This document shows positions 1 through 64,000 of a stretch of DNA of 64,000 nt, piece by piece (within the stretch, counting starts at the first letter, position 1; each line of letters opens with the position of its first letter). Below the pieces are notes generated by a model. It was not told where the DNA came from. It saw nothing but the letters and a program-made list of their open reading frames with translations, and ran no database searches. The stretch is from Singulisphaera sp. GP187. GTDB lineage: Bacteria; Planctomycetota; Planctomycetia; Isosphaerales; Isosphaeraceae. Position numbers and translations under genes: made by a program. The DNA is taken from the NCBI RefSeq assembly GCF_900129635.1, contig NZ_FSRB01000001.1:2457501-2521500 (forward strand), written 5' to 3'.

Positions 1-2
1 TG

Positions 3-1268
3 GTGATGTTCTTCCTGATCTGCAACCTTGTCGCGCAATTCTCCGCGGGCGCCCGGATCATGAAGATCGTGCTCCCGGTGGAAGCGACCTCATGGTTCGC
101 CAGCGCAGAGCTCGCAGACTCGTCGAACGCCGGCTACTACCTCGGTCTGGCGATCTTCACCGCGACCGTCGTCGCCTATACGACCTACGGTGGGTTTCTG
201 GCCGCGATCTGGACCGACGTCTTCCAGAGCATCATCATGGCGATCGGGGTCATGCTCCTGCTCCCCCTGGCGATGAACGCCTCGGGCGGGTTCGCGCAGG
301 CCACCTATTCCGGTATGGCCCAGACCGACCCTGGCTTCGGCTTCGGTCCGGGCGCGGGGCGAGCGTTTCATCCACTAGGCCTCGCCATCTCGTTCTTTTT
401 CATGTGGGCGATTACGGGGATGGGACAGCCATCGACGCTCGTTCGCCTGATGGCGTTTCGCGACTCCAAGACGCTGCGCTATTCCATCATCTATCTCACC
501 ATTTACAACGCGTTGATCTACATCCCCTTGATCTTCATCTTCGTGGCCGCCCGGAGCATCCTGCCCAACCTGGCGTCGTCGGATGATGTGATGCCGAGTC
601 TCGTCATCAAGCTCGCCAACCCTTATGTCGCCGGCCTGATCCTGGCCGCGCCTTACGGGGCCGTCTTGAGCACGGTGAGCGGCTGGCTCCTGATCGTCTC
701 CTCGGGCCTGGTGCGTGACCTCTACCAACGCTTCTTCCGCCCGACCGCGACCGAGCGTGAGATCGCCTGGGCCAGCTACTCGACCACCGTGGGGATCGGC
801 CTGATCGTCGCGGTCGTGGCGCTCAGGCCACCCACTTATCTGCAACTCATCATCGTCTTCTCGAGCACCGGAATGGCGGCGGCGTTCCTGATGCCGGCGC
901 TGCTCGGCTGCTTCTGGCGACGGTCGACAGCCGCGGGAGCGATCGCGGCGATGGCCACGGGGACCGCCGTCACCCTCGGCCTCTACGTGCTCGGCACCCT
1001 TGGCCCCGAACGGTTGCACCTCGGCTGGCTCTTCGGCCCCAACCCGGACATTGGAGCGGAAAGCTCGTTCCGGCCGTACTACCTGCTTGGGCTCGACCCT
1101 TGCATCTGGGGACTCTCGGCGTCGCTCGCGGCCGGCCTGATCGGGAGTTGGCTCTCGCCCCTCCCCCCCGAAGAGCGGGTGGCGCTCCTTTTCGATGCGC
1201 AACCGGCCGATGCCCCAGCACCTGCCACGCTGGACTTGCATCCGGAGATCAAAGTCAGCACGGCCTGA
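3..1268 (+). CDS. Sodium:solute symporter (SSS family), 5' end cut off by the window
   Basis: Inner-membrane Na+-coupled uptake transporter, incomplete at the N-terminus because the frame is already open at the first base. 421 residues remain; the family usually has about 480-550 residues and 13 membrane helices. The stretch GGFLAAIWTDVFQSIIM (about residues 63-79) matches the conserved SSS motif of the fifth helix region. AVLSTVSGWLLIVSSGL (near 220-236) matches the helix that carries the Na2-site serines and threonines. The substrate cannot be told from sequence. The M81 peptidase and amidase genes that follow on the same strand suggest a peptide, amide or amino-acid-like compound, which is inference. 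Confidence 0.9.
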   Translation: MMFFLICNLVAQFSAGARIMKIVLPVEATSWFASAELADSSNAGYYLGLAIFTATVVAYTTYGGFLAAIWTDVFQSIIMAIGVMLLLPLAMNASGGFAQATYSGMAQTDPGFGFGPGAGRAFHPLGLAISFFFMWAITGMGQPSTLVRLMAFRDSKTLRYSIIYLTIYNALIYIPLIFIFVAARSILPNLASSDDVMPSLVIKLANPYVAGLILAAPYGAVLSTVSGWLLIVSSGLVRDLYQRFFRPTATEREIAWASYSTTVGIGLIVAVVALRPPTYLQLIIVFSSTGMAAAFLMPALLGCFWRRSTAAGAIAAMATGTAVTLGLYVLGTLGPERLHLGWLFGPNPDIGAESSFRPYYLLGLDPCIWGLSASLAAGLIGSWLSPLPPEERVALLFDAQPADAPAPATLDLHPEIKVSTA

Positions 1269-1331
1269 GCGTAAGGCAAGGCAATCCCAATGGAATGATC
1301 CGACTCTTCCCGACCCTCTGAGGGCTTCGCG

Positions 1332-2822
1332 ATGGCCAGAATCGCCATAGGCGGTCTGATGCATGAGTCGAATTCGTTCGCGACCGGTCGGACGGACCTC
1401 GCCGCGTTCCAGTCGGGTGGACTGGAGACCGGCGACGGGATCTTCCAGCGCTGGGGCGAAGCCCATCATGAGGTGGGCGGATTCTTCCAATCCGCCACCA
1501 AGAACGGATTCGAAATTGTTCCGACGTTGATGGGTTGGGCGACTCCGTCCGGCCCGTTAACCTCCGAAACCTACCGCGAGCTGACCGATCGGCTGCTCCA
1601 GGCCTTGCAGGAGGCCGGGCCCGTCGACGCCGTTCTGCTGGCACTCCACGGCGCGATGGTCGCCGATGGCGAAGACGACGCCGACGGCACCTTGCTCGCC
1701 AAGGTGCGCTCATTGATCGGCCCGAGTCGCCCCTTGATCGTCACCCTCGACTATCATGCCAATGTCTCCCCGCTCATGGTGTCCGAGTCCCATGCCCTGA
1801 TCGCCTATCGAACCTACCCCCACGTCGATCAGCGTGCGCGAGGCAAGCGGGCGGGCGACCTCGCCTGGCAGGCCGCGACCGCACAGATCCGGCCGACCCA
1901 GGCGATGAGCAAGCCTCCGATCCTGATCCACCTGCTCGCTCAGGAGACCGATCGAGAACCGATGAAAGGCCTGATCGGCGGGCTCGAAACCCTCGAGCGG
2001 TCTCAAGGATTCCTCGACGCCAGCATCCTCGCCGGCTTCCCTTATGCCGACGTCGCGGCCACCGGGCCGACCTGCATCGCTGTGACCGACAACAACCTCG
2101 CGCTCGCTTCGGAAATGGCCGAGCACCTGTCCGCGAGCATCTGGAGTCATCGACATCAACTCACGGCCAGTCCCCCTGATGCTTCCGTCGCCGTCGCCCG
2201 CGCCCTCGCGACAGACCGGACCCCGGTCATTCTCGTCGACCTGGGCGACAACATCGGCGGCGGTTCGGCGGCCGATAGCACCGTCTTGATCCACGAACTG
2301 CTCAAGCAAGGGGCGACCCGGTCGATTGTCGTGCTCTACGACCCGAGGGCGGTCGAGATGTGCCAACACGCCGGCGTCGGCGGCTCCGTCTCACTCTCGG
2401 CGGGGGGGAAGATCGATCGCAATGCGTTCCCGTTGGAGGTAACCGGATTCGTTGAGGTGCTCCATGACGGACGTTATGTCGAGGAACTTCCCAGACACGG
2501 CGGAATCAGGAACAACGACCAAGGCGCCACTTCGGTCGTCAGGCTCGAGGGAGAGAACCGGGTTGTGCTCACCTCGTTGCGTCATCCTCCCTTCAGCCTC
2601 GGTCAACTGACAAGCCTGGGAATCAAACCGGAGGATGCCCGGTTCATCGTGGTCAAGGCAGCCGTCGCCTACAAGGCAGCCTACGCACCGATTGCCGGCA
2701 CGATCATCGAGGTCGACACCCCTGGATTGACCGCGTCGAATCCGGCACGATATACGTATCAGAGAATCCGAAGGCCGATCCTTCCTCTCGACCCTGAACC
2801 CGTAGTCGAGGCCGTCGTCTGA
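1332..2822 (+). CDS. M81 family metallopeptidase (MlrC-like, microcystinase C family)
   Basis: Predicted zinc-dependent hydrolase of 496 residues with the DUF1485 N-terminal and MlrC C-terminal regions. Visible family motifs are HESNSF near residue 11, LHGAMV around 105-110, LDYHANVS (D140, H142) and TYPHVD (H164, D166). The histidines and aspartates are the expected metal ligands. MlrC itself cleaves linear microcystin fragments, but most family members act on unknown small peptides or amides, so the name gives the fold only. There is no signal peptide, so it is cytoplasmic. The stop codon overlaps the ATG of the next gene by one base (TGATG), implying translational coupling to the amidase. 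The gap to the upstream symporter is 63 bp. Confidence 0.92.
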   Translation: MARIAIGGLMHESNSFATGRTDLAAFQSGGLETGDGIFQRWGEAHHEVGGFFQSATKNGFEIVPTLMGWATPSGPLTSETYRELTDRLLQALQEAGPVDAVLLALHGAMVADGEDDADGTLLAKVRSLIGPSRPLIVTLDYHANVSPLMVSESHALIAYRTYPHVDQRARGKRAGDLAWQAATAQIRPTQAMSKPPILIHLLAQETDREPMKGLIGGLETLERSQGFLDASILAGFPYADVAATGPTCIAVTDNNLALASEMAEHLSASIWSHRHQLTASPPDASVAVARALATDRTPVILVDLGDNIGGGSAADSTVLIHELLKQGATRSIVVLYDPRAVEMCQHAGVGGSVSLSAGGKIDRNAFPLEVTGFVEVLHDGRYVEELPRHGGIRNNDQGATSVVRLEGENRVVLTSLRHPPFSLGQLTSLGIKPEDARFIVVKAAVAYKAAYAPIAGTIIEVDTPGLTASNPARYTYQRIRRPILPLDPEPVVEAVV

Positions 2823-3676
2823 TGAACGAGCCAAGTCCGATCCGAATCGCCGGGGTCCAGATGGACGTCAAGATCGGCGATGTCGCGGCCAACCGCGCCG
2901 CGATCGTTGACCGGATGAGCGTGGCCGCCGCCGCGGGGGCCAAGCTCGTCGTCTTCCCGGAGTGCGCCCTGTCCGGCTACGGTTTCGAGAGCCGCGAAGA
3001 AGCGTTGGCGTTCGCCGAGCCCATTCCGGGGCCAAGCGTGCAGGCGATCGAAAGCCATTGCGCTCGGCTCGGAGTCGCCGCCGTCTTCGGCTTGCTCGAA
3101 CGCGACGGCGATCGCCTCTACAACGCCTGCGTACTCGTCGGTCCATCGGGGGTCATCGGCTCTTACCGCAAGGTGCATCTCCCGTTCCTCGGTGTCGATC
3201 GCTTCGCCGATCCGGGTGATCGTCCGTTCGCGGTCCAGGAGTACAACGGGTTACGCGTTGGCATGCACATCTGTTACGACGGCGCCTTTCCCGAGTCAGG
3301 CCGCGTCCTCAGCCTACTCGGTGCCGACGTGCTCCTGCTGCCGACGAACTGGCCCACTCATTCGGAGTGTGCGGCAATTCATATGATCGCCTGCCGCGCC
3401 ATGGAGAACGTCGTTTATGCCATGGCGGTGAATCGAGTCGGCGAAGAGCGCGGCTTCCGGTTCATCGGCCGCAGCTCGATCGCCGGCCCAAACGGCGAGA
3501 TTCTCCAGTCCGCCGGCCCGGACACGGAAGAGATCTTGTACGCGGAGATCGACCCCGCACGATCCCGGCAGAAACGGCTGATCCGGGTCCCTGGCAAACA
3601 CGAGGTTGACCGGATCGCCGACCGCCGGCCCGATTTTTATACCGAGTTGGTTCGACCGAACACGCCGCGGGACTGA
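2822..3676 (+). CDS. Carbon-nitrogen hydrolase (nitrilase superfamily amidase)
   Basis: Cytoplasmic amidase-type enzyme of 284 residues hydrolysing a non-peptide C-N bond. The catalytic triad is visible: E47 in VVFPECALSGYG, K117 in SYRKVHLPF, and the nucleophile C151 in GMHICYDGAFPES. The length is normal for the family. It starts inside the stop codon of the MlrC-like gene, so the two are probably made together and act in one pathway, with the upstream symporter as a candidate importer. The substrate is unknown; N-carbamoyl amino acids, omega-amides and simple amides are all possible. Confidence 0.93.
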   Translation: MNEPSPIRIAGVQMDVKIGDVAANRAAIVDRMSVAAAAGAKLVVFPECALSGYGFESREEALAFAEPIPGPSVQAIESHCARLGVAAVFGLLERDGDRLYNACVLVGPSGVIGSYRKVHLPFLGVDRFADPGDRPFAVQEYNGLRVGMHICYDGAFPESGRVLSLLGADVLLLPTNWPTHSECAAIHMIACRAMENVVYAMAVNRVGEERGFRFIGRSSIAGPNGEILQSAGPDTEEILYAEIDPARSRQKRLIRVPGKHEVDRIADRRPDFYTELVRPNTPRD

Positions 3677-3682
3677 GCGACG

Positions 3683-4105
3683 ATGGACCGGCCTCGAAGT
3701 CGCAGCCGCCTGTTTCTCGCCGCGATTCTCGTGGTCGGGCTCGGTCTTGGCTCGCGCCGATTCGCGGAATTTCTGCCTCAACCCATCCGTCTCTACGCCG
3801 GCGACATCCTCTGGGCGCTGTTGGTCTATCTCGGCTTGATCTTCGTGCGGCCGTCGTTGTCCCGGAGCATGGCCGGCACGCTCGCGCTGAGCTTTGCCCT
3901 GCTGATCGAGATCAGCCAGCTCTACCATGCGCCCTGGATCGATTCCCTCCGCGCCAATCCCCTGGGCGGCCTGGTCCTCGGATTCGGCTTCCTCTGGAGC
4001 GACTTGGTCTGCTACGGCGTGGGCGTTTCGCTCGGGTTGCTCCTTGATAAAGCCCTTCGCCGGCATCTTCCAAAACCGAGCCACGCACGTAGCGTAGCGG
4101 AGTAA
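3683..4105 (+). CDS. DUF2809 family membrane protein
   Basis: Small integral membrane protein of 140 residues with about four hydrophobic helices. The segment RLYAGDILWALLVYLG (about residues 33-48) is characteristic of DUF2809. It begins 6 bp after the amidase stop, so it is probably the last gene of the symporter-MlrC-amidase operon. The family function is unknown. The last 15 or so codons run into a repeated sequence that continues past the stop, so the exact C-terminus may have been shaped by that repeat. Confidence 0.85.
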   Translation: MDRPRSRSRLFLAAILVVGLGLGSRRFAEFLPQPIRLYAGDILWALLVYLGLIFVRPSLSRSMAGTLALSFALLIEISQLYHAPWIDSLRANPLGGLVLGFGFLWSDLVCYGVGVSLGLLLDKALRRHLPKPSHARSVAE

Positions 4106-4235
4106 GCGTTCCGATGGCGATCGGCATCTTCTCAAACCGAGCCGCGCACACAGCGGAGTAAGCGTCCTGGTGGCGCCCGGCTTTTCGGTACGTCAGACTG
4201 GGACCGCTTACTCCGCTGTGCTGCGTGCGCCGCTC
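4081..4235. repeat. Direct and inverted repeat cluster at a convergent gene junction
   Basis: A block reading roughly CCGAGCC(A/G)CGCAC...AGCGGAGTAAGCG occurs twice in direct orientation (about 4078-4110 and 4136-4165). The reverse complement of its core lies at 4205-4220. CACAGCGGAGTAAGCG at 4149-4164 pairs perfectly (16 bp) with CGCTTACTCCGCTGTG at 4205-4220, so a long hairpin can form. It sits between the + strand operon and the - strand SGNH gene. It may act as a bidirectional terminator or be a REP-like mobile repeat. Confidence 0.7.
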
Positions 4236-4270
4236 GATTCAAGCAAGGATCATCGCCCGAGACCTCGATA

Positions 4271-5530
4271 TCAGGACTTCGGCTTCAACTCGTAGCGTCG
4301 TGGTTTCGGCTGGGAGGCCGCACGCTGCTGGTCGACAACCTCGGCCTCAACGCGATCGAGATCGGCGATCGCTTCATCCAGATGCGCGGACTTGATGCTG
4401 CTCAGCGGAACCTGAACAGATCGCCAGCGCGTGAAGTGAACATTATTGTGCTTGAGCGTCAGGTTGTGAACTTCGCTCGCCTGCTTGTTCATCGGCGTCG
4501 CAAGGAGGGCCAGGTTGATGCCTTCGGCAAGCTGGTCCTTCGAGAATGATCCCACCTCTTCGCCATCAATGCTCAAGACATAGTCGGAACCCTCGAGTCC
4601 CGAGACCTTGAGCGGCTGCTGGTCGAGATCTTTCACGAAGTCGGACGAGTTAACCGCCAGCTTGATGACGTCGTCTTTGAGGTCGGCCGGGAACGGAAGC
4701 GACTCGTCGAGCTGGGTCCATTTCAAAATGCCGTCGTTCCACTGAACGTCCGAGACCTTGGTCTTCTCCGTCTGGATCTTGGGTTCGCTCTTGGATTCGA
4801 GCTTGATCTGCACGTCGGAAACGAGGGCAGGCGCATCCCAGGCATCGAGCAGAGCGGCGGCCATCAAGAGTTGTCCCCCCGCGGCAGGATGAACTCGATC
4901 GGGATTCAACTTCTTGGCTTTTTCCGGGTCGGTCTCGAACGCTTTCTTGGTCGCGTCAACGACCGACGTGTTCAGGTCCGCAAGCTTGGCGTGTTCCTTC
5001 TCCGCCAGTTCCTTGAGGAAGTCGCCGTAGCGGACCAGGACAGCGTTATACCCTTTCTCAAAGACAGGAGGTCGGGTGACGTCGTCAAACGGGGAGGGCC
5101 GGATCAACGTGAGTTTGACCTCGGGAAGCTCCGCCTTGACCTTTTCGACGATGCGTTCCATCCCGGTCGCATAGGTCTGGAAGATCTGCTCGTCGAACGG
5201 GCGATAGCTGCCGTCGTTCATGCCGAGCATGATCGTCATCACCGTGGGTCGGTAGGCGATGACGTCCCGCTTGAGCCGGGTATCGATCGGACCTCCACCA
5301 CCACCGGTCACGCGGTCACCGCCCCAGCCCGAATGAACGAAGGAGACGTTCAACGATGGGAATCGTGTCACCACGTACGTCTCGACGAACGTCGTGTAGA
5401 GACGCTGTTCGGTGATGCTATCTCCATAGAAAACGACTCGATCGCCATCCTTGAGGTAAAATGGCTCTTCCGCAAGCGCCGGGGGCGCCAGGGCGAGAAC
5501 GAGATAGGCGACAATTCGAGCGGCTCTCAT
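4271..5530 (-). CDS. Secreted SGNH/GDSL hydrolase
   Basis: Exported serine hydrolase of 419 residues, probably an esterase or carbohydrate deacetylase. The start at 5530 is chosen because an AAAGGAA ribosome site lies just upstream and the first 20 residues form a signal peptide (MRAARIVAYLVLALAPPALA). Block I is FYGDSIT with nucleophile S38, block III is GMNDG (103-107), and block V is DRVHP with D211 and H214. An extra C-terminal region of about 190 residues may be a second domain. It lies 82 bp downstream of the DUF1501 gene on the same strand. The three-gene set suggests breakdown of a decorated polysaccharide, which is inference. Confidence 0.9.
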   Translation of the reverse strand: MRAARIVAYLVLALAPPALAEEPFYLKDGDRVVFYGDSITEQRLYTTFVETYVVTRFPSLNVSFVHSGWGGDRVTGGGGGPIDTRLKRDVIAYRPTVMTIMLGMNDGSYRPFDEQIFQTYATGMERIVEKVKAELPEVKLTLIRPSPFDDVTRPPVFEKGYNAVLVRYGDFLKELAEKEHAKLADLNTSVVDATKKAFETDPEKAKKLNPDRVHPAAGGQLLMAAALLDAWDAPALVSDVQIKLESKSEPKIQTEKTKVSDVQWNDGILKWTQLDESLPFPADLKDDVIKLAVNSSDFVKDLDQQPLKVSGLEGSDYVLSIDGEEVGSFSKDQLAEGINLALLATPMNKQASEVHNLTLKHNNVHFTRWRSVQVPLSSIKSAHLDEAIADLDRVEAEVVDQQRAASQPKPRRYELKPKS

Positions 5531-5612
5531 GCAAGGTTCCTTTTGCTGAAACATGAACAGGCGGGGGGTCAGTTCCCGGTCTGAAGCGGGAAAGCGGCTG
5601 GTGGAGCGAGGC

Positions 5613-7028
5613 TCAGGCAAGAATCGGCTTGATCACGTTACCGAAGACGTCGGTCAGGCGGTAGTCTCTGCCGCTGTAGCGGTAGGTGAGCTTGGTGTGG
5701 TCGATGCCCATCAGGTGGAGGATCGTGGCGTGGAGGTCGTGGACGTGGACCTTGTTTTCGACGGCGTGCCAGCCGAACTCGTCGGTCGCGCCGTAGGTCA
5801 TTCCCCCCTTGATCCCTCCGCCCGCCAGCCACATTGTGAAGCCGAACGGATGGTGCTCGCGACCGTCGGTCCCTTCGGCCGTGGGGGTCCGACCGAACTC
5901 GCCGCCCCAGATCACCAGGGTGTCTTCGAGGAGACCTCGACCCTTCAGGTCCTTCAACAGCGCGGCGATCGGCTGATCCGTCGCGGCGCAATTGTTGGGA
6001 AGTTCCTTCTTGAGTCCGCCATGTTGATCCCAGAGTTGGCAGCTCGCTCGTTGCGCGGTCTGGGTGTGATAGACCTGAACAAACCGGACGCCGCGTTCCG
6101 AGAGGCGACGCGCCATCAAGCACTGGGTGGCGAAAATTCCGGTCGTGGGATCGTCAAGGCCATAGAGGGCCCGGGTGGCTGGTGACTCGCGGCTGACGTC
6201 GAAGGTCTCGGGCGCCTGACGTTGCATACGATAGGCCAGTTCGAACGACGAGATCCGGGAGCTGAGCTGGCTGTCCTCTTGGCGCGTTTGCAGGTGTCGT
6301 TCGTTGAGCAGCTTCAATGTGTCGAGCTGGGCGCGTTGACGATCGAGCGAAAGGCTTGGGTTCGCCAGGTTGGCGATCGGGTTCTTGAGGTCGGCGACGA
6401 GCGTCCCTTGATAGGCGGCGGGTAAAAAGCTCGACGTCCAAAGGGGTGCCCCCTGGGCCGGTTGCGCCGGGCTGATGACCAGATAACCCGGGAGGTCCTG
6501 GTTCTCGCTGCCGAGTCCGTAGAGGAGCCACGAACCGAGGCTCGGTCTCGAGAACGCTTGTTCCCCCGTGTTCATCTGCAGACAGGCGCCATTGTGGTTG
6601 ATGTTGTCGGCGACCATCGAGCGAATCACGCAGATGTCATCGATACATGAGGCCACATGGGGAAAGAGCTCGCTGACCTCGGTGCCCGATTGACCCTGTT
6701 TGCGAAACTTGAACGGTGACTGGAGCAGGTTGCCGGTTTTGGTCCGCACGAGGTGGGGCATGGCGAACGGCAAGGGCTTGCCATTGTCGCGTTCGAGCCG
6801 AGGCTTGGGGTCGAACGTATCGACGTGCGAAGGCCCCCCCGACATGAACAGAAAAATCACGCGTTTCGCGCGGGGGGCGTGCATCGGCCGTTTCACCGCG
6901 AGCGGGTTGGCTTTCCCCCAGTCGGCACGCGCTTCGGCGTCCAGTAGACCGGCCAGCCCGAGCACGCCGAATCCGTTGGCAAACGTCGAGATCGCCTGAC
7001 GGCGGCTCATGCGTGAGGAGATAGGCAT
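5613..7028 (-). CDS. DUF1501 domain protein, Tat-exported
   Basis: Member of the large planctomycete DUF1501 family, related to alkaline phosphatase/sulfatase-like folds; about 471 residues. The N-terminus carries a twin-arginine signal (MSRRQAIS followed by a hydrophobic stretch), so export folded through Tat is likely. GGPSHVDTFDPKP near residue 65 is the family signature. Start 7028 is preferred over 7043 because GGAAGGG lies at the right distance upstream. DUF1501 genes are regularly paired with DUF1549/DUF1553 genes, as here with a 30 bp gap. The molecular function of the pair is not established. Confidence 0.93.
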   Translation of the reverse strand: MPISSRMSRRQAISTFANGFGVLGLAGLLDAEARADWGKANPLAVKRPMHAPRAKRVIFLFMSGGPSHVDTFDPKPRLERDNGKPLPFAMPHLVRTKTGNLLQSPFKFRKQGQSGTEVSELFPHVASCIDDICVIRSMVADNINHNGACLQMNTGEQAFSRPSLGSWLLYGLGSENQDLPGYLVISPAQPAQGAPLWTSSFLPAAYQGTLVADLKNPIANLANPSLSLDRQRAQLDTLKLLNERHLQTRQEDSQLSSRISSFELAYRMQRQAPETFDVSRESPATRALYGLDDPTTGIFATQCLMARRLSERGVRFVQVYHTQTAQRASCQLWDQHGGLKKELPNNCAATDQPIAALLKDLKGRGLLEDTLVIWGGEFGRTPTAEGTDGREHHPFGFTMWLAGGGIKGGMTYGATDEFGWHAVENKVHVHDLHATILHLMGIDHTKLTYRYSGRDYRLTDVFGNVIKPILA

Positions 7029-7058
7029 GGCATTCCCTTCCATCGAGGGCGGATCGCC

Positions 7059-10000
7059 TCAGTCGATGTAGATGAACTCGTTCGTGCAAAGCAAGAGCTG
7101 GCAGTAGGCGTCCCAGGCCGATTCCCGCGGTCGACTGGCGGCAAGGTAGGCGAGGCCGATCGCTTTCTCAGTGTCATCGACCGGACGTCCGAAGAGAATC
7201 GAAAACGCCCGCTCGATCTTGGCGGTGTCGTCCCGGTCGGCCGCTCCCAGTCGGGCGGCAAGGGCCTGGGCTTGTCGCATCACGAATGCGTTATTGAGGA
7301 GGAACAACGCTTGCGGCGCAACCGTGGAGACGGTCCGCACGTCGACCATCGCGGTCGAGTCGGCGGCATCGAAGAGTGGGCCGAACGACGAACGGTCGGA
7401 GCGGATCGTCATAAAATAGAGCGTTCGCCGCTGGTTGTCGAAGTCGCGAATCGCGGGGCCCTTCATGGATCGATCGAGCTGGCCGGAAACGGCCAGGAGG
7501 CTGTCCCTGATCGCTTCCGACTCCAGCCGGCGACGGTTCATTCGACCGTACCATTGGTTACCGGGATCCGCCGCCCCGGTTTCCGCCACGGGATTGCTCG
7601 CCTGCTGATAGACGGAAGTACGCATCATTTCACGATGCATTTGCTTGATCGACCAGCCCGACTCGACAAACCGTTTGGCCAGGTGGTCGAGCAGTTCGGG
7701 GTGAGTCGGACGCTCGCCGAGCTTGCCGAAGTTGCTGGGAGTCCGCACGATCCCGGTACCGAAGTGTTGCTGCCAGATCCGGTTGACCATCACTCGCGCA
7801 GTGAGCGGGTGCTCAGCGCTGGCCAACCAGCGCGCCAGCTCGAGCCGGCCGCTTCCCGAGGTGATGGGAGGTTGCTCGCCGCCCCCCACGATCAAGGGGA
7901 AATGGCGAGGAACGAGCTCCCCGAGTCGCGAATAAGAGCCGCGAAGATGGACCCGGACGTCGTGGACACCGGCGTGCGGGCTATCCGGTACGCCCCCCTC
8001 CTGCGCTCCGTTGGCGAGCGGAGTCGGAGCCGTCGCCACGATTTTAAGTGCGTTCAGCTCCTCACGAATTTGCGCGAGCTTAAGAACCGAAGCCTCGGGC
8101 AAGGAGGTTTCGTCGGCGTCCATCCTGATCCAGAACGGGCTGCCCTGATCGACCCGGTGGTAACTCGCCTGGAACTGATGCGCGGCCCGCTCGAGCGCGG
8201 CTCGATCCGCGGGTGCGTTCTTGAGGACCCGTTCCCAAGGTTCGAGTGCCTGCTTCGCGTCGGCGGAAAACGCAACCGATCGGACGTCCCCCTCCCTATC
8301 CTCGAACCGCCAGACGGCCTCGTGGCCCAGTCGATCGGGATGCGGGTTCGACTGGAGCGGTTGTTCCATGAGGTCGCGCGAGAGCTGCCAATCCCCTTGC
8401 CCTCCTTCGGCGGCGATCACCAAATCCACCGTGGTCGTATCACACGTATGACTATTCTTAGGGAGGACCTGAAGCTCGAGCCGATCCCCCTTCTCGACCT
8501 CGAGCGGAGCCAACGACTTTTCATCGAGCCGATGGCTTCCCCCATTCGGGATCTCACCGCGGGCCACCTCATGCTTCGAGACGCGCGAACGTTGCACGAG
8601 CGACCAGGCCACCCCATCACCACCCGAGGCGTCGGCATCCGCCAGGTGGCCAGTAACCGCCACCCGACCCGAGATGGGACTGGTCCAGGAGACCGCGACT
8701 CCACTGCTCGGCCCAGGGTGGACCGCGACTGAACGAGCCGGCAGCCTGAACGTGAGGAGCGCCACCTCCTCACCCGTCGTGTTGACGGTCAGGGACGGGC
8801 AATCGCCTTTGCCTTTCCAAGCTTGGAGACCGAGCCGACCCGCGACGTCGCGGACGGAGGTGGTCATCAAGGGATAATCACCCCCCAGGCCCAGGTCTTC
8901 GACCCACTGGCGAAGCGCATACGGGTGGAGTTTCCGCGCCGAGGCGAACTCCCGCAACGACGGGGAGGACGGCCCGTCAGCTTGGGACCGAAACTCCCAG
9001 GCGGCGATCATATAACGAGCCGTCTGCGAGATCAAATCGCGAGCCAGTTGCGATTTCGCTTCCTTGAGCAGATTTTCAAGCCTTTTCTCGAGCGTCACGA
9101 CGTCCTGCTTCGCGCGCTCGCGGCGGGCGAGTTCCGCTCGGGAGACGAGGGGGATTTGAAGCATGGGCGGACCGCCCGTCTTGGCACCGACGTTGGGAAG
9201 GATGTGGCTGCTGAAGAAGATTCCGGCAAGTCCGTAATAGTCGCGGGTCGGGATCGGGTCGAACTTGTGGTCGTGGCAGCGGGCACAGGCGACCGTCAGC
9301 CCCATGAATGACCGGCTCACCACGTCGACCTGATCGTCGGCGATATCGGTCAAGAGCTTCTCTTTGTCTGCGTCTCCGCCCCCCCAGTTTCCGATCGCGA
9401 GCATCCCGGTTGCGATCGTTCCGTCCACGTTGAGGCCATCGGGCTCGGGCGGGGGGAGGAGGTCACCCGCAATCTGGTTGATCAGAAAGTCGCGATAAGG
9501 AAGGTCGCGGTTGAAGGCGGCGACCACCCAATCGCGATAGCGCCAGGCCTCGGCGATATCTCCCGCGCCCCCCACTCCGCGCGCATCGAACGAGTCGGCG
9601 TAGCGAACGACGTCGAGCCAGTGGCGTCCCCACCGCTCGCCGTAATGCGGCGAGGCGAGCAAACGGTCGACCACACGATTGAAGCTCTCCGCGGACGAGT
9701 CGGCGAGGAAGGCGTCAACCTCTTCGGGAGTCGGCGGCAAGCCGGTCAGGTCGAAGGTGGCGCGTCGGATCAACGTTCGTTTGTCGGCGGGCGGGGCGGG
9801 GCGAAGTCCCTTGGCCTCGAGCGGCGCGAGGATGAACCGATCGATGTCGGTTCGCGCCCAGGCCCGATCCTCGACTTGCGGGACGCTGACGGCACGCACC
9901 GGCTGGAACGACCAGAATCGGCGTTGTTCGTCGCTGATCTCCGCGCCCGGTTTGCTGGCCCCGGCGACGGGCGTCTGGGCTTGGGAATTGGGCCAGGGCA

Positions 10001-10361
10001 AGCCCATCGCCACCCAGCGCGTCAGTGTGGCGATCTCACGGTCCGCAAGCTTCGCCTTGGGAGGCATCCGAGGTTCATCGAGATACTGGATCACTTCGAT
10101 CAAGAGACTCTCGCCGGGAGCCCCGGCGACTGCCGCGGGACCGCTCTCGCCCCCCTTGAGGATCGCCTCGCGGCTGGTCAGCCTCAGCCCTGCTTTCGGC
10201 GTCTCACGATCGCCATGGCACTGGATACAGTGCTCGTGGAGAACGGGACGAACCTCGTTCTCGAAGAAGTCGCTCGCCGCCGCGTCAGGCTCGCCGGCGA
10301 AGACCGAACCCGAGAGCAATCCCAGTCCAAGGAGCGTGAGGCAAACGGTGCGGGGGTGCAT
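7059..10361 (-). CDS. PSD1 and planctomycete cytochrome C domain protein (DUF1549/DUF1553)
   Basis: Large exported protein of 1100 residues. From 10361 there is a good ribosome site (GGGGAGAA) and a signal peptide ending near residue 23. A planctomycete cytochrome domain follows, with the heme motif HCIQCHGD (C45, C48, H49). Then comes DUF1549 (for example DRFILAPLEAKGLRPA) with a second CxxCH, CARCHDHKFDPIP. The C-terminal DUF1553 contains ELARWLASAEHPLTARV and VNRIWQQHFGTGIV. A middle region of several hundred residues is probably a carbohydrate-binding-like beta domain. It is first in an operon with DUF1501 and SGNH genes. The family is widely linked to polysaccharide use, but its biochemistry is open. 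Confidence 0.94.
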   Translation of the reverse strand: MHPRTVCLTLLGLGLLSGSVFAGEPDAAASDFFENEVRPVLHEHCIQCHGDRETPKAGLRLTSREAILKGGESGPAAVAGAPGESLLIEVIQYLDEPRMPPKAKLADREIATLTRWVAMGLPWPNSQAQTPVAGASKPGAEISDEQRRFWSFQPVRAVSVPQVEDRAWARTDIDRFILAPLEAKGLRPAPPADKRTLIRRATFDLTGLPPTPEEVDAFLADSSAESFNRVVDRLLASPHYGERWGRHWLDVVRYADSFDARGVGGAGDIAEAWRYRDWVVAAFNRDLPYRDFLINQIAGDLLPPPEPDGLNVDGTIATGMLAIGNWGGGDADKEKLLTDIADDQVDVVSRSFMGLTVACARCHDHKFDPIPTRDYYGLAGIFFSSHILPNVGAKTGGPPMLQIPLVSRAELARRERAKQDVVTLEKRLENLLKEAKSQLARDLISQTARYMIAAWEFRSQADGPSSPSLREFASARKLHPYALRQWVEDLGLGGDYPLMTTSVRDVAGRLGLQAWKGKGDCPSLTVNTTGEEVALLTFRLPARSVAVHPGPSSGVAVSWTSPISGRVAVTGHLADADASGGDGVAWSLVQRSRVSKHEVARGEIPNGGSHRLDEKSLAPLEVEKGDRLELQVLPKNSHTCDTTTVDLVIAAEGGQGDWQLSRDLMEQPLQSNPHPDRLGHEAVWRFEDREGDVRSVAFSADAKQALEPWERVLKNAPADRAALERAAHQFQASYHRVDQGSPFWIRMDADETSLPEASVLKLAQIREELNALKIVATAPTPLANGAQEGGVPDSPHAGVHDVRVHLRGSYSRLGELVPRHFPLIVGGGEQPPITSGSGRLELARWLASAEHPLTARVMVNRIWQQHFGTGIVRTPSNFGKLGERPTHPELLDHLAKRFVESGWSIKQMHREMMRTSVYQQASNPVAETGAADPGNQWYGRMNRRRLESEAIRDSLLAVSGQLDRSMKGPAIRDFDNQRRTLYFMTIRSDRSSFGPLFDAADSTAMVDVRTVSTVAPQALFLLNNAFVMRQAQALAARLGAADRDDTAKIERAFSILFGRPVDDTEKAIGLAYLAASRPRESAWDAYCQLLLCTNEFIYID

Positions 10362-10685
10362 GGCGGGAAGTTCTCCCCGAATCCCTGGCGGGACGGCGGG
10401 TGGGGTGGAGTTCAAGGAGTGTTCTAGCCTATGCAGGCGGTCTGTCGCACGACCGCCTTGGTTGGACCCGTCGGCGGATTGGGAACCTTGAACGGAGCGG
10501 GCTGAAACGGCCGGATCCTGGAAAATCGCCAAGCCCGGCCCGCATCACTGCCAACCGGTTAGATCAGAGTGAACGTTCATCGCAAGTGAGAACCATCCGG
10601 CCGGCGGGGCTTCAGTGCGTCGTTCGATTCCCTCTCGAGTTTTGCGCGAAGCCCGCCGGATTTCAAGTGCCAAGTCCAGGAGGTT
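10362..10685. other. Intergenic stretch, no gene seen
   Basis: 324 bp upstream of the PSD1 gene and downstream of the TPR lipoprotein gene, both on the - strand. It should hold the promoter of the PSD1 operon and the end of the secretin cluster transcript. I see no convincing ORF, hairpin with a T-tract, or repeat. Confidence 0.5.
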
Positions 10686-11633
10686 TCACCTCGGCGTGGG
10701 CAACGGATTCGGCAACGGCACGACCGAGACCGGTGTCACACTCGGGCCGGTCGTCCGCCGAATGCTGGCATCGGCAGCCGGAACGGGAGGTGGAATCGTC
10801 GTGGCAACTTGCGCGGCTTTCAAGTCCTTGGCGTCGAGAGCGGCCAAGGCCTGGCGTGCCGGTGCCAGGTTGGGCTGCAACTCGATGGCCGTCTGGTAGT
10901 GGGCTCGCGCCTGATCGTTCTGGCCCATCGCCGCGAGCAGATAGCCGAGGTTGGCGTGCGCGATCGCGGTTCCGCCCGCTTTGCTCAAGGCGATCAGGGC
11001 CTCGTCAGTCTTCCCCGCCGCGGCGAGAGTCAACCCTAGGTTCGTCTGGATCCTCACGTCGTCGGGCGCGAGCTTGGCGGCCGTCTTGAGGTTCCGCTCG
11101 GAATCGGCCCAGCGGCTTTGCAGGTAGTAGCTGTACCCGGAGTCGTTCCAGACCTTCGCGTCGTCGGGGCTCGCTTTCAACGCGAGTCGATAATGATCCT
11201 CCGCCTGGGCGAACCGACCGAGTCGGTCGAGAGTGCCTCCGATCCGACGGTGGGCCAAGGCCTGTTTCTCACCACTCCCTTTGATGCCCGCCCCGAAACC
11301 ACGGCGGGCGCAAGCCTCGAGTGACTTCTGGTACTCGTCCAGAGCGGCCGAGTACTCCTTCTGCGACTCGAAGACCCGACCGAGTTCGAGGTGGACGTTG
11401 AATTCTTGATCTTGAGTGACGTCACGATGGAAGTCCGTCTTCGCCACCGAGGGATCCTGCTTGGTGCCTGCCGTCGTGGCGACTTGTTTCTGATGATCCT
11501 CACCACCGCGTGGGACGGTCTGGCAGCCCACGAGAGAAGTCAGAGCGCAAACCAATCCAAGTACCGTCCCTGGCCACAACATCGCGGCCAAGGACCGGTT
11601 CCGCCACACTCGGCGTGTCCATGAATGGTTCAT
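10686..11633 (-). CDS. TPR-repeat lipoprotein (TadD-like position)
   Basis: Outer-membrane or periplasmic lipoprotein of 315 residues. The start at 11633 follows GGAGG and is one base after the stop of the upstream gene. A signal peptide ends in the lipobox SLVGC. Four to five TPR motifs follow (for example WNDSGYSYYLQSRWADSERN and ANLGYLLAAMGQNDQARAHY). A Pro- and Thr-rich tail ends the protein. In Tad systems TadD is a TPR lipoprotein that helps assemble the secretin, so a pilotin- or assembly-type role for the adjacent secretin is likely. The specific assignment rests on neighbourhood. Confidence 0.85.
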   Translation of the reverse strand: MNHSWTRRVWRNRSLAAMLWPGTVLGLVCALTSLVGCQTVPRGGEDHQKQVATTAGTKQDPSVAKTDFHRDVTQDQEFNVHLELGRVFESQKEYSAALDEYQKSLEACARRGFGAGIKGSGEKQALAHRRIGGTLDRLGRFAQAEDHYRLALKASPDDAKVWNDSGYSYYLQSRWADSERNLKTAAKLAPDDVRIQTNLGLTLAAAGKTDEALIALSKAGGTAIAHANLGYLLAAMGQNDQARAHYQTAIELQPNLAPARQALAALDAKDLKAAQVATTIPPPVPAADASIRRTTGPSVTPVSVVPLPNPLPTPR

Positions 11634-11634
11634 G

Positions 11635-12276
11635 CTATTGGCTTCCTCCACCACCGACGCTAAACCCGGATGAACTGGCCGGAGACACAGAGTACGTGGA
11701 CGGCGCTCGCTGATCACGCGTAATCATGACATTATGATAATTGACAGCGTCCTCACCCAATCCTCCAGGATAGACCGAAGGCCCGATCACGACGCGTTCG
11801 GGAATCACGGGAAGCCCGGCCCCTTGGAGTGCCGCCACAACGGCCGTGCGGCGAGACTCCGCCAGACCCGGTTCATCGGGACTCCACTCGATCACGACGG
11901 GGCCGAGCCAGCCTGAAAGGCGTGAGGCCATCAAGTTGAAACGGGCCGCCCCGGTCGGAGAGAGTCGATCGGTGCTGTCGAGAAAGTCGCTCCGGTAGAG
12001 CGTGAAACGATGGGGATCGGCCTTGGCCCGCATCAGGGAGAAGTTATCTTGAACATAGGTTCCCAGCGGGGGCTCGACGAAGTCAGCGGGACGTCCGATA
12101 AACGTATCGCGCCATGCCTTGTGGCGGAGTTCACGCCTCGTGAGCGGCCCCCGCCCCGTCGGAGTGGGTCCGGTCGGCGGGATCGGGACGGGGGGCTGTG
12201 CCCACACCGTCGCGGTCAGCAGGCCAGTCGCCAGCGCGCCGACCCGCCAGTGGAACTTCCCTCGTACCCGCCACAT
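11635..12276 (-). CDS. Secreted OmpA-like protein of the secretin cluster
   Basis: Exported protein of 213 residues. A basic N-terminus and hydrophobic stretch (residues 11-26) end at VWAQ, a plausible signal peptidase site. Residues about 90-150 resemble the OmpA/CpaD-type pattern: F-L-x-S-x-D-x-L-S-x-x-G, then VVIEWSPDEPG, then ESRRTAVVAALQGAG. That would give peptidoglycan or outer-membrane association. The tail is Ser/Gly-rich. It lies between the secretin and the TPR lipoprotein gene with a one-base gap to the latter, matching the place of CpaD/RcpB-like genes in Tad loci. Function is inferred from context. Confidence 0.7.
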   Translation of the reverse strand: MWRVRGKFHWRVGALATGLLTATVWAQPPVPIPPTGPTPTGRGPLTRRELRHKAWRDTFIGRPADFVEPPLGTYVQDNFSLMRAKADPHRFTLYRSDFLDSTDRLSPTGAARFNLMASRLSGWLGPVVIEWSPDEPGLAESRRTAVVAALQGAGLPVIPERVVIGPSVYPGGLGEDAVNYHNVMITRDQRAPSTYSVSPASSSGFSVGGGGSQ

Positions 12277-12342
12277 ATTGCATTTCCCTCGAAAAAGGGT
12301 CTGGTTTCGGATCCATGCCGAACGGTGAGTGCGAAGACTCTG

Positions 12343-13470
12343 TCAGTCGGCGTGCCCATGCGGTCCGATCACCCACTGGTTCTCACTCTGAAAGTGCTTC
12401 ATGACGTTCAACGGATCAAGTTCTCGGACCGTCGCACGGAAGTCTTTACCCGACTTGCCTTCGATCCGCCCAAGAAAGTAGAACTCGAAGTCGTTGGGCT
12501 GAATGACCCGGTCGCCAGGAGATTCAGGAACCTCTTGCTTCTCCATCGGAGCGACCAACTCGGGAGTAACCAACACGATCAACTCGGTTTCGATCGTCTC
12601 GATCTTGTTGCTGCTGAACAGCGGACCGACAACGGGCAGGTCGCCGAGGATCGGAACACGGATCGTGGTTGCGTTGGTCGTCGACTGGAGCAATCCGGCG
12701 ATCGCCAAGGTCTGTCCTTCGCGGAGTTCGACGACCGTCCGAGCACTTCTCTGGTCGATCGCGGGCACTTTGCCGCCGTTAATCACGGTTCCCTGGCCAA
12801 AGTTCAGGGCGCTGAAGATCGGCTCAACATCCAAGCGGATCACATCATTGGCCAGGATTTGGGGCAGAAAAGTCAGGATCGCTCCGAACTTGGCGAACTG
12901 CACCGTGACGACGGCCGTTCCCCCGGGAATCGACGAACTCTGCGGGACCGGATACGGGAAGAGCCCCCCCGCGATGAACTGAGCGGGTTGACCATCGAGT
13001 GTCATCAAGTTCGGCTCGGCGAGGAGTTTGGCCATCGAGTTCGATTTGAGCGCGTCGATGAACATCGAGAAGTGGCCCGCATCGAAAATCCCGAAAAGGG
13101 TGCTCGTGCTGGCGTTAGCGGCATTCCCCGCAGCGCCGAACGTTTCGGCAACCGGCTTCAAGATCCCGCCCAGCGCACTGGCATTATGAGCAGCGTTCGC
13201 CGCTCCCGTGATGTTTGCGGCACCGCCTATCGTCGAGGCCATGAGGCTCTTGTCTTTGTTTCGGAACCAGCTCACCCCGAGTTGGCGGATCGCATCGCGA
13301 TTGAGCTCGGCAATCTTCACGCGGAGCAAGACCTGGCGGGGTCCCGGGACATGGATACGGTTGATGATTACCATCCCACCCAACGCCCCACCACCGCCAC
13401 TCATCCCACCGCCACTCATCCCACCGCCACTCATCCCACCGCCACTCATCCCACCGCCGCCACCGCTCAT
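12343..13470 (-). CDS. Secretin pore domain (CpaC/RcpA-like), C-terminal half of a split gene
   Basis: This 375-residue frame holds the type II/III secretion secretin domain: QVLLRVKIAELNRDAIRQLG, AKLLAEPNLMTLDGQPAQF, and TIRVPILGDLPVVGPLFSS followed by TELIVLVTPELV, the classical secretin core and C-terminus. It has no signal peptide and starts with a Met-Ser-Gly-rich low-complexity stretch. Its ATG overlaps the stop of the upstream frame (ATGA), and the upstream frame supplies the signal peptide and N-domains. A single extra G in the 9-G tract upstream would join both into one normal CpaC-type protein. It is therefore probably the second half of one gene, broken by a sequencing indel, slippage or programmed frameshifting. 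The pore would sit in the outer membrane. Confidence 0.88.
   Translation of the reverse strand: MSGGGGGMSGGGMSGGGMSGGGMSGGGGALGGMVIINRIHVPGPRQVLLRVKIAELNRDAIRQLGVSWFRNKDKSLMASTIGGAANITGAANAAHNASALGGILKPVAETFGAAGNAANASTSTLFGIFDAGHFSMFIDALKSNSMAKLLAEPNLMTLDGQPAQFIAGGLFPYPVPQSSSIPGGTAVVTVQFAKFGAILTFLPQILANDVIRLDVEPIFSALNFGQGTVINGGKVPAIDQRSARTVVELREGQTLAIAGLLQSTTNATTIRVPILGDLPVVGPLFSSNKIETIETELIVLVTPELVAPMEKQEVPESPGDRVIQPNDFEFYFLGRIEGKSGKDFRATVRELDPLNVMKHFQSENQWVIGPHGHAD
13391..13450. repeat. 15-bp tandem repeat, four exact copies, coding for Met-Ser-Gly-Gly-Gly
   Basis: The unit CCACCGCCACTCATC starts at 13391, 13406, 13421 and 13436, and degenerate copies follow to about 13478. On the - strand it encodes repeated MSGGG in the linker between the secretin N-domains and the pore domain. 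Copy number is likely to vary between strains. Confidence 0.9.
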
Positions 13471-14408
13471 CCCTCCGCCGACGTTACCCCCCGCGGCCCC
13501 CCCCCTCCAGCGATCCCACCGCCGATACCCCTCAAGCCGCCACTATTGCGGAGTTCCGTCTGAACAAGTTGGAGAATGTCGGCCACAGCCTTGTTGTCAG
13601 CGACCTCGCCTTCCAAAATGACCTGGGAGCCGATCTGGCGAATGTGTACCAATGCACCTGGATAGGCTTGCTTAATTCTCGATTCGAGGTCGCGGGTATC
13701 CAGCGAGACCCGAATCAGGAACGAGACCGGCTTATCTTCCGTGTCCCAAAGCGTCATGTTCGTCTGACCGAACGATCGACCGTGAATATTGAGCAGACGC
13801 GAGTTCGGTTGATCGCTCAGGAGTTCGACGTCCGCAACCGACGTGTTGGCGATCGCCACTCGCGTCAGCAGCCGCTTGGTCTCGATCAGCTTGGTCTGCC
13901 CCATCGCCACGTTAATCTCGGCTTCGGGACCCTTGACGTCGGCGATCATTTCCCGGATCCCCTGCGCCACCTCCTCGACCGGTCGGGGAATCGGGGGACC
14001 AGGAGGAAGGGTGGGAAGCAGTCCGGTCGTATCCTTGACCAGGTTGATGACCCGCGCACCGCCCGATGCGATTCCTGGAGGGAGTGGGAAAGGATCGACT
14101 TGAATGACCGTTGGGACAGTGGGCTGGACGATCGGCTTCACCGGAGGCAAAGTCTCGGTCGGCGAAAGCTCAATCGTCCGCGGGGCGGAAACTGAGGGAA
14201 TGGTCGTCGCCGTCGAATCCTGCGACGGGATCGCGGTCGGAGTGGGAATACTGATGACGCGACCCGCCGCGTTTGGAGGAAGCGCCGCGGGCGGGGGCGG
14301 CGGTGGCACGCTTTCCGAGGTTTGTGCCGCGACCAGAAGCGGACTGAGCAAGGCGGCCAGCGTGAAACCGGCGGCAAACCGCATGTTGAAGCGTCGGGTG
14401 CATGCCAT
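13467..14408 (-). CDS. Secretin N-terminal part: pilus-assembly N-domain plus BON (CpaC/RcpA-like)
   Basis: N-terminal half of the split secretin, about 313 residues from the chosen start. MACTRRFNMRFAAGFTLAALL begins a signal peptide ending near LLVAAQ. A Pro-rich periplasmic spacer follows. Then comes a pilus-assembly N-domain (INVAMGQTKLIETKRLLTRV, LLNIHGRSFGQTNMTLWD) and a BON-type domain (VHIRQIGSQVILEGEVAD). The frame ends in a Gly-rich stretch directly after nine G residues (C run at 13497-13505) and a further run of six (13487-13492). No strong ribosome site was found, and 14384 is an alternative start. It is first in the secretin, OmpA-like and TPR gene cluster. Confidence 0.85.
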   Translation of the reverse strand: MACTRRFNMRFAAGFTLAALLSPLLVAAQTSESVPPPPPPAALPPNAAGRVISIPTPTAIPSQDSTATTIPSVSAPRTIELSPTETLPPVKPIVQPTVPTVIQVDPFPLPPGIASGGARVINLVKDTTGLLPTLPPGPPIPRPVEEVAQGIREMIADVKGPEAEINVAMGQTKLIETKRLLTRVAIANTSVADVELLSDQPNSRLLNIHGRSFGQTNMTLWDTEDKPVSFLIRVSLDTRDLESRIKQAYPGALVHIRQIGSQVILEGEVADNKAVADILQLVQTELRNSGGLRGIGGGIAGGGGPRGVTSAEG

Positions 14409-14782
14409 GGGTCGGGAAACAGGCGGTTGGTCCAGCACTTGGACGGTTCCTTGATAAGGCCTGAAGTCGTCTGTCAAACCAAGGAGAATGATTTCGATCA
14501 CCCGCCCGCTTGACCCGGTCATGCCACTTGTGGTGAATGGGCCGGTTATGCGGCTCTTAAGCTTAATTTCGGATCCGGCCACGTCGGACTTGATACAACC
14601 AAACCACTTGCAGCGTTTTTTGTGACTGACTCGACAATTCTTGAGGGATATCCGGCAAGTGCTCGAGGCCCTGCTCTCATGTCACAATGCAACCAACGCC
14701 CGAGATTGCCCCATGACCCGCGAACCACATCTTCATGGCGGATCGCCGGCCCTCGATTTCCCGTGAAACAAGGAGGATGACC
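14409..14782. other. Divergent promoter region between the secretin cluster and the FabG-like gene
   Basis: 374 bp that should carry promoters in both directions. A Shine-Dalgarno AAGGAGG lies at 14770-14776 for the + strand reductase. I see no clear palindromic operator or riboswitch-like structure. The - strand frame stays open upstream of 14408, but its translation there does not look like protein. Confidence 0.4.
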
Positions 14783-15550
14783 ATGAGCATCGAGATCGAC
14801 CTCGCCGGAAAAAGGGCGCTCGTCACGGGCGCCAGCCAAGGCATCGGCGCCCAGATTGCGCGGACGCTGCACCAGGCGGGCTGCCTGTTGATTCTTAACC
14901 ACCCCGACCTTGAGGGCGGCCGGACAAAAGCCGATGCCGACGCCTTGGCTGACGAGTTATGTCGGCAGAGGCCAGGGAGCGCCCTCGTCTATGGGGCCGA
15001 TGTCGCCGACCCCACGGCCGTCGAAGCCATGATGCGTTCGATTGAGGCGGATCTCGGCGGGATCGATGCCCTGATTTGCAACGCCGGCATCCTCCGCGAT
15101 CGGACGATCGCCAAAATGTCGATCGATGAATGGCGGAGCGTCATCGACGTCAACCTCTCCGGCGTCTTTTACTGTTGTAAATTCGGCCTGGAGATCCTTC
15201 GTGACGGCGGAACGATCGTCAACATGGGGAGCCTCTCCGCCTCGGCCGGCTTCCACGGTCAGTCCAACTACGCCGCCGCCAAGTCGGGGGTCCAGGCGCT
15301 CACGAGAGTCCTCAGTCGCGAGTGCGCCAAGCGATCGATCCGCGTGAACGCCATCGCTCCCGGCCTGATCGAAACCGCCATGTCCGCCACCCTCTCCGAA
15401 GCCGTCCGAACCGAAATGCACAAAGCCATTCCGTGGCGAAAGTTCGGCGACCCGCAAGATGTGGCCAATGCCGTCCTCTTTCTCTGTTCTCCCCTGGCCG
15501 GCTATATCACGGGTCATGTCCTGGAAGTAAACGGCGGCTGGAGAGGATAG
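14783..15550 (+). CDS. SDR-family oxidoreductase, FabG-like 3-oxoacyl-ACP reductase
   Basis: Cytoplasmic NAD(P)H-dependent reductase of 255 residues. The second of two ATGs is chosen because AAGGAGG at 14770-14776 is 6 bp from 14783 but abuts 14777. The Rossmann motif is TGASQGIG (15-22), followed by NAG (100-102). Catalytic residues are N124, S150, Y163 and K167. It ends in the classic YITGHVLEVNGGW. It most resembles FabG or PhaB enzymes. No acyl carrier protein or other fatty-acid gene is adjacent, so the physiological substrate is open. Confidence 0.9.
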   Translation: MSIEIDLAGKRALVTGASQGIGAQIARTLHQAGCLLILNHPDLEGGRTKADADALADELCRQRPGSALVYGADVADPTAVEAMMRSIEADLGGIDALICNAGILRDRTIAKMSIDEWRSVIDVNLSGVFYCCKFGLEILRDGGTIVNMGSLSASAGFHGQSNYAAAKSGVQALTRVLSRECAKRSIRVNAIAPGLIETAMSATLSEAVRTEMHKAIPWRKFGDPQDVANAVLFLCSPLAGYITGHVLEVNGGWRG

Positions 15551-15725
15551 AGACGATGCGACATTTGGACGATCCGCCTCCAAGGTTTTTTATGGCGAAA
15601 CCCCGGGAATGCGAAACTCCTGAGAAACTCGCGGTCGGAACGCGCTTCCTCAAGACTGAGCCGCTACAATACGGGTTCGCGATCCGTCGTGGGGATGGGC
15701 ATTCGAAACGCGGAGGGGGATGGTG

Positions 15726-17720
15726 ATGGCATCGGCTGATCTCGACACGAGAACGGAGAACGACCCGACATCGAACGGGGAACGACGGACGCGAATCGGC
15801 TGGGACTCGTCGATTGGGGCGACCCCGCTCGGGCATGGTTGGCATGCGGAACCGTTGGTGATCGACTGGTTTGAGCCGGGCCATCCCGACTTGCTGGTCA
15901 CCGCCGGGGGCGGCGTCAGCGAGCGCACCGCGCGGGTCTACCGCCGCCGGCCCGCCGAACCGGGACACGCTCCTCGCTATGACGCGGGCGAGTTGGTTCC
16001 CGGTCTCGAGGGCCTTCGCTCGGTCTGCGTGATCCCGAACGGCTCAGCCAGCCGTTTCGATCTGGTGGGTCTGGCTCAGAACGGCCTCGTCCTGTTGCCC
16101 AACAAGGGGCAAGGGGATCGACCGGAGTTCAACGAACGGGTGGAGCTCGGGATCGCGGCCGACCTCGGTTTTGGTCCCTGCCGCGTGGTGCAAATCGTTG
16201 CCCTGGACTGGGATGGCGACGGCCTGACCGACCTGGTCGTGGGCCTCGACGACCTGTCCGGCTACTGGCCCGACTCCGACCGGCTTCCGCAAGCCCAGCA
16301 GGTTGGCTTCAACCAAAAAGGGGGTCACCCGGGCTATGACCGGGGGGGACTCTGGCGCGGACAAGCGCCCACCGGGCGCCTTTTTTGGCTCCGCAACATC
16401 GGCCAACTTGGCGCGCCCGCCTTCGAGCTCCAGCCGGAGATCGGATCCGACGCCGACCCGCTCGACCTGGGCTTGCACCCGGCGGCGCTGACCGTCGCCT
16501 GGGGAGGTGGAGGGAGCCTGGAACTGCTGGTCACCGATCGCCGCGGGCTCGTCCGAATCTACCGCAACTTCGGCGGCCAGCGGCCTCCGGTCCTGATGGA
16601 GCCAAGGACGCTCCAATGTGGTCATGCCGCGCTCCAGTTGCCCGACGACCGCACGGTGGTAGTTGCCGCCGATCTGGACGGCGATCAGCGCGTGGAGCTG
16701 ATTTACGGAACCTCGGCGGGACGGGTCTTCAGCGTCCATTCAGGGCCGACCCGCAATGACGCGAAGACTCCGGTCGAACTCCTGAGCGAGAGCTCCGAAA
16801 TCTGGTTGGCCGGGCATGCCGTCGTGACCGCGGGCGACCTGGACGCGGACGGCGACCTCGACCTCGTGTTCGGCGACGCAACCGGTCGGCTCCATCTCGT
16901 TCAGGACATGGGTACCCGCGACGACCACCGCTACCATGCGCCTGTCGCCATCGAAGGCGGCGGGACGCCGTTCCGGGTCGATCCCGGCCCCGACGGAATG
17001 CTCGATGGTCCACTCGCTCCTCGGCTCGGGTACTCCTGCCCGACGCTCGCCGACTGGACTGGAAACGGGCGGCTCGATTTGCTGGTCAGTGGCGCCGGGG
17101 GAGAGATCCTGTTCCTGCGGAACGACGGCGCGGCCGATTCCCCCCGGTTCGGCGCGCCCAGCCCACTCCGCTGCGACGGAGGCCCGCTGATCATCCCGCC
17201 GCGGGTCCGGCCCGCCGTTGCCGACTGGAATGCGTCCGGCCAGGCCGACCTGATCGCGCTCGACTTGCAGGGGTTCCTCTGCGTCTTTCCGCGCACCGGC
17301 ACGCACGATGTCGGCGCCCCCGTTCCCCTGGTCGACCGACTGGGGCGCTACCTCCGCCTCGACGGCGGATTTGGTCAGGCCGGTCGCTGTAGCCTCTGGG
17401 CGGGCCCTTGGACCGGATCGGGATTGACCGACCTCCTGGTCGGCCTACCGCGTGCCAACCGCCACGTGATCCCCGCGTTGACCGGTCTCCCCTTGGGGGA
17501 CCCGGAGAGCTTGCCAACCGTCATTCTCCTTGAAAACGTCGGGCATGGCCGCGTGGTGCCTCGGCTGCTCCGGTATCGCGACGGTCGCCCCGTCATCATC
17601 GGTTCCGAAGGCTGTAGCCCCTCGGGAATCGACGGCGACGGTCAAGGAACGCTCGACCTCTTGGTCAGCGGCGATGACGGACGCCTGCACTTGGTGCCCC
17701 GTGGCGATCTCCAGTGGTGA
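15726..17720 (+). CDS. FG-GAP/VCBS repeat protein
   Basis: A 664-residue protein built of beta-propeller-type FG-GAP/VCBS repeats. Six or more copies of the Asp-rich pattern are visible, for example ALDWDGDGLTDLVVG, AADLDGDQRVELIYG, AGDLDADGDLDLVFGDATG and LADWTGNGRLDLLVSG. The Dx(D/N)xDG loops are expected to bind calcium. No signal peptide or membrane helix is seen, unusual for a family that is mostly secreted. Start 15726 follows GGAGGGG with 7 bp spacing. A terminator-like hairpin lies inside the gene (see separate entry). Function unknown; such propellers often mediate protein or carbohydrate binding. Confidence 0.85.
   Translation: MASADLDTRTENDPTSNGERRTRIGWDSSIGATPLGHGWHAEPLVIDWFEPGHPDLLVTAGGGVSERTARVYRRRPAEPGHAPRYDAGELVPGLEGLRSVCVIPNGSASRFDLVGLAQNGLVLLPNKGQGDRPEFNERVELGIAADLGFGPCRVVQIVALDWDGDGLTDLVVGLDDLSGYWPDSDRLPQAQQVGFNQKGGHPGYDRGGLWRGQAPTGRLFWLRNIGQLGAPAFELQPEIGSDADPLDLGLHPAALTVAWGGGGSLELLVTDRRGLVRIYRNFGGQRPPVLMEPRTLQCGHAALQLPDDRTVVVAADLDGDQRVELIYGTSAGRVFSVHSGPTRNDAKTPVELLSESSEIWLAGHAVVTAGDLDADGDLDLVFGDATGRLHLVQDMGTRDDHRYHAPVAIEGGGTPFRVDPGPDGMLDGPLAPRLGYSCPTLADWTGNGRLDLLVSGAGGEILFLRNDGAADSPRFGAPSPLRCDGGPLIIPPRVRPAVADWNASGQADLIALDLQGFLCVFPRTGTHDVGAPVPLVDRLGRYLRLDGGFGQAGRCSLWAGPWTGSGLTDLLVGLPRANRHVIPALTGLPLGDPESLPTVILLENVGHGRVVPRLLRYRDGRPVIIGSEGCSPSGIDGDGQGTLDLLVSGDDGRLHLVPRGDLQW
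16365..16386 (+). terminator. Terminator-like hairpin plus T6 inside a coding region
   Basis: GCGCCC (16365-16370), loop ACC, GGGCGC (16374-16379), one C, then six T (16381-16386) on the + strand, within the FG-GAP gene. By shape it is an intrinsic terminator oriented with transcription. It encodes the ordinary residues APTGRLFW, so it may be chance. Confidence 0.35.
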
Positions 17721-17910
17721 GCGCCGGCATCGGATCTGCGGTCGATTTCGAATACGCCTTTTCCTGACGGCGCCGAACGATCGGCGCGTGACGAGGAGAC
17801 GGGAGGACAGGGCCAGCCGCCTTGCGCCCTCCCTTCTTTTCGTCCGGCTCCGACAAGACCACCGCGGGTCGGTTGGGGTCGATTCCTCTCGGATCTTCCG
17901 CGATGACAAC

Positions 17911-18801
17911 ATGAGGCTGGGACCGATGGTCGAGATCCCCTCCCCCGATGAAGAGAAAGAGAACGTCGACGTGGGTTGGCTGATGGAGGACGGACCGAAA
18001 CCGGCGTCCGGCAAGGCTGCATCCCCACCTCCACCCCCGATCGTGTCGGAAGGGTCGTACGAGATCGAGGGAGTCGACCCCCTGGAGGCCCAGGACGAAC
18101 CGGCGGCGATCGTGCCGCCGATTCCTTCGCCGGTCCCGAGACCGCGAAAGCCGCAAGCCGCGGACCAACCACCAACGCGCTCGACGGTGAAGCCGGGAAC
18201 GGTCGACGAAGTCTGGACTCGTTGGGCCGAATGGGGACCGGACATCATTCGCCTGGTCGCGGCCGCGGGCGTGCTCCTCGTGCTGCTCTACCTGGCACTC
18301 ACCTCGTTTTGGTTCACAACCGCGTTCTTGATTCTGGTCGGCGGTGGGGTCGTTCTCCTCCTGTTGGGCTACCCGCTCTTTATCACCATGGAACGCCCGA
18401 TCCGGATCACCCCCGAACAGGCGCTCAACGACTACTACGGCGCCCTGTCGCACAGCGTCCCGCACATCCGCCGGATGTGGTTGCTCCTCAGCTCAGAAGG
18501 TCGTTCCTCGCGATCGTTCCACTCGTTCAATGAATTCAATACGTACTGGAACGAAAAACTCAAATCACTGAAGTCGGCGAAGGGTGGGCGGTTCAACACC
18601 CTGCTGTTCTCGGTTCAGGATTTCAAATCCGAGAAGAGCGCGGGGCTGACGCACCTGGAAGCGAAGTTCACTCTGCAAGTCCAGGAGCGCGATCAAATGA
18701 CATCGCCGGGCCGAACCTTCCCGACGACGATTCGGCTGGTCAAAGGGCCGGACAAGATGTGGTATCTCGAAGACGGAACGATGCCCGAAGGCCGCGTCTG
18801 A
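17911..18801 (+). CDS. Two-TM protein with NTF2-like C-terminal domain, function unknown
   Basis: 296-residue membrane protein. The N-terminal 100 residues are acidic and Pro-rich (disordered), followed by two adjacent hydrophobic helices (about 112-132 and 134-157). A soluble C-terminal domain follows, starting ITPEQALNDYYGALSH, which looks NTF2-like. The upstream part of the open frame (from 17530) overlaps the FG-GAP gene and is not protein-like, so the start is put at 17911; 17926 (MVEIPSPDEEK) is an equally good choice. It follows the FG-GAP gene on the same strand. I do not recognise a named family. Confidence 0.75.
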   Translation: MRLGPMVEIPSPDEEKENVDVGWLMEDGPKPASGKAASPPPPPIVSEGSYEIEGVDPLEAQDEPAAIVPPIPSPVPRPRKPQAADQPPTRSTVKPGTVDEVWTRWAEWGPDIIRLVAAAGVLLVLLYLALTSFWFTTAFLILVGGGVVLLLLGYPLFITMERPIRITPEQALNDYYGALSHSVPHIRRMWLLLSSEGRSSRSFHSFNEFNTYWNEKLKSLKSAKGGRFNTLLFSVQDFKSEKSAGLTHLEAKFTLQVQERDQMTSPGRTFPTTIRLVKGPDKMWYLEDGTMPEGRV

Positions 18802-18865
18802 AGCAAACCTTTCGTCGCGAGCTCGACCCGTTTCTCTGAGACAGTCGCAAGGATACCGGGATCTC

Positions 18866-18888
18866 GTTCCCACGCTCTGCGTGGGAAC
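18866..18888. repeat. Perfect short palindrome (GTTCCCACGC-TCT-GCGTGGGAAC)
   Basis: 10-bp perfect arms with a 3-bp loop, between the convergent genes ending at 18801 and 19092. From general experience this sequence is dispersed in many bacterial genomes and gives rise to spurious 'RRAWERD' peptides. It may serve as a bidirectional terminator here, but no T-tract follows. Confidence 0.75.
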
Positions 18889-19008
18889 ACGTTTCTCCCG
18901 CGCATTTCGGCCTCCGGGGCAGACAGACGGCCCGGTTTCCTTGCGACAGACTCAATATGTCGAATATTTTCCAGGGGCTTGCGTCCCTGGGCTACGAACG
19001 GTTGCCCC

Positions 19009-19050
19009 TGCAGCCTACAAAACATGTGCATCACTTTTCTGATTTGCAAT
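19009..19050. repeat. Half copy of the dispersed repeat also found at 37750-37800
   Basis: ACATGTGCATCACTTTTCTG followed by ATTTGCAAT closely matches the reverse complement of 37751-37785 (ACATGCGTGCATTACTTTTC and on). Both copies lie in convergent junctions and next to a 'gcagcc...' segment, so they look like members of one dispersed repeat family. Confidence 0.65.
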
Positions 19051-19091
19051 CGCTCTGATCCAAGGGCGACGATCCTCTCATTCGAATGAGA

Positions 19092-20774
19092 TCACCCTCC
19101 GGCACCGGCACGCCACCAGCGCCAGCGGAACGCGAGATAGGTCACGCCAAAGAGCAGAAGACAGGCCGGCGGGTAGAGCAGAAGGAAGTTGGCCCAGACC
19201 GGTAACGGGAATCCCGGGATCATTTCCACCTTGATGGAGGGGGGAAGCGCCGGATTGTCGTTCGAGAAGCCGCTCGGCTTGATCGGCGTCATCGGGATGC
19301 TGAACGCCGCCGAATAGGGACTCGTCACGGTGAACGCCGCGAGCCGCTCCTCGGTGATCGACGAGAACCCTTGGAGATAGTAATTCAAGCCGACCGGGCC
19401 GACAAACAAGAGCAAGAGCGACATATACGTTAAAACGATCGCGACCGAGGTTTTCCGCGAGAGTGACGAGCAGAGGAGACCGATCGTCGTCGTCGCCAGG
19501 CAGGTCGTCGCGATGATGAGGAGGAAGACGATCAGAGTCCAGAACCGATCCCAAAGCTCTTGCAGTAAGAAGTAAGCGAGCAAGAGCTGCTCGGTCAGCA
19601 GGAAGGTCAGGACCGTCGACACCCGGAGCGCGGCCAGCAGCTTGGCCAAGACGATTCGGCCGGGGCCGAGCAACGTCGTCAGTAACAGGGCCAGAGTCTG
19701 TCGTTCGCGTTCCTGGGTGATGCTGCCGGCCGAGAACACCGGGCCGACCAGAAGGTTAAACGTGATGACATACGCCACGTAGTAGCCTGCCCGGTCCGAG
19801 CGAAGAAACAAGAGCGCGGCCATCAGCGGGATCGACAGCAGCATGCTGACCTGGATGACGACGCGGAGCATCAGCGTCCCTTGGCTGAAGATCTCGCTCC
19901 GGAGTTCCTTATCGAGGACCGGATTGGTCCCATCGGGCATCAGGTCGGTTCGTTTCGCGGGCGCGAACAGCTTGTCGGGAAAGAGGTCGCGATCGATCAC
20001 GACGCCGATGGCGTACTTCATCTCCTCCTCTTCGTCGACCACATCCTTCCCCTCGCTCCCCACGTCCGGGGGCCGGAGGAGCCGGCGATTGATCACGATC
20101 GCGACCACCGTCCAGGTGGCGAGACACCAAGGGGGGAGTACCGAGACCGTCATGAACGAGACGAACTCGCGGGCGCGGGGGTCGTTGGGATCGGTCCGTG
20201 TCAACGCCACGCAGAGGACCGCCAACGGGAGAATGACCAGGTAGCTCACCATCAGGGCCGAGCTGGTTCGTCCGAAGAAGCTCGAGGCGGCGACGCTCAA
20301 GAGGCCGAAGGTGCCGGCCGCCAGGATCAGGACCACGTAGGCGCGAGCGATCTCGGACAGAAGAATTCCGCCGAGTAAGAAACAGAGGATCATCAGCGGC
20401 AGGCTGGAGAGGATCAGGATGACCAGGTAGCTGAGCGAGCTCAGCAACTTGCCGGTGAGGATATTGATCGGCTTGAGCGGGCTGGCGAGCAGCATCTCAT
20501 AGGTCTTCCGCTCCTTCTCACCCGTGATGCTCCCGGCCGCGAACGTGGGTGCAACCAACGCCACGAGAAAGAACTGGCCGAGGAAAAAGAGCTCGAACAA
20601 GCGACGAGCCACCCCCGACCCCACCTGCCGCACCCCCGCCGAATCGGCCGGCCAGTAAAAATAGACCAAGGCGCCGAGGAAGAGCACGTAGATCAGTTGC
20701 AGCACGAACGCGCGGGGCGACCGCAGGTTGACGAGCAGCTCACGCGTCAGGACGGGATTATCGCGAAACAGCAT
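19092..20774 (-). CDS. ABC-2 type permease with two fused homologous halves
   Basis: 560-residue inner-membrane permease with about 12 hydrophobic helices. The two halves resemble each other. Residues 7-130 contain NPVLTRELLVNLRS, then AAGSITGEKERKTYEMLL and LTGKLLSSL. Residues about 285-410 contain NPVLDKELRSEIFS, then SAGSITQERERQTLALLL and LAKLLAAL. So it appears to be a tandem duplication of an ABC-2 half-transporter, and one chain may replace the usual dimer. It lies 55 bp downstream of its ATPase and is last in a three-gene operon. The exported substrate is unknown. Confidence 0.9.
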   Translation of the reverse strand: MLFRDNPVLTRELLVNLRSPRAFVLQLIYVLFLGALVYFYWPADSAGVRQVGSGVARRLFELFFLGQFFLVALVAPTFAAGSITGEKERKTYEMLLASPLKPINILTGKLLSSLSYLVILILSSLPLMILCFLLGGILLSEIARAYVVLILAAGTFGLLSVAASSFFGRTSSALMVSYLVILPLAVLCVALTRTDPNDPRAREFVSFMTVSVLPPWCLATWTVVAIVINRRLLRPPDVGSEGKDVVDEEEEMKYAIGVVIDRDLFPDKLFAPAKRTDLMPDGTNPVLDKELRSEIFSQGTLMLRVVIQVSMLLSIPLMAALLFLRSDRAGYYVAYVITFNLLVGPVFSAGSITQERERQTLALLLTTLLGPGRIVLAKLLAALRVSTVLTFLLTEQLLLAYFLLQELWDRFWTLIVFLLIIATTCLATTTIGLLCSSLSRKTSVAIVLTYMSLLLLFVGPVGLNYYLQGFSSITEERLAAFTVTSPYSAAFSIPMTPIKPSGFSNDNPALPPSIKVEMIPGFPLPVWANFLLLYPPACLLLFGVTYLAFRWRWWRAGAGG

Positions 20775-20829
20775 CGAAGATCGATCCCGGAGGTTCCGAA
20801 AGGTTCGCTACATCCGACGGGAAACCGCT

Positions 20830-21759
20830 CTAATTGACGATCCCCTTGGTAATCATCATGAAGACCTCTTCAAGACTCAGAGGTTCTTCGGCGAACGAGT
20901 TGACTTGAACTCCCTCACCGATCAAGCGCCCCAGGAGTCGCGCCATGTCTTCATCCTGCCCTTCAAATTCGGCGGTGAGCGTGTGGTCAAACAACTCCAC
21001 CGAGCGTACCCCTGGATCATCGCCCAGAATTGAGGCCGCGCGGGTCGTCGTCTCATCAAGGACGCGGACCTTGAGCACCCGGTGCGAGCGTAACTGACGC
21101 TGAATCTCCTGGATGCTCCCGGCCGCCAGCAGCTTGCCGCGTTCAATGATCCCGATCGACGTGCAAAAGTCGGCCAGCTCGGAAAGGATGTGGCTGGAGA
21201 CGAGAATCGTCTTCCCCATCCCTCGCAACTCATTGAGAAGCGCTTTCATCTCGAGCCGGGCCCGAGGGTCGAGCCCCGAGGCCGGCTCGTCGAGAATCAG
21301 AACCGGTGGGTCGTGGACCAGCGTCTTGGCCAAGCAGAGCCGCTGCTTCATCCCCTTGGAAAGACCGTTCACATAATCATCACGCTTGTGCGTAAGATCC
21401 AGCAGCTCGAGCACCTCACCGATGATCTTTTTCCGGAAAGTGTATGGGATTTCATAGGCAACGGCGAAGAAGTCAAGGAATTCCCAGACCTTCATGCCAT
21501 CATAAACACCGAAATCATCCGGCATGAACCCGATCACCCGACGCACAGCCATCGGATCGTTGACCACTGAGTGCCCACAGACGCGTCCCTCGCCCGAGGT
21601 CGGTCGGAGCAAGGTGGCGAGAAAGCGGATGGTCGTGCTCTTGCCGGCACCGTTGGGGCCGATGAATCCGAAGACTTCCCCCTTACCGATGGAGAAGCTC
21701 AAATCATCGACCGCCACGAAATCGCCGTAACGCTTGGTGAAGTTGATCACCTCGATCAT
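20830..21759 (-). CDS. ABC transporter ATP-binding protein
   Basis: 309-residue cytoplasmic ATPase. Walker A is GPNGAGKSTT (near residues 34-43), the signature is LSKGMKQRLCLAKTL, and Walker B is VLILDEPASGLD. The C-terminal extension of about 90 residues is typical of ATPases that partner ABC-2 permeases. An AGAAGGA ribosome site precedes the ATG. It starts 14 bp after the stop of the large membrane-protein gene and is followed by the permease. Confidence 0.95.
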   Translation of the reverse strand: MIEVINFTKRYGDFVAVDDLSFSIGKGEVFGFIGPNGAGKSTTIRFLATLLRPTSGEGRVCGHSVVNDPMAVRRVIGFMPDDFGVYDGMKVWEFLDFFAVAYEIPYTFRKKIIGEVLELLDLTHKRDDYVNGLSKGMKQRLCLAKTLVHDPPVLILDEPASGLDPRARLEMKALLNELRGMGKTILVSSHILSELADFCTSIGIIERGKLLAAGSIQEIQRQLRSHRVLKVRVLDETTTRAASILGDDPGVRSVELFDHTLTAEFEGQDEDMARLLGRLIGEGVQVNSFAEEPLSLEEVFMMITKGIVN

Positions 21760-21773
21760 TGACGATCCTTCTG

Positions 21774-24434
21774 CTAGCGGACGTTGGATGTTGGTGAAGC
21801 CTTCACCCCGCCGCGAGAAGGGGCTGGTGGCGCGGGGGCCTGTCGACGAACCGGAGGGCGCACAGGCCTGAGGGTCGGGGGAACGCCGCTCCCCAGAGCG
21901 GGCTCGTTGAAAGCAGGAACGGCTTGCGGTTGACCACTCGTCTGATCGGCGCGACGCGCCAGGTAATTGAACCGAGGACCCGCGGGCGCGGGAGGGGGAC
22001 CGTTTTCCAGGTGAACGACCACGGCAGTGAAGCCTCGATGCCGATCGACGGCGGGTTCGAACTTCTCACCCGCCATGACCTTAGGCGCCCAGGCCACCAG
22101 TCGAATTTCCCCTTGATCTTCGGGCCGATTCTCCGCGTAGGTCTGAAACGCTTCTAAAAAGGGGCGGGGATTGAGTTGCCCCTTAGCGAACGCGCGGGGC
22201 TTCGGAACCGGATTCGCCGTCAAGGCCACCGTGGCCCCCGGCATGATCGTCCCGAGGTACAGTGGCTTGCGGTCGTTCGAGCCGTTCACCTCGATCACGG
22301 TCGCATCTCTCAGTTCCAGGTTGGTTGCATTGACGATCCGCCGGCCCTCAGCGTCAGTCACCAGGGTGATTGCCCCCGGCAAGTTGACCAACTGCTCGGC
22401 ACGGAACAGCGAGAGACTGCGCGGCTGCACCTGAAACCCCTCGAGCGCGGGCACCGGCTGCGATTGCCAGCTCGAGGTGGTGATATCCTCGCCGCGGAGC
22501 GATCGACCATTATCCAGCGGCAAGGCCAGCGCGGTCGGGTCATTGGGGAAAGAGATGGTAAACCGAATCCGGCCCGTCGTGTACAACGAGGCGAACCGGC
22601 TGAGATGGGCGCGAGGATAGGCGCCGTAGGTTTCGAGGACATCAATTTCGTCGCAGGCCATGTCATAGCCCATGTCATAAGCCGCGGCGCGTTCCACCCC
22701 GATCGCGAACCCGAGCGACAACACGGGGACCACCACCCAGGCCCACTCGCGCCTGCCGAACACGTAGCGACAAATCAGCCAGTTCAGCGGCACCAGGGCG
22801 AGCACATAAGCCAAGATCACCTTGAGCACGAACCCGGAGCTCGGGATCGAGATCCCCGAAGCTTCCTCGAGCGCGTCGCGGCTCATCTTCGGTAGAGCCG
22901 AGGAGTCCACCCATTCGGCGACGGCGGACGCGGCATTCGCGGCGTACTCTGCGTACGGATCGTTCGCTGTCGTCCCTGCCGTCTCGTCCAAGAGTACCTT
23001 CGGCCCCGACAGCACGAGGGGCCTCGGGAGCGACGCTCCGAGGTCTCGGCTGAGGATCCGGAACCAGCTCAGGTCGGGTCCGACGAGCGAAGCGAACTTG
23101 GCCGATTCAACGGTCCGTCCGTTCCAGCCTCCCCACGAGGCCACATTGTCCTCCGGGCGGCGGAGGATGACACGACGCACGAACGTATCGAGCCCCGGCC
23201 ACGCGGCCAGTGCCGGGTCGGTCGGATTGAGCGCCAGCATCAGGATTCGACCCCGGCCCACGCGTTGTTCCACACCGAGGATTCGCTCGCTCGACTCTCC
23301 CAGGCGAACTGTCGAGGCGCCTGGATTCGGGCGCAGCCCCGCGAGATAGACGGGCCGGTTCGAGGCGGGATGAATCGGCTCCGGGGCCATGTAGGCATGC
23401 TGACGGCCGGGCACGTAAGCGTCGTCCTCGGGCGCGGCGATGGGATCTTCGCGCACCGCGTAGGGAATGACCGGGCGAAACGCGTCCGACAACGGTTTCA
23501 AATCGGCTTCGTTCAACAGGTCACTTTCGCCCGAGAGTGTGGCCGGCAGGTAAGGGCCGAGGAAGCTATCCCCGAGCGCCGCGAACGAAGGCCTGGCGCC
23601 GCCGATCAGGATCAATTGACCACCCCAGTGAAGCCAATCAAGCATCGCTTGTTGTTGCGCGGGGGAGAGTCGCTCGGCGGGCAATCCGTCCCAGATCACG
23701 TGGCTCACAGTGGTCCAGGTGAGCGGGTGCGGCGAGAGCGGGAATGTGCCGCTCTCCATCGGCAAGACCATCCGGTAGTAGCGTTGCTTGTCGAAAGCCT
23801 GCGTATCTTCTCGATCGGCCGACAGCGGCGCCATCGCCTGAAATTGGCTCCAGCGCGCATACAGGTCGGTCTCGTCTTTACTCAGCACCAGGATCAACAT
23901 CTGGAACGGTTCGAGCACCCTGAGGTTTGCCTGCCAGATCTCGTCGGCCCGGATCGCCTCGGGCCTGGTCAATTCCAGACCAATCTCCTTGGGAATACGC
24001 GGCATCAGAATCTGCAGGCCGAGTTTCGTGCGCTGTTCCTTGAGCAACCGGACCTCGCGCCGATAGACCACCTCTTGGGGCGCTTCGACCGCAAGTTGTC
24101 CCTCGCGGGGCATGCCGAGCATCCGGACGGGCGAAGTATGGAGCATGCCGACGTAATCGTCGTAGTTCGCGCGCATCTCGAGGGAGAGGGTGCTCCAGTG
24201 GTTCGCCTTGACGAACGGCAGGATGTCGAACGGTGCGATCTGGGACCGGAAGAGTTCGAGGGGCGGCCTTGTCTTGTCCTTCTCGAGCTTGGCCTTCAGA
24301 CTCTCGGGATCGGTCAAGATTTTGAGCCGTTCCTCGGCAGTCGGCAGTTGCGCCCAGGCCGACGTTCCCACCAGAAGCCCGACAAGAGTCAGGGCTTGGG
24401 ACAGACGTCGAACGACGGAAGTCGGATGATTCAC
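21774..24434 (-). CDS. Large membrane-anchored protein with GATase1-like fold, ABC-operon partner
   Basis: 886-residue exported/membrane protein. The GTG start at 24434 is preferred to the TTG at 24476 because CAGGGA lies at good distance and the signal peptide (RRLSQALTLVGLLVGTSAWAQ) starts close by. The region 240-300 (AMLDWLHWGGQLILIGGARP) resembles the glutamine-amidotransferase-like or GldG-type domain found with ABC-2 exporters. Two hydrophobic helices around residue 540-600 (FVLKVILAYVLALVPLNWLI) are followed by a beta-rich soluble part. The Pro-rich tail is probably disordered. It is the first gene of the operon with the ATPase and permease. Role unknown. Confidence 0.75.
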   Translation of the reverse strand: MNHPTSVVRRLSQALTLVGLLVGTSAWAQLPTAEERLKILTDPESLKAKLEKDKTRPPLELFRSQIAPFDILPFVKANHWSTLSLEMRANYDDYVGMLHTSPVRMLGMPREGQLAVEAPQEVVYRREVRLLKEQRTKLGLQILMPRIPKEIGLELTRPEAIRADEIWQANLRVLEPFQMLILVLSKDETDLYARWSQFQAMAPLSADREDTQAFDKQRYYRMVLPMESGTFPLSPHPLTWTTVSHVIWDGLPAERLSPAQQQAMLDWLHWGGQLILIGGARPSFAALGDSFLGPYLPATLSGESDLLNEADLKPLSDAFRPVIPYAVREDPIAAPEDDAYVPGRQHAYMAPEPIHPASNRPVYLAGLRPNPGASTVRLGESSERILGVEQRVGRGRILMLALNPTDPALAAWPGLDTFVRRVILRRPEDNVASWGGWNGRTVESAKFASLVGPDLSWFRILSRDLGASLPRPLVLSGPKVLLDETAGTTANDPYAEYAANAASAVAEWVDSSALPKMSRDALEEASGISIPSSGFVLKVILAYVLALVPLNWLICRYVFGRREWAWVVVPVLSLGFAIGVERAAAYDMGYDMACDEIDVLETYGAYPRAHLSRFASLYTTGRIRFTISFPNDPTALALPLDNGRSLRGEDITTSSWQSQPVPALEGFQVQPRSLSLFRAEQLVNLPGAITLVTDAEGRRIVNATNLELRDATVIEVNGSNDRKPLYLGTIMPGATVALTANPVPKPRAFAKGQLNPRPFLEAFQTYAENRPEDQGEIRLVAWAPKVMAGEKFEPAVDRHRGFTAVVVHLENGPPPAPAGPRFNYLARRADQTSGQPQAVPAFNEPALGSGVPPTLRPVRPPVRRQAPAPPAPSRGGVKASPTSNVR

Positions 24435-24656
24435 GTTGAGCGATCCCTGATTCGCCTCGAGTGGTTTCCGAGGCAACCCGATCCTGAAGTGAGCAAGTCG
24501 ATTGCGTCGAGGTTGAGTGTAACCCGAACCTTCTAGGTCGGGAAGTGCCCGTCGGCCAACTTGCGACTCTTTCCCTCGAGGCTGTAGGCTGAGGGAATGA
24601 CGTCGGATTCGTCCGTGAAGGTCGCTGGTCGCGTCGTTTTAAGGAGAGCTTGGGGA

Positions 24657-27500
24657 ATGACGGATCGTCCCAACCGCGCGAAGTCGGATTCAACCTGGGT
24701 CGATCGGATCCGCGTTCAAGGCGCGCGGGTCCACAACCTCCGGAACATCGATATCGATCTGCCACGCGACCGGCTCGTGGTCTTGACGGGGGTGAGCGGC
24801 TCGGGGAAAAGCTCTCTGGCATTCGACACCCTCTACGCCGAGGGACAGCGGCGGTACATCGAAAGCCTCACCAGCTTCGCGCGCCAGTTTCTCGATCAGC
24901 TGGAGCGGCCCGACGTCGACCTGATCGAGGGCCTCCCGCCGACCGTCTCGATCGACCAGCGCTCCGGCGCGGTGAATCCTCGAAGCACCGTCGCCACGCT
25001 CACCGAGATCCACGACTATTTTCGCCTGCTCTATGCGCGCACCGGCATCCCGCACTGCCCTGGCTGCGGGCAAGCGATCCGCCGCCAGACCCCGGAGCAG
25101 ATGGTTGCAGGAGTCCTCGCCATGCGCGAGGGTCGAAAAGTCCTGGTGCTTGCCCCTTTGGTCCGGGGCCGCAAAGGCGAGCATCGCGAAGCCTTCGAGG
25201 CGATCCGCAGAGCGGGCTTGCTTCGCGCGCGGGTCGACGGCCTGATCGTCGAAATGACGGAAGACCCGCCCAAGCTCGCGAGGAACCGCACTCACCACAT
25301 TGAGGCGGTCGTCGATCGGCTCGTGGTTCGCGAGGGGATCCGGCCGAGGCTTGCCGAGAGCATCGACCTCGCCCTCAAGCTCGGTGAGGGCACCGTCATC
25401 CTTTCCGCTCAGACCGACGAGGCGTGGGACGACCTCGTGCTCAGCGTCAAATACGCCTGCCCGTCATGCGGCACCGGGTTCGAGGAACTCGAGCCGCGCA
25501 CCTTCAGCTTCAACAGCCCCCACGGCGCCTGTCCCACCTGCAACGGTCTGGGAACCCTCTCGGCCTTCGACCCCGAGCTCGTCGTGCCCGACCGCTCCCA
25601 GTCCCTTGCTGAGGGGGCGATCGCACCTTGGAGGGGCCTTCGCTCCGGTGCTCAGGACGATTTCCTCCTGGATCCAGGACTCGCCGTCCTGCTCAAACGA
25701 AGTCGGCTGACCCACAACACTCCACTCGCCGGCTGGTCGGAGAAGACCTATCGCAAGTTCTTCGCCGGTGATCCCGAGTTGGAATACGCCGGCCTGACCG
25801 CGGTGCTCGAGCTCGAGTTCGCCGCGGCGAAAACCGAGGCACGCCGGACCGCGCTCGGGCACTTCCGCGATCAGACCCCCTGCCCCGACTGCGAAGGGGC
25901 CCGGCTCCGTCCCGAGGCCCGAGCCGTGACCGTGGGCGGTCTTACGATTCATGAGCTCTTGACTCGCCCGCTCCCGGAGACTCGTGCGTTCATCGCCAAT
26001 CTCCAATTCGAGCCGGGGCTGCGGCCGATCGGACTTCCCCTCGTGCCGGAAATCATCAACCGGATCGAGTTTCTCGAGCGCGTGGGACTCGGCTATCTGA
26101 CCCTGGCACGTGGATCCGACACTCTCTCCGGCGGCGAGCTCCAACGGGTCCGGCTCGCCACTCAGATCGGCTCGGGACTGGTGGGCGTCTGCTACATCCT
26201 CGACGAACCGACGGCCGGGCTTCATCCCCGCGATACCGGAAAACTGCTGGCGAGTCTGGAACAACTCCGCGACCAGGGGAACAGCCTCGTCGTCGTCGAG
26301 CATGATGAGGCCACGATCCGGGCAGCCGACTGGCTGATCGACCTGGGGCCGGGCGCGGGGCCGGAAGGAGGGCAAATCGTCGCGACCGGACCTCCTGATG
26401 CCCTCGTCGTTGTGGGCCAGTCGGCGACGGCCGACTACCTGCGCCGCGCGGTCGCGAGCACAGTCCCCGACGCCCGGCGGCTCGCACGGAGCCCAGGGTC
26501 GATCGAGGTTGTGGGGGCGACGGATCGGAACCTCAAGGGGGTGGATGCCCGGTTCCCCCTCGGCACGCTCATCGGCGTTTCCGGGGTCAGCGGGTCGGGC
26601 AAGAGCACCTTGGTCAACGACGTGCTCGGCCGCGGTTTGCGTCGCGCGCTCGGAACCGGAGGGCCGAAACCAGGGGCTCATCAACGAATCGACGGATTGG
26701 GTTCCGTCGACAAGTTGGTTGAGATCGACCAGGCGCCGATCGGCCGTGGCCCGCGATCGACTCCGGCAACCTATACCGGTGTCTTCGACGAGATTCGCAA
26801 GGTTTTCGCCCGGACCCGCGAGGCCAAGATTCGTGGTTATCCCGCCAGCCGGTTCAGCTTCAACGTAAAAGGGGGCCGTTGCGAGGGGTGCCAGGGTCAA
26901 GGAGTCCGCAAGATCGAAATGAACTTCCTTCCCGACATGTTCGTCACTTGCGACGCGTGCGGGGGGCAGCGATACAACCGGCAGACCCTCGAAGTCCGTT
27001 TCAAGGGCCTCTCGATCGGCGATGTGCTCGACCTGCGGGTCGATGCGGCCCTCGACGTCTTCGACGCCCAGCCCAAGGTCCGCCCCGGGATCGCGGCGTT
27101 GCATGAAGCCGGGCTCGGCTACGTGACCCTCGGCCAGTCGAGCGCGACCCTCTCGGGCGGCGAAGCCCAGCGTGTGAAACTCGCCGCCGAGCTTGGCCGC
27201 CCCGCATCGGGCCGGACCTTCTACATCCTCGACGAGCCGACGACCGGGCTCCACTTCGCCGACGTCGACCGCCTCCTCAAAGTTTTGCACCGGCTCGCCG
27301 ACCTCGGAAACACCCTCGTCGTAATCGAGCACAACATCGACGTCATCAAGACCGCCGACTGGGTGATCGACCTGGGACCGGAAGGGGGCGACGGCGGCGG
27401 CCGGATCGTCGCCATGGGGACTCCGAACGACGTGGCCGAATCGCGTGAGAGTCACACCGGCCATTACCTCCGCGAACGGCTCGGCCTTCCCCCAGGCTAG
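24657..27500 (+). CDS. uvrA: Excinuclease ABC subunit A (UvrA)
   Basis: Damage-recognition ATPase of nucleotide excision repair, about 947 residues, cytoplasmic. Two ABC ATPase halves are visible: Walker [10 protein letters not shown] (45-53) with signature [15 protein letters not shown], and [10 protein letters not shown] with [15 protein letters not shown]. Zinc-finger cysteines occur as CPSCG with CPTC, and CEGC with CDACGG. A first ATG at 24597 (with GAGGGA directly before it) gives 20 extra residues. The 24657 start is preferred because AAGGAG lies 10 bp upstream and the family N-terminus follows soon after. It is transcribed divergently from the ABC operon. Confidence 0.95.
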
Positions 27501-27731
27501 GCGCGGGAACGGGTCGGGGAAGCCGGGCAACTCCCCTCTAACCAAAAAAACCGTACTCCCGGTCGTTGGAATTCAGCCCGGTTTCCCGAGCGATGATCGA
27601 CCCGCCCAAGAGGCTTTCCCAGCGATGGGAAGGCCCCGCGAGCAAACTCGTGCTGTCCACGGGACACGATCGAAGTCCCCCGAAAATCCCCGGTTCGAGC
27701 CATAAAATGGGCCGACCCAGAATTCTGATGA

Positions 27732-27759
27732 TTGACGAATGGGCGCCGTTGTCTATGAT
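27732..27759 (+). promoter_or_regulatory. Sigma70-like promoter for the TetR/RND efflux cluster
   Basis: TTGACG (27732-27737), a 16-bp spacer, then TATGAT (27754-27759). Both boxes are one mismatch from consensus. Transcription would start near 27766, immediately before or within the palindromic operator. The nearest + strand gene is the TetR regulator at 28171, followed by the efflux genes. Confidence 0.65.
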
Positions 27760-27768
27760 TTTTACACA

Positions 27769-27784
27769 GACTGACTGGTCAGTC
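27769..27784. promoter_or_regulatory. Palindromic operator, probably bound by the TetR regulator
   Basis: GACTGA-CTGG-TCAGTC is a perfect inverted repeat with 6-bp arms and a 4-bp centre. It lies about 10 bp after the -10 box, over the predicted start site. TetR-family dimers bind such palindromes, so occupancy would block transcription. The likely ligand-responsive repressor is the gene at 28171, giving autoregulation and control of the efflux genes. Confidence 0.65.
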
Positions 27785-28170
27785 CGCAACCTGAACCTGA
27801 TTCAACCCCGCCTCGTCGTGCTGATCCGGTGATGGTCTCTCGCAAGGCTCCGTGGGATGCGAGGCGACTTGTTTCCGATTGATCTCGGAAGTGAGTGAGC
27901 GACTGTTCGAGAATCCGTCCTGCCAACGGCCGCTCGCGATCCCCCCGCCGGGACGGCCCGCGTCGAATTGCTCCTCCCCCCCTTTGATTCCGGCTGAATC
28001 ACGATGGCAATTCGTGGCTCTTGGGGAAAACGTCAAGCCGACCGTGGGATCGTATAACGTGACCTGTCCTGAGGGGATGTGACCTGGGCTCGGCCCGAGT
28101 CGATCCCGTCGATCTTCCATGAGGGGGCTGAACGCAAAACCGAGTCCGTTCATGACGCGGAGCCATTGCC

Positions 28171-28878
28171 TTGAATCGCACAACCGAGAGCGGCGCGGAA
28201 CCGAAAGAGCACGACGAAGCCATCCCTTGTGGACGGCGCGAGGAAATCCTTGAGGCCGCCACAAAGCTGTTCGCCGAGCATGGTTTCTCCGACACCGTAA
28301 CGCAGGTTCTCGTGGAGCGGCTCCAAATTGGCAAAGGGACCCTTTACCGCTATTTCCCCAGCAAGCGCGAGTTGTTCCTCGCGGCCGTCGATCGGGTGAT
28401 GCGCCGGCTCCGCCAGAGCGTCGATGCGGCGATTGCGAATATTGAGAACCCGCTCGACCGCGTGGCGCGCGCCATCCTCACCTACCTGGTCTTCTTCGAG
28501 CAGCATCCTGAATTTGTTGAGCTGCTGGTCCAGGAGCGGGCGCTGTTCAAAGATCGCAAGAAGTCGACCTATTTCGAGCATCAAGACACCAATGTCCTAC
28601 GATGGCGGATCCTCTTCGGCGGGTTGATCGAGGAAGGTCGGATTCGTAAGATCCCCGTCGAACGGGTCACGGATACCATTAATAACTTGCTCTATGGGAC
28701 CATGTTCACAAATTATTTTAGCGGCCGACCCAAGCCGCCCGAGCAGCAGGCAAAAGACATTCTTGACGTGGTTTTTTACGGGATTTTGAGCGAGTCGGAG
28801 CGTGAGCGAATGGGCCGAGGGTGCGTTGACTCAAGGCCTGAGCCAGCGCCGCGGGCCGACCGTCCGCTCCAGGGATGA
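28171..28878 (+). CDS. TetR/AcrR family transcriptional regulator
   Basis: DNA-binding repressor of 235 residues. The N-terminal helix-turn-helix spans about residues 22-68: REEILEAATKLFAEHGF, then TVTQVLVERLQIGKGTLYRY, then FPSKRELFLAAVD. The C-terminal ligand-binding and dimer region is divergent, as usual. The start is a TTG, since no in-frame ATG precedes the HTH. The last 25 residues are Arg- and Pro-rich. It lies upstream of an RND adaptor and two permeases, the usual place of an efflux repressor, and behind a promoter carrying a palindromic operator. Confidence 0.92.
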   Translation: MNRTTESGAEPKEHDEAIPCGRREEILEAATKLFAEHGFSDTVTQVLVERLQIGKGTLYRYFPSKRELFLAAVDRVMRRLRQSVDAAIANIENPLDRVARAILTYLVFFEQHPEFVELLVQERALFKDRKKSTYFEHQDTNVLRWRILFGGLIEEGRIRKIPVERVTDTINNLLYGTMFTNYFSGRPKPPEQQAKDILDVVFYGILSESERERMGRGCVDSRPEPAPRADRPLQG

Positions 28879-29086
28879 ACGCGCAATGCGTCGGCTCCTC
28901 TTGAACTCCAGGGTAGGTGTACTCGAATCAGAGTTTGTCCGATCAAGGATGGGCCGAAGTCTCCGGTTTTGACGCCTTCTAGTCTCGTGAACACCGGGAA
29001 AGTTCGATTCGCAAAGGAACAACTCAGGGACACAGAATCCGAGTTGCCAGCTTATTCCGGGTGATCATCGTCGGAGCTTATTTTTT

Positions 29087-30343
29087 ATGAATCGAGCACG
29101 CGCACTCATTCTGATTCCTGCCTGTTGTCTCGCGATTCTCGGGTGCGAAGCTGAGAAGCCGAAGATGGTGCAGACCAAACCCGCCACGGTCATCGTCAGT
29201 CGAGCGATCACCGATGACGTGACCGACTATGAAGACTTCACTGGAAGAACGGAGGCGGTCTTCTCCGTCGACCTCAGGGCGCGCGTCACCGGTTACCTCG
29301 AGAAGGTCAGTTTTAAAGATGGAGACGAGGTCAAGGAAGGCGACCTCCTGTTCGAGATCGACGCTCGCCCTTATCAGGCCGAGCTCGCACGGACCGAAGC
29401 GACGATCCTTCAGGGCGAAGCCCACCTGAACCGGTTGGACGCCGACCTCCAGCGCGCCAAGAATCTCTTCAACCGAGGCAACATCAGCCGAGAAGAGTAT
29501 GATAAATACAACGGCGACCGGGCCGAGGCGCTGGCCATGGTCGGAGTCGCGATGTCGGGTCGCGACCTGGCCAAGCTCAACGTGGAATTCACCAAGATCA
29601 AGGCGCCGATCGCCGGACGGCTGAGCCGCCGCATGGTCGACCCGGGAAACCTGGTGAAAGCCGATGAGACGATCCTCACCTCGATCGTCTCGCTCGATCC
29701 GATGTATGTGAACTTTGACATTGATGAGCGAACGATCCTCAAAATCCGCCGCTTGATCCGCGAAGGCCGGGTCAAGACCCGCGCCGAGGCAGAAGTCCCC
29801 GTGTTGATCGGGCTGTCCGACGAAGACGGATTTCCCCATCGGGGCACGATCAACTTCAGTGACAACAAGGTGGATCCCAGCACCGGAACGCTCCGGGTCC
29901 GTGGGATCATCGATAATCCGAAAATCCGGGAGACAACCTCCCGAGTGCTCTCCCCGGGCCTCTTTACCAGGGTTCGGTTGCCGATCGGCGCCGCGCATAA
30001 AGAGACGCTCATCCCTGAAGATGCGATCGCCACCGACCAAGGCCGGAAATACCTCTACGTGGTCCGGGGCGAAAAGAAGAAGGGGGCCAAGAGCGATTCG
30101 GAGACCGAACAAGTCGTCATCGACCGCACCGTGAAGGTGGGACGAACGATCGGCGGGCTCCGGGTGATCGAAGAGGGTCTCAAGCCCGACGAGCTCGTGA
30201 TCGTCCGAGGGCACCAACGGGTCCGCCCGGGCGCGAAGGTCGAAACGCGACTCTGGGAGGATGCCCCTCCCCCGCCCTCCGCGGGAGACGCGCTTCAGGG
30301 GACGAGCAATCCCTCGAAGGCCGCCCAGGCGTCGCGCCAATAG
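29087..30343 (+). CDS. RND efflux membrane-fusion protein (HlyD/AcrA family), lipoprotein
   Basis: Periplasmic adaptor of 418 residues linking the inner-membrane RND pump to an outer-membrane channel. The signal peptide ends in lipobox AILGC (C20 or so), giving a lipid anchor like AcrA. A biotinyl-lipoyl-like domain contains VDLRARVTGYLEKVSFKDGD, followed by an alpha-hairpin region (about 95-160) and PIAGRLSRRMVDPGNLV. Then come beta-barrel and membrane-proximal domains. The tail is Pro/Ala-rich. It is followed by two permease genes. No TolC-like gene lies in the window, so the channel must be encoded elsewhere. Confidence 0.93.
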   Translation: MNRARALILIPACCLAILGCEAEKPKMVQTKPATVIVSRAITDDVTDYEDFTGRTEAVFSVDLRARVTGYLEKVSFKDGDEVKEGDLLFEIDARPYQAELARTEATILQGEAHLNRLDADLQRAKNLFNRGNISREEYDKYNGDRAEALAMVGVAMSGRDLAKLNVEFTKIKAPIAGRLSRRMVDPGNLVKADETILTSIVSLDPMYVNFDIDERTILKIRRLIREGRVKTRAEAEVPVLIGLSDEDGFPHRGTINFSDNKVDPSTGTLRVRGIIDNPKIRETTSRVLSPGLFTRVRLPIGAAHKETLIPEDAIATDQGRKYLYVVRGEKKKGAKSDSETEQVVIDRTVKVGRTIGGLRVIEEGLKPDELVIVRGHQRVRPGAKVETRLWEDAPPPPSAGDALQGTSNPSKAAQASRQ

Positions 30344-30534
30344 CATGGCGTCAGGAATATCATCGCGGCACGGGCTCACAAGGCACGCGCCAGCGCGTCA
30401 CGATCCACCAATCAGACGGGTCCCAGGGGCCAACGACCTCGACGTTAGCGGAAGCCGGATCGGCGTCCTGTCCTGAGCAGGGCGGGCCGAGGGCCAAGGA
30501 AGGGTGACGTCGTAACCCAGAGGGAGATTCGGCA

Positions 30535-33500
30535 TTGATCTCGCGCTTTTTCATCGATCGACCGATCTTCGCCTCGGTCCTCTCGATCGTGATCACGCTG
30601 GCAGGCGCGATCGCGCTGTTTGCGATGCCGATCGCGCTCTATCCGCCGATCTCTCCCCCGGTCGTGCAGGTGGATTGCCGCTTCCCGGGCGCCAGCGCTC
30701 AGGTCGTCGCCGAATCCGTCGCCACGCCGATCGAGGAGCAGGTCAACGGCGTCGAAGACATGATGTACATGTCGTCGCAATGCACCAACGACGGCTCGTA
30801 CAACCTCACGGTGACCTTCAAGCACGGCGTTGACCTGAACGTGGCCCAGGTCCTCGTGCAAAACCGCGTGAGCCTGGCCATCCCTCGCCTCCCTGATGTC
30901 CTCAAGCAGACCGGCGTGACCACACGCAAAAAGTCGCCCGACATCCTGATGGCGATCGCGATCAGCTCTCCTGACGGAAGCCGTGAACAGCTCTACCTGA
31001 GCAACTACGCGCTCATGCACATCAAAGACGAACTGGCACGCGTTCCGGGCGTCAGCGACGTCAACATGATGGGTCAGCGCGATTACAGCATGCGGATCTG
31101 GGTCGATCCCGAGCAGCTCGCCGCGCGCAGTATGACGGCCAGCGACGTGATCGCGGCCCTGCGTTCCCAGAACATGCAGGTCGCCACCGGCCAGATCGGT
31201 CAACCGCCGGTGCCGGACGGCCAACGAACGCAGTTGACGCTCAGCACGATGGGCCGGCTTGTCGAGGTCGAGCAATTCGAGAACGTCATCGTCCGGGCCA
31301 CGCCCGAGGGCCGGGTCGTTCGGATCAAGGATATCGCCCGCGTCGAGCTCGGCTCCAAGAACGAGGACGTCAGCGGCCGGGTCAACGGCAATCCCACCGT
31401 GAGCCTCGCTGTCTTTCAGCTCCCCGACGCCAACGCGCTTGACGTGGCCGACGTCGTCAAGGCGAAGATCGCGGAGCTTGCCGCCGACTTTCCTCCAGGC
31501 GTGAGCTACGAAATCCGCTATGACACGACTCCGTTTATTCGAGAGTCGATCGAAGAAGTCTTCAAAACCTTGCGCGAAGCGATCGTGCTCGTCGCGATCG
31601 TCGTCCTCCTCTTCCTTCAGAGCTGGCGTTCGTCGATCATCCCCCTGATCGCGGTTCCGGTGGCGATCGTCGGCACGTTCGCCGTGCTGATCGCGATGGG
31701 TTTCACCCTCAACAACCTGACCCTGTTCGGGCTGGTCCTGGCCATCGGCATCGTGGTCGATGACGCGATCGTGGTGGTCGAGGCGGTGGAGCACCACATC
31801 GAGCGCGGACTGAAACCGCGGGCGGCCACGATCAAGGCCATGGAAGAAGTTTCCGGGCCGGTCATCGCCATTGGCCTGGTCCTCTCGGCCGTCTTCGTGC
31901 CCTGCGCCTTCATCAGCGGTATCGTCGGCCAGTTTTTCCGCCAGTTCGCATTGACCATCGCCACCTCGACCTTGATCTCCACGTTCAACTCGTTGACGCT
32001 CAGCCCGGCTCTCGCTGCACTCTTGCTCCGGCCAAAAGGTCACGGGGGAAACGAGGCGTTACCTCGGCAAGCGTATGCGTTATTGGGGGGATGGCTCAGT
32101 TGGAAGTATCTCCCCGCGCTGCTCGCACCACGGCTCGTTCATCAAGAGTCGGCCGCAGCATGGGCATTGGTGGTCCTGGCCGCCGCGGCCGGCCTGACCG
32201 TGGGCTGGCTCGTCTCCAAGACTGTGAATCGGCTGCTCGGCGGCTTTTTCAGCATCTTCAACTGGGGCTTCCAACGAGGCACGGGAGCCTACACGCGAAT
32301 CGTCGGCTGGATGCTTCGGGTCTCGTTCCTCGTGTTACTCGGCTATGGTGGCCTGCTCTACCTGACCTACTGGGGCCTGAAACACACACCCGCCGGATTC
32401 ATTCCGTCGCAGGACATGGGTTACTTGCTCGTCAATGTCCAACTCCCCGACTCGGCCGCCTCGGAACGAAGCGCCGCGGTCATGAACCGGCTCGAAAAGA
32501 TCGCGCACGAGATCCCCGGGGTCAAGCACACGCAATCGACCAGTGGGATGTCGCTCTTGCTCAGCGCCAACGGATCCAACTTCGGGTCGATGTTCGTGAT
32601 CCTCGACGAGTTTTCCAAGCGGAGGACACCGAATCTCTCGAGTGACGCGATCGCCAAGCAACTCCGCGAGCGGTATGAGAGCGACGTCCCCGAGGCGATT
32701 ATGACGGTCCTCGGACCGCCCCCGGTGCGCGGAGTCGGTCGAGCGGGCGGGTTCAAGCTCATGGTCGAGGATCGCGGTGACCTCGGGTCGCGAACCTTGC
32801 AAGGTCAGACCGAGAACCTGGTCGACCAAGCGAAAAACCTCAAGGTCGAGGTCGAGACCGACACGCCCCTGGACACCCTCCAGAAGTGGTTCGGCTCCCC
32901 CAAGGCCCCGCCCAAGCAAGGGACCGAGAAGCCGGCGCTGGTCGGGCTCACGTCGGTCTTCCGCGCCAACGTGCCGCAACTCTACGCCGAGGTCAACCGC
33001 AAGGAATGCATGGCGAAAGAAGTCCAGTTGCAGGACCTGTTCGACACGCTCCGGATCTACCTCGGGTCGCTCTATGTCAATGACTTTAACCGATTCGGAC
33101 GCACCTGGCAGGTCATCGTCCAGGCGGACGCCAAGTTCCGCAACACGATCGATGACGCCAAACGGCTCAAGGTCCGCAACGCCAAGGGCACCATGGTTCC
33201 GGTGGCGGCCCTTGCGGATATCCGCGAAGACACCGGACCTCTCGTGCTCACGCGATACAATATGTATCCCGCGGCACCCGTGAATGGAAGCTCGGCTCCA
33301 GGCGTGAGCTCGGGCACCGGGATCGAACTCATGGAGCGCCTGGCCAAGGCCGAATTGCTCCCCTCCATGGCGACGGAGTGGACCGAGTTGGCCTATCTGG
33401 AGATCCAGGCGGGCAATACCGCCATGATCGTCTTCGGATTCGCCGTGGTCATGGTCTTCCTGGTCCTCGCCGCCCAGTACGAGAGCTGGTCCTTGCCCCT

Positions 33501-34254
33501 GGCCGTGATCCTCGTCGTGCCGATGTGCCTGCTCGGCTCGCTCATCGGCGTCCGCTATTCCGGCGCGGATATCAACATCTTTACGCAGATCGGGTTCGTC
33601 GTGCTGGTCGGTCTGGCGAGCAAGAACGCGATCCTGATCGTCGAGTTCTCGAAGTCGTTGCGTGAGCAAGGGAAAACACCTCGCGAGGCGACCTTGCAAG
33701 CCTGCCGGTTACGACTGCGGCCGATCGTCATGACCTCACTCGCGTTTATCCTGGGGGTCGTGCCGCTGATCACGTCCCACGGAGCAGGCGCCGAGATGAG
33801 GCGGATCCTCGGGACGACCGTCTTTAGCGGAATGATCGGGGTGACCCTCTTCGGAATTTTCCTGACCCCGGTCTTCTTTTACGTGATCGACCGGCTGAGC
33901 GGCTCCCGGCTGCTGCACCTGAAGTGGATCGAGCGGGTGAGCGAGGCGTTGCTCGGGGTCCTCTCCCTGCGGATTCTCAGAAACCTCGGCCGCCGCGCCA
34001 AACCGCGCACCACTGTCATCACCGCGCCAAGCTCGAATGGGCACGGCACCAATGGTCATGCCCCGATTCCGCTCAAGCACGAATCCAAGGAGTTGGCCAC
34101 GCTCGCTCTGGTACCGACGAATGGCTCAGGCCCCAAATCGGAACAAGCGTTGGTCGACTCCCACGGAAACGGCTCCGCGCCCCATCCAACCGTTACGCCG
34201 ACCAACGGAATGGCCCCCCATTTACACGAGACTCCGCCTACCTCGAACGGCTAG
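30535..34254 (+). CDS. RND efflux permease (HAE1 family), first of two, long C-terminal tail
   Basis: Proton-driven multidrug-type pump of 1239 residues; AcrB-like pumps have about 1040. TTG start after GAGGGAG. Proton-relay residues D409 and D410 (GIVVDDAIVVVE) and K1030 (GLASKNAILIVEF) are present. Two differences from AcrB stand out. Residues about 501-580, between helices 6 and 7, contain an insertion with a strongly hydrophobic segment (540-561). Residues from about 1120 form a cytoplasmic tail rich in Asn-Gly (NGHGTNGHA, PTNGSG, GNGSA, PTNGMA, SNG). It shares the upstream adaptor with the next permease. Confidence 0.94.
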   Translation: MISRFFIDRPIFASVLSIVITLAGAIALFAMPIALYPPISPPVVQVDCRFPGASAQVVAESVATPIEEQVNGVEDMMYMSSQCTNDGSYNLTVTFKHGVDLNVAQVLVQNRVSLAIPRLPDVLKQTGVTTRKKSPDILMAIAISSPDGSREQLYLSNYALMHIKDELARVPGVSDVNMMGQRDYSMRIWVDPEQLAARSMTASDVIAALRSQNMQVATGQIGQPPVPDGQRTQLTLSTMGRLVEVEQFENVIVRATPEGRVVRIKDIARVELGSKNEDVSGRVNGNPTVSLAVFQLPDANALDVADVVKAKIAELAADFPPGVSYEIRYDTTPFIRESIEEVFKTLREAIVLVAIVVLLFLQSWRSSIIPLIAVPVAIVGTFAVLIAMGFTLNNLTLFGLVLAIGIVVDDAIVVVEAVEHHIERGLKPRAATIKAMEEVSGPVIAIGLVLSAVFVPCAFISGIVGQFFRQFALTIATSTLISTFNSLTLSPALAALLLRPKGHGGNEALPRQAYALLGGWLSWKYLPALLAPRLVHQESAAAWALVVLAAAAGLTVGWLVSKTVNRLLGGFFSIFNWGFQRGTGAYTRIVGWMLRVSFLVLLGYGGLLYLTYWGLKHTPAGFIPSQDMGYLLVNVQLPDSAASERSAAVMNRLEKIAHEIPGVKHTQSTSGMSLLLSANGSNFGSMFVILDEFSKRRTPNLSSDAIAKQLRERYESDVPEAIMTVLGPPPVRGVGRAGGFKLMVEDRGDLGSRTLQGQTENLVDQAKNLKVEVETDTPLDTLQKWFGSPKAPPKQGTEKPALVGLTSVFRANVPQLYAEVNRKECMAKEVQLQDLFDTLRIYLGSLYVNDFNRFGRTWQVIVQADAKFRNTIDDAKRLKVRNAKGTMVPVAALADIREDTGPLVLTRYNMYPAAPVNGSSAPGVSSGTGIELMERLAKAELLPSMATEWTELAYLEIQAGNTAMIVFGFAVVMVFLVLAAQYESWSLPLAVILVVPMCLLGSLIGVRYSGADINIFTQIGFVVLVGLASKNAILIVEFSKSLREQGKTPREATLQACRLRLRPIVMTSLAFILGVVPLITSHGAGAEMRRILGTTVFSGMIGVTLFGIFLTPVFFYVIDRLSGSRLLHLKWIERVSEALLGVLSLRILRNLGRRAKPRTTVITAPSSNGHGTNGHAPIPLKHESKELATLALVPTNGSGPKSEQALVDSHGNGSAPHPTVTPTNGMAPHLHETPPTSNG

Positions 34255-34309
34255 GGTCAAGCTTGCCTCCCGCCCCGAGGGGTCATTGACGCAGAGGTAA
34301 TATCTCGCC

Positions 34310-37300
34310 ATGTTCTCACGTTTCTTTATCGATCGGCCCATCTTCGCCACGGTGCTGTCGATCGTGATCACGCTGGCCGGCGGAATCGCCGTGTTCACGC
34401 TGCCGATCGCCCAGTACCCGGACATCGCGCCTCCGACGGTGGAAGTCTCGGCCTACTACCCCGGCGCGAACGCGCAGGTCGTGGCCGATACCGTCGCGGC
34501 GCCGATCGAGCAGCAGATCAACGGCGTGGAGAACATGCTGTACATGTCGTCGCAATGCACCAACGACGGCATGTACAAGCTCACGATCACCTTCCGGATC
34601 GGCGTCGACCTGAACATGGCGCAGGTGCTCGTGCAGAACCGCGAGTCGCTGGCCGAACCGATCCTGCCCGACCTGGTCAAACGGCGTGGGGTGACGGTCA
34701 AAAAGAAGTCCCCCAGCATCCTCATGATCGTCAACCTGTTCTCGTCGGACGGGACTCGCGAGAACCTCTACCTGAGCAACTACGCCACGATCCAGCTCCG
34801 CGACGAGTTGGCTCGGCTCGAGGGCGTCGGCGATATCACCTACCTCGGCCAGCGCGACTACAGCATGCGGGTCTGGCTCGATCCGGGCAAAATGTCGTTT
34901 CGGAACCTGACCTCGAGCGACGTCACCCGCGCGATCGAACAGCAGAACGCCCAGGTCGCCGCCGGCCAGATCGGCCAGCCTCCGGTCCCGACCGGGCAAG
35001 TGTTTCAATACACCATGAGTACCCTCGGGCGACTGACCGACGCCGATCAGTTCGCCGACATGATCTTAAAAACGGATGCCGAAGGACGAATCGTTCGGCT
35101 CAAGGATGTCGCCCGGATCGAGCTCGGCGCCCAGGGCTATGATCAGAGCTGTACCCTCGACGGCAAGCCATCGGTGGCCCTCTCCATCTATCAGCGTCCC
35201 GGTTCCAACGCGCTCGAAACTGCCCGGCTCGTCCGGGTGAAAATGGAAGAACTCAAAGGCCGGTTCCCGACCGGACTCGACTACGCGATCGTCTATGACA
35301 CGACGCCGTTCATCACCGAGTCGGTCAATGAGGTGTTCAAGACCCTACGTGACGCGGTGATTTTGGTGGCCGTGGTGGTTCTCCTGTTCCTTCAGAACTG
35401 GCGGTCGGCCGTGATTCCGCTGATCGCGGTTCCGGTGGCGATCGTCGGCACGTTCGCCATCATGGCGGCACTCGGGTTCAGCCTGAATAACCTGACGCTG
35501 TTCGGCCTGGTCTTGGCGATCGGGATCGTGGTCGACGACGCCATCGTCGTCGTCGAGGCGGTGGAACACCACATCGAGTCCGGGCTCTCACCGCGTGACG
35601 CAACCGCCAAAGCGATGGAGGAGGTCTCCGGACCTGTCATCGCCATCGGCCTGGTGCTCACGGCCGTCTTCGTCCCCTGCGCCTTCATCGGTGGGATCGT
35701 CGGCCAGTTTTTCCGCCAGTTCGCACTCACCATCGCCACCTCCACCTTGATCTCGACCTTCAACTCGCTGACGCTCAGCCCGGCCCTGGCGGCCCTGCTC
35801 CTCCGTTCGCGAGAGCACGGTGGCGGCGAAGCCTTGCCTCGCCCGGCTTACGGCCTCCTCGGCGGCTGGGTCGGCTGGAAGTTCCTCACGGCCCCAATCG
35901 CCGCCTACCTGAAGACCCATCCGACGCTGTTCCCCGGCATCGATCCCGCATGGCTGGCGGTCGCTGGGAGCATTACGGCCGGTGTTCTCGGCGGCCTGAT
36001 CGTGAGCGGGATCCTCAATCGGATCTTGGGCGGGATCTTCAAAGGATTCAACGCGGGGTTTCGCGCGGCCACCGGCGCCTACACTCGGATCGTGGGTGTG
36101 ATGCTCCGCGGAACCTTCGTCGTCCTGCTCGGCTACGGCGGCCTGCTCTATCTGACCTACTACGGCTTCGCCCATACGCCAACCGGCTTCATCCCGACCC
36201 AGGACAAGGGCTATCTGCTCGTCAACGTCCAAATGCCCGACTCAACCTCCCTGGAACAGACCCAGCGCGTGATGCAGCAGATCGAGCTGGCCTCGGCCAA
36301 GGTGAAGGGGGTCAACCATACCGTTGCGATCGCCGGGCAGTCGATCTTGCTCAACGCCAACGCGCCCAACTTCGGCGCCATGTACGTCATGCTTGACGAC
36401 TTCGTGCATCGCGAATCTCATGAACTCTCGGGAGATGCGATCGCCGCCAAGCTTCAAACCGTGCTTCAGGACGAGATCCAGGACGGCCTCATCAACATCT
36501 TCGGGGCGCCCCCGATCGAAGGGCTTGGCACAGCGGGCGGGTTCAAGCTCGTGATCGAAGACCGCGGCGATACGGGGCTCGACTCACTCCAATCGGCGGC
36601 CGATCGGATCGTGGGTGAGGGCACGAACACCGTGGGACTTGAAGGCCTGTTCACCAGCTTCCGAGCGAATACGCCTTGGCTCTTCCTCGACATCGACCGG
36701 AACAAGGTCGAGACCATGGGCGTCGCGACGAGCGAGGTCTTCAACACCTTGCAAGTTTACCTCGGTTCGCTCTACGTCAACGACTTCAACAAGTTCGGCC
36801 GCACCTGGCAGGTCAACGTCCAGGGCGACTCGAACTACCGCAAACAGATCTCCGACCTCAAACAACTGAAGATCCGCAACCGGAGCGGCGGCATGGCACC
36901 ACTCGGGGCGATGGCGGATATCCGTGATATGAACGGGCCTGTCCTGGTCATGCGTTACAATATGTATCCGGCCGCCGCCATCAACGGCAACCCGGCCCCC
37001 GGCGTGAGCTCCGGCCAGGCGATCAACCTGATGGAAAAGGTCGCCAAGGACGAGCTCCCGCAATCGATGCGTTCCGAATGGACCGAGCTCGCACTCTTGC
37101 AGCTCGAGACCGGGTCGACGGCGATGATGGTGTTCGTGCTCGCCGTCGTGCTCGTCTTCCTGGTTCTCGCCGCCCAGTATGAGAGTTGGTCGCTCCCCTT
37201 CTCGGTCATCCTGGTCGTGCCGATGTGCTTGCTCTGCTCGGTCGCGGGTGTGCTCTTCACAAAGATGGACATCAACATCTTTACTCAGGTTGGCTTCGTC

Positions 37301-37681
37301 GTCCTCGTCGGCCTGGCTTGTAAGAATGCCATCTTGATTGTCGAGTTCGCCAAGTCGAGACGAGACGCGGGAGTCCCGCGCCGCGAAGCGACCCTCGAGG
37401 CCTGCGCCTTGCGGCTCCGGCCGATCATGATGACGTCGTTCGCCTTCATCCTCGGTGTCGTGCCGCTGGTTCTCTCCGAAGGGGCGGGAGCTGAAATGCG
37501 CCGAACGCTGGGAACCGCCGTGTTCAGCGGTATGCTCGGCGTCACCCTGTTCGGGATCTTCCTCACTCCCGTCTTCTACTTCGTGATCCAGTGGTTCAAC
37601 GACCGGTTCTCCAAGCCCGAGAGCCCGATCGATCCCGAAGACGATGAGACCGAGGACGTCGAGGGCATCGGGGCGCACTGA
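34310..37681 (+). CDS. RND efflux permease (HAE1 family), second of two
   Basis: Inner-membrane pump of 1123 residues, clearly homologous to the preceding permease over its full length and probably a gene duplicate. Proton-relay D409-D410 and K1005 are conserved. It has a comparable insertion between helices 6 and 7 (about residues 501-585), containing AWLAVAGSITAGVLGGLIVSG, and a short acidic C-terminus in place of the long tail. It starts 55 bp after the first pump with AGAGG upstream. It may work as a separate homotrimer or form mixed trimers as in MdtBC; the sequence does not decide. Confidence 0.94.
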   Translation: MFSRFFIDRPIFATVLSIVITLAGGIAVFTLPIAQYPDIAPPTVEVSAYYPGANAQVVADTVAAPIEQQINGVENMLYMSSQCTNDGMYKLTITFRIGVDLNMAQVLVQNRESLAEPILPDLVKRRGVTVKKKSPSILMIVNLFSSDGTRENLYLSNYATIQLRDELARLEGVGDITYLGQRDYSMRVWLDPGKMSFRNLTSSDVTRAIEQQNAQVAAGQIGQPPVPTGQVFQYTMSTLGRLTDADQFADMILKTDAEGRIVRLKDVARIELGAQGYDQSCTLDGKPSVALSIYQRPGSNALETARLVRVKMEELKGRFPTGLDYAIVYDTTPFITESVNEVFKTLRDAVILVAVVVLLFLQNWRSAVIPLIAVPVAIVGTFAIMAALGFSLNNLTLFGLVLAIGIVVDDAIVVVEAVEHHIESGLSPRDATAKAMEEVSGPVIAIGLVLTAVFVPCAFIGGIVGQFFRQFALTIATSTLISTFNSLTLSPALAALLLRSREHGGGEALPRPAYGLLGGWVGWKFLTAPIAAYLKTHPTLFPGIDPAWLAVAGSITAGVLGGLIVSGILNRILGGIFKGFNAGFRAATGAYTRIVGVMLRGTFVVLLGYGGLLYLTYYGFAHTPTGFIPTQDKGYLLVNVQMPDSTSLEQTQRVMQQIELASAKVKGVNHTVAIAGQSILLNANAPNFGAMYVMLDDFVHRESHELSGDAIAAKLQTVLQDEIQDGLINIFGAPPIEGLGTAGGFKLVIEDRGDTGLDSLQSAADRIVGEGTNTVGLEGLFTSFRANTPWLFLDIDRNKVETMGVATSEVFNTLQVYLGSLYVNDFNKFGRTWQVNVQGDSNYRKQISDLKQLKIRNRSGGMAPLGAMADIRDMNGPVLVMRYNMYPAAAINGNPAPGVSSGQAINLMEKVAKDELPQSMRSEWTELALLQLETGSTAMMVFVLAVVLVFLVLAAQYESWSLPFSVILVVPMCLLCSVAGVLFTKMDINIFTQVGFVVLVGLACKNAILIVEFAKSRRDAGVPRREATLEACALRLRPIMMTSFAFILGVVPLVLSEGAGAEMRRTLGTAVFSGMLGVTLFGIFLTPVFYFVIQWFNDRFSKPESPIDPEDDETEDVEGIGAH

Positions 37682-37758
37682 GCTCGAAGCGGCCCGGCCG
37701 AAAACTCCTATTTTCTCGCTCGCCTTCCGCTGATTGAGTCTAACGCCAACTTATTGCA

Positions 37759-37850
37759 AGTCAGAAAAGTAATGCACGCATGTTGCAGCCCCCAGGGGCT
37801 GCAAGAAACCCACCGACCGGGAGGATTTCGCGTGCATTCCTTTTCTGACT
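37759..37850. repeat. Nested palindromic repeat at a convergent junction
   Basis: Outer arms AGTCAGAAAAGTAATGCACGC (37759-37779) and GCGTGCATTCCTTTTCTGACT (37830-37850) pair with one mismatch in 21. Inside lies a second palindrome, TGCAGCCCCCAGGGGCTGCA, at about 37784-37803. The element fills the gap between the second RND permease and the cytochrome gene. It could work as a two-way terminator. The outer arm sequence recurs near 19020-19050. Confidence 0.8.
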
Positions 37851-37859
37851 CTCGAGAGT

Positions 37860-38513
37860 TCAGTCAGGAACCACGGCCCCCTTCTCGACCCACTCGCGCA
37901 TTTTCTTGACGAACTCGGCGTGCGAGAGCGGCGGCCTGGTACGACCATCTCCCGGATCCCATCCACCAAGGACAAGCTTGTCCTCGGTGACGTGGTGGAG
38001 CAACTGCTCCAGCGTCTTGTTCCCGTTCGTCTTCGGGTCCTTCAATTGTCGAGCGAGCTCGCCAGGCGTCTTGCCCTGGAAAACGAGCGGCATCTCAGGA
38101 GAGGGGAGGTGCCAGTTCGGATTGCCGGGAGGCATGTTATCGCCTGCCAGGTTCCGCTCTTGATGACAGTTGGCACACTTGAGCGCATACAGTCCTTTGC
38201 CGTCCGGCCCGCGCTTGACGTTCTGGGCATGCAGGTGGCTATCGTCCCCTTGGAGGGGAATGTCTCCCGCCGGGTGGCAGTTCATGCAACGTGGGTGCAT
38301 CAGAACCTTGTACGCTGCGAGAAAGGCCGCGCGCGAGTCCTCCTCGTCACCCTTGCCATTGCCTTCGCGATTGCCGATACCAGGGTCATCAGCTTTTGAC
38401 GGATTCACATCATGAAAACAGAGTAGTCCACAAAATATTGCGGTGAGAGCCAATGTTGTTGTGGGTATGAGGCGCCTCAGCCGAATGTGCCTTCGTTCGT
38501 CAGGCAGCTCCAT
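37860..38513 (-). CDS. Exported diheme c-type cytochrome of the IorAB-like operon
   Basis: Periplasmic electron-transfer protein of 217 residues. ATG 38513 has GGAGG 9 bp upstream. A signal-like hydrophobic stretch (about residues 19-38) precedes a charged spacer. Two heme-binding motifs follow: CMNCH (C76, C79, H80) and CANCH (C113, C116, H117). The sequence RGPDGKGLYALKCANCH, then NMPPGNPNWHLP, matches my memory of proteins often labelled 'isoquinoline 1-oxidoreductase subunit' beside IorAB-type genes. It starts 31 bp after the molybdopterin subunit, so it probably takes electrons from that enzyme. Confidence 0.85.
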   Translation of the reverse strand: MELPDERRHIRLRRLIPTTTLALTAIFCGLLCFHDVNPSKADDPGIGNREGNGKGDEEDSRAAFLAAYKVLMHPRCMNCHPAGDIPLQGDDSHLHAQNVKRGPDGKGLYALKCANCHQERNLAGDNMPPGNPNWHLPSPEMPLVFQGKTPGELARQLKDPKTNGNKTLEQLLHHVTEDKLVLGGWDPGDGRTRPPLSHAEFVKKMREWVEKGAVVPD

Positions 38514-38544
38514 CACGAGTCTCCTCCCGCCGGGGCCAGGCTAG

Positions 38545-40713
38545 CTAGGCTCTTTTCAGATCTTCGGGACGGATCGGCAACCGACGCACTCGCTTACCCG
38601 TAGCGGCAAAAATGGCGTTGGCCAACGCAGGAGCCACCGGCGGAACGCCGGGTTCGCCCACGCCGCCCATCTTGTCCGTCGTGGGCACGATGTGGACTTC
38701 AACAACGGGCATTTCATTCATCCGCAAGATCGGATAGTCATGAAAGTTGCGTTGCTGGACCCGGCCGTTCTCGAATGTGAGCTCACCGTAGAGCGCCGCG
38801 GTGAGTCCGAACGCGATACAGCTCTCCATCTGGGCCCGCACGGCGTCCGGGTTTACGGTGGGGCCACAATCGATCCCGCAGACGACTCGATGAATGCGGA
38901 TCTTGCCTTCGTCGGAGACCGAGACTTCCGCCACGTGGGCGACGAAACTTCCGAACGACTCATGCACGGCCAAGCCGCGTCCGTGTCCCTCGGGGAGCGG
39001 CTCGCCCCAGCCCGCCTTCTCGGCGGCGAGCTCAAGCACCCGCTTGTGGCGTGGATGGTTTCCGAGCAACGAGCGTCTGAGCTCCAATGGGTCTTTGCCC
39101 GCGGCATGCGCCAGTTCGTCCAAGAAACTCTCGACCACGAACGCAGTGTGAGTATGCCCCACCGAGCGAAACCAGAGCGTGGGGACGCCCCCGGGCGCGA
39201 TCTGCCAGTCGACGCGGAGGTTGGGAACGTCATAAGGAAGGTCGGCGGCCCCTTCCACGGCCGTGTCGTCGACCCCATCTTTGACGATGACTGACTCGAA
39301 CGGCGTCCCGACAATGAAGGACTGACAGACGATCCGATGCTCCCAGGCCACCGGTTTGCCATCCGCGGTCAGACCGCCGCGGATCGCGTGCGACGCCGCG
39401 GGCCGGTAGTATCCACCTCGGATATCATCTTCACGCGTCCAGATGACTTTGACCGGCGCCTTGACGGCCTGGGAAAGTTGCACGGCTTCGAGCACGAAGT
39501 GACTGTCGAGGACCGCGCGCCGGCCAAATCCACCGCCAAGCAAGGTCGTGTGGATCTTGACTTGTGAAGGCTTGAGTCCAGTGGCCTTCGCCGTGGCGTC
39601 GCGATCAAACGTTTGGGCTTGGGTACCGGTCCAGACGTCGCAACCGTCCGTACGCACGTCGGCCACACAGTTGAGCGGCTCCATGGTCGCGTGGGCGAGG
39701 TAGGGGAGTTCGTAAAACGCGTCGAGCGTTTTTGCGGCCGCGGCCATCCCGGCGGCGACATCGCCCGCTTGTTTGGCCACGGCCCCGGGCTGCTTGGCGA
39801 GCTCGGCATAGTGGGCGCGCTGGGTCCGGCTGTTGAGAGTCGCCAGCGGGCCCTCGTCCCAGTCGACCTCCAGGGCGGCACGCCCGAGTTTGGCGGCCCA
39901 GAAGCCGTCGGCCACGACCGCGACCCCGCGGTCGATTTCGACGACGTGCCGCACCCCAGGCACGGCTTTGGCTTTCTCACCGTTCCAGCGCTTCGCCTTG
40001 CCGCCGAAAACAGGGGGGCGAAGCACGAGCGCGACCAGCATTCCCGGAACGCTGACGTCGAGACCGAAAACCGCCGTCCCATTCGTCTTCTCGGGGGTAT
40101 CCAGCCGCTTCGTCGCCTTGCCGATGAGCGTGAAGTTCTTGGGATCCTTCAGCGTTACGTCCTTCGGCGGAGTCAGCCGCGACGCCTTCGCCACAAGCTG
40201 GCCGAACGAGAGTCGCTGCCCCGAATCCCGATGGACCACCGCACCGTTCTCCGCCTTGCAGGTTGAGGCGTTGACCTTCCAGGTGTCGGCAGCCGCAGTG
40301 ATCAGCATCGCCCGGGCCGTCGCTCCCGCCTTGCGGAGTCGGTCCCACTCCGTCCAGGTGCTCGTGCTCCCGCCCGTCATTTGCGTGCCGTAGAGCGTGT
40401 GATTATAGGCAGGGTCGACCGGCGCAGCCTCGGCGTGAACCTTACTCCAATCGGCGTCGAGCTCCTCGGCCACAATCATCGACAGTCCGTTATAGACCCC
40501 CTGCCCCATCTCGGCGTGATTGATCAGCACGGTCACCGACTCATCGGCACCGATCCGGACAAACGCATTGGCCTCGAACGAAGCCACTCGCTCCTCGGCC
40601 GCCGCGACCTGCCTGGGTGTTAAGGGGAGGTGAACGCCGAGGACCAATCCCCCGCCCCCCAACAGACTTGTTCGGAGGAAACCACGCCGGCTGAGATTGA
40701 GGACCTCGCTCAT
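38545..40713 (-). CDS. Molybdopterin-binding aldehyde/xanthine dehydrogenase-family large subunit (IorB-like), Tat-exported
   Basis: Catalytic subunit of a molybdenum hydroxylase, 722 residues from 40713, where AAGGAGGG precedes the ATG. A twin-arginine signal is present ([11 protein letters not shown]9-R10), so it is exported folded to the periplasm. Family stretches include [38 protein letters not shown] and [20 protein letters not shown], the last being the conserved GxGExG region with the catalytic Glu. The start overlaps the stop of the 2Fe-2S subunit gene (ATGA). The substrate is an aldehyde or N-heterocycle by family; which one is unknown. Confidence 0.92.
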
Positions 40714-41180
40714 TTGCCCTCCTTCTTGACCGTGATCTCGGCCGCCCGGTGAATCGCGCGCCGGATCCGCGGATAGGTTCCACAACGGCAGAGATTACCG
40801 GTCATGGAATCGTCGATATCCGCGTCGGTGGGATTGGGATTCTCGCGCAGCAGGACTGCGGCGGACATGATCTGACCCGACTGACAATACCCGCACTGCG
40901 GAACGTCTTCCGCGATCCAGGCCTCTTGCAGAGGGTGTCTGTGATCGGTCGAAAGACCTTCGATCGTGACCACTTCTTTGCCGACAGCACGCGAAACGGG
41001 GGTGACGCACGAGCGGATCGCCTCCCCGTCAAGATGGACGGTGCAGACACCGCAAAGCGCCATGCCACAGCCAAACTTCGTCCCCGTCAATCCGAGTGTT
41101 TCCCGGATCACCCAGAGCAGCGGCGTGTCCGGGCTGACATCGACCAAGTGGAGCTTGCCGTTCACTTTCAGCTCGAGCAT
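40710..41180 (-). CDS. (2Fe-2S)-binding small subunit of the molybdenum hydroxylase (IorA-like)
   Basis: 156-residue iron-sulfur subunit carrying two [2Fe-2S] clusters between the molybdopterin subunit and its acceptor. The N-terminal plant-type ferredoxin domain has C38, C43, C46 and C58 ([16 protein letters not shown]). The C-terminal helical domain has C96, C99, C131 and C133 (CGYCQSGQ and [11 protein letters not shown]). The start at 41180 follows GGAAGGGG, and the longer open frame upstream is not protein-like. There is no signal peptide; it is probably carried out by the Tat signal of the large subunit. It is first in a three-gene operon. Confidence 0.94.
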
Positions 41181-41544
41181 CGTCACGACCCCTTCCCGAG
41201 TCGATTCGAATCGATTCGCAAGCCCATCCCAGGAAGCCACGTCCCTTTGCGACGGTCCCACGTACCCATGTCTCTCCAAGGGAGATTTTAATCGACGTCG
41301 ATGGGTCACCGCCACACTTCTTCGCCGGGCTCGGACGTCCGTCGCCATAATCTCCTTTGCCTTCTGACGACTCGGAACCACACACCATCTGAAGTGATGA
41401 CTCACTCGAACTGCCAATGCGAACTCGCCGGTTGCGCGGTGTGTCCCAAGAATCAGGCTTCATGCGTCCGACCTCGGTTAAAGACTCTGCTGCAATCCAC
41501 ACTTAATCGCCACCACATGCATTGGGCTGCTATCGAGAAACCAC
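41181..41544. other. Divergent intergenic region, no gene seen
   Basis: 364 bp between the molybdenum hydroxylase operon (-) and a hypothetical gene (+). It must hold promoters in both directions. No palindrome, riboswitch-like fold or convincing small ORF was noticed. Confidence 0.4.
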
Positions 41545-42396
41545 ATGCAGATCGAATTCGTTCCCCTGTTGGAACGGCAACGCAACCTGTACCGGATCCC
41601 GCGCGGAGGTGACCGGTTTTCCGCCTACCTTCGGCTCATGCTCAATGAAGCTCAGAACGAGGTGCGGTTCCCGCCTCTCGTCGCCTTGAATCCGATGGCC
41701 GGGGATGATGTCGCCGTGCTGATCGATGCGTTGATCGATCTCGACACTGAGGAGGTCGCCACTCGAGCAGCCGTCGAGGCCTCATCCCAGCATACGGAAC
41801 TGGTCAGGTGCTTTTCGATGGGACTGGTCGTTGCGGACGACGTGGGAGGTGGGTGGACCAACCGCTACGCCAGTGAGTTTTTCCTGATCACAGGTCGAGG
41901 TCGCTCCTCACCATTTCAGCAATCCTGGATCGCAGGAGTCCTGTGGTCGAGTGAGCCAGCCACGGTCCGGGGAGTCTGGGAAACGGTGCAGACGGCGGTG
42001 CACCGAACGGCCTCAATCCACCGGAACGGCGCAGCCCAGACACTCCGAGATTATCTGAGCCAGGAGGGTGACGCCATGGCGCGAGCCGGTTGTGTCGCGC
42101 CGACGATCGACGCCGAAGACCTCGAGTACACTCGACAGCTCTTGACCCCCGAACTGGACGAAACGAACCCACGCACAATCATGGAGTGCCTGTTCGGCGA
42201 TGAGGCGAGTCGAACGTTGGGCTTTACGCCCCGCGGGCTCAGCTATCGCGCGGGCCTGGCGCTGGCGTTGCATGACGCACGATTGATGAGTTCTCGCCGA
42301 TCGCAGCGAAGTCGCGAACAACGAATGCAACGAAGCATTACCGATCGGTCAGAGCAAACCGATTGCATGCCTCAATCATTCGGAAGCGGCCGATGA
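41545..42396 (+). CDS. Hypothetical protein, 283 residues
   Basis: Soluble protein without signal peptide or membrane helix. I do not recognise the family. The codon pattern and amino-acid composition look genuine (mixed alpha/beta, for example DDVAVLIDALIDLDTEEVAT and SWIAGVLWSSEPATVRGVWE). Two cysteines lie far apart. The last 40 residues are Arg/Ser/Gln-rich. Its 3' end overlaps the convergent M15-like gene by 25 bp. No clear ribosome site was seen. Neighbours give no functional hint. Confidence 0.65.
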   Translation: MQIEFVPLLERQRNLYRIPRGGDRFSAYLRLMLNEAQNEVRFPPLVALNPMAGDDVAVLIDALIDLDTEEVATRAAVEASSQHTELVRCFSMGLVVADDVGGGWTNRYASEFFLITGRGRSSPFQQSWIAGVLWSSEPATVRGVWETVQTAVHRTASIHRNGAAQTLRDYLSQEGDAMARAGCVAPTIDAEDLEYTRQLLTPELDETNPRTIMECLFGDEASRTLGFTPRGLSYRAGLALALHDARLMSSRRSQRSREQRMQRSITDRSEQTDCMPQSFGSGR

Positions 42397-42851
42397 TTCG
42401 CCCACCGATCGTGCAAGTCAGTGAGATCGTTTTGCATGCCACCGATAAATCCCGTGGTGCCGGCACGCGACTTTGGCCACTGGATATGGATGTGACTTGT
42501 GTGTGGATCAGGCCCCGAATGGGGCTTGGGCCCCCCAAAGTCATCAATTGTGGCATGATTATAGATTACGGCGTTCCAGCCCATGGCGGCCTTTGAGTAG
42601 ACGAAAAGGTCGACCAGGTTCTCCGCGAGCTTGCGCTCTGACTCCACCCACGCGAGCAGGATGATATCGAGGGCAAGACCGGCGACGTGGGGGTCTGTCG
42701 AGGCGTTGTAGTTGGGATTGGTCGAGTGATCCCCCGGCGCGGCTTGCAGCCTGGGCATCGTCTTTTTGACGGTGGGGTCCTGGCCCGGGAAGATTTCCGG
42801 GAAGGTCGCGGCCAACGCGTCTTTCAACTCCATGATGGCAGCTTCCGCCAT
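42372..42851 (-). CDS. M15-like zinc peptidase/endolysin-type protein
   Basis: 159-residue protein. The motif DPHVAGLALDI (His...Asp) followed about 80 residues later by SHIHIQW matches the H-x6-D ... H-x-H zinc-binding pattern of the M15/VanY-like and murein endopeptidase fold. The start at 42851 (MAEAAIMELKDALAAT) is favoured because upstream translation is low-complexity. No signal peptide is visible, so it is either cytoplasmic or released by another route, as phage endolysins are. The assignment rests on motifs only. It overlaps the + strand hypothetical gene at the 3' end. Confidence 0.6.
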   Translation of the reverse strand: MAEAAIMELKDALAATFPEIFPGQDPTVKKTMPRLQAAPGDHSTNPNYNASTDPHVAGLALDIILLAWVESERKLAENLVDLFVYSKAAMGWNAVIYNHATIDDFGGPKPHSGPDPHTSHIHIQWPKSRAGTTGFIGGMQNDLTDLHDRWANHRPLPND

Positions 42852-43245
42852 GACATGCTCGCTTTCACCTGAAGCCGATCCCGCAGTGGTGAATGGGCGT
42901 CCGAGCGGTGGGAAAACCAACGACTCGGTTCCGCGCATCATCGCGCGCCCGGTTGCGTTTGCAAGCGATTTCTGGCCGCGAGTCCCAGCGACCGCCGCGC
43001 AACGGCCCGCACGCCAACCCCCGGTCGACCTCGCCTTCCGGCGATTTGATTCATGTGATCCAGGCCCGACGACCGATCTCAGATAAAGGTGAGGGATCAC
43101 CGCCCCACCCAAGACAAAGGGCGTGCGGCTCGATGGACCATGGAAGGCCCTTCGGGTCGTTCGTCATTTCGAACGTCCGAACGCGGTCACTCGATTGCCC
43201 CAAGCCACCGCGCGTCCCTGTCCTGCCGTTCCGTTGCCATCCTGG
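42852..43245. other. Intergenic region, no gene seen
   Basis: 394 bp between two - strand genes: upstream of the M15-like gene and downstream of mgtE. No convincing ORF, tRNA or hairpin-plus-T terminator was found. Confidence 0.4.
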
Positions 43246-44625
43246 CTACAGGAGCGTGCCCCGGAGGACCAAGACGGCGACGGTGAAGTAGATGACCAGG
43301 CCCGTGACGTCCACCAACGTCGCCACGAAGGGCGCCGAGGACGTGGCCGGGTCGAGTCCTAAACGCTTCAAGAGGAAAGGGAGCATCGATCCGGCCAGTG
43401 TGCCCCACATCACGATGGCGAGCAGCGTGACGCCAACCGTGAGCCCCACGAGGGCCCAATGCGGCCCATACATACTGGAGAACGCACTCCAGACGGCGAT
43501 CCGCAGGAAGCCGATCGTCCCGAGGATCAACCCGAGGAGGAGACCGGACGCAAGCTCGCGGCGCAACACCATCCCCCAGTCGCGAAGTTTGACCTCGCCC
43601 AACGCCAAGGCCCGGATGATCAAGGTCGCCGCCTGGGAGCCCGAGTTGCCTCCGCTCGAAATAATCAGTGGAACGAAGAGGGCCAGGACCACCGCTCTCT
43701 CGATCTCCCCCTCGTAGTACCCCATCGCGGTCGCGGTCAGCATTTCGCCCAAAAAGAGCACGATGAGCCAGGAGGCCCGCTTCTTCACCAGGGCAAAGAA
43801 CGGCGTGGCGACGTAAGGCTCGTCCAGCGCTTCCAGGCCGCCGAACCGCTGGATCTCCTTCGTCGCCTCTTCCTCCGCCACATCCAAGACGTCGTCAATG
43901 GTCACGATCCCGACGAGACTGCCATGGGAGTCGACGACCGGCAACGCGGAGCGGTCATATTTGCGGAAGACCTCGACCGCGCCCTTCTTATCATCCGTCA
44001 CCCGGAGGGCAACGAACTGATTGTCCATGATGTCGCGGACGATCGTGTGGAGCGGGGCGAGCAGAAATTCGCGGATACGGACGTCGTCGACGAGCTTGCC
44101 CTGGCCGTCAACGACATAGAGGACGTTGAGCGTTTCGCTATCCTTGCCATGCGCCCTGACGTGGTCGAGGACCCGCCTGACGGTCCAGTCCTTCCGGACC
44201 GCGACGTAGTCGGGCGTCATGAGGCGACCGATGGTCTCCTCGCCATAGGTCAGCAGCCGCTGTGCAACCGCGCGCTGCTCCGGGCTCAAGAGCGCGAGCA
44301 GTCGGCCAGCCAGCTCCTGAGGCACCTCCGCAAGCAGAGCGGTCCGATCGTCAGGCGCCATGTCATCGACAATGGCGGCCGCCACGGGCTCCGGAAGCGT
44401 CTCGAGCAGCCGCTCTTGAGTCGCCAGGTCGAGGTATTCGAAGGTTGACGCCGCCAACGGAGGCGTCAGTTCTCTGAATATCGAGGCATGTTCGTTCAGA
44501 CTCAGGTCGGCGAGGAGCTCGGCAAGGTCGGCGGGGAGCCAGCGGTTCAGCACCTCGGCGAGGGTGACAAAGTCCCCGGCGTCAATCAGTTCTCGGACTT
44601 CCGGCAAGGCCAGCTTTCCCAGCAT
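43246..44625 (-). CDS. mgtE: Magnesium transporter MgtE
   Basis: Mg2+ channel/transporter of 459 residues. The MgtE N-terminal superhelical domain (residues 1-130) is followed by two CBS domains (about 135-255; MTPDYVAVRKDWTVRRVL and DRSALPVVDSHGSLVGIVTI) and a five-helix membrane domain. The pore-helix signature PLIISSGGNSGSQAATL is present. Cytosolic Mg2+ normally gates the channel through the CBS and N domains. The length is typical. It is transcribed alone. I could not identify an M-box or other Mg2+ riboswitch in the 311 bp upstream. Confidence 0.96.
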   Translation of the reverse strand: MLGKLALPEVRELIDAGDFVTLAEVLNRWLPADLAELLADLSLNEHASIFRELTPPLAASTFEYLDLATQERLLETLPEPVAAAIVDDMAPDDRTALLAEVPQELAGRLLALLSPEQRAVAQRLLTYGEETIGRLMTPDYVAVRKDWTVRRVLDHVRAHGKDSETLNVLYVVDGQGKLVDDVRIREFLLAPLHTIVRDIMDNQFVALRVTDDKKGAVEVFRKYDRSALPVVDSHGSLVGIVTIDDVLDVAEEEATKEIQRFGGLEALDEPYVATPFFALVKKRASWLIVLFLGEMLTATAMGYYEGEIERAVVLALFVPLIISSGGNSGSQAATLIIRALALGEVKLRDWGMVLRRELASGLLLGLILGTIGFLRIAVWSAFSSMYGPHWALVGLTVGVTLLAIVMWGTLAGSMLPFLLKRLGLDPATSSAPFVATLVDVTGLVIYFTVAVLVLRGTLL

Positions 44626-44936
44626 GTCGAGCGACTCGTTCTACTCTAAAAAGCGGTTCACCGTCCGGCGGCTCTGGACTTGAGGTGCGGAGCATCCGCC
44701 TTCGACCTCTTGAAAACCACATCGTTCAAACACTGACGCTCAAAACAAAATCCAAACATACAAACTTATCAATTCACACCATGCCAGCAAGATCGTATCC
44801 GTGATCCGGACATCCGTTGGTTCCCGGGTCGTCATGGACGATTTCAATGGGCGAAAGGTGGCGATCCTTCGTGACTGAAGGGGTCTCACCACCTGGTGTT
44901 TCCGCCTAATTTTTTATCATGTTCTCGCGTGGATTC
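44626..44936. other. Upstream region of mgtE, no feature resolved
   Basis: 311 bp between mgtE and the DUF1080 gene, both on the - strand. Somewhat lower GC than the neighbours (for example around 44740-44770). No riboswitch or palindrome could be named by eye. Confidence 0.35.
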
Positions 44937-45794
44937 CTACTCGGTCCCAATCCTTTTGGACACGATGGGGCGGATTCGCAAGTTCCGGTAGGCGACCGGT
45001 CCGTGGTCTCCCTGAAGGAGGATCGGCCCGGGGCGATCGGGGCCGTCCAGACCGGCGCGGGTGCCTCCTTCGCCGAAGTAGCCGACGAACTTGCCTTTTT
45101 CCTCGCGGAGCTTGACCTGGAGCTCGGGCGGCTTGCCAACGCTTTCCTGCCGGAGCCGCTCGAACGCCGCGCGGTCGGTCTCGCCATATCGGACGTCGTG
45201 GTCGGAGTAAACGATCTTGCCATTCCAAACGAGCGTCAGTCGTTTGCCGACGAGCTTGATGTCGTACGACTGCCAGACGCCGGGAGGCTTGGCAAGGTTT
45301 TCTTTCGGGAACGCGCGCTCGTAAAGTGCGCCACAGTCGTGAAACGAGGGGTGTTCGACCCCGTAACTGTCGAAGACCTGGACCTCGAAGAGCCCACGGT
45401 TGTAGACGCCCGAGTTGCTTCCCTTGGGGACGGTGAACTCGACGTGTAACTCGTAATCTTCGTAATTCTCAGTGGTCATGAGGTCAGACCCACGCCCGTC
45501 GCCGCCGCAGAGCATCACGGCGGCGGGCCCACCGCCGCCTCCAACGGGCAGGAGCCGCGCGGGGTCGGCGGGGTCGAGCTTGACGTCGTCACAGACGACC
45601 CAGACTTTCTTCGCCGCGGGAACGCGATCGGTCCAGCCGGTGAGGTCTTTCCCGTTGAACAACGGTCGCCATCCCTCGGTCGGTTCGCGGTCGTTCAGGG
45701 CGAAGCAGGGCGAAACACCGAAAGGGAGAATTCCCCCGACGCCAAGACCGAAAGTCAGGGCGTTGAGAGCCGAGCGGCGCGTCATTTCTGGCAT
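44937..45794 (-). CDS. Exported DUF1080 (3-keto-disaccharide hydrolase family) protein
   Basis: 285-residue secreted protein with one DUF1080 beta-jelly-roll domain (concanavalin-like). WRPLFNGKDLTGWT near residue 45 opens the domain, and YELHVEFTVPKGSNSGVYNRG is the conserved core. The N-terminus MPEMTRRSALNALTFGLG looks like a Tat signal (RR followed by a hydrophobic stretch). An in-frame ATG at 45785 would leave an even shorter n-region. The family includes 3-ketodisaccharide hydrolases and many planctomycete glycan-associated proteins. It is isolated, so the substrate is unknown. Confidence 0.9.
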   Translation of the reverse strand: MPEMTRRSALNALTFGLGVGGILPFGVSPCFALNDREPTEGWRPLFNGKDLTGWTDRVPAAKKVWVVCDDVKLDPADPARLLPVGGGGGPAAVMLCGGDGRGSDLMTTENYEDYELHVEFTVPKGSNSGVYNRGLFEVQVFDSYGVEHPSFHDCGALYERAFPKENLAKPPGVWQSYDIKLVGKRLTLVWNGKIVYSDHDVRYGETDRAAFERLRQESVGKPPELQVKLREEKGKFVGYFGEGGTRAGLDGPDRPGPILLQGDHGPVAYRNLRIRPIVSKRIGTE

Positions 45795-46216
45795 CGTGAG
45801 TCGGGCTCCACGGACAAGTCCAGCGCCCACCAGACCTGAACCAAGCGTCATTGGCGGGGCTTTGGGGGTCGATTTTGAAGAAAAGGCTCGAAAACCTCCC
45901 ATTTCGTTGGGAAAACCCGAGTTGTCAAGACATCTTCAATTCCCAATCACAATCGAGTCTTTCGAGCGACACCTACTGTCCGCCAGAAAATCCGGCAACG
46001 CAAGCAGAGAATCGGCCAACGTCTTCAGAATCTCTCGAACCCTGGAGGGTTGACCTCAGAATTGATCGGAATCTCAGTCAACTGGCAGCGGACCCACGCG
46101 GAACTGCAGAGCGTCCTCGGGCGTCAGCACGAAAACCGTTGGACGAGGTCACTCAGCGTGGATTCGAGCTGGCTCTCCCACGCCACTCGCGGTTTGGTGG
46201 CCAGGGACGAGCCGAT

Positions 46217-46295
46217 AGGGGCCACGGGTTGGACTCAACCCGTGAGCGATCGCCCAGGTTTTTGGCTGACGGGTAGAGTCCAACCCGTAGCCCCC
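46217..46295. repeat. Inverted-repeat element with about 20-bp arms
   Basis: AGGGGCCACGGGTTGGACTC (46217-46236) pairs with GAGTCCAACCCGTAGCCCCC (46276-46295), 18 of 20 matching. The left arm runs straight into a small internal palindrome (GGGTTGGACTCAACCC). It looks like a REP or MITE-type dispersed repeat. Confidence 0.75.
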
Positions 46296-46372
46296 AGGGC
46301 TTGCACATCATTCAATACAAAGAAAGACCCGGTCCACCCGCTTATCGCGGTTTGCCCTCGAGTGGCACACGT

Positions 46373-46456
46373 CTGGGTGGCTGGGGTCCGGACTCGGCCC
46401 CCGATCCAGATGTTGGCCGGCGCACCGGGGTCCGAGTCCGGCCCCCAGCCACCCAG
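46373..46456. repeat. Inverted-repeat element with about 31-bp arms
   Basis: Left arm 46373-46403 (starts CTGGGTGGCTGGGGTCCGGA) pairs with right arm 46426-46456 (ends GGCCCCCAGCCACCCAG when read as shown), with about two mismatches. The 22-bp loop would allow a very stable cruciform. It lies 77 bp from the other element, so two different palindromic repeats are stacked here. Confidence 0.75.
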
Positions 46457-46607
46457 AGCGCTCGAGCTGTGATCCCCGGCGTGTGCGACCGACCGGTTGG
46501 TTGGCAGTTCGGGAGTGTCCTCGTCGCGATAACGGGCGGCTCGCGACGAGTGAGGACGTGGGAGCCCGGACGGTGAGGGCCGTTTCGGGCTCCCTGGCGG
46601 TGGCCGA

Positions 46608-47657
46608 TCAGTAGGAGTCTGCGCTGATCACTTCGCCGCCATTGCGGGTGCCGATGGCCCACCAAGCCTGGAGGTTAACGGTGTCCTTGATGAATTTGAC
46701 CGATCCATCGGTCATGCAGAGGTTGACGCCACCCGAGTGGTGGCTCGTCGGCGGAGCGGCGCCGTAAACATCTTGTCCCCAGGTGTTCCACGGGGCGTTG
46801 GAGCAAGCCCGCGTGTTCGGCGGCGCGGTGTGGTTGTAGACCGCGTAGTTGATGTAGTAAGGGTAGGCCTGGAACCAATCGCCGCGGGCGCCCGCGACGC
46901 CCGGTGTGGATGGTGGCATCGACTTACAGGCATTCACCAGCGCCATCGCGCCGGCGGCATCGGCCTGGGTGTTGTTCAAGCCCGTCTCGAAATGGACGCG
47001 CTTCCAGTTATTCGGATTGGAATCACCGGCCTTTACGCTGCCGGGATTGGTGTGGCCGGACAGCACTTCGCTCCAGAGTGCGGTGTTGCTCGTTCCGTCA
47101 ACGACCCCGGCGATCTTGAGGTCGCCGGCTTGATTGTTGTTCTTCAGGTTCCAATCCGCCGTCGGGATAAACGTGCCGGTGTAGCCGCCCATCTGGAACG
47201 GGCCGCCGAGGTTCCCCACGTAGTTGCTCAGAGTCACCTGGCGCATTCGTCCATCCGACGGGCAAAGTAACGAGGCGATCTGCGTGTTGAAGACTGTCGT
47301 ATTCTTCCCATAGAGAACGTTGCCCGAAGCGTTGGGCTGCACCGCGCCCACATTGTAAGCGTTCCACAAGGTACCCTGCTCAAGGTACTGGAGGATGCTC
47401 AAAAGGCCACTGGGAGACCAGCCCCAGTTGTCCACCGGCGACGGGACGAGCATCGCGGGCGGAAGCGATCCATTTGTGCTCAAATAATTGTGTGACGCCA
47501 GGCCCAGTTGTTTCAGGTTGTTGGTGCACTGAGCGCGTCGCGCCGCCTCACGGGCAGCCTGGACGGCGGGAAGCAATAAGGCGATCAAGACGGCAATGAT
47601 AGCGATCACCACCAGGAGCTCGATCAACGTGAAACCGCGGGCGTTCGAGTGTCGCAT
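46608..47657 (-). CDS. DUF1559 protein with type IV prepilin-like N-terminus
   Basis: 349-residue pseudopilin-like protein of the planctomycete DUF1559 (SBP_bac_10) family. The start at 47657 follows AAGGAGAG. The leader ends in NARG, then FTLIELLVVIAIIAVLIALL, the class III signal and helix cleaved by prepilin peptidase. PAVQAAREAARRAQC and NNLKQLGLASHNY are family hallmarks, and the C-terminus contains the usual H-x-GGVN(L/V)-x-x-x-DGSV-x-F (HSGGVNLCMTDGSVKFI). Many paralogues occur per planctomycete genome; the function is unknown, possibly a secretion pseudopilin or surface protein. The small lipoprotein gene follows the usual pairing upstream. Confidence 0.95.
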   Translation of the reverse strand: MRHSNARGFTLIELLVVIAIIAVLIALLLPAVQAAREAARRAQCTNNLKQLGLASHNYLSTNGSLPPAMLVPSPVDNWGWSPSGLLSILQYLEQGTLWNAYNVGAVQPNASGNVLYGKNTTVFNTQIASLLCPSDGRMRQVTLSNYVGNLGGPFQMGGYTGTFIPTADWNLKNNNQAGDLKIAGVVDGTSNTALWSEVLSGHTNPGSVKAGDSNPNNWKRVHFETGLNNTQADAAGAMALVNACKSMPPSTPGVAGARGDWFQAYPYYINYAVYNHTAPPNTRACSNAPWNTWGQDVYGAAPPTSHHSGGVNLCMTDGSVKFIKDTVNLQAWWAIGTRNGGEVISADSY

Positions 47658-47801
47658 AAGTCTCTCCTTGAGTCCGTGCTCGCTCGCAAGGGCGAAGCCG
47701 GAATTCGCTAGGAATGACACGCACGGAATGGGCCTTGACCAGAAAACGTGAGTGCTGCCTCGAAAGCAGGGCCGACGGGGACGCGGGATGTTCGCGATCG
47801 G

Positions 47802-48005
47802 TTACCGGGTCGGGGCGGGGGCGACCTGAGCGCCCCGCGCTCGCGCCTGGGGACTCAGGGGCGCATTGAGCTCGGCGTCTGAGAAGCTCCTGGTGGCGTG
47901 AATCTTGTTCTCGACGGGCGTCTGGTCGTTGGAACTGCAACCCGAGCCCAGAGCAAGGCCCACGACCAACGGCGCGAAGACGTTGCCGAACGAACGACGT
48001 GACAT
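47802..48005 (-). CDS. Small lipoprotein upstream of the DUF1559 gene
   Basis: 67-residue predicted lipoprotein: MSRRSFGNVFAPLVVGLALG, then SGCSSND with the lipobox cysteine near residue 23. A short polar tail follows. GAGGG lies upstream of 48005. It is transcribed just before the DUF1559 gene. Tiny lipoproteins in this position are common beside DUF1559 genes, which supports it as a real gene. No function is known. Confidence 0.7.
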   Translation of the reverse strand: MSRRSFGNVFAPLVVGLALGSGCSSNDQTPVENKIHATRSFSDAELNAPLSPQARARGAQVAPAPTR

Positions 48006-49457
48006 CGAAGGGACCCTCAACGAATTCGGTGATCCAGAGAGAACAGCCACCCGCCTGCCGACCCCGTTCCATTGTCAAGCGGGAGGCCCGGCAGGTCAGA
48101 TCCGAGGAACCATCATAGGCGAAGAGTTGTTCCAATCGAGCAATCAGAACGATTTAATCCCAAGGAAATCGTTCTGGCCCGATTTCTCATTCCAAACAAC
48201 CGACAAAACCGAGAGGGAGCGGCTCATAGCGCAATTCCTTCGAAGCGCCGTCCCTCACCGCCAGCACGAGGCGCGCGTGTCCAAACGGCGACCGGGAGCG
48301 GCCTCGCTATGCGATCGAACCTGATTTGCCCATCAAAAAGATCTGAGGATCTCGACGCGGCGACACCCATAAGCAAATAGGGGAGAGTCTCCGCGCGGGT
48401 TGGCAACTCGAATCTAGACAACCCATGGTGAGTTATGCAATTCAATTCTCGTACCCTCGGCAATTTTTCTTGAATCGAGCCCTCACTTTCCGCCCTGATT
48501 CTGACGCTTTCCAATTCTCCATCGCGATTTACAACGCGATGGGGTGGTTGAAAGAAAATTTAAGATTAACTCAGATTCCTTCCCGGGAAATCCTTCCAAA
48601 GGCTCTCCTAATTCTGTAATAACCGAGATGTCACTTCCTAAACAATTAGGCATAAATGGTCATTTCTGATCGCCGGCTCATCAGACGGAGATGGCGAATC
48701 CGAGCGCCTCCCCCGATGGCAGCATGGAATGATGCATGCGAATTCCACAGGCGTGGATTAGTTTATGTCACCGCTCATACCACGATTTGATTTGGACGGG
48801 ACCCAAACCAGGAATCCTGAGTGGTGGGGATCGGTTGTCGGGGCACCCTCATGCACGGCCTTGCGCCGACCTGAGACGGTGGTGGCGCGTCACCAATCCG
48901 TTCAACCGTCAAGAGGGATGAATCGGGGGGAGACCCCAAGTCCGAGCGCGCCGAGGACCCGCGTTCTGAGGGGTCTCCGGGAGTCGTCTGTCCTGGTGCC
49001 GAACGAGGAGCGGAGGGTCTCTCCACGTTCACCCGAGGCCGGCGACCCAAGCCTTCGCGCGGCGGAGCCGTGAAGGTTGTTTCATGACATCGGCCCCGCT
49101 CATGCGGCCCTTCCTGCGCGGTGGGGAGGCTTGGTTCGGGGTCACCAAATTGCGTGAGTGAAGCCCCTGACTTTAGGCATGGGAAGGTAAACCCGCCTCA
49201 GTGTGAACCCAGGCCAAAGGCGGTCCCCTCGGGTTCCGAGTGACCCCCGACTCCCCGGCCGTGATCAGGGAATCCGCGACCGTCCCCCGCGTCCCCCCTG
49301 CATTGGCAGGGGCGTGCGCGGGGTGGTCGCTGAAGCTGTTACGCCAACCGATTCACCAGAGGCGTGTGTCCTGGGTGCGGAACGGTCGACCGTTCGGCGT
49401 GGCGAGAAACCTCCGGGACGGACTCCGTAATCAAGTCGGCGAGTACGCGACGTCAGG
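48006..49457. other. 1.45-kb gene-free stretch, AT-rich in part, with a transposon remnant
   Basis: No ORF here looks protein-like. 48405-48760 is clearly richer in A and T than the rest of the window. A putative IS200/IS605 right-end remnant lies near 49153 (separate entry). The stretch separates the DUF1559 pair from lysA and starts the accessory region. Confidence 0.55.
49153..49185 (+). mobile_element. Possible IS200/IS605 right-end (omega-RNA 3' part) remnant
   Basis: GTGAAGCCCCTGACTTTAGG followed by CATGGGAAGG resembles the conserved 'GAAGCCCC-GACTTTAG-CATGGGG' hairpin at the right end of IS200/IS605-type elements, where the guide RNA of TnpB ends. The expected stem is imperfect (GCATGGGA in place of GTCATGGGG), so it is decayed. 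I see no intact tnpB upstream. The call rests on recognising the motif. Confidence 0.4.
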
Positions 49458-50732
49458 TCAGACCGCCGGGATCGACTCGCCCCGGATCAGGTCCTCGAAG
49501 GTTTGCCGACTCCGAACCAGGTGGGTCTTGCCGTTGGGGTCGATCATCACTTCGGCAGCCATCGGTTTCGAGTTATAGTTCGATCCCATGGTGAAGCCGT
49601 AGGCACCGGCGCGTTCGATGACCAGGAAGTCGCCCACCTTGGCGGTTGGGAGCAACCGTGACCCGACGACACCGCCATCGGTCTGCGTGAAGATATCGCC
49701 CGACTCACAGAGCGGACCGCCGACGACGACCTCCTGCCGCTCCCGAACGGTCGCGCCATCGGCCGGGGCGATCGACATCGGGTGGTAAGCGCCGTAGAGA
49801 ATCGGCCGGGCGAGGTTGTTGAAGCCGGCGTCGAGGAGATAGAACGTGTTCGATCCCATCCGCTTGACGGCGCGGATCTCGGCCACAAGGTAGCCGCTCT
49901 CCGCCACGAGGTAGCGACCCGGCTCGATTTCAAGCCGGACGGGGTGACCGAAGGCGGCCTGGAGCCGGCGGCGCGTCGCGTCCCAAAGCTGGAAATAGGC
50001 GGCGATGTCGACGGTCTGGTCGGTCACGCGATACGGGGTCGGCAGCCCACCGCCAGCGCTGATGGTTGTGATGGTCGAGCCGATCGTGAGGGCGACTCGC
50101 TCGAGAGCCCCGCAGACCTGCGACAGATGCTCGAGGTCGGTTCCCGAGCCGATATGCATGTGCAGGCCAGCGATCTTCAGTCCATTCCGCGCGGCGAGTG
50201 CGAGGCAGTCGCCAACCTGATCGTGCCAGATCCCGTGCTTGGACTGCTCGCCGCCGGTGTTGGTCTTCTGGCTGTGGCCATGCCCGAACCCCGGGTTGAT
50301 CCGCAGGGTGATCTCGCGGCCGGGGGCACGCTCGCCATACTGGGCGATCATGTCGGGCGAGCCGCAGTTGACGTGAATTCCTTGTTCGACCACCAGGTTG
50401 AGCGACTCGTGGTCGAAGATGTCGGCCGTGAAGACGATCGGCGGCGGGTCGCCGGCCGGCACGTATCCGGCCGCCCGGGCCCGACCGATCTCGCCGGCGC
50501 TAACGGCATCGACCAGCACGCCCTGACGGCGGACCAGGTCGAGCACGGCCAGGTTCGAGTTGGCCTTCTGGGCGTATCGAATCGTGTCAAACACCCGCAA
50601 ATCGTCGATCCGCTGCTGGATCAATGAGGATTCGTAGATGAACGTAGGCGTTCCGAACCGGCGGGCGATGTCGATGATGGGAACACCGGCGATCTCGTGT
50701 CGCAGGTCGGAGAACGCGGTTGTGGCGGCCAT
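49458..50732 (-). CDS. lysA: Diaminopimelate decarboxylase (LysA)
   Basis: PLP enzyme making L-lysine from meso-diaminopimelate, 424 residues, cytoplasmic. The fold type III barrel has the PLP lysine K56 in IRYAQKANSN, HMHIGSGTD for phosphate/PLP contacts, ISAGGGLPTPY, and EPGRYLVAESGYLV. The C-terminal domain has the active-site GGPLCESGDIF and AGAYGFTMGSNYNS. A start at 50750 would add six residues; neither start has a strong ribosome site. It is apparently monocistronic. Some relatives act on carboxynorspermidine, but the CESGD motif and length favour DAP. Confidence 0.93.
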   Translation of the reverse strand: MAATTAFSDLRHEIAGVPIIDIARRFGTPTFIYESSLIQQRIDDLRVFDTIRYAQKANSNLAVLDLVRRQGVLVDAVSAGEIGRARAAGYVPAGDPPPIVFTADIFDHESLNLVVEQGIHVNCGSPDMIAQYGERAPGREITLRINPGFGHGHSQKTNTGGEQSKHGIWHDQVGDCLALAARNGLKIAGLHMHIGSGTDLEHLSQVCGALERVALTIGSTITTISAGGGLPTPYRVTDQTVDIAAYFQLWDATRRRLQAAFGHPVRLEIEPGRYLVAESGYLVAEIRAVKRMGSNTFYLLDAGFNNLARPILYGAYHPMSIAPADGATVRERQEVVVGGPLCESGDIFTQTDGGVVGSRLLPTAKVGDFLVIERAGAYGFTMGSNYNSKPMAAEVMIDPNGKTHLVRSRQTFEDLIRGESIPAV

Positions 50733-51527
50733 CGTCTTGGGTCGTCTCACTCGTGAAAAGACAGCGGGCCGAGGAGTCCTGAATCGGCCCGGCGGAAGCG
50801 TCTCAGATTAACGAATGGAATTGGTCTTGCCAATGGCTTCAAAAGCAGTTCGGCCCAGGCTCGAGCCGTCCCGCGCGGTGAATCGTCGGTCGCATCCCCG
50901 GAGCGACTCAGGGCGATGCACGCCCGATTCACCAAGGCCCTGCCGTTGACCTCTCAAGACCCAGCGACGGCGCGGCCCCGGCTCGGAGTGATTTCGGACA
51001 GGGTCAACTGGCTCCATGCTCGATCCCTTCGCGATCACACGAGCCCACCCACCTCCCGAGGACCGGAACGCGGGAACCGCGTGGGGTCAATGCCCACGAT
51101 TGGGGGTCAAGCTCATCGCGGGCCATGATAAGCCAAGAAAACCGGGCGACTTCCTCGTGCCTCTTCGATAGTTGCCCAGCCCAACCCTCTTGAGCCGAAA
51201 GATGAGCTCAACCCCGACTCACAACACAAATGCGGCTTCATTTGCATCATCGATTTTCTCTATTCGCAATTGTGTTTGCAGTGGCAAACGGTGGACATCG
51301 TTGCTAATCCCAGACCTTATGCGTACTGTCAGGGTTGCACTGCAACGCAGGGGCCGCTGCCCTGTTGGAGGTGTGGACCGCAATAGCGGTTCCTGCTGAC
51401 TTCCTCGGTGTAAAATCCACGTGGAACAACGAGAGAATCGAAGCGAACAACGTAGGGCACGGCAACGCTTGGGCAGCAATGACTTAAGCCCGCCGAGAAT
51501 ACAATATCGACCATTAGAGCCATTTTC
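50733..51527. other. 795-bp stretch without a supported gene
   Basis: Upstream of lysA (- strand) and of a small + strand membrane-protein gene. Several overlapping short frames exist in all phases, but none has protein-like composition and a ribosome site. No repeat was noticed. Confidence 0.45.
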
Positions 51528-51815
51528 ATGCGAAACCGCCAATTCCGAATTCGCTCGCTCATGGCGATGGTTGTCGTGGCCGCACTCGCAATGGCCTCCC
51601 TCCAAACCTGGCAAAAGGCGCAAGGAGTTCCCAAGACGCCAGGGATTCGGATTGCTTCAACCGTCCTCGCGACAAGGCAGGCCCAGAGAGCGACGACAAC
51701 CTCAACGACCATTGATCCGATCACTCTCGCCGGCATGGTGCTTGCTACGATGGGCTTCATCCGCTTGTCACGCCGATCTTTGCGGCAACGAATCCGCTGT
51801 CGCGTCGGCCCCTGA
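51528..51815 (+). CDS. Small planctomycete membrane protein with 'RIRSLM' N-terminus
   Basis: 95-residue protein beginning MRNRQFRIRSLMAMVVVAAL, the N-terminal pattern (basic, then R-[IV]-R-[ST]-LM, then a hydrophobic helix) typical of many small planctomycete hypotheticals. A second hydrophobic stretch (ITLAGMVLATMGFI) lies near residues 65-78, so two membrane helices are likely. The C-terminus is Arg-rich. No good ribosome site is seen. It lies in the gene-poor region and its function is unknown. Confidence 0.6.
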   Translation: MRNRQFRIRSLMAMVVVAALAMASLQTWQKAQGVPKTPGIRIASTVLATRQAQRATTTSTTIDPITLAGMVLATMGFIRLSRRSLRQRIRCRVGP

Positions 51816-52128
51816 ATCCGATTTGCGATGGAATATCGGCGATATCAGTCTTATTAACGGTGTTCATTAATTCAAAACAATAACAATTTACTATTTTCGA
51901 ACATTTTGCTTAACAAAATTATTTCATTTCATATATTTCTAATTTCGCATTAATTCCACACCCGCCGACCCCTCCCGGATTAGCGCCGGGGCTCGATTGG
52001 CGTCACCGTGCGTCTCGTTTTACGACTCATCGACCCTCGTCGCCCTGAGCGATTCGGCCTGCTACAATGGACGGGTCGTGGCTGTGGCGACCCGAACTGT
52101 TTGAATCCACGGAGATACTGAGATCATC
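51816..52128. other. AT-rich intergenic stretch
   Basis: 313 bp. About 51840-51960 is strikingly AT-rich (for example TTAACAAAATTATTTCATTT). It lies upstream of a + strand gene and probably contains its promoter, though no single -35/-10 pair stands out. This composition is foreign to the flanking DNA. Confidence 0.5.
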
Positions 52129-53577
52129 ATGCCGATGTTCCCCATGCTGGTCGCCGCAACTCTGCTGACGCTGACCTCTCCTACCGAAGACGATCGTCGT
52201 GCTGACGGCCCGTTCACCCAGCGAGGTTACTACATCACGTTCATGCGGATGCCGACCTACGACCTTGCCGACTGGAAGCGGATCGTGGACGGCATCCACA
52301 ACGACGGCGGCAACACGCTCATGCTCTGGGTCGCCGGGGCGTTCCGGAGCAAGAAGTATCCGGTCACCTGGAAGTACAATGCGGAGCACGAGAACATCCG
52401 CCATGATTTCGTGGGTGAACTGATCGATCATGCCCACTCGAAGGGAATCAAAGTTCTGCTCGGCTTCACACCGTTCGGCTACGACGGAGTGAACCAGTAT
52501 CCGCTCGAGCACCCCGAGCTGAAGGCGATCGGCAAGGACGGCAAGCCAGTGGCCCCCTTCGGTATCGGTTGCTGGGGGTACAATCTCTGCCCCTCGAAGC
52601 CTGAGTCACAACGGTTCATGTTGGAATATCTGCGGGAGATGAACGCCCGTTACTCCAACGCGGACGGCCTCATGATCGAGTCGTCCGACTACGCCATCTG
52701 CCATTGCGAAGATTGCGGCGAACACTTCTTCGAGAAGGAGTTCGCGTTTGTCCGGCGGATCTCGGAGGAGGTCTGGGTGAAGAAGCCCGAAGCGACGGTC
52801 GTGGTCTACCCGCACTACTTCAGCGGAGCCGACGTGCCGGGCTTCGGCGTCAAGGCGGCGAAGCTCCCGTTCGACCCCCGCTGGACGCTGATGTTCACCC
52901 CGCACAGCGCCCACCCCGAGCCGTCCCTGATCGAGCGGGCCAAGGGAAGCCTGTGGTCGGACGACTCGCCCGCCCGCAAGGGACCGCAAGAGATCCGGGC
53001 CAATGCCCAGCATGCCAGAGGGGCGAAGATGACCGGATACGTCCCCTCGCTCGAGGCGTTCACCTTCGTCGCCACCGTGGCCGAGGAGGGGCAGGAATGG
53101 CTCAAGGGGCGACGTCAAGTGCCTCTGGGGTTCGGCTGGCTGGACCCTGGCGAACCGCCCTACGACGCGTTGCTGATGCGGGTCAACCGCATCGCCTACC
53201 GGGAGTTCAGCCGCAACCCCGACCTGGCCTTCGATCGTTACAAGGAAATCCTGGGCGAGGAGGTCTTCGGGGCGTTCGCCACGCCACGGGCGGTCGATGA
53301 CCTCCTCGAACTTCAAACCGTCTTCGCCGCCGAGCGGACGTGGTGCCAACCATCTCCACTGACCTGCCCTGAGCGCGTGCGGGCCATGCAGGCCGCCGGG
53401 ACCATGACGCCGCCGAAGCGTGGTGAGTATCGGGCCGCACTGGACCGGATTCACGCCGTTGAGGCACGCTATCGGGAGTCAAAGTCGGACGGAGAGCGGG
53501 AACTCCGTCGCATCGCCCGCTGGGTACTCGATCGCTGGAGCGTGGAGGATCGGAAACTTCTGGAGGACGATCGCTGA
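52129..53577 (+). CDS. Secreted TIM-barrel, glycosidase-like protein
   Basis: 482-residue protein with a short signal peptide (MPMFPMLVAATLLTLT). The pattern is that of a glycoside-hydrolase-like (beta/alpha)8 barrel: RGYYITFMRMPTYDLADWKR, GGNTLMLWVAGAF, FVGELIDHAHSKGIKVLLGF, GLMIESSDYAICHCEDCGEH, and a conserved-looking IESSDYAICHC acidic cluster. The arrangement recalls planctomycete 'family 10/20 glycosidase-like' hypotheticals. I cannot name the family or catalytic residues with certainty. It is followed 178 bp later by a methyltransferase gene. Confidence 0.75.
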   Translation: MPMFPMLVAATLLTLTSPTEDDRRADGPFTQRGYYITFMRMPTYDLADWKRIVDGIHNDGGNTLMLWVAGAFRSKKYPVTWKYNAEHENIRHDFVGELIDHAHSKGIKVLLGFTPFGYDGVNQYPLEHPELKAIGKDGKPVAPFGIGCWGYNLCPSKPESQRFMLEYLREMNARYSNADGLMIESSDYAICHCEDCGEHFFEKEFAFVRRISEEVWVKKPEATVVVYPHYFSGADVPGFGVKAAKLPFDPRWTLMFTPHSAHPEPSLIERAKGSLWSDDSPARKGPQEIRANAQHARGAKMTGYVPSLEAFTFVATVAEEGQEWLKGRRQVPLGFGWLDPGEPPYDALLMRVNRIAYREFSRNPDLAFDRYKEILGEEVFGAFATPRAVDDLLELQTVFAAERTWCQPSPLTCPERVRAMQAAGTMTPPKRGEYRAALDRIHAVEARYRESKSDGERELRRIARWVLDRWSVEDRKLLEDDR

Positions 53578-53755
53578 CGAGCCTTGGGGCGAAGTCGACA
53601 CCAAGTCGAGGCAGAACCGAGTCAGGAAGCCTGTAAACTCGGCTCAGACTTTCTCCTTTCGATGGGGGGGTGAGCGAAACCTCAATACCATCCGACCTTC
53701 GCGGGATGGCGATGATCGGGACGTGCGAGAATACGAACATTACCGGAGAACAAAC

Positions 53756-54382
53756 ATGACTGTCCCCGACCGAAACACCTTCGAAACCGCTTACGCAGGG
53801 CAGGCTCCATGGGACATCGGCAAGCCGCAGAAAGCGTTCCTGGACGTGGCCGACCGGATCACGGGATCGATCCTCGATGCCGGCTGCGGCACGGGCGAGA
53901 ACGCCCTCTTCTTCGCCAGCCGAGGCCACAAGGTCACGGGCTTTGACTTCTTGGCCGAGCCGATTCATCGAGCGAAGTTGAAGGCCGCGGAGCGAGGTCT
54001 GACCGTCAACTTCCTCGTCATGGACGCCCTGGCTCTGAGCGACCTTCCCGAAGTCTTCGACACGGTGATCGACAGCGGGTTGTTCCACGTCTTCGACGAC
54101 AAGGATCGGCGCCGCTACGTCGAGGGATTGGCCTCGATCCTCAAGCCGGGAGGTCGGCTGTTCCTCCTCTGCTTCTCCGACGAAGAGCCGGGAACAGAGG
54201 GCCCGCGGAGGGTGTCACGTCAGGAGCTTGAGGAGGTTTTCGCCGTCGGCTGGAAGGTCGAAAGCATCGAGCCCTCCCGGTTCAAAGTTCGTCCCGACCT
54301 GAAGCAGCGCACGTTCAGTCCGGGCGGCCCGAAAGCGTGGGTCGTGACGATCTCGTCAGAAGGACTGGTACGCCCTCAATAA
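53756..54382 (+). CDS. Class I SAM-dependent methyltransferase
   Basis: 208-residue cytoplasmic methyltransferase. Motif I is ILDAGCGTGENALFFASRGH (about residues 38-57), with the acidic residue of the next strand in KVTGFDFLAEPI. FDTVIDSGLFHVFDD and LKPGGRLFLLCFSD complete the Rossmann-type fold. It begins with NTFETAYAGQAPWDIGKPQ, resembling thiopurine/tellurite-resistance-type methyltransferases. The ATG at 53756 has GGAGA upstream; the longer open frame before it is not coding. The substrate is unknown. Confidence 0.9.
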   Translation: MTVPDRNTFETAYAGQAPWDIGKPQKAFLDVADRITGSILDAGCGTGENALFFASRGHKVTGFDFLAEPIHRAKLKAAERGLTVNFLVMDALALSDLPEVFDTVIDSGLFHVFDDKDRRRYVEGLASILKPGGRLFLLCFSDEEPGTEGPRRVSRQELEEVFAVGWKVESIEPSRFKVRPDLKQRTFSPGGPKAWVVTISSEGLVRPQ

Positions 54383-54617
54383 CCTCTTCAACACCGACGG
54401 GTCTTCAATCAACTGGAGGCCCGAGAAGGATCTGCCCCCCCCCAACGGACGCCCTCCTTTTCGCCAAGCGAGCCGATGTGATGGTCAATGCCATCCGGCT
54501 CACGCACGTGGAGATCGTGCGTCGTCCCCCCAACGTGACGGCCAAGACACCATTTACGAACAAATAGATCTGAATTCGCTAGTAGAACTGTCAGGCCCAG
54601 TCTGAAGGGTACGCTCA

Positions 54618-54824
54618 TCAGTAAAGAGTCGTGCTCGTATGGTCTCTCGAAATCCGTCGAATCGACAAAAAGAGACCGGTCACCACGGGCACCATTAAAT
54701 TCATTAACAGGAAGGCAACGACGGCCCAGGTTGAGCCATCGGTCATCATGGTATGATACGCGCCCAAGTCGATCGCTAGAAGCAGAATGATCACCATCAG
54801 TGTTCGCACTCGCCACGGTTTCAT
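54618..54824 (-). CDS. Small membrane protein with 'RVRTLM' N-terminus
   Basis: 68-residue protein beginning MKPWRVRTLMVIILLLAIDL, the same planctomycete N-terminal pattern as at 51528. A second helix (TWAVVAFLLMNLMVPVVTGLF) follows, so two membrane segments are likely. The longer frame upstream of 54824 is not protein-like. Function unknown. Confidence 0.6.
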   Translation of the reverse strand: MKPWRVRTLMVIILLLAIDLGAYHTMMTDGSTWAVVAFLLMNLMVPVVTGLFLSIRRISRDHTSTTLY

Positions 54825-55644
54825 GGCTTGATTCTCGCTCTGAACGATCGGTGACGATGAGAAATCCCCGGTGTGTTGCCTCATGGAACCAGGTTACCAG
54901 AGGATTCACATCCAAGGGGCGGCACCATGCCGCCCTGTCTTCCCTCCGGGATTAATACGAATGCGGATTGAACTCGACTTCGGTAGCGTGGCGGACAGAC
55001 TGACTGACCCCGAAATAACTGGGATTGAAAGCCACACCGGATTCGGCGATGATCTCCACCAGTGCTCGCATCCCGTTCTGAATCATGGAGGATCAGATGT
55101 CAACGGCAGGCCCCCCCCGCCCTTTCGCTGTCTTGTTGAAAATAGCGGCCCTCTGGCTCGCGATCGGTCACACCACGGCGGCCAATGCCGATCCGATCTG
55201 GTACCAGTTCGCGGGCACGATCACCTCGGTCGACGCATCGACCGGCATCAGTCAAGGTTCCCAGTTCACTGGCACCTTCTCATTCGACGCTGCGGTGGCG
55301 CCAACTGATTTCATGGGGTCGGACGCCTTGTACACTCATCCGTACTCGCCGCCTCATTCCGGTGGTCCGGGGATGACCCTCTCGGTCGGGGGCCAAAAGC
55401 TTCTGGATCATCCCGCTCTCCTTGTGTCCAGCGCTCCCAATCCTGCTTCACCGACGAAGCTAACCATCACCGAGCCGGGCTTTGGCTGGGTCAATGGGAG
55501 AGCGTTCCACACGGACCTCGAATTGGTGAACCCTACGGGTGTCGTTTACGGCATGTTCGGACCGACGTCCATGCTGAGCCTTGCAAACTTCTCAGAGGCA
55601 AAGCTTAAGCGTACTGTCACACAAACCCTGTTGGAATCCGTCAC

Positions 55645-56232
55645 CTAATTCTTGTGGGTATGGCTTCGGGGCCCTTCGAGATAGGAGATTCGAATGAACC
55701 GGTCAGAACGACGGTTTCGTGCTTGCAAATGGCTGCTGATCCGCCTTTTGGTCGCCTGTTGATCTGGGTCGTTGGTCGTGTCCAGGACATTCTGTTGGAT
55801 GTCGCTGAAGATCGTTTCACACGGATTGTCGTCCGGGCTTCGCTTTGGCAGGCTGGTCCATTGCAGCCCCAATCGTCGCATCATCGCACGGGTCGCTCGG
55901 GCCTTGATCGGGTGGGCCGGATCCCGATCCAGGGCCAACCGCAGGAGGCGTCCGGGATACCATCGCCGGATTCGCCGCAGGAATTGGCAGACGTACTTCG
56001 CCCCCTTGCCCGGGTAGAAGGCCCAATGGACACGGCCGTGGTTCACGTCATAGAGCAAAAACAGGTAGAACCGACCGCGGATCTTTTGGTTGCGCTGCAA
56101 GACCAGGCGCTTGGCCGTGGTGTAACATCGTCCGCCGTACGCCTTGACGGTGATCGGCTGGACGTCGAAGAACGCCAAGACGGCCCGACGGGGTCGGTGT
56201 TGCCACCACACTCTCAACCGATGCAAAATCAC
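55645..56232 (-). CDS. IS630 transposase, catalytic DDE half (second frame)
   Basis: 195 residues from a GTG, holding the DDE integrase-like catalytic domain. Candidate catalytic residues are D in AFFDVQPITV, D in LALDRDPAHP, and E in SPDDNPCETIFSDIQ. The true N-terminus is probably supplied by the upstream frame through a -1 frameshift. Upstream in the same phase the sequence reads RRIRRKLFSTDPNRRVILHR, which is protein-like before the GTG. It overlaps the first frame by four bases (GTGA). Confidence 0.88.
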   Translation of the reverse strand: MILHRLRVWWQHRPRRAVLAFFDVQPITVKAYGGRCYTTAKRLVLQRNQKIRGRFYLFLLYDVNHGRVHWAFYPGKGAKYVCQFLRRIRRWYPGRLLRLALDRDPAHPIKARATRAMMRRLGLQWTSLPKRSPDDNPCETIFSDIQQNVLDTTNDPDQQATKRRISSHLQARNRRSDRFIRISYLEGPRSHTHKN

Positions 56233-56717
56233 ACGCCGATTCGGGTCGGTGCTGAAGAGTTTGCGGCGGATGCGGCGAAATGTATACCCCCCTTTTTGAG
56301 CACCCGACGAAGGTGCTCACGGCTGATCGACTTGACGATTTTCTCTCGGATCAGGACGTCACGCAACTTGGCCAGGGTCCAGCGGCCGAACGGCAACCCG
56401 AGGGTCGTGGGCGATTGGCCGGCCAGGCGCCAAACGGCCGCGATTTGCTCTTGGGACAGGTGTGGAGGAGCGCCGACGGTGCGCGGTCGGCTCAGAGAGG
56501 ACAGGCCGTGCTGCGCGAAGTCGCGGAGATCGGCATATACGGTGTTGACATGGACATGGAGCAACCGGGCGATCGCGGTGGCGGAAAGATCGGCGGAGCG
56601 AAGCAAGAGCACCTCCGCGCGACGACGCTGCCAAGGTCGTAGAGGCTTCTCAAGCCATTGATGGACCCGGCGGAGTTCGGCCGGGGTCGGTTTCCGTGCT
56701 GTCAGAGGACGTGACAT
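56229..56717 (-). CDS. IS630 transposase, helix-turn-helix half (first frame)
   Basis: 162 residues with the DNA-binding part of the transposase. RRRAEVLLLRSADLSATAIA, then LLHVHVNTVYADLRDF, form the first helix-turn-helix, and SREHLRRVLKKGG ends the second winged part. A run A5G6 (on the + strand C6T5 at 56287-56297) lies in LKKGG. Slipping back one base there continues into the DDE frame. The residues after that point in this frame (IHFAASAANSS and on) are therefore probably not the main product. Confidence 0.88.
   Translation of the reverse strand: MSRPLTARKPTPAELRRVHQWLEKPLRPWQRRRAEVLLLRSADLSATAIARLLHVHVNTVYADLRDFAQHGLSSLSRPRTVGAPPHLSQEQIAAVWRLAGQSPTTLGLPFGRWTLAKLRDVLIREKIVKSISREHLRRVLKKGGIHFAASAANSSAPTRIGV
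56287..56297 (-). promoter_or_regulatory. Probable -1 ribosomal frameshift site in the IS630 transposase
   Basis: The - strand sequence CTC AAA AAG GGG GGT can slip to give AAA AAG GGG GGG TAT ACA TTT, fusing the helix-turn-helix and DDE frames. A-G homopolymer slippery sites are typical of IS630 elements. Whether slippage is ribosomal or transcriptional cannot be told. Confidence 0.6.
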
Positions 56718-56964
56718 GGTGGAACCTCCGCTCTGGGTGGACCACCAACCATTCTAACAAAACAGGCGACAAGAATTCCGACAGGGATTCTGTGACGCTA
56801 CGCTTAAGGTCACGGACCCGAACAACGCCCAGGTCTTGTTCGCGGGCACAATTACGAGCTTGACGGCGACGACGGTTCCCGAGCCCGCGTCGGCGACCCT
56901 GGTCTGTCTCGTCACTGTGGGTTGGCTGGCGCATTTCCGTCGCCGTCAGAAGCGATCCGACTAA

Positions 56965-57383
56965 GTCCATCGGAAATCGCACAACCCTGCGGCGGTCACG
57001 GCAGCCATCCTCACTCTGGATCGTCACGCTATCGCAACACTGGCCCCGTCGCTCCGCATAATCGCGGGCCGGCGGGGCATGTCTATGCGCGGTGTCGCAC
57101 CTCGCATGGACACACAACCCCCTAAATTCGACGGATCGTCCGGCCGCCCCTGATTGCTGTGGGATAGGGCCGCCACTTCGCCTCGTCTCACTGAGTGCCC
57201 CCGAACCCCTTCGGCCCGACACGCTAGCCAGAGAGGGGCGGCCTTGACAGACGCCACCGCGAGCATCATCCGTTGCGTTGTGAGTCGTGGGAGTCGCATG
57301 CGGAGCGGCCCTCGAAGGCGAATGTCGTTCATTTGGGCTCTGGCGGTTCGGGAGCGACAGGGAGCCAGAGATGCTCTGATGAT
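56965..57383. other. Intergenic stretch downstream of the interrupted PEP-CTERM gene
   Basis: 419 bp. Frames on both strands are open but not protein-like. No repeat or RNA gene was noticed. Confidence 0.4.
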
Positions 57384-57776
57384 TTAGTCTATGCCATCCC
57401 AATAGAAGTTGACGATTTGTATCTTCGGGTCGTAGGCCGCGATCGCCTCCCTGTGGGAGAACGTAGGGTGGAACGACCTCGAATGGCGGAAAATCTTCGG
57501 TGCATCCTTAAGAGGATTCCACCACGAAGGGGTCGGCCCGGAGATGGAACCGCTCTGAATCTTGGCCTTATATTCCTCCTCAGAGATCGGCGTAAACCCC
57601 GTGGCTGTTTCGGAAGGCTCTCCCGTATGCCTGAAGGATTGAGATGCTTGGCCCGGGTGGCACGCTAAAAGTCGCTTCGAAGACAGACTCAGGGGCCGGA
57701 TATTCGACACTTCTCGCTGATCGCCACCACGATCATCCACCGCCGCGACGTCATCCATCGTAGCCTCATCGCTCAC
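57384..57776 (-). pseudogene. Possible remnant of a planctomycete small protein
   Basis: The last 70 residues of this frame (ISEEEYKAKIQSGSISGPTP, then SWWNPLKDAPKIFRHSRSFH, ending NFYWDGID) have protein-like composition. They recall the W-W-x-P C-terminal part of planctomycete proteins that begin with an 'RxRTLM' helix. The first 60 residues are not convincing and no such helix precedes them, so the 5' part seems lost. Low confidence. Confidence 0.3.
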
Positions 57777-57971
57777 TCCATCCGACTTGCACGTCCAACG
57801 CGCGAACCGATCGACCCTACCGCATGCCTGCGATCAGGACAAGATGACTGGAGTGATTGAGGGCGGGGCTGGTCGGGCAGCGTGGCTCACTGGGTGGCCT
57901 GACGAGGTGCAACCGCCCGCATGCCGTGCTATCCTCGTTGGGGACCATCGGCGAAGTTGGAGGGCAGGACC

Positions 57972-58046
57972 ATGCAACTGCCCCGCCTGCAGTTCACGAT
58001 AAGGGGGATGATGCTGACGGTGGTGCTCGTGGCGATAATTCCCTAA
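57972..58046 (+). pseudogene. Truncated start of an 'FTIRGMM' small membrane protein
   Basis: A GGAGGG ribosome site precedes ATG 57972, and the frame encodes MQLPRLQFTIRGMMLTVVLV, then AIIP and a stop after 24 codons. This is the N-terminal membrane pattern seen at 51528 and 54618, cut short in the middle of the helix. It is a decayed gene, or less likely a real micro-peptide. Confidence 0.5.
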
Positions 58047-58455
58047 TTGTCGCTGATCATATCATTCCGAAGCCACCCGAATCGCCAGAGGGCAAACGGG
58101 AGCCGTCGAAAGACTCGACCATCGGTCAAGCCGAATTCATAGCGATGCTTACAATACCAGAAGCCACGATCTCTAAAACATGCAATTTTATAAGCACTAT
58201 CACATTAACCAGCATACACATTATTACACAATGAAAGGACTAACCCTAAAGCAAAAATATCACGCAAAATGTGTTCATGCTTATTCCTTATCAATGGCTT
58301 AGAACAATGCCAAGGCCAAGGGAAGGCCGGAAGACCGGATGACGAGGGAGGATTTCTACGCCGCTATCGAAGCCATTCCGGTGTCACAGTCCCACGATGT
58401 CGCTAGAATTTCGATGGCATGAACAGAGGAACTGACCTTAGCCGATACCGAAGAG
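58047..58455. other. AT-rich stretch without a gene
   Basis: 409 bp. 58130-58310 is very AT-rich for this genome (for example TAAAACATGCAATTTTATAA). No supported ORF, repeat or RNA gene. Confidence 0.5.
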
Positions 58456-58959
58456 TCAATGAGCCAAGGGAGAGGTAAGGTACTTGGCATGTGTCGTGGA
58501 GTAGCGATCACCAAATCGCAATGAGGTGATTCGACTATATGCAACCTTCTCCACTTCCTGCAGTCGTCCGCAACCATCAAAGTAGTGGATCGCTGCGTGC
58601 TTCGCTTGGGCTTCCAAGAGCGGCCCAACGTGAAAGCTTTCCCGGACTTCATCCTCCAAGATGACGACCTTACCGATGAGTTCGGAGACAAGCTCGGGCC
58701 ACCCTCCAATCGAGAGCTTCTTGACCCATCGGGGGGCCGTCTCCCAGAGTTCCTCGTTTCGCATGAGCCGCTGGCAGTAGTCGTTTGACTCAGATGACTC
58801 GCATAGTGTGATGTCCTTGGTTCTCATCACTATGAAGCCGTCGAATTGAAAATCAACTACTTGATGCAAGAGTGTAAGAACTGGGTTCTGGGCGACAACG
58901 ACTCCATACAATCGATGGGGGTCCAACTTCTTACGCTCGAGAGTGACCAGCCTGCTCAT
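58456..58959 (-). CDS. Conserved-looking hypothetical protein, 167 residues
   Basis: Soluble protein starting MSRLVTLERKKLDPHRLYGV, with AAGG 9 bp before the ATG. The first half (VVVAQNPVLTLLHQVVDFQF, then DGFIVMRTKDITLCESSE) and the second half (GKVVILEDEVRESFHVGPLL, then YSRITSLRFGDRYSTTHAKY) both look like small beta-barrel modules. Stretches such as WVKKLSIGGWPELV look genuine. I do not recognise the family. Its lower GC fits the surrounding accessory DNA. An immunity- or phage-type role is possible but unsupported. Confidence 0.65.
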   Translation of the reverse strand: MSRLVTLERKKLDPHRLYGVVVAQNPVLTLLHQVVDFQFDGFIVMRTKDITLCESSESNDYCQRLMRNEELWETAPRWVKKLSIGGWPELVSELIGKVVILEDEVRESFHVGPLLEAQAKHAAIHYFDGCGRLQEVEKVAYSRITSLRFGDRYSTTHAKYLTSPLAH

Positions 58960-59823
58960 AAAGATCAACCTTAGAATATTGTCCTACCAAGGGGTATGAG
59001 AGGGCCATCATACCGTTCCTAAAGTCCCAGCCAACAACCCGGCACCACGCCCCCTGCCAGAAGGCTGCTATCTGAACCACTGCCAGACGCCCCAGAAAGC
59101 CCTGGTGCGATCGGCGAAGGCGGCGGTCCCATACTCACAACGCACGCTGAGGAGGTGGTAGTGCATACGAAGATGGCGTCGAGCAGGCTCCGCAATCGAT
59201 TCCCAATCCGGCAATTCTTATTTGGGAACCCGCATGGTCCGCCAACCCCTCATCGTCGAGTGTGTGCATGCTTGGCGAACGAATACCCGCGATACCTGAT
59301 TTATACCCGTTTCATGATCGATTCGGGGCAGGATGAAGACAGGCTCAAAAGCGAGGGCGAACGGTTGAATCTGTAAAGCTTCGCCGGACCCGTTATGATT
59401 TCATGAATCAGTTGCGATCGATCAGTGTTCAGGATGGGATTCTTCCCGTAGGGTGGGCACGGCCCATCATCCCGATCTCCCTGCCAAAAGGGAGTTAAGA
59501 GGTGGGCCGTGCCCACCCTATGGGGGACTTTCTCAGCGAGGGTGGACAATCGCGGACAGTTTCAGCAGTGGTCGCGTAGGCAGTAGGTGGCGCGGAAGTC
59601 CTTCTCCGGCAGAGCCTTGCTTCGGCTCCTCGGGCCGCCTTGGCCGCCCAAAGTGTCCGCGCTGTTCACTGGTCCTGGCCTCGACGGTGAGAAAGTCCCC
59701 CCTATGCGAATCGTTGGGCCAACGATGATGCCACAGCCGATCGCGTCGAAGAAAGGGGGAACGGATTCGGCGAAGCTTTACTTGAATCTGATCATAAAGC
59801 ATTGCGAAAAGAGTCGTTAAAAC
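58960..59823. other. 864-bp stretch with a palindromic repeat, no gene supported
   Basis: Upstream of the hypothetical gene at 58456 and downstream of tRNA-Ser. The only clear structure is the inverted repeat at 59449-59520. Short frames here are not protein-like. Confidence 0.5.
59449..59520. repeat. Inverted repeat with perfect 18-bp arms
   Basis: TAGGGTGGGCACGGCCCA (59449-59466) is the exact reverse complement of TGGGCCGTGCCCACCCTA (59503-59520), with a 36-bp loop. 'GTAGGGTGGGCACGGCCCACC' is a sequence I have seen dispersed in planctomycete and cyanobacterial genomes, so it is likely a mobile palindromic repeat. Confidence 0.85.
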
Positions 59824-59909
59824 GGAGGGGGTGGGATTCGAACCCACGGTAGGTTTGACCCTACTACGGTTTTCAAGACCGTCCCAATCGGCCACTCTGG
59901 CACCCCTCC
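59824..59909 (-). tRNA. tRNA-Ser (anticodon UGA)
   Basis: 86-nt class II tRNA. The acceptor stem GGAGGGG pairs with CCCCTCC. The anticodon stem ACGGT/ACCGT encloses the loop CTTGAAA with anticodon TGA (complement at 59873-59875). The T arm GTGGGTTCGAATCCCAC is perfect, and the long variable arm (GTAGGGTCAAACCTAC) is typical of serine tRNA. No CCA is encoded. Confidence 0.97.
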
Positions 59910-59928
59910 TCGGATCGGTTCAACGCGC

Positions 59929-60324
59929 TTAGTGACCCACTTCGTCGATGATATCTTCCGCGACGTAGATCGGCACGTCAACAGTCACCGCCACCGCGAT
60001 GGCATCGCTCGGTCGCGAGTCGACCTCGACGATCTCACCGTTGTGGCGGATTCGCAACTTGGCGAAATAGGTGTGATCGCGGAGCTCGCTGATGAATATA
60101 TCTTGCAGCTCGCCACTAAGCAACTCGATCGTGTTGGCAAGCAGGTCATGGGTCAGGGGACGCGGAACCGGAAGGCCCTTCACGCGGCGGTCGATGCTCG
60201 TCGCTTCGAAGATGCCGATGACGATCGGGAAGGTCCGATCCCCCTCGACCTCCTTGAGGAAAATGATCTGCTGCTCGTTGTTCTCGTTGATGATGATCCG
60301 GGTAAGTTCCATCTGCACGGGCAC
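59929..60324 (-). CDS. Bifunctional nuclease family protein (DUF151)
   Basis: 131-residue protein with the DUF151/BFN domain throughout: MELTRIIINENNEQQIIFLK, then FPIVIGIFEATSIDRRVKG, then DSRPSDAIAVAVTVDVPIYV. The DSRPSDAIA motif is the family signature. The GTG at 60324 is chosen because AGGGGAGA lies 9 bp before it and homologues begin at this point; the frame is open to 60474. Plant homologues have RNase/DNase activity; the bacterial role is unclear. It follows valS on the same strand. Confidence 0.9.
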   Translation of the reverse strand: MPVQMELTRIIINENNEQQIIFLKEVEGDRTFPIVIGIFEATSIDRRVKGLPVPRPLTHDLLANTIELLSGELQDIFISELRDHTYFAKLRIRHNGEIVEVDSRPSDAIAVAVTVDVPIYVAEDIIDEVGH

Positions 60325-60470
60325 GGCGGTCGTCTCCCCTGGCGCTCTTATCGCGGGTCCGCCGCATCCGCCCTCGGCGGTGCGCTTGCCGGTCTGCTTG
60401 TGGGTTCGCGACGGGCGTTCTTCCATGATAATAAAGCGGGCGGCGGACCCCGTCAACGCGGCCATTGAGA

Positions 60471-63275
60471 TCAAGGCTTCGCTTCGGCTTTCGCCAGCAA
60501 CGCCACGACCATCGCACGCTGGGTGACGAGCTCGGCCTCCTTCGCCCGCTGCTGCTCGACCACGGCGGTCGGCGCCCGGCTGACGAAACCGTCATTGCCA
60601 AGCTTGGCGCGAATAGACGCGAGTTGCCGGTCGATGTCGGACAGGGCCTTGCGATGACGCGCGGCCTCGGCCTCGAGATCGATCAGGTTTTCCAGCGGCA
60701 GAATGATCCGGACGTCGGCTCCGACTGCGACCACACTGCCCGGCGGCTCCTCGCTCTGGGTGACGATCGTCACCGACTCACACGGAGTGATCGCCTTGAG
60801 GAACGATTCGCCCAGGCGGATCCGAGCGGCGACCCCTTCGTTGGCGGCCACGATGATCGGGTGAATCTTCGCCTCTTTGGGGACGTTGTGCTCGGCCCTC
60901 AGGTTGCGAATGACCGTGATCGGACCTTGCCAGTTCTCGACCACGATGGCCGTGGCCTGGGCATCGTCCCACGAGTCGGGATAGTTGGGCCAGGGAGCGA
61001 TACAAACGCTCTCGGCCGCGGGACCAGGTTCGGGGAGTCCGCGACTGGGGGCGACCTGGGCGAGTGCCTGCCAGACTTGCTCGGTCACGAACGGCATGAT
61101 CGGATGGAGCAGGCGGCAGAGACCGTCGAGGACGGCCGCCACCACGCGCTGGGCGGTCGGGCGTGACTCGGGATCGCGGAGTCGTCCCTTGGCGAACTCG
61201 AGATACCAGTCGCAGAACTCGTTCCAGGTGAAGTCGCGAAGGCCCTTGGTCGCCTCCGCGAAGTGGAACGTCTCCAGGTCGCGGGTGGTCGCATCCTGGA
61301 CTTCGGTCAGTCGGCTCAGGATCCAGCGGTCCTCGACTGGAAGCGCGCGAAGGTCAACGCTCGCCGACTCGTAGCCTTCGAGGTTCAGGAGGACGAGGCG
61401 GGCGGCATTCCAAAACTTGTTCGGGAACGTTCGACCCTGTTCGAATCGTTCCGACGTGTTGACCTGGCGGCCGTCGGGCAGCTTGGCCTTGTCGACCGGC
61501 ATCCGGAGATCCTGGGTCTCGGTGGCCGAGTAAGCGAGCGTGTACCGCAGCGCGTCTGCACCGTAGAGGTCGATGATGTCCACCGGGTCGATGCCGTTGC
61601 CGGCCGACTTCGACATCCGCTGACCTTTGCCGTCCTGGATCACCGGGTGGATGAAGACGTCCTTGAACGGAACTTCGTCGCGGTTGAACAGGCCGAACAT
61701 CACCATTCGAGCCACCCAGAGTGTGATGATGTCACGGGCGGTCGACAGCACGTTGGTGGGGTAGTACTTCGCGAGCTCGGGGGTCTCCTCGGGCCATCCC
61801 AGGGTGGAATGCGGCCAGAGTGCCGAACTGAACCAGGTGTCGAGAACGTCCGGGTCCTGGCGGAGCTCAAATTGAGGACCAAGGGCATCGACTGGGAGGT
61901 CGGTCTCCGCGCAGATGAGCCAGCCCCCGGCCTCCGCCTTGCGCCAGGACACGTCGGTGCGGCCCGCGAAGGCGCGTTCAAGGTCGGCCTCGGTCGCCCC
62001 GTCGCAATGCCAGATCGGGATCCGGTGCCCCCACCAGAGTTGCCGGCTGATGCACCAGTCGCGCTTCTCGCCCAGCCAGTCGAGATAGCTCTTCGCATAG
62101 CGCTCGGGATGAATCTTGACCCGGCCCGAGATCACGGCATCCATCGCGCTCTGGGCGAGGACATCCATCCGAACGAACCATTGGTCGGAAAGATAGGGCT
62201 CGATCGGGGTCTTGCTTCGATCCGAATAGTTCAAGCGGGTCGCGTAGGGCTCGGTCTTCTCAAGAAGTCCTTGCGCTTCCAGGTCGGCCACCACGCGCTT
62301 GCGAACGACCCGCCGGTCGAGGCCGGCATAGGCGCCCGCGTTCTCGTTGAACGTGCCGTCGGGGTTGAGCAGGTTGATCATCGGCAACGAGTGCCGAAGG
62401 CCGGTCTGGTAGTCGTTGGGGTCGTGGGCGGGCGTCACCTTGACGCAGCCGGTGCCGAACTTGGGGTCGACGAGCAGGCCGTCGGCGATGATCGGGATTT
62501 CGCGGCCGGTCAAGGGGAGCGAGACCGAACGACCGATCAGGTGTTGATAGCGCGGGTCGTCAGGGTGGACGGCCACCGCGGTATCGCCGAGCATCGTTTC
62601 GGGACGGGTCGTTGCGACGTGGAGCGCCTCACCGGTCGTCGAGCCGGCCACCGGATACTTGATCGTCCAGAGCTGGCCCTTGACGTCCTCGTAGTAGATC
62701 TCGTCGTCGGCCACCGCGGTCCGCAGGTGGGCGTCCCAGTTGACCAGCCGTTTTCCCCGATAGATCTTGTCGGCCTGGAAGAGCCGGAAGAAGGTGACGC
62801 GGACGGCCCGGGCGCACATGTCGTCCAGGGTAAACCGGGTGCGTTCCCAGTCGCACGAGCAACCCATGAGCCGCAACTGGCTTAAAATCCGCTTTTCATA
62901 CTCATCTTTCCAGGCCCAGATCCGTTCCACCAGTGCTTCGCGACCCAAGTCATGGCGCGTCTTCTCCTCTTCCTCGAGCAGGCGTCGCTCGACGACGGCC
63001 TGCGTGGCGATCCCCGCGTGATCGGTGCCGGGCATCCAGAGCGCATCAAAACCTTGCATCCGCTTCCAGCGAATCAAGATGTCTTGCAGTGTATTATTGA
63101 GCGCGTGCCCCAGGTGCAGGGCCCCGGTGACGTTGGGCGGGGGGATCACGATCGTATAAGGGGGCTTCTTGCTCGACGGATCGGCGTGGAAGTAACCCTT
63201 TTGGAGCCAGAAGTCGTACCACCGGCGCTGGGCGTCTTGAGGGTCGTATTGCTTGGGGAGGTCGGCGGTACTCAT
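60471..63275 (-). CDS. valS: Valyl-tRNA synthetase (ValS)
   Basis: Class I synthetase charging tRNA-Val, 934 residues, cytoplasmic. The HIGH motif is HLGH (54-57) in PPPNVTGALHLGHALN, and the KMSKS motif is RMSKS in GQRMSKSAGNGIDP. The CP1 editing domain lies around 200-350 (ATTRPETMLGDTAVAVHPDD). The anticodon-binding domain is followed by a C-terminal coiled coil (LEAEAARHRKALSDIDRQLA). The start at 63275 (MSTADLPKQYDPQ) is where homologues begin; the open frame upstream is not coding. All expected domains are present. Confidence 0.97.
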   Translation of the reverse strand: MSTADLPKQYDPQDAQRRWYDFWLQKGYFHADPSSKKPPYTIVIPPPNVTGALHLGHALNNTLQDILIRWKRMQGFDALWMPGTDHAGIATQAVVERRLLEEEEKTRHDLGREALVERIWAWKDEYEKRILSQLRLMGCSCDWERTRFTLDDMCARAVRVTFFRLFQADKIYRGKRLVNWDAHLRTAVADDEIYYEDVKGQLWTIKYPVAGSTTGEALHVATTRPETMLGDTAVAVHPDDPRYQHLIGRSVSLPLTGREIPIIADGLLVDPKFGTGCVKVTPAHDPNDYQTGLRHSLPMINLLNPDGTFNENAGAYAGLDRRVVRKRVVADLEAQGLLEKTEPYATRLNYSDRSKTPIEPYLSDQWFVRMDVLAQSAMDAVISGRVKIHPERYAKSYLDWLGEKRDWCISRQLWWGHRIPIWHCDGATEADLERAFAGRTDVSWRKAEAGGWLICAETDLPVDALGPQFELRQDPDVLDTWFSSALWPHSTLGWPEETPELAKYYPTNVLSTARDIITLWVARMVMFGLFNRDEVPFKDVFIHPVIQDGKGQRMSKSAGNGIDPVDIIDLYGADALRYTLAYSATETQDLRMPVDKAKLPDGRQVNTSERFEQGRTFPNKFWNAARLVLLNLEGYESASVDLRALPVEDRWILSRLTEVQDATTRDLETFHFAEATKGLRDFTWNEFCDWYLEFAKGRLRDPESRPTAQRVVAAVLDGLCRLLHPIMPFVTEQVWQALAQVAPSRGLPEPGPAAESVCIAPWPNYPDSWDDAQATAIVVENWQGPITVIRNLRAEHNVPKEAKIHPIIVAANEGVAARIRLGESFLKAITPCESVTIVTQSEEPPGSVVAVGADVRIILPLENLIDLEAEAARHRKALSDIDRQLASIRAKLGNDGFVSRAPTAVVEQQRAKEAELVTQRAMVVALLAKAEAKP

Positions 63276-63412
63276 GCGAAGTTCGGGTCCATGACGGGGT
63301 CCATGAGGCGAATGAAGTCGGCCTGAGTGTCCACGATGGCGGTCGTAAAATCCAGCCGAAGCCCCGGGCGGATTCGCCACCCTGGCAAGGTGAATCACGA
63401 CGCCCAGGGGTC

Positions 63413-63913
63413 TCACCAACTGGGAGGCTCTTCCGTACTGTGTCCGAGGGCCTGAACGAGGTAACTCATCTGCCCGATGTGGTTGTTCACGTGGGCAATG
63501 CAGATGAAGAACAGGCCGAACCGGGTCTCCACGGGCATGGGCGCGGTCAGCGGAGTCATCAAACCGCGCGCATCCTGCACCTGGATCGTGTTCACGGTCA
63601 TTTCCACCGCCTCGTGAAACCGAGCCAGGATCACCTCGGCCGGCGCGTGTTGTGCGTCGTTGAATTCTTGAGGACGATCGCGCACGTAACCGGTGCCGGC
63701 GACAGTTGAGCCGATGAAGTGGTTGAGGTTCCCCGTCAGGTGGAGAATGAGGTGGCCGACGCTGTTGCCGAACGGGAAGGGATTGACCCAGGTCTTCTCC
63801 CGAGGCAAGCTGCGGACGGCCCGCTCGACGCGCGACGCAAGGTGGCGGAAATAACGAATCAACTCGTCGTCGACGACTGTTGCCAGTGTCGGTTCAACGC
63901 CCAAGGCATCCAT
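63413..63913 (-). CDS. DinB-like four-helix-bundle protein
   Basis: 166-residue protein of the DinB/DfsB superfamily. Likely metal ligands are the His of SVGHLILHLTGNLNHFIG and the pair in AHVNNHIGQMSYLVQAL (HxxxH). It resembles DUF1572/DinB-type proteins, some of which are thiol transferases; no substrate can be given. The start at 63913 (MDALGVEPTLATV) is a choice, and the frame is open to 63985. It lies 137 bp upstream of valS on the same strand. Confidence 0.85.
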   Translation of the reverse strand: MDALGVEPTLATVVDDELIRYFRHLASRVERAVRSLPREKTWVNPFPFGNSVGHLILHLTGNLNHFIGSTVAGTGYVRDRPQEFNDAQHAPAEVILARFHEAVEMTVNTIQVQDARGLMTPLTAPMPVETRFGLFFICIAHVNNHIGQMSYLVQALGHSTEEPPSW

Positions 63914-64000
63914 AAGTCTTCTCGCGTGTTCGATGAGCGAATCAGGTCTGAGCCAGGGCGACTCGTGACTGAGACGACCGCGCATCCTTGGTGAGCTTGT

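Follow-up and report, generated by a model that had tools for sequence, protein, structure and literature searches.

The segment at positions 27732-27784 of a 64,000-nt stretch of Singulisphaera sp. GP187 DNA (the window) very probably represents, judging from its sequence and that of its relatives, the autoregulated promoter-operator of an operon encoding a TetR-family regulator, a periplasmic adaptor and two RND permeases (tetR-MFP-RND1-RND2). The promoter is composed of a -35 hexamer TTGACG (27732..27737, plus strand) and, after a 16-nt spacer, a -10 hexamer TATGAT (27754..27759, plus strand), both identical in S. acidiphila DSM 18658, which shares the operator as well and is the one other member of the genus among the relatives searched. 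Together they match 10 of the 12 consensus positions, and the near-consensus promoter of the original prediction is thus present at 27732-27759. A scan of the region 26500-32000 revealed two promoter-like sites (0.7 in shuffles), of which TTGACG-16-TATGAT scored higher and the other lies on the minus strand; no plus-strand terminator-like sites were detected in the same region. As a pair of hexamers spaced by 16-18 nt and kept in relatives, the site is classified as a sigma-70 promoter. Transcription would start at about 27766, approximately 7 nt past the -10 hexamer, and the palindrome would then occupy positions of about +3 to +18.

The palindrome that had been predicted to follow this promoter was also found. 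The sequence GACTGACTGGTCAGTC at 27769-27784 has perfect 7-bp arms, GACTGAC and GTCAGTC, flanking a central TG, and constitutes the predicted TetR operator (GACTGAC-TG-GTCAGTC, 27769..27784, listed without strand). Its inner 14-mer ACTGACTGGTCAGT has a single exact occurrence in the 10.69-Mb genome, and further copies of the palindrome with fewer than three mismatches were not found within the window. The distance from the end of the palindrome to the TTG codon at 28171 is 386 nt. This codon is the sole possible start of tetR, as the upstream frame is open for just five codons (240 versus 235 aa), and in transcripts from this promoter the gap would therefore form an untranslated leader.

Conservation of the palindrome was analyzed in two sets of relatives. 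The first set comprised 70 loci of TetR-protein relatives, from which 11 were left out (seven with duplicate upstream regions and four lacking upstream DNA); of the 59 loci kept, two motif-less ones below 40% identity stand outside the 57 counted. The strict motif AC[TGC]GACNNGTC[AGC]GT, sought within 500 nt upstream of the regulator, was present in 51 of these 57 distinct relatives (identity of at least 40%), whereas 100 dinucleotide-preserving shuffles gave a mean of 0.03 and a maximum of one of 57. Among the 51 carriers, the 14-mer is preceded by G in 50 and followed by C in 44, and a promoter matching at least 9 of 12 positions directly precedes the operator in 42, as compared with 2.0% of shuffles. 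Chance alone can produce palindromes and sequences that resemble promoters, and the scanned promoter sites are consensus matches only; nevertheless, the recurrence in 51 of 57 relatives against a shuffle mean of 0.03 argues against a palindrome that arose accidentally beside such a promoter-like sequence. That explanation, already refuted by conservation and further opposed by the covariation of the operator with the HTH described below, has a negligible probability.

For the larger set, a search across the class added 92 loci among the matches listed, 80 of the matches without loci being fetched; 28 of the 162 loci were left out (22 duplicates, four with short upstream regions and two without a hit), resulting in 134 distinct relatives. 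The core C.GAC..GTC.G was found upstream in 120 of the 134 (among the matches listed), including 20 of 22 relatives with at least 60% identity, 62 of 66 with 50-60%, 26 of 32 with 45-50%, 12 of 13 with 40-45% and 0 of 1 below 40%, again among the matches listed. The same promoter threshold of at least 9 of 12 positions was reached at 77 of the 120 sites among the matches listed, versus 2.2% of mononucleotide shuffles. The core was absent from 14 of the 134 relatives (among the matches listed), two of them at least 60% identical to the window regulator: one (L061) has one arm changed, and the other (L062) has just about 200 nt of upstream DNA. Near the 28 other TetR genes of the genome (approximately 1.5 kb on each side) only one core motif was detected, about 1.4 kb before an HTH. 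The original prediction had made conservation of the palindrome with the regulator its test, and the palindrome is indeed kept (51/57 for the strict motif; 120/134 for the core, among the matches listed). These comparisons support its interpretation as an evolutionarily conserved, predicted TetR operator, placed so that it could block a sigma-70 promoter.

The regulator itself (28171..28878, plus strand; 235 aa, TTG start) contains a TetR_N domain at residues 26-72, with a PF00440 score of 59.9 bits against a gathering threshold of 24. Its scores with the NCBIfam equivalog models of AcrR and MtrR were 24.4 of the 271 bits and 23 of the 280 bits required, respectively, and it was not assigned to either. 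The half-sites of its operators differ at one base, and the 120 sites among the matches listed were divided into T/T (64), G/G (28), T/G (25) and other (3) types. We calculated the mutual information between the number of T half-sites and each of the protein alignment columns 22-74. Column 44 ranked first, exceeding the mean of the shuffles by 0.54 bits (z 21.6), followed by column 43 with 0.35. Among the matches listed, proteins with Thr44 have two, one or no T half-sites in 40, 14 and 1 cases, and those with Met44 in 20, 2 and 0; the respective numbers are 1, 4 and 21 for Val44, 1, 5 and 7 for Leu44, and 2, 2 and 0 for Ile44. In a tree-aware null model, where the tree was built without the HTH and the number of operator changes was held equal, one of 5000 random placements of operator changes equaled the observed association under either definition of operator type, to be read with the facts that the tree carries just six residue-class changes and that the grouping of T/M versus V/L/I was made after seeing the data. 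This covariation of residue 44 with one operator base ties the regulator family to the site, and the link provides a small natural experiment on the drift of TetR specificity. In an ungapped alignment, residue 44 falls on Thr27 of Tn10 TetR, next to Arg28. A table of contacts in an AmtR-DNA model places the Thr27 equivalent at the interface and has the Arg28 equivalent touching a guanine ring (PMC2723105), and alanine at Thr27 or Arg28 reduces repression by TetR, according to another report (PMC7102968).

The genes downstream bear out the efflux cluster that had been predicted behind the TetR regulator, as the order tetR-MFP-RND1-RND2 is accompanied by permease scores above domain and subfamily model thresholds. 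Profile searches identified a MexE/OqxA-like RND periplasmic adaptor (MFP; 29087..30343, plus strand) and two HAE-1 type RND permeases, RND1 (30535..34254, plus strand) and RND2 (34310..37681, plus strand). The permeases scored 1075 and 1093 bits with PF00873, and 1314 and 1351 bits with NF000282 (cut-off 1250); both also passed TIGR00915. The gene order is kept in all six Isosphaeraceae regions, and a homologue of the adaptor or permease adjoins the regulator in 28 of 40 loci from genome contigs and in 27 of 30 from whole genomes. Each of the tandem permeases has its own best counterpart in 6/6 of these Isosphaeraceae regions (60-93% identity for RND1 and 72-96% for RND2), which points to an old pair that might work together as a mixed pump, in the manner of MdtBC. 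By eye, both permeases seem to have an extra hydrophobic stretch mid-protein, after an ALLLR motif, relative to AcrB. At four loci (L013, L014, L016 and L043), the operator is kept although no homologue of the adaptor or of a permease lies within 4 kb, and the targets of the regulator may be different genes at these loci.

An outer-membrane factor gene was not detected directly after the pump (37682-41500). The genes of this interval are on the other strand; by eye, one appears to encode a cytochrome-like protein and others the subunits of a molybdopterin-type oxidoreductase. An element of about 90 nt past RND2 (37759-37850) has 21-nt inverted terminal arms that are 95% complementary; the genome matches it, in part or in full, at 12 places, which would make it either a dispersed repeat of the MITE kind or a shared terminator.

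Under the proposed mechanism, sigma-70 RNA polymerase would initiate near 27766, and a TetR dimer would bind GGACYGACNNGTCRGTCC just past the -10 hexamer, over the first transcribed bases, sterically blocking initiation or promoter escape for tetR and the pump genes. Ligand-induced release from DNA is general behavior of the TetR family, and by this analogy a pump substrate accommodated in the C-terminal domain of the regulator would free the operator. The tight repression and ligand induction ascribed to the cluster are putative features of this scheme, in which the pump genes are presumably co-transcribed with tetR. The gap of 208 nt between tetR and the adaptor gene leaves room for the pump genes to have their own promoter of a different type, and planctomycete promoters need not match the scanned consensus. 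It is nonetheless unlikely that the operator serves mainly tetR while MFP-RND expression is driven by a further, unrecognized promoter in the 208-nt gap, given that the scan found no promoter-like site there and that most loci have a single operator, located before tetR, with pump genes following co-directionally.

Such an autoregulated promoter-operator is a known kind of switch that, by analogy, would act in the same way as TetR-type local repressors of RND pumps do. It resembles AcrR, MtrR and NalC in the TetR_N domain, in the location of the regulatory gene beside an adaptor-permease operon, and in the palindrome at the promoter. Unlike AcrR and MtrR, the window regulator scores far below the NCBIfam equivalog cut-offs and has its own operator sequence. 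Furthermore, acrR is divergent from acrAB, whereas the window tetR is co-directional with, and first in, the pump cluster. The adaptor is most similar to those of the MexEF/OqxAB pumps, as its best-scoring models are those of MexE (320 bits, cut-off 714) and OqxA (280 bits, cut-off 835), but it is below both cut-offs, and the window cluster differs in having two tandem permeases with no outer-membrane factor gene seen adjoining.

Two TetR-family repressors of Thermus thermophilus, TTHA0167 (SbtR), with the site TGACYrnnyRGTCA, and TTHB023 (PfmR), with a 16-mer palindrome, have GACY-containing half-sites (PMC7022988). These are related to those of the window operator but spaced differently from GACYGACNNGTCRGTC, and the TTHB023 sites are located at fatty-acid biosynthesis promoters, not at an RND pump. 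Literature matches to the operator letters were unrelated, judging by their titles and abstracts, and a published operator for a planctomycete pump regulator was not found in the open-access literature searched. A concrete candidate operator that can be tested by gel shift is now at hand for such a regulator.

The leader between the operator and tetR (27785..28170, plus strand; 386 nt) has a length that, from the distances in relatives, is specific for Singulisphaera. The operator and the residue-22 codon are 464 nt apart in the window and 458 nt apart in S. acidiphila, against a median of about 110 nt in the larger set (111.5 nt, with 81 of 120 sites within 130 nt, among the matches listed). 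Of this distance, 63 nt belong to the gene itself, and in relatives with distances of 93-97 nt the operator would stand about 30 nt ahead of a start that gives a protein of equal length. Such a short spacing prevails among the relatives, as compared with about 390 nt in the window and S. acidiphila. After these two Singulisphaera genomes, which alone have the extra leader, the next longest distance is 313 nt (120 sites, among the matches listed). The unusually long leader noted in the original prediction is therefore real as a length, but it belongs to two Singulisphaera genomes only among the 120 sites listed (the next being at 313 nt), rather than to the system as a whole.

Parts of the leader are similar between the two species: a block of 144 nt after the operator (27789..27932, plus strand) is 76% identical to S. 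acidiphila in a pairwise comparison, and the last 55 nt are 80% identical, with a divergent middle part that aligns poorly. This similarity could suggest a conserved Singulisphaera regulatory element, either a leader RNA or an upstream ORF, with post-transcriptional control. We regard such an element as improbable, because the predicted fold of the leader is no more stable than that of shuffled sequences in the window or in S. acidiphila, and because the small ORFs present in the leader include none that is evidently common to S. acidiphila. An Rfam search of 27700-28200 gave nothing at the gathering score, the single match being far below its threshold and on the other strand; with the shuffle-level fold energies, this led us to reject a structured leader RNA. 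A dispersed repeat was likewise rejected, as the leader has one copy in its own genome. Outside S. acidiphila, just a 30-nt match was found in one of 45 family genomes. Upstream of the promoter lies uvrA (24597-27500; named from sequence), and a uvrA match was found only beside the Singulisphaera regulators among the loci examined. We treat the long leader as a lineage-specific expansion beside uvrA that is not part of the ancestral switch; the expansion is possibly linked to this position.

Additional targets of the operator were sought with a degenerate palindrome in 59 genomes, and a chosen set of the second exact sites found was examined. At two loci (L118 and L119), the second site is located directly before another RND adaptor gene. 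At six others (L120-L125), it precedes an uncharacterized protein, for which a Pfam match was not obtained in L121, L122, L124 and L125. This protein (L122:2216-2950; L137-L145) has 11 matches in nine of 45 Isosphaeraceae genomes, and in nine of the 11 the operator lies approximately 35-70 nt upstream; the other two are a second copy and a fragment. Since six of the nine genomes had led to the protein, the independent confirmations are those from G059, G060 and G061 only (3/3). The protein was not found in the genome of the window or in S. acidiphila. From its low-complexity sequence and a LEER..PA motif, one may guess that it is secreted or located at the surface, and the second target provides a first functional context for it. 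In the window's genome, the degenerate pattern gave three sites in all versus two for the reversed pattern. Sites C3:1041430 and C5:4635172 were rejected as further targets, being inside or near unrelated ORFs, and the near-matches L002 and L008 were rejected for not fitting the conserved core.

We tentatively propose, as a reading somewhat less probable than its negation, that the operon is one member of an efflux regulon long established in planctomycetes, with an operator code able to evolve, where Thr/Met versus Val/Leu at residue 44 would correspond to T versus G at the third half-site base. In three Isosphaeraceae genera, the uncharacterized protein would be co-controlled, coupling the pump to a possible cell-surface change, and the Singulisphaera leader would be an added layer.

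An aquaporin-family gene was observed near the uncharacterized protein in L122, L123 and L124. The same operator also occurs at two loci (L127 near 1873 and L130 near 3002) whose TetR proteins are only 26% and 32% identical, suggesting that the operator type is wider than the regulator family studied here; in their neighborhood are what by eye looks like an adaptor of the EmrA type, and an RND pump.

Follow-up and report, generated by a model that had tools for sequence, protein, structure and literature searches.

A recently active insertion sequence of the IS630 family appears to have entered a CTTAAG site within a PEP-CTERM gene of Singulisphaera sp. GP187, duplicating the TA dinucleotide and costing the gene its sorting tail at little apparent expense to the host; we regard it as very probable that this accounts for the whole locus. 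The gene lies in the analysed window, a 64-kb stretch of the genome (10.69 Mb in 5 contigs, all of which was searched). The event is ordinary in kind, the element being a new insertion sequence of a known family and the host gene being of a known kind. Less ordinary are the apparent CTTAAG preference of the element, its isolated position and the multiple independent lesions found in a small gene family.

The element, delimited by copy search and profile match, occupies 1197 bp on the minus strand (window positions 55608–56804); a second, identical copy exists elsewhere in the genome. A TA dinucleotide bounds it on the left (55606–55607, inside CTTAAG) and another on the right (56805–56806), which bears out the TA flanks reported in the original prediction; between positions 55600 and 56810 the sequence reads GCAAAGCT-TA-AGCGTACTGTCACA at the left boundary and TGTGACGCTACGCT-TA-AGGTCACGG at the right. 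The terminal repeats claimed at the same time were also recovered by end comparison, with 27 of 34 positions agreeing between the left inverted repeat (55608–55641, plus strand) and the right one (56771–56804, minus strand), and with a 20-mer pair (16/20) that is the best match at a 1197-bp spacing anywhere in the 64-kb window. Deleting the element together with one TA makes the flanks read GCA AAG CTT AAG GTC ACG GAC in one open frame without a stop, and this frame can be aligned through the junction with a paralogue that is not interrupted, in agreement with the in-frame joining described earlier. The sequence itself shows the insertion.

Two overlapping frames on the minus strand of the element encode the transposase. 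ORF A, taken from the ORF list (56229–56717, 162 aa), matched the helix-turn-helix domains HTH_23, HTH_29 and HTH_32 in profile searches, and the open frame of ORF B (55645–56316) carries a DDE_3 catalytic domain. A −1 shift at an A5G6 run (AAAAAGGGGGG; 56287–56297, minus strand) fuses the two frames (KKGG|YTFRR) into a 357-aa protein, which matches the IS630 family transposase model NF033545 over residues 32–334 (139 bits; cut-off 100), thereby sustaining the IS630 assignment, and PF13358 DDE_3 at 31.3 bits (cut-off 28.6). The putative catalytic residues of the joined protein are D185, D264 and E301, with 36 residues between the last two. The joined reading is supported by relatives in Streptomyces, which run full length in a single frame with up to 29.5% identity over residues 1–335. 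The element resembles the IS630/Tc1-mariner family (for example, ISY100 of Synechocystis and the Streptomyces IS630 transposases) in its HTH-plus-DDE transposase, TA flanks, terminal inverted repeats and length of ~1.2 kb, and frameshifted members also exist in the family. It differs in the apparent CTTAAG(G) preference, the presence of just two copies and the 36-residue spacing from the second D to E, and stands apart from its relatives, with a best identity of ~30% in Streptomyces.

Ribosomal frameshifting or transcript slippage by −1 on A5G6 would yield the full transposase, as in IS630 members that use either process (PMC5009743), and the sequence is compatible with a programmed −1 frameshift that makes an active enzyme. 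That the split instead reflects decay or a homopolymer assembly error, with programmed frameshifting playing no part, is a tenable if somewhat improbable alternative: the shift position falls inside a homopolymeric run, related transposases are single-frame, and the RNA fold downstream, rejected as a candidate frameshift stimulator, is not unusually stable (z −1.1, not significant). Against it, frameshifting is documented in the family, the frames of ORF A and ORF B overlap with all catalytic residues retained, and the identical split occurs in both copies of the element, implying that the split was already there when one gave rise to the other or a common source gave rise to both. The frame losses in the transposase and in the paralogue, both at homopolymers, might be assembly errors.

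More distant IS630-type transposases are plentiful, with the same 441-aa frame at ~12 places in the Singulisphaera sp. GP187 genome and one 365-aa frame at ~10 places in S. acidiphila; their abundance in both genomes indicates that the IS630 family is busy in the genus Singulisphaera.

The original prediction had called the insertion recent and the element possibly still mobile, and had proposed a genome-wide search for further copies. This search returned exactly one, at C4:2924606–2925802, which is 100% identical over 1197 bases and lies in unrelated flanks, as a recent and perhaps continuing activity would have it. Outside CTTA on the left and TAAGG on the right the two loci no longer resemble each other, which indicates transposition and excludes segmental duplication. 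The C4 copy interrupts a frame that measures 386 codons from the stop before it and contains a PD-(D/E)XK nuclease domain (PF12705, 47.9 bits); this frame lies downstream of a UvrD-type helicase and becomes continuous again once the element and one TA are taken out. A genome scan for MITEs, solo ends and short derivatives found none, the only matching ends being the four that belong to the two copies, and weaker end matches were about as frequent as for a reversed control pattern. No transposase relatives were found at E ≤ 1e-20 among 392 Planctomycetota genomes, and the best-scoring match in 45 genomes of the taxonomic family reached 36% identity in the N-terminal part. The element DNA had no match in plasmids, and neither GTDB nor viral contigs yielded a close relative of the element when searched by peptide patterns. 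Given a single identical second copy, no near relatives in the phylum and no plasmid match, the element was probably acquired and moved recently; its movement would proceed by cut-and-paste.

The C4 region around the second copy (2916000–2934000) also encodes a HerA-type ATPase and a weak NurA-like protein beside the UvrD helicase and the split PD-(D/E)XK nuclease, together with a TGT/DpdA-like enzyme and DEAD-box helicases matching the HamB, BrxH and DpdF models. The cluster is a candidate defence island. No relative of the nuclease was found at E ≤ 1e-10 in the other searched genomes of the taxonomic family.

CTTAAGG was the target of both copies. Within the 64-kb window CTTAAG makes up 0.4% of TA sites, and the probability that two random TA sites agree at two flanking bases on each side is 0.007. 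These two sites only suggest that the target preference of the element reaches past TA, extending to CTTAAG(G). Since CTTAAG can be read at either side of each copy, the duplication may have been of TA, TTAA or CTTAAG (2, 4 or 6 bp); all three give the same empty site and are indistinguishable. TA is the target duplication of the IS630 family and is adopted here on that ground.

The interrupted gene is preceded by a conserved block (54989–55083, plus strand) that is ~80% identical ahead of the paralogue and of a remnant in S. acidiphila, and is a candidate promoter or 5′ leader with a sigma-70-like match, TTGAAA-17-GATGAT (55025–55053). The 5′ fragment (55085–55607, plus strand) was defined from the ORF list, the joined frame and the paralogue alignment. 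Its probable start is the ATG at 55097, preceded by a GGAGGA-like motif, from which the joined frame comprises 222 codons, the length given earlier; an in-frame ATG upstream at 55085 extends it to 226. The 3′ fragment (56807–56964, plus strand), identified by the joined frame and profile search, encodes the VPEP motif, hydrophobic helix, Arg-rich tail and stop, and is followed by a flank (56965–57090, plus strand) that DNA comparison shows to be conserved past the stop codon of the paralogue.

The joined protein begins with a hydrophobic N-terminus that by eye is signal-peptide-like (VLLKIAALWLAIGHTTAANA) and ends in a tail with VPEP, a hydrophobic stretch and RRR (VPEPASATLVCLVTVGWLAHFRRRQKRSD). 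Together with a short, putatively secreted body, these features resemble those of PEP-CTERM/exosortase (EpsH) substrates. The PEP-CTERM product proposed in the original prediction is thus recognizable in its architecture, but the tail alone (VPEPASATLVCLVTVGWLAHFRRRQ) falls just under the PF07589 cut-off of 20.7 bits, scoring 16.2 bits in the whole protein and 18.7 in the genome scan, and the body has no match over cut-off to any named PEP-CTERM subfamily. Searches of the genome gave three full exosortase matches (PF09721, 218–222 bits) plus a partial one, and 23 PEP-CTERM tails scored over cut-off; the sorting machinery is hence present.

The element now lies between the coding parts for the predicted signal peptide and body on one side and the sorting tail on the other. 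The frame of the 5′ fragment reads on into the element, gains RTVTQTLLESVT and stops at 55648, and at most a truncated secreted product of 183–187 residues with this foreign tail would be made. With the signal peptide and body cut off from the tail, the gene would no longer yield an exosortase substrate. The earlier description of a natural knockout therefore stands as regards the severed tail, but the loss may have cost little, as both closest loci are damaged.

One of these is an uninterrupted paralogue 490 kb away (C5:3002823–3003476), whose protein is 56% identical and aligned straight over the insertion point (LSLANFSEAKL|KVT in the window gene, LSLANFSEGIL|NVT in the paralogue) and whose tail exceeds the PF07589 cut-off (21.2 against 20.7 bits). 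DNA similarity between the two genes reaches into the 5′ leader and ~110 bases beyond the stop. In their alignment, the window gene has a run of eight C right after the start (55111–55118, plus strand) and the paralogue only seven (locus L014 6807–6840), which puts both paralogue ATGs that match the window starts out of frame. The paralogue may start at a TTG further in or contain a sequencing error, and the C8/C7 difference itself could represent phase variation, decay or an assembly error.

The other is a remnant in the congener S. acidiphila DSM 18658 (C1:5115429–5115686). Its upstream block and tail survive, whereas the body is missing and the frame is lost; the deletion extends from close to the start codon up to ~20 bases short of the insertion point, and the surroundings are non-syntenic over 17 kb. 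This locus was considered as the same split without the element and rejected, since the deletion is different and the setting non-syntenic, making it an independent lesion. An ancient excision was likewise rejected, the +1 base found there near the insertion point not being a TA-type excision scar.

More distant uninterrupted PEP-CTERM homologues occur in several other genera of the taxonomic family, those outside the genus being ~32–36% identical. No close intact orthologue was found in another species, so that no empty site in a true orthologue was seen, and a peptide-pattern search of GTDB contigs turned up nothing close to the gene. The searches proposed for the uninterrupted fused protein thus yielded the 56% identical paralogue and distant contiguous homologues, and no relative with the same split minus the element. 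The gene family appears small and lineage-restricted, with its two other closest loci damaged as well.

Because the paralogue (C7) and the S. acidiphila locus (body deletion) both look broken, the element probably struck a dispensable gene, and the insertion was probably near neutral. The damage to these two copies, with a dN/dS (NG86) between the window gene and the paralogue of just ~0.54 overall and 0.6 in mid-protein, indicating weak constraint, would also fit a gene that had become a pseudogene before the element inserted. We consider this unlikely: the window gene runs for 222 codons without a stop or frameshift and retains an in-frame ATG (C8) with its GGAGGA-like motif upstream, and the dN/dS is below 1 and lower (0.42–0.43) in the signal and tail regions. 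An insertion into an open but dispensable gene is the preferred reading.

The original prediction further held that exact excision restores the frame. On paper the joined frame is indeed open, but this is a reconstruction; the same would hold for every clean insertion into an ORF, and the joined frame shows only that the gene was open before the insertion. ISY100, a biochemically studied enzyme of the IS630 family, excises inexactly, cutting 2 nt inside the 5′ ends so that the rejoined donor reads TATATA (PMC2170065). By analogy, excision here would be expected to leave 4 extra nt and so shift the frame. A reversible switch, in which excision returns surface display in part of the population, would be in keeping with the clean junctions, which are without decay, and with the apparently recent activity of the element, but the expected 4-nt scar argues against it unless the element is lost through homologous recombination or slippage. 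The gene family, moreover, looks dispensable, and no empty copy of the site was seen in the assembly; such a switch is therefore extremely improbable. It is also very improbable that the PEP-CTERM genes of this lineage form a phase-variable surface family, in which the poly-C tract by the start (C8/C7) and the mobile element silence single copies; if they did, surface proteins would differ between cells.

The locus leaves the understanding of IS elements and of exosortase sorting unchanged. To Singulisphaera it adds an IS630 element with clear boundaries that is apparently active and may prefer CTTAAG sites, and it offers a naturally occurring loss-of-function allele of a gene for a predicted exosortase substrate. 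Its practical use lies in annotation and in a possible planctomycete transposon.

Two repeats were also noted. A 37-bp stretch ahead of the window gene (54930–54966) has four further occurrences in the genome with 84–86% identity, and a GC-rich inverted repeat starts just upstream of it; it is perhaps a shared terminator-like repeat. Elsewhere in the window, an imperfect palindrome of ~110 bp (46356–46466) that forms a very strong predicted hairpin (z −4.9) recurs at ~20 places in the genome (34 matches, both strands counted) and has 9 matches in S. acidiphila. These copies are REP- or MITE-like repeats, and one of them (C5:3002587–3002695) lies directly upstream of the PEP-CTERM paralogue.
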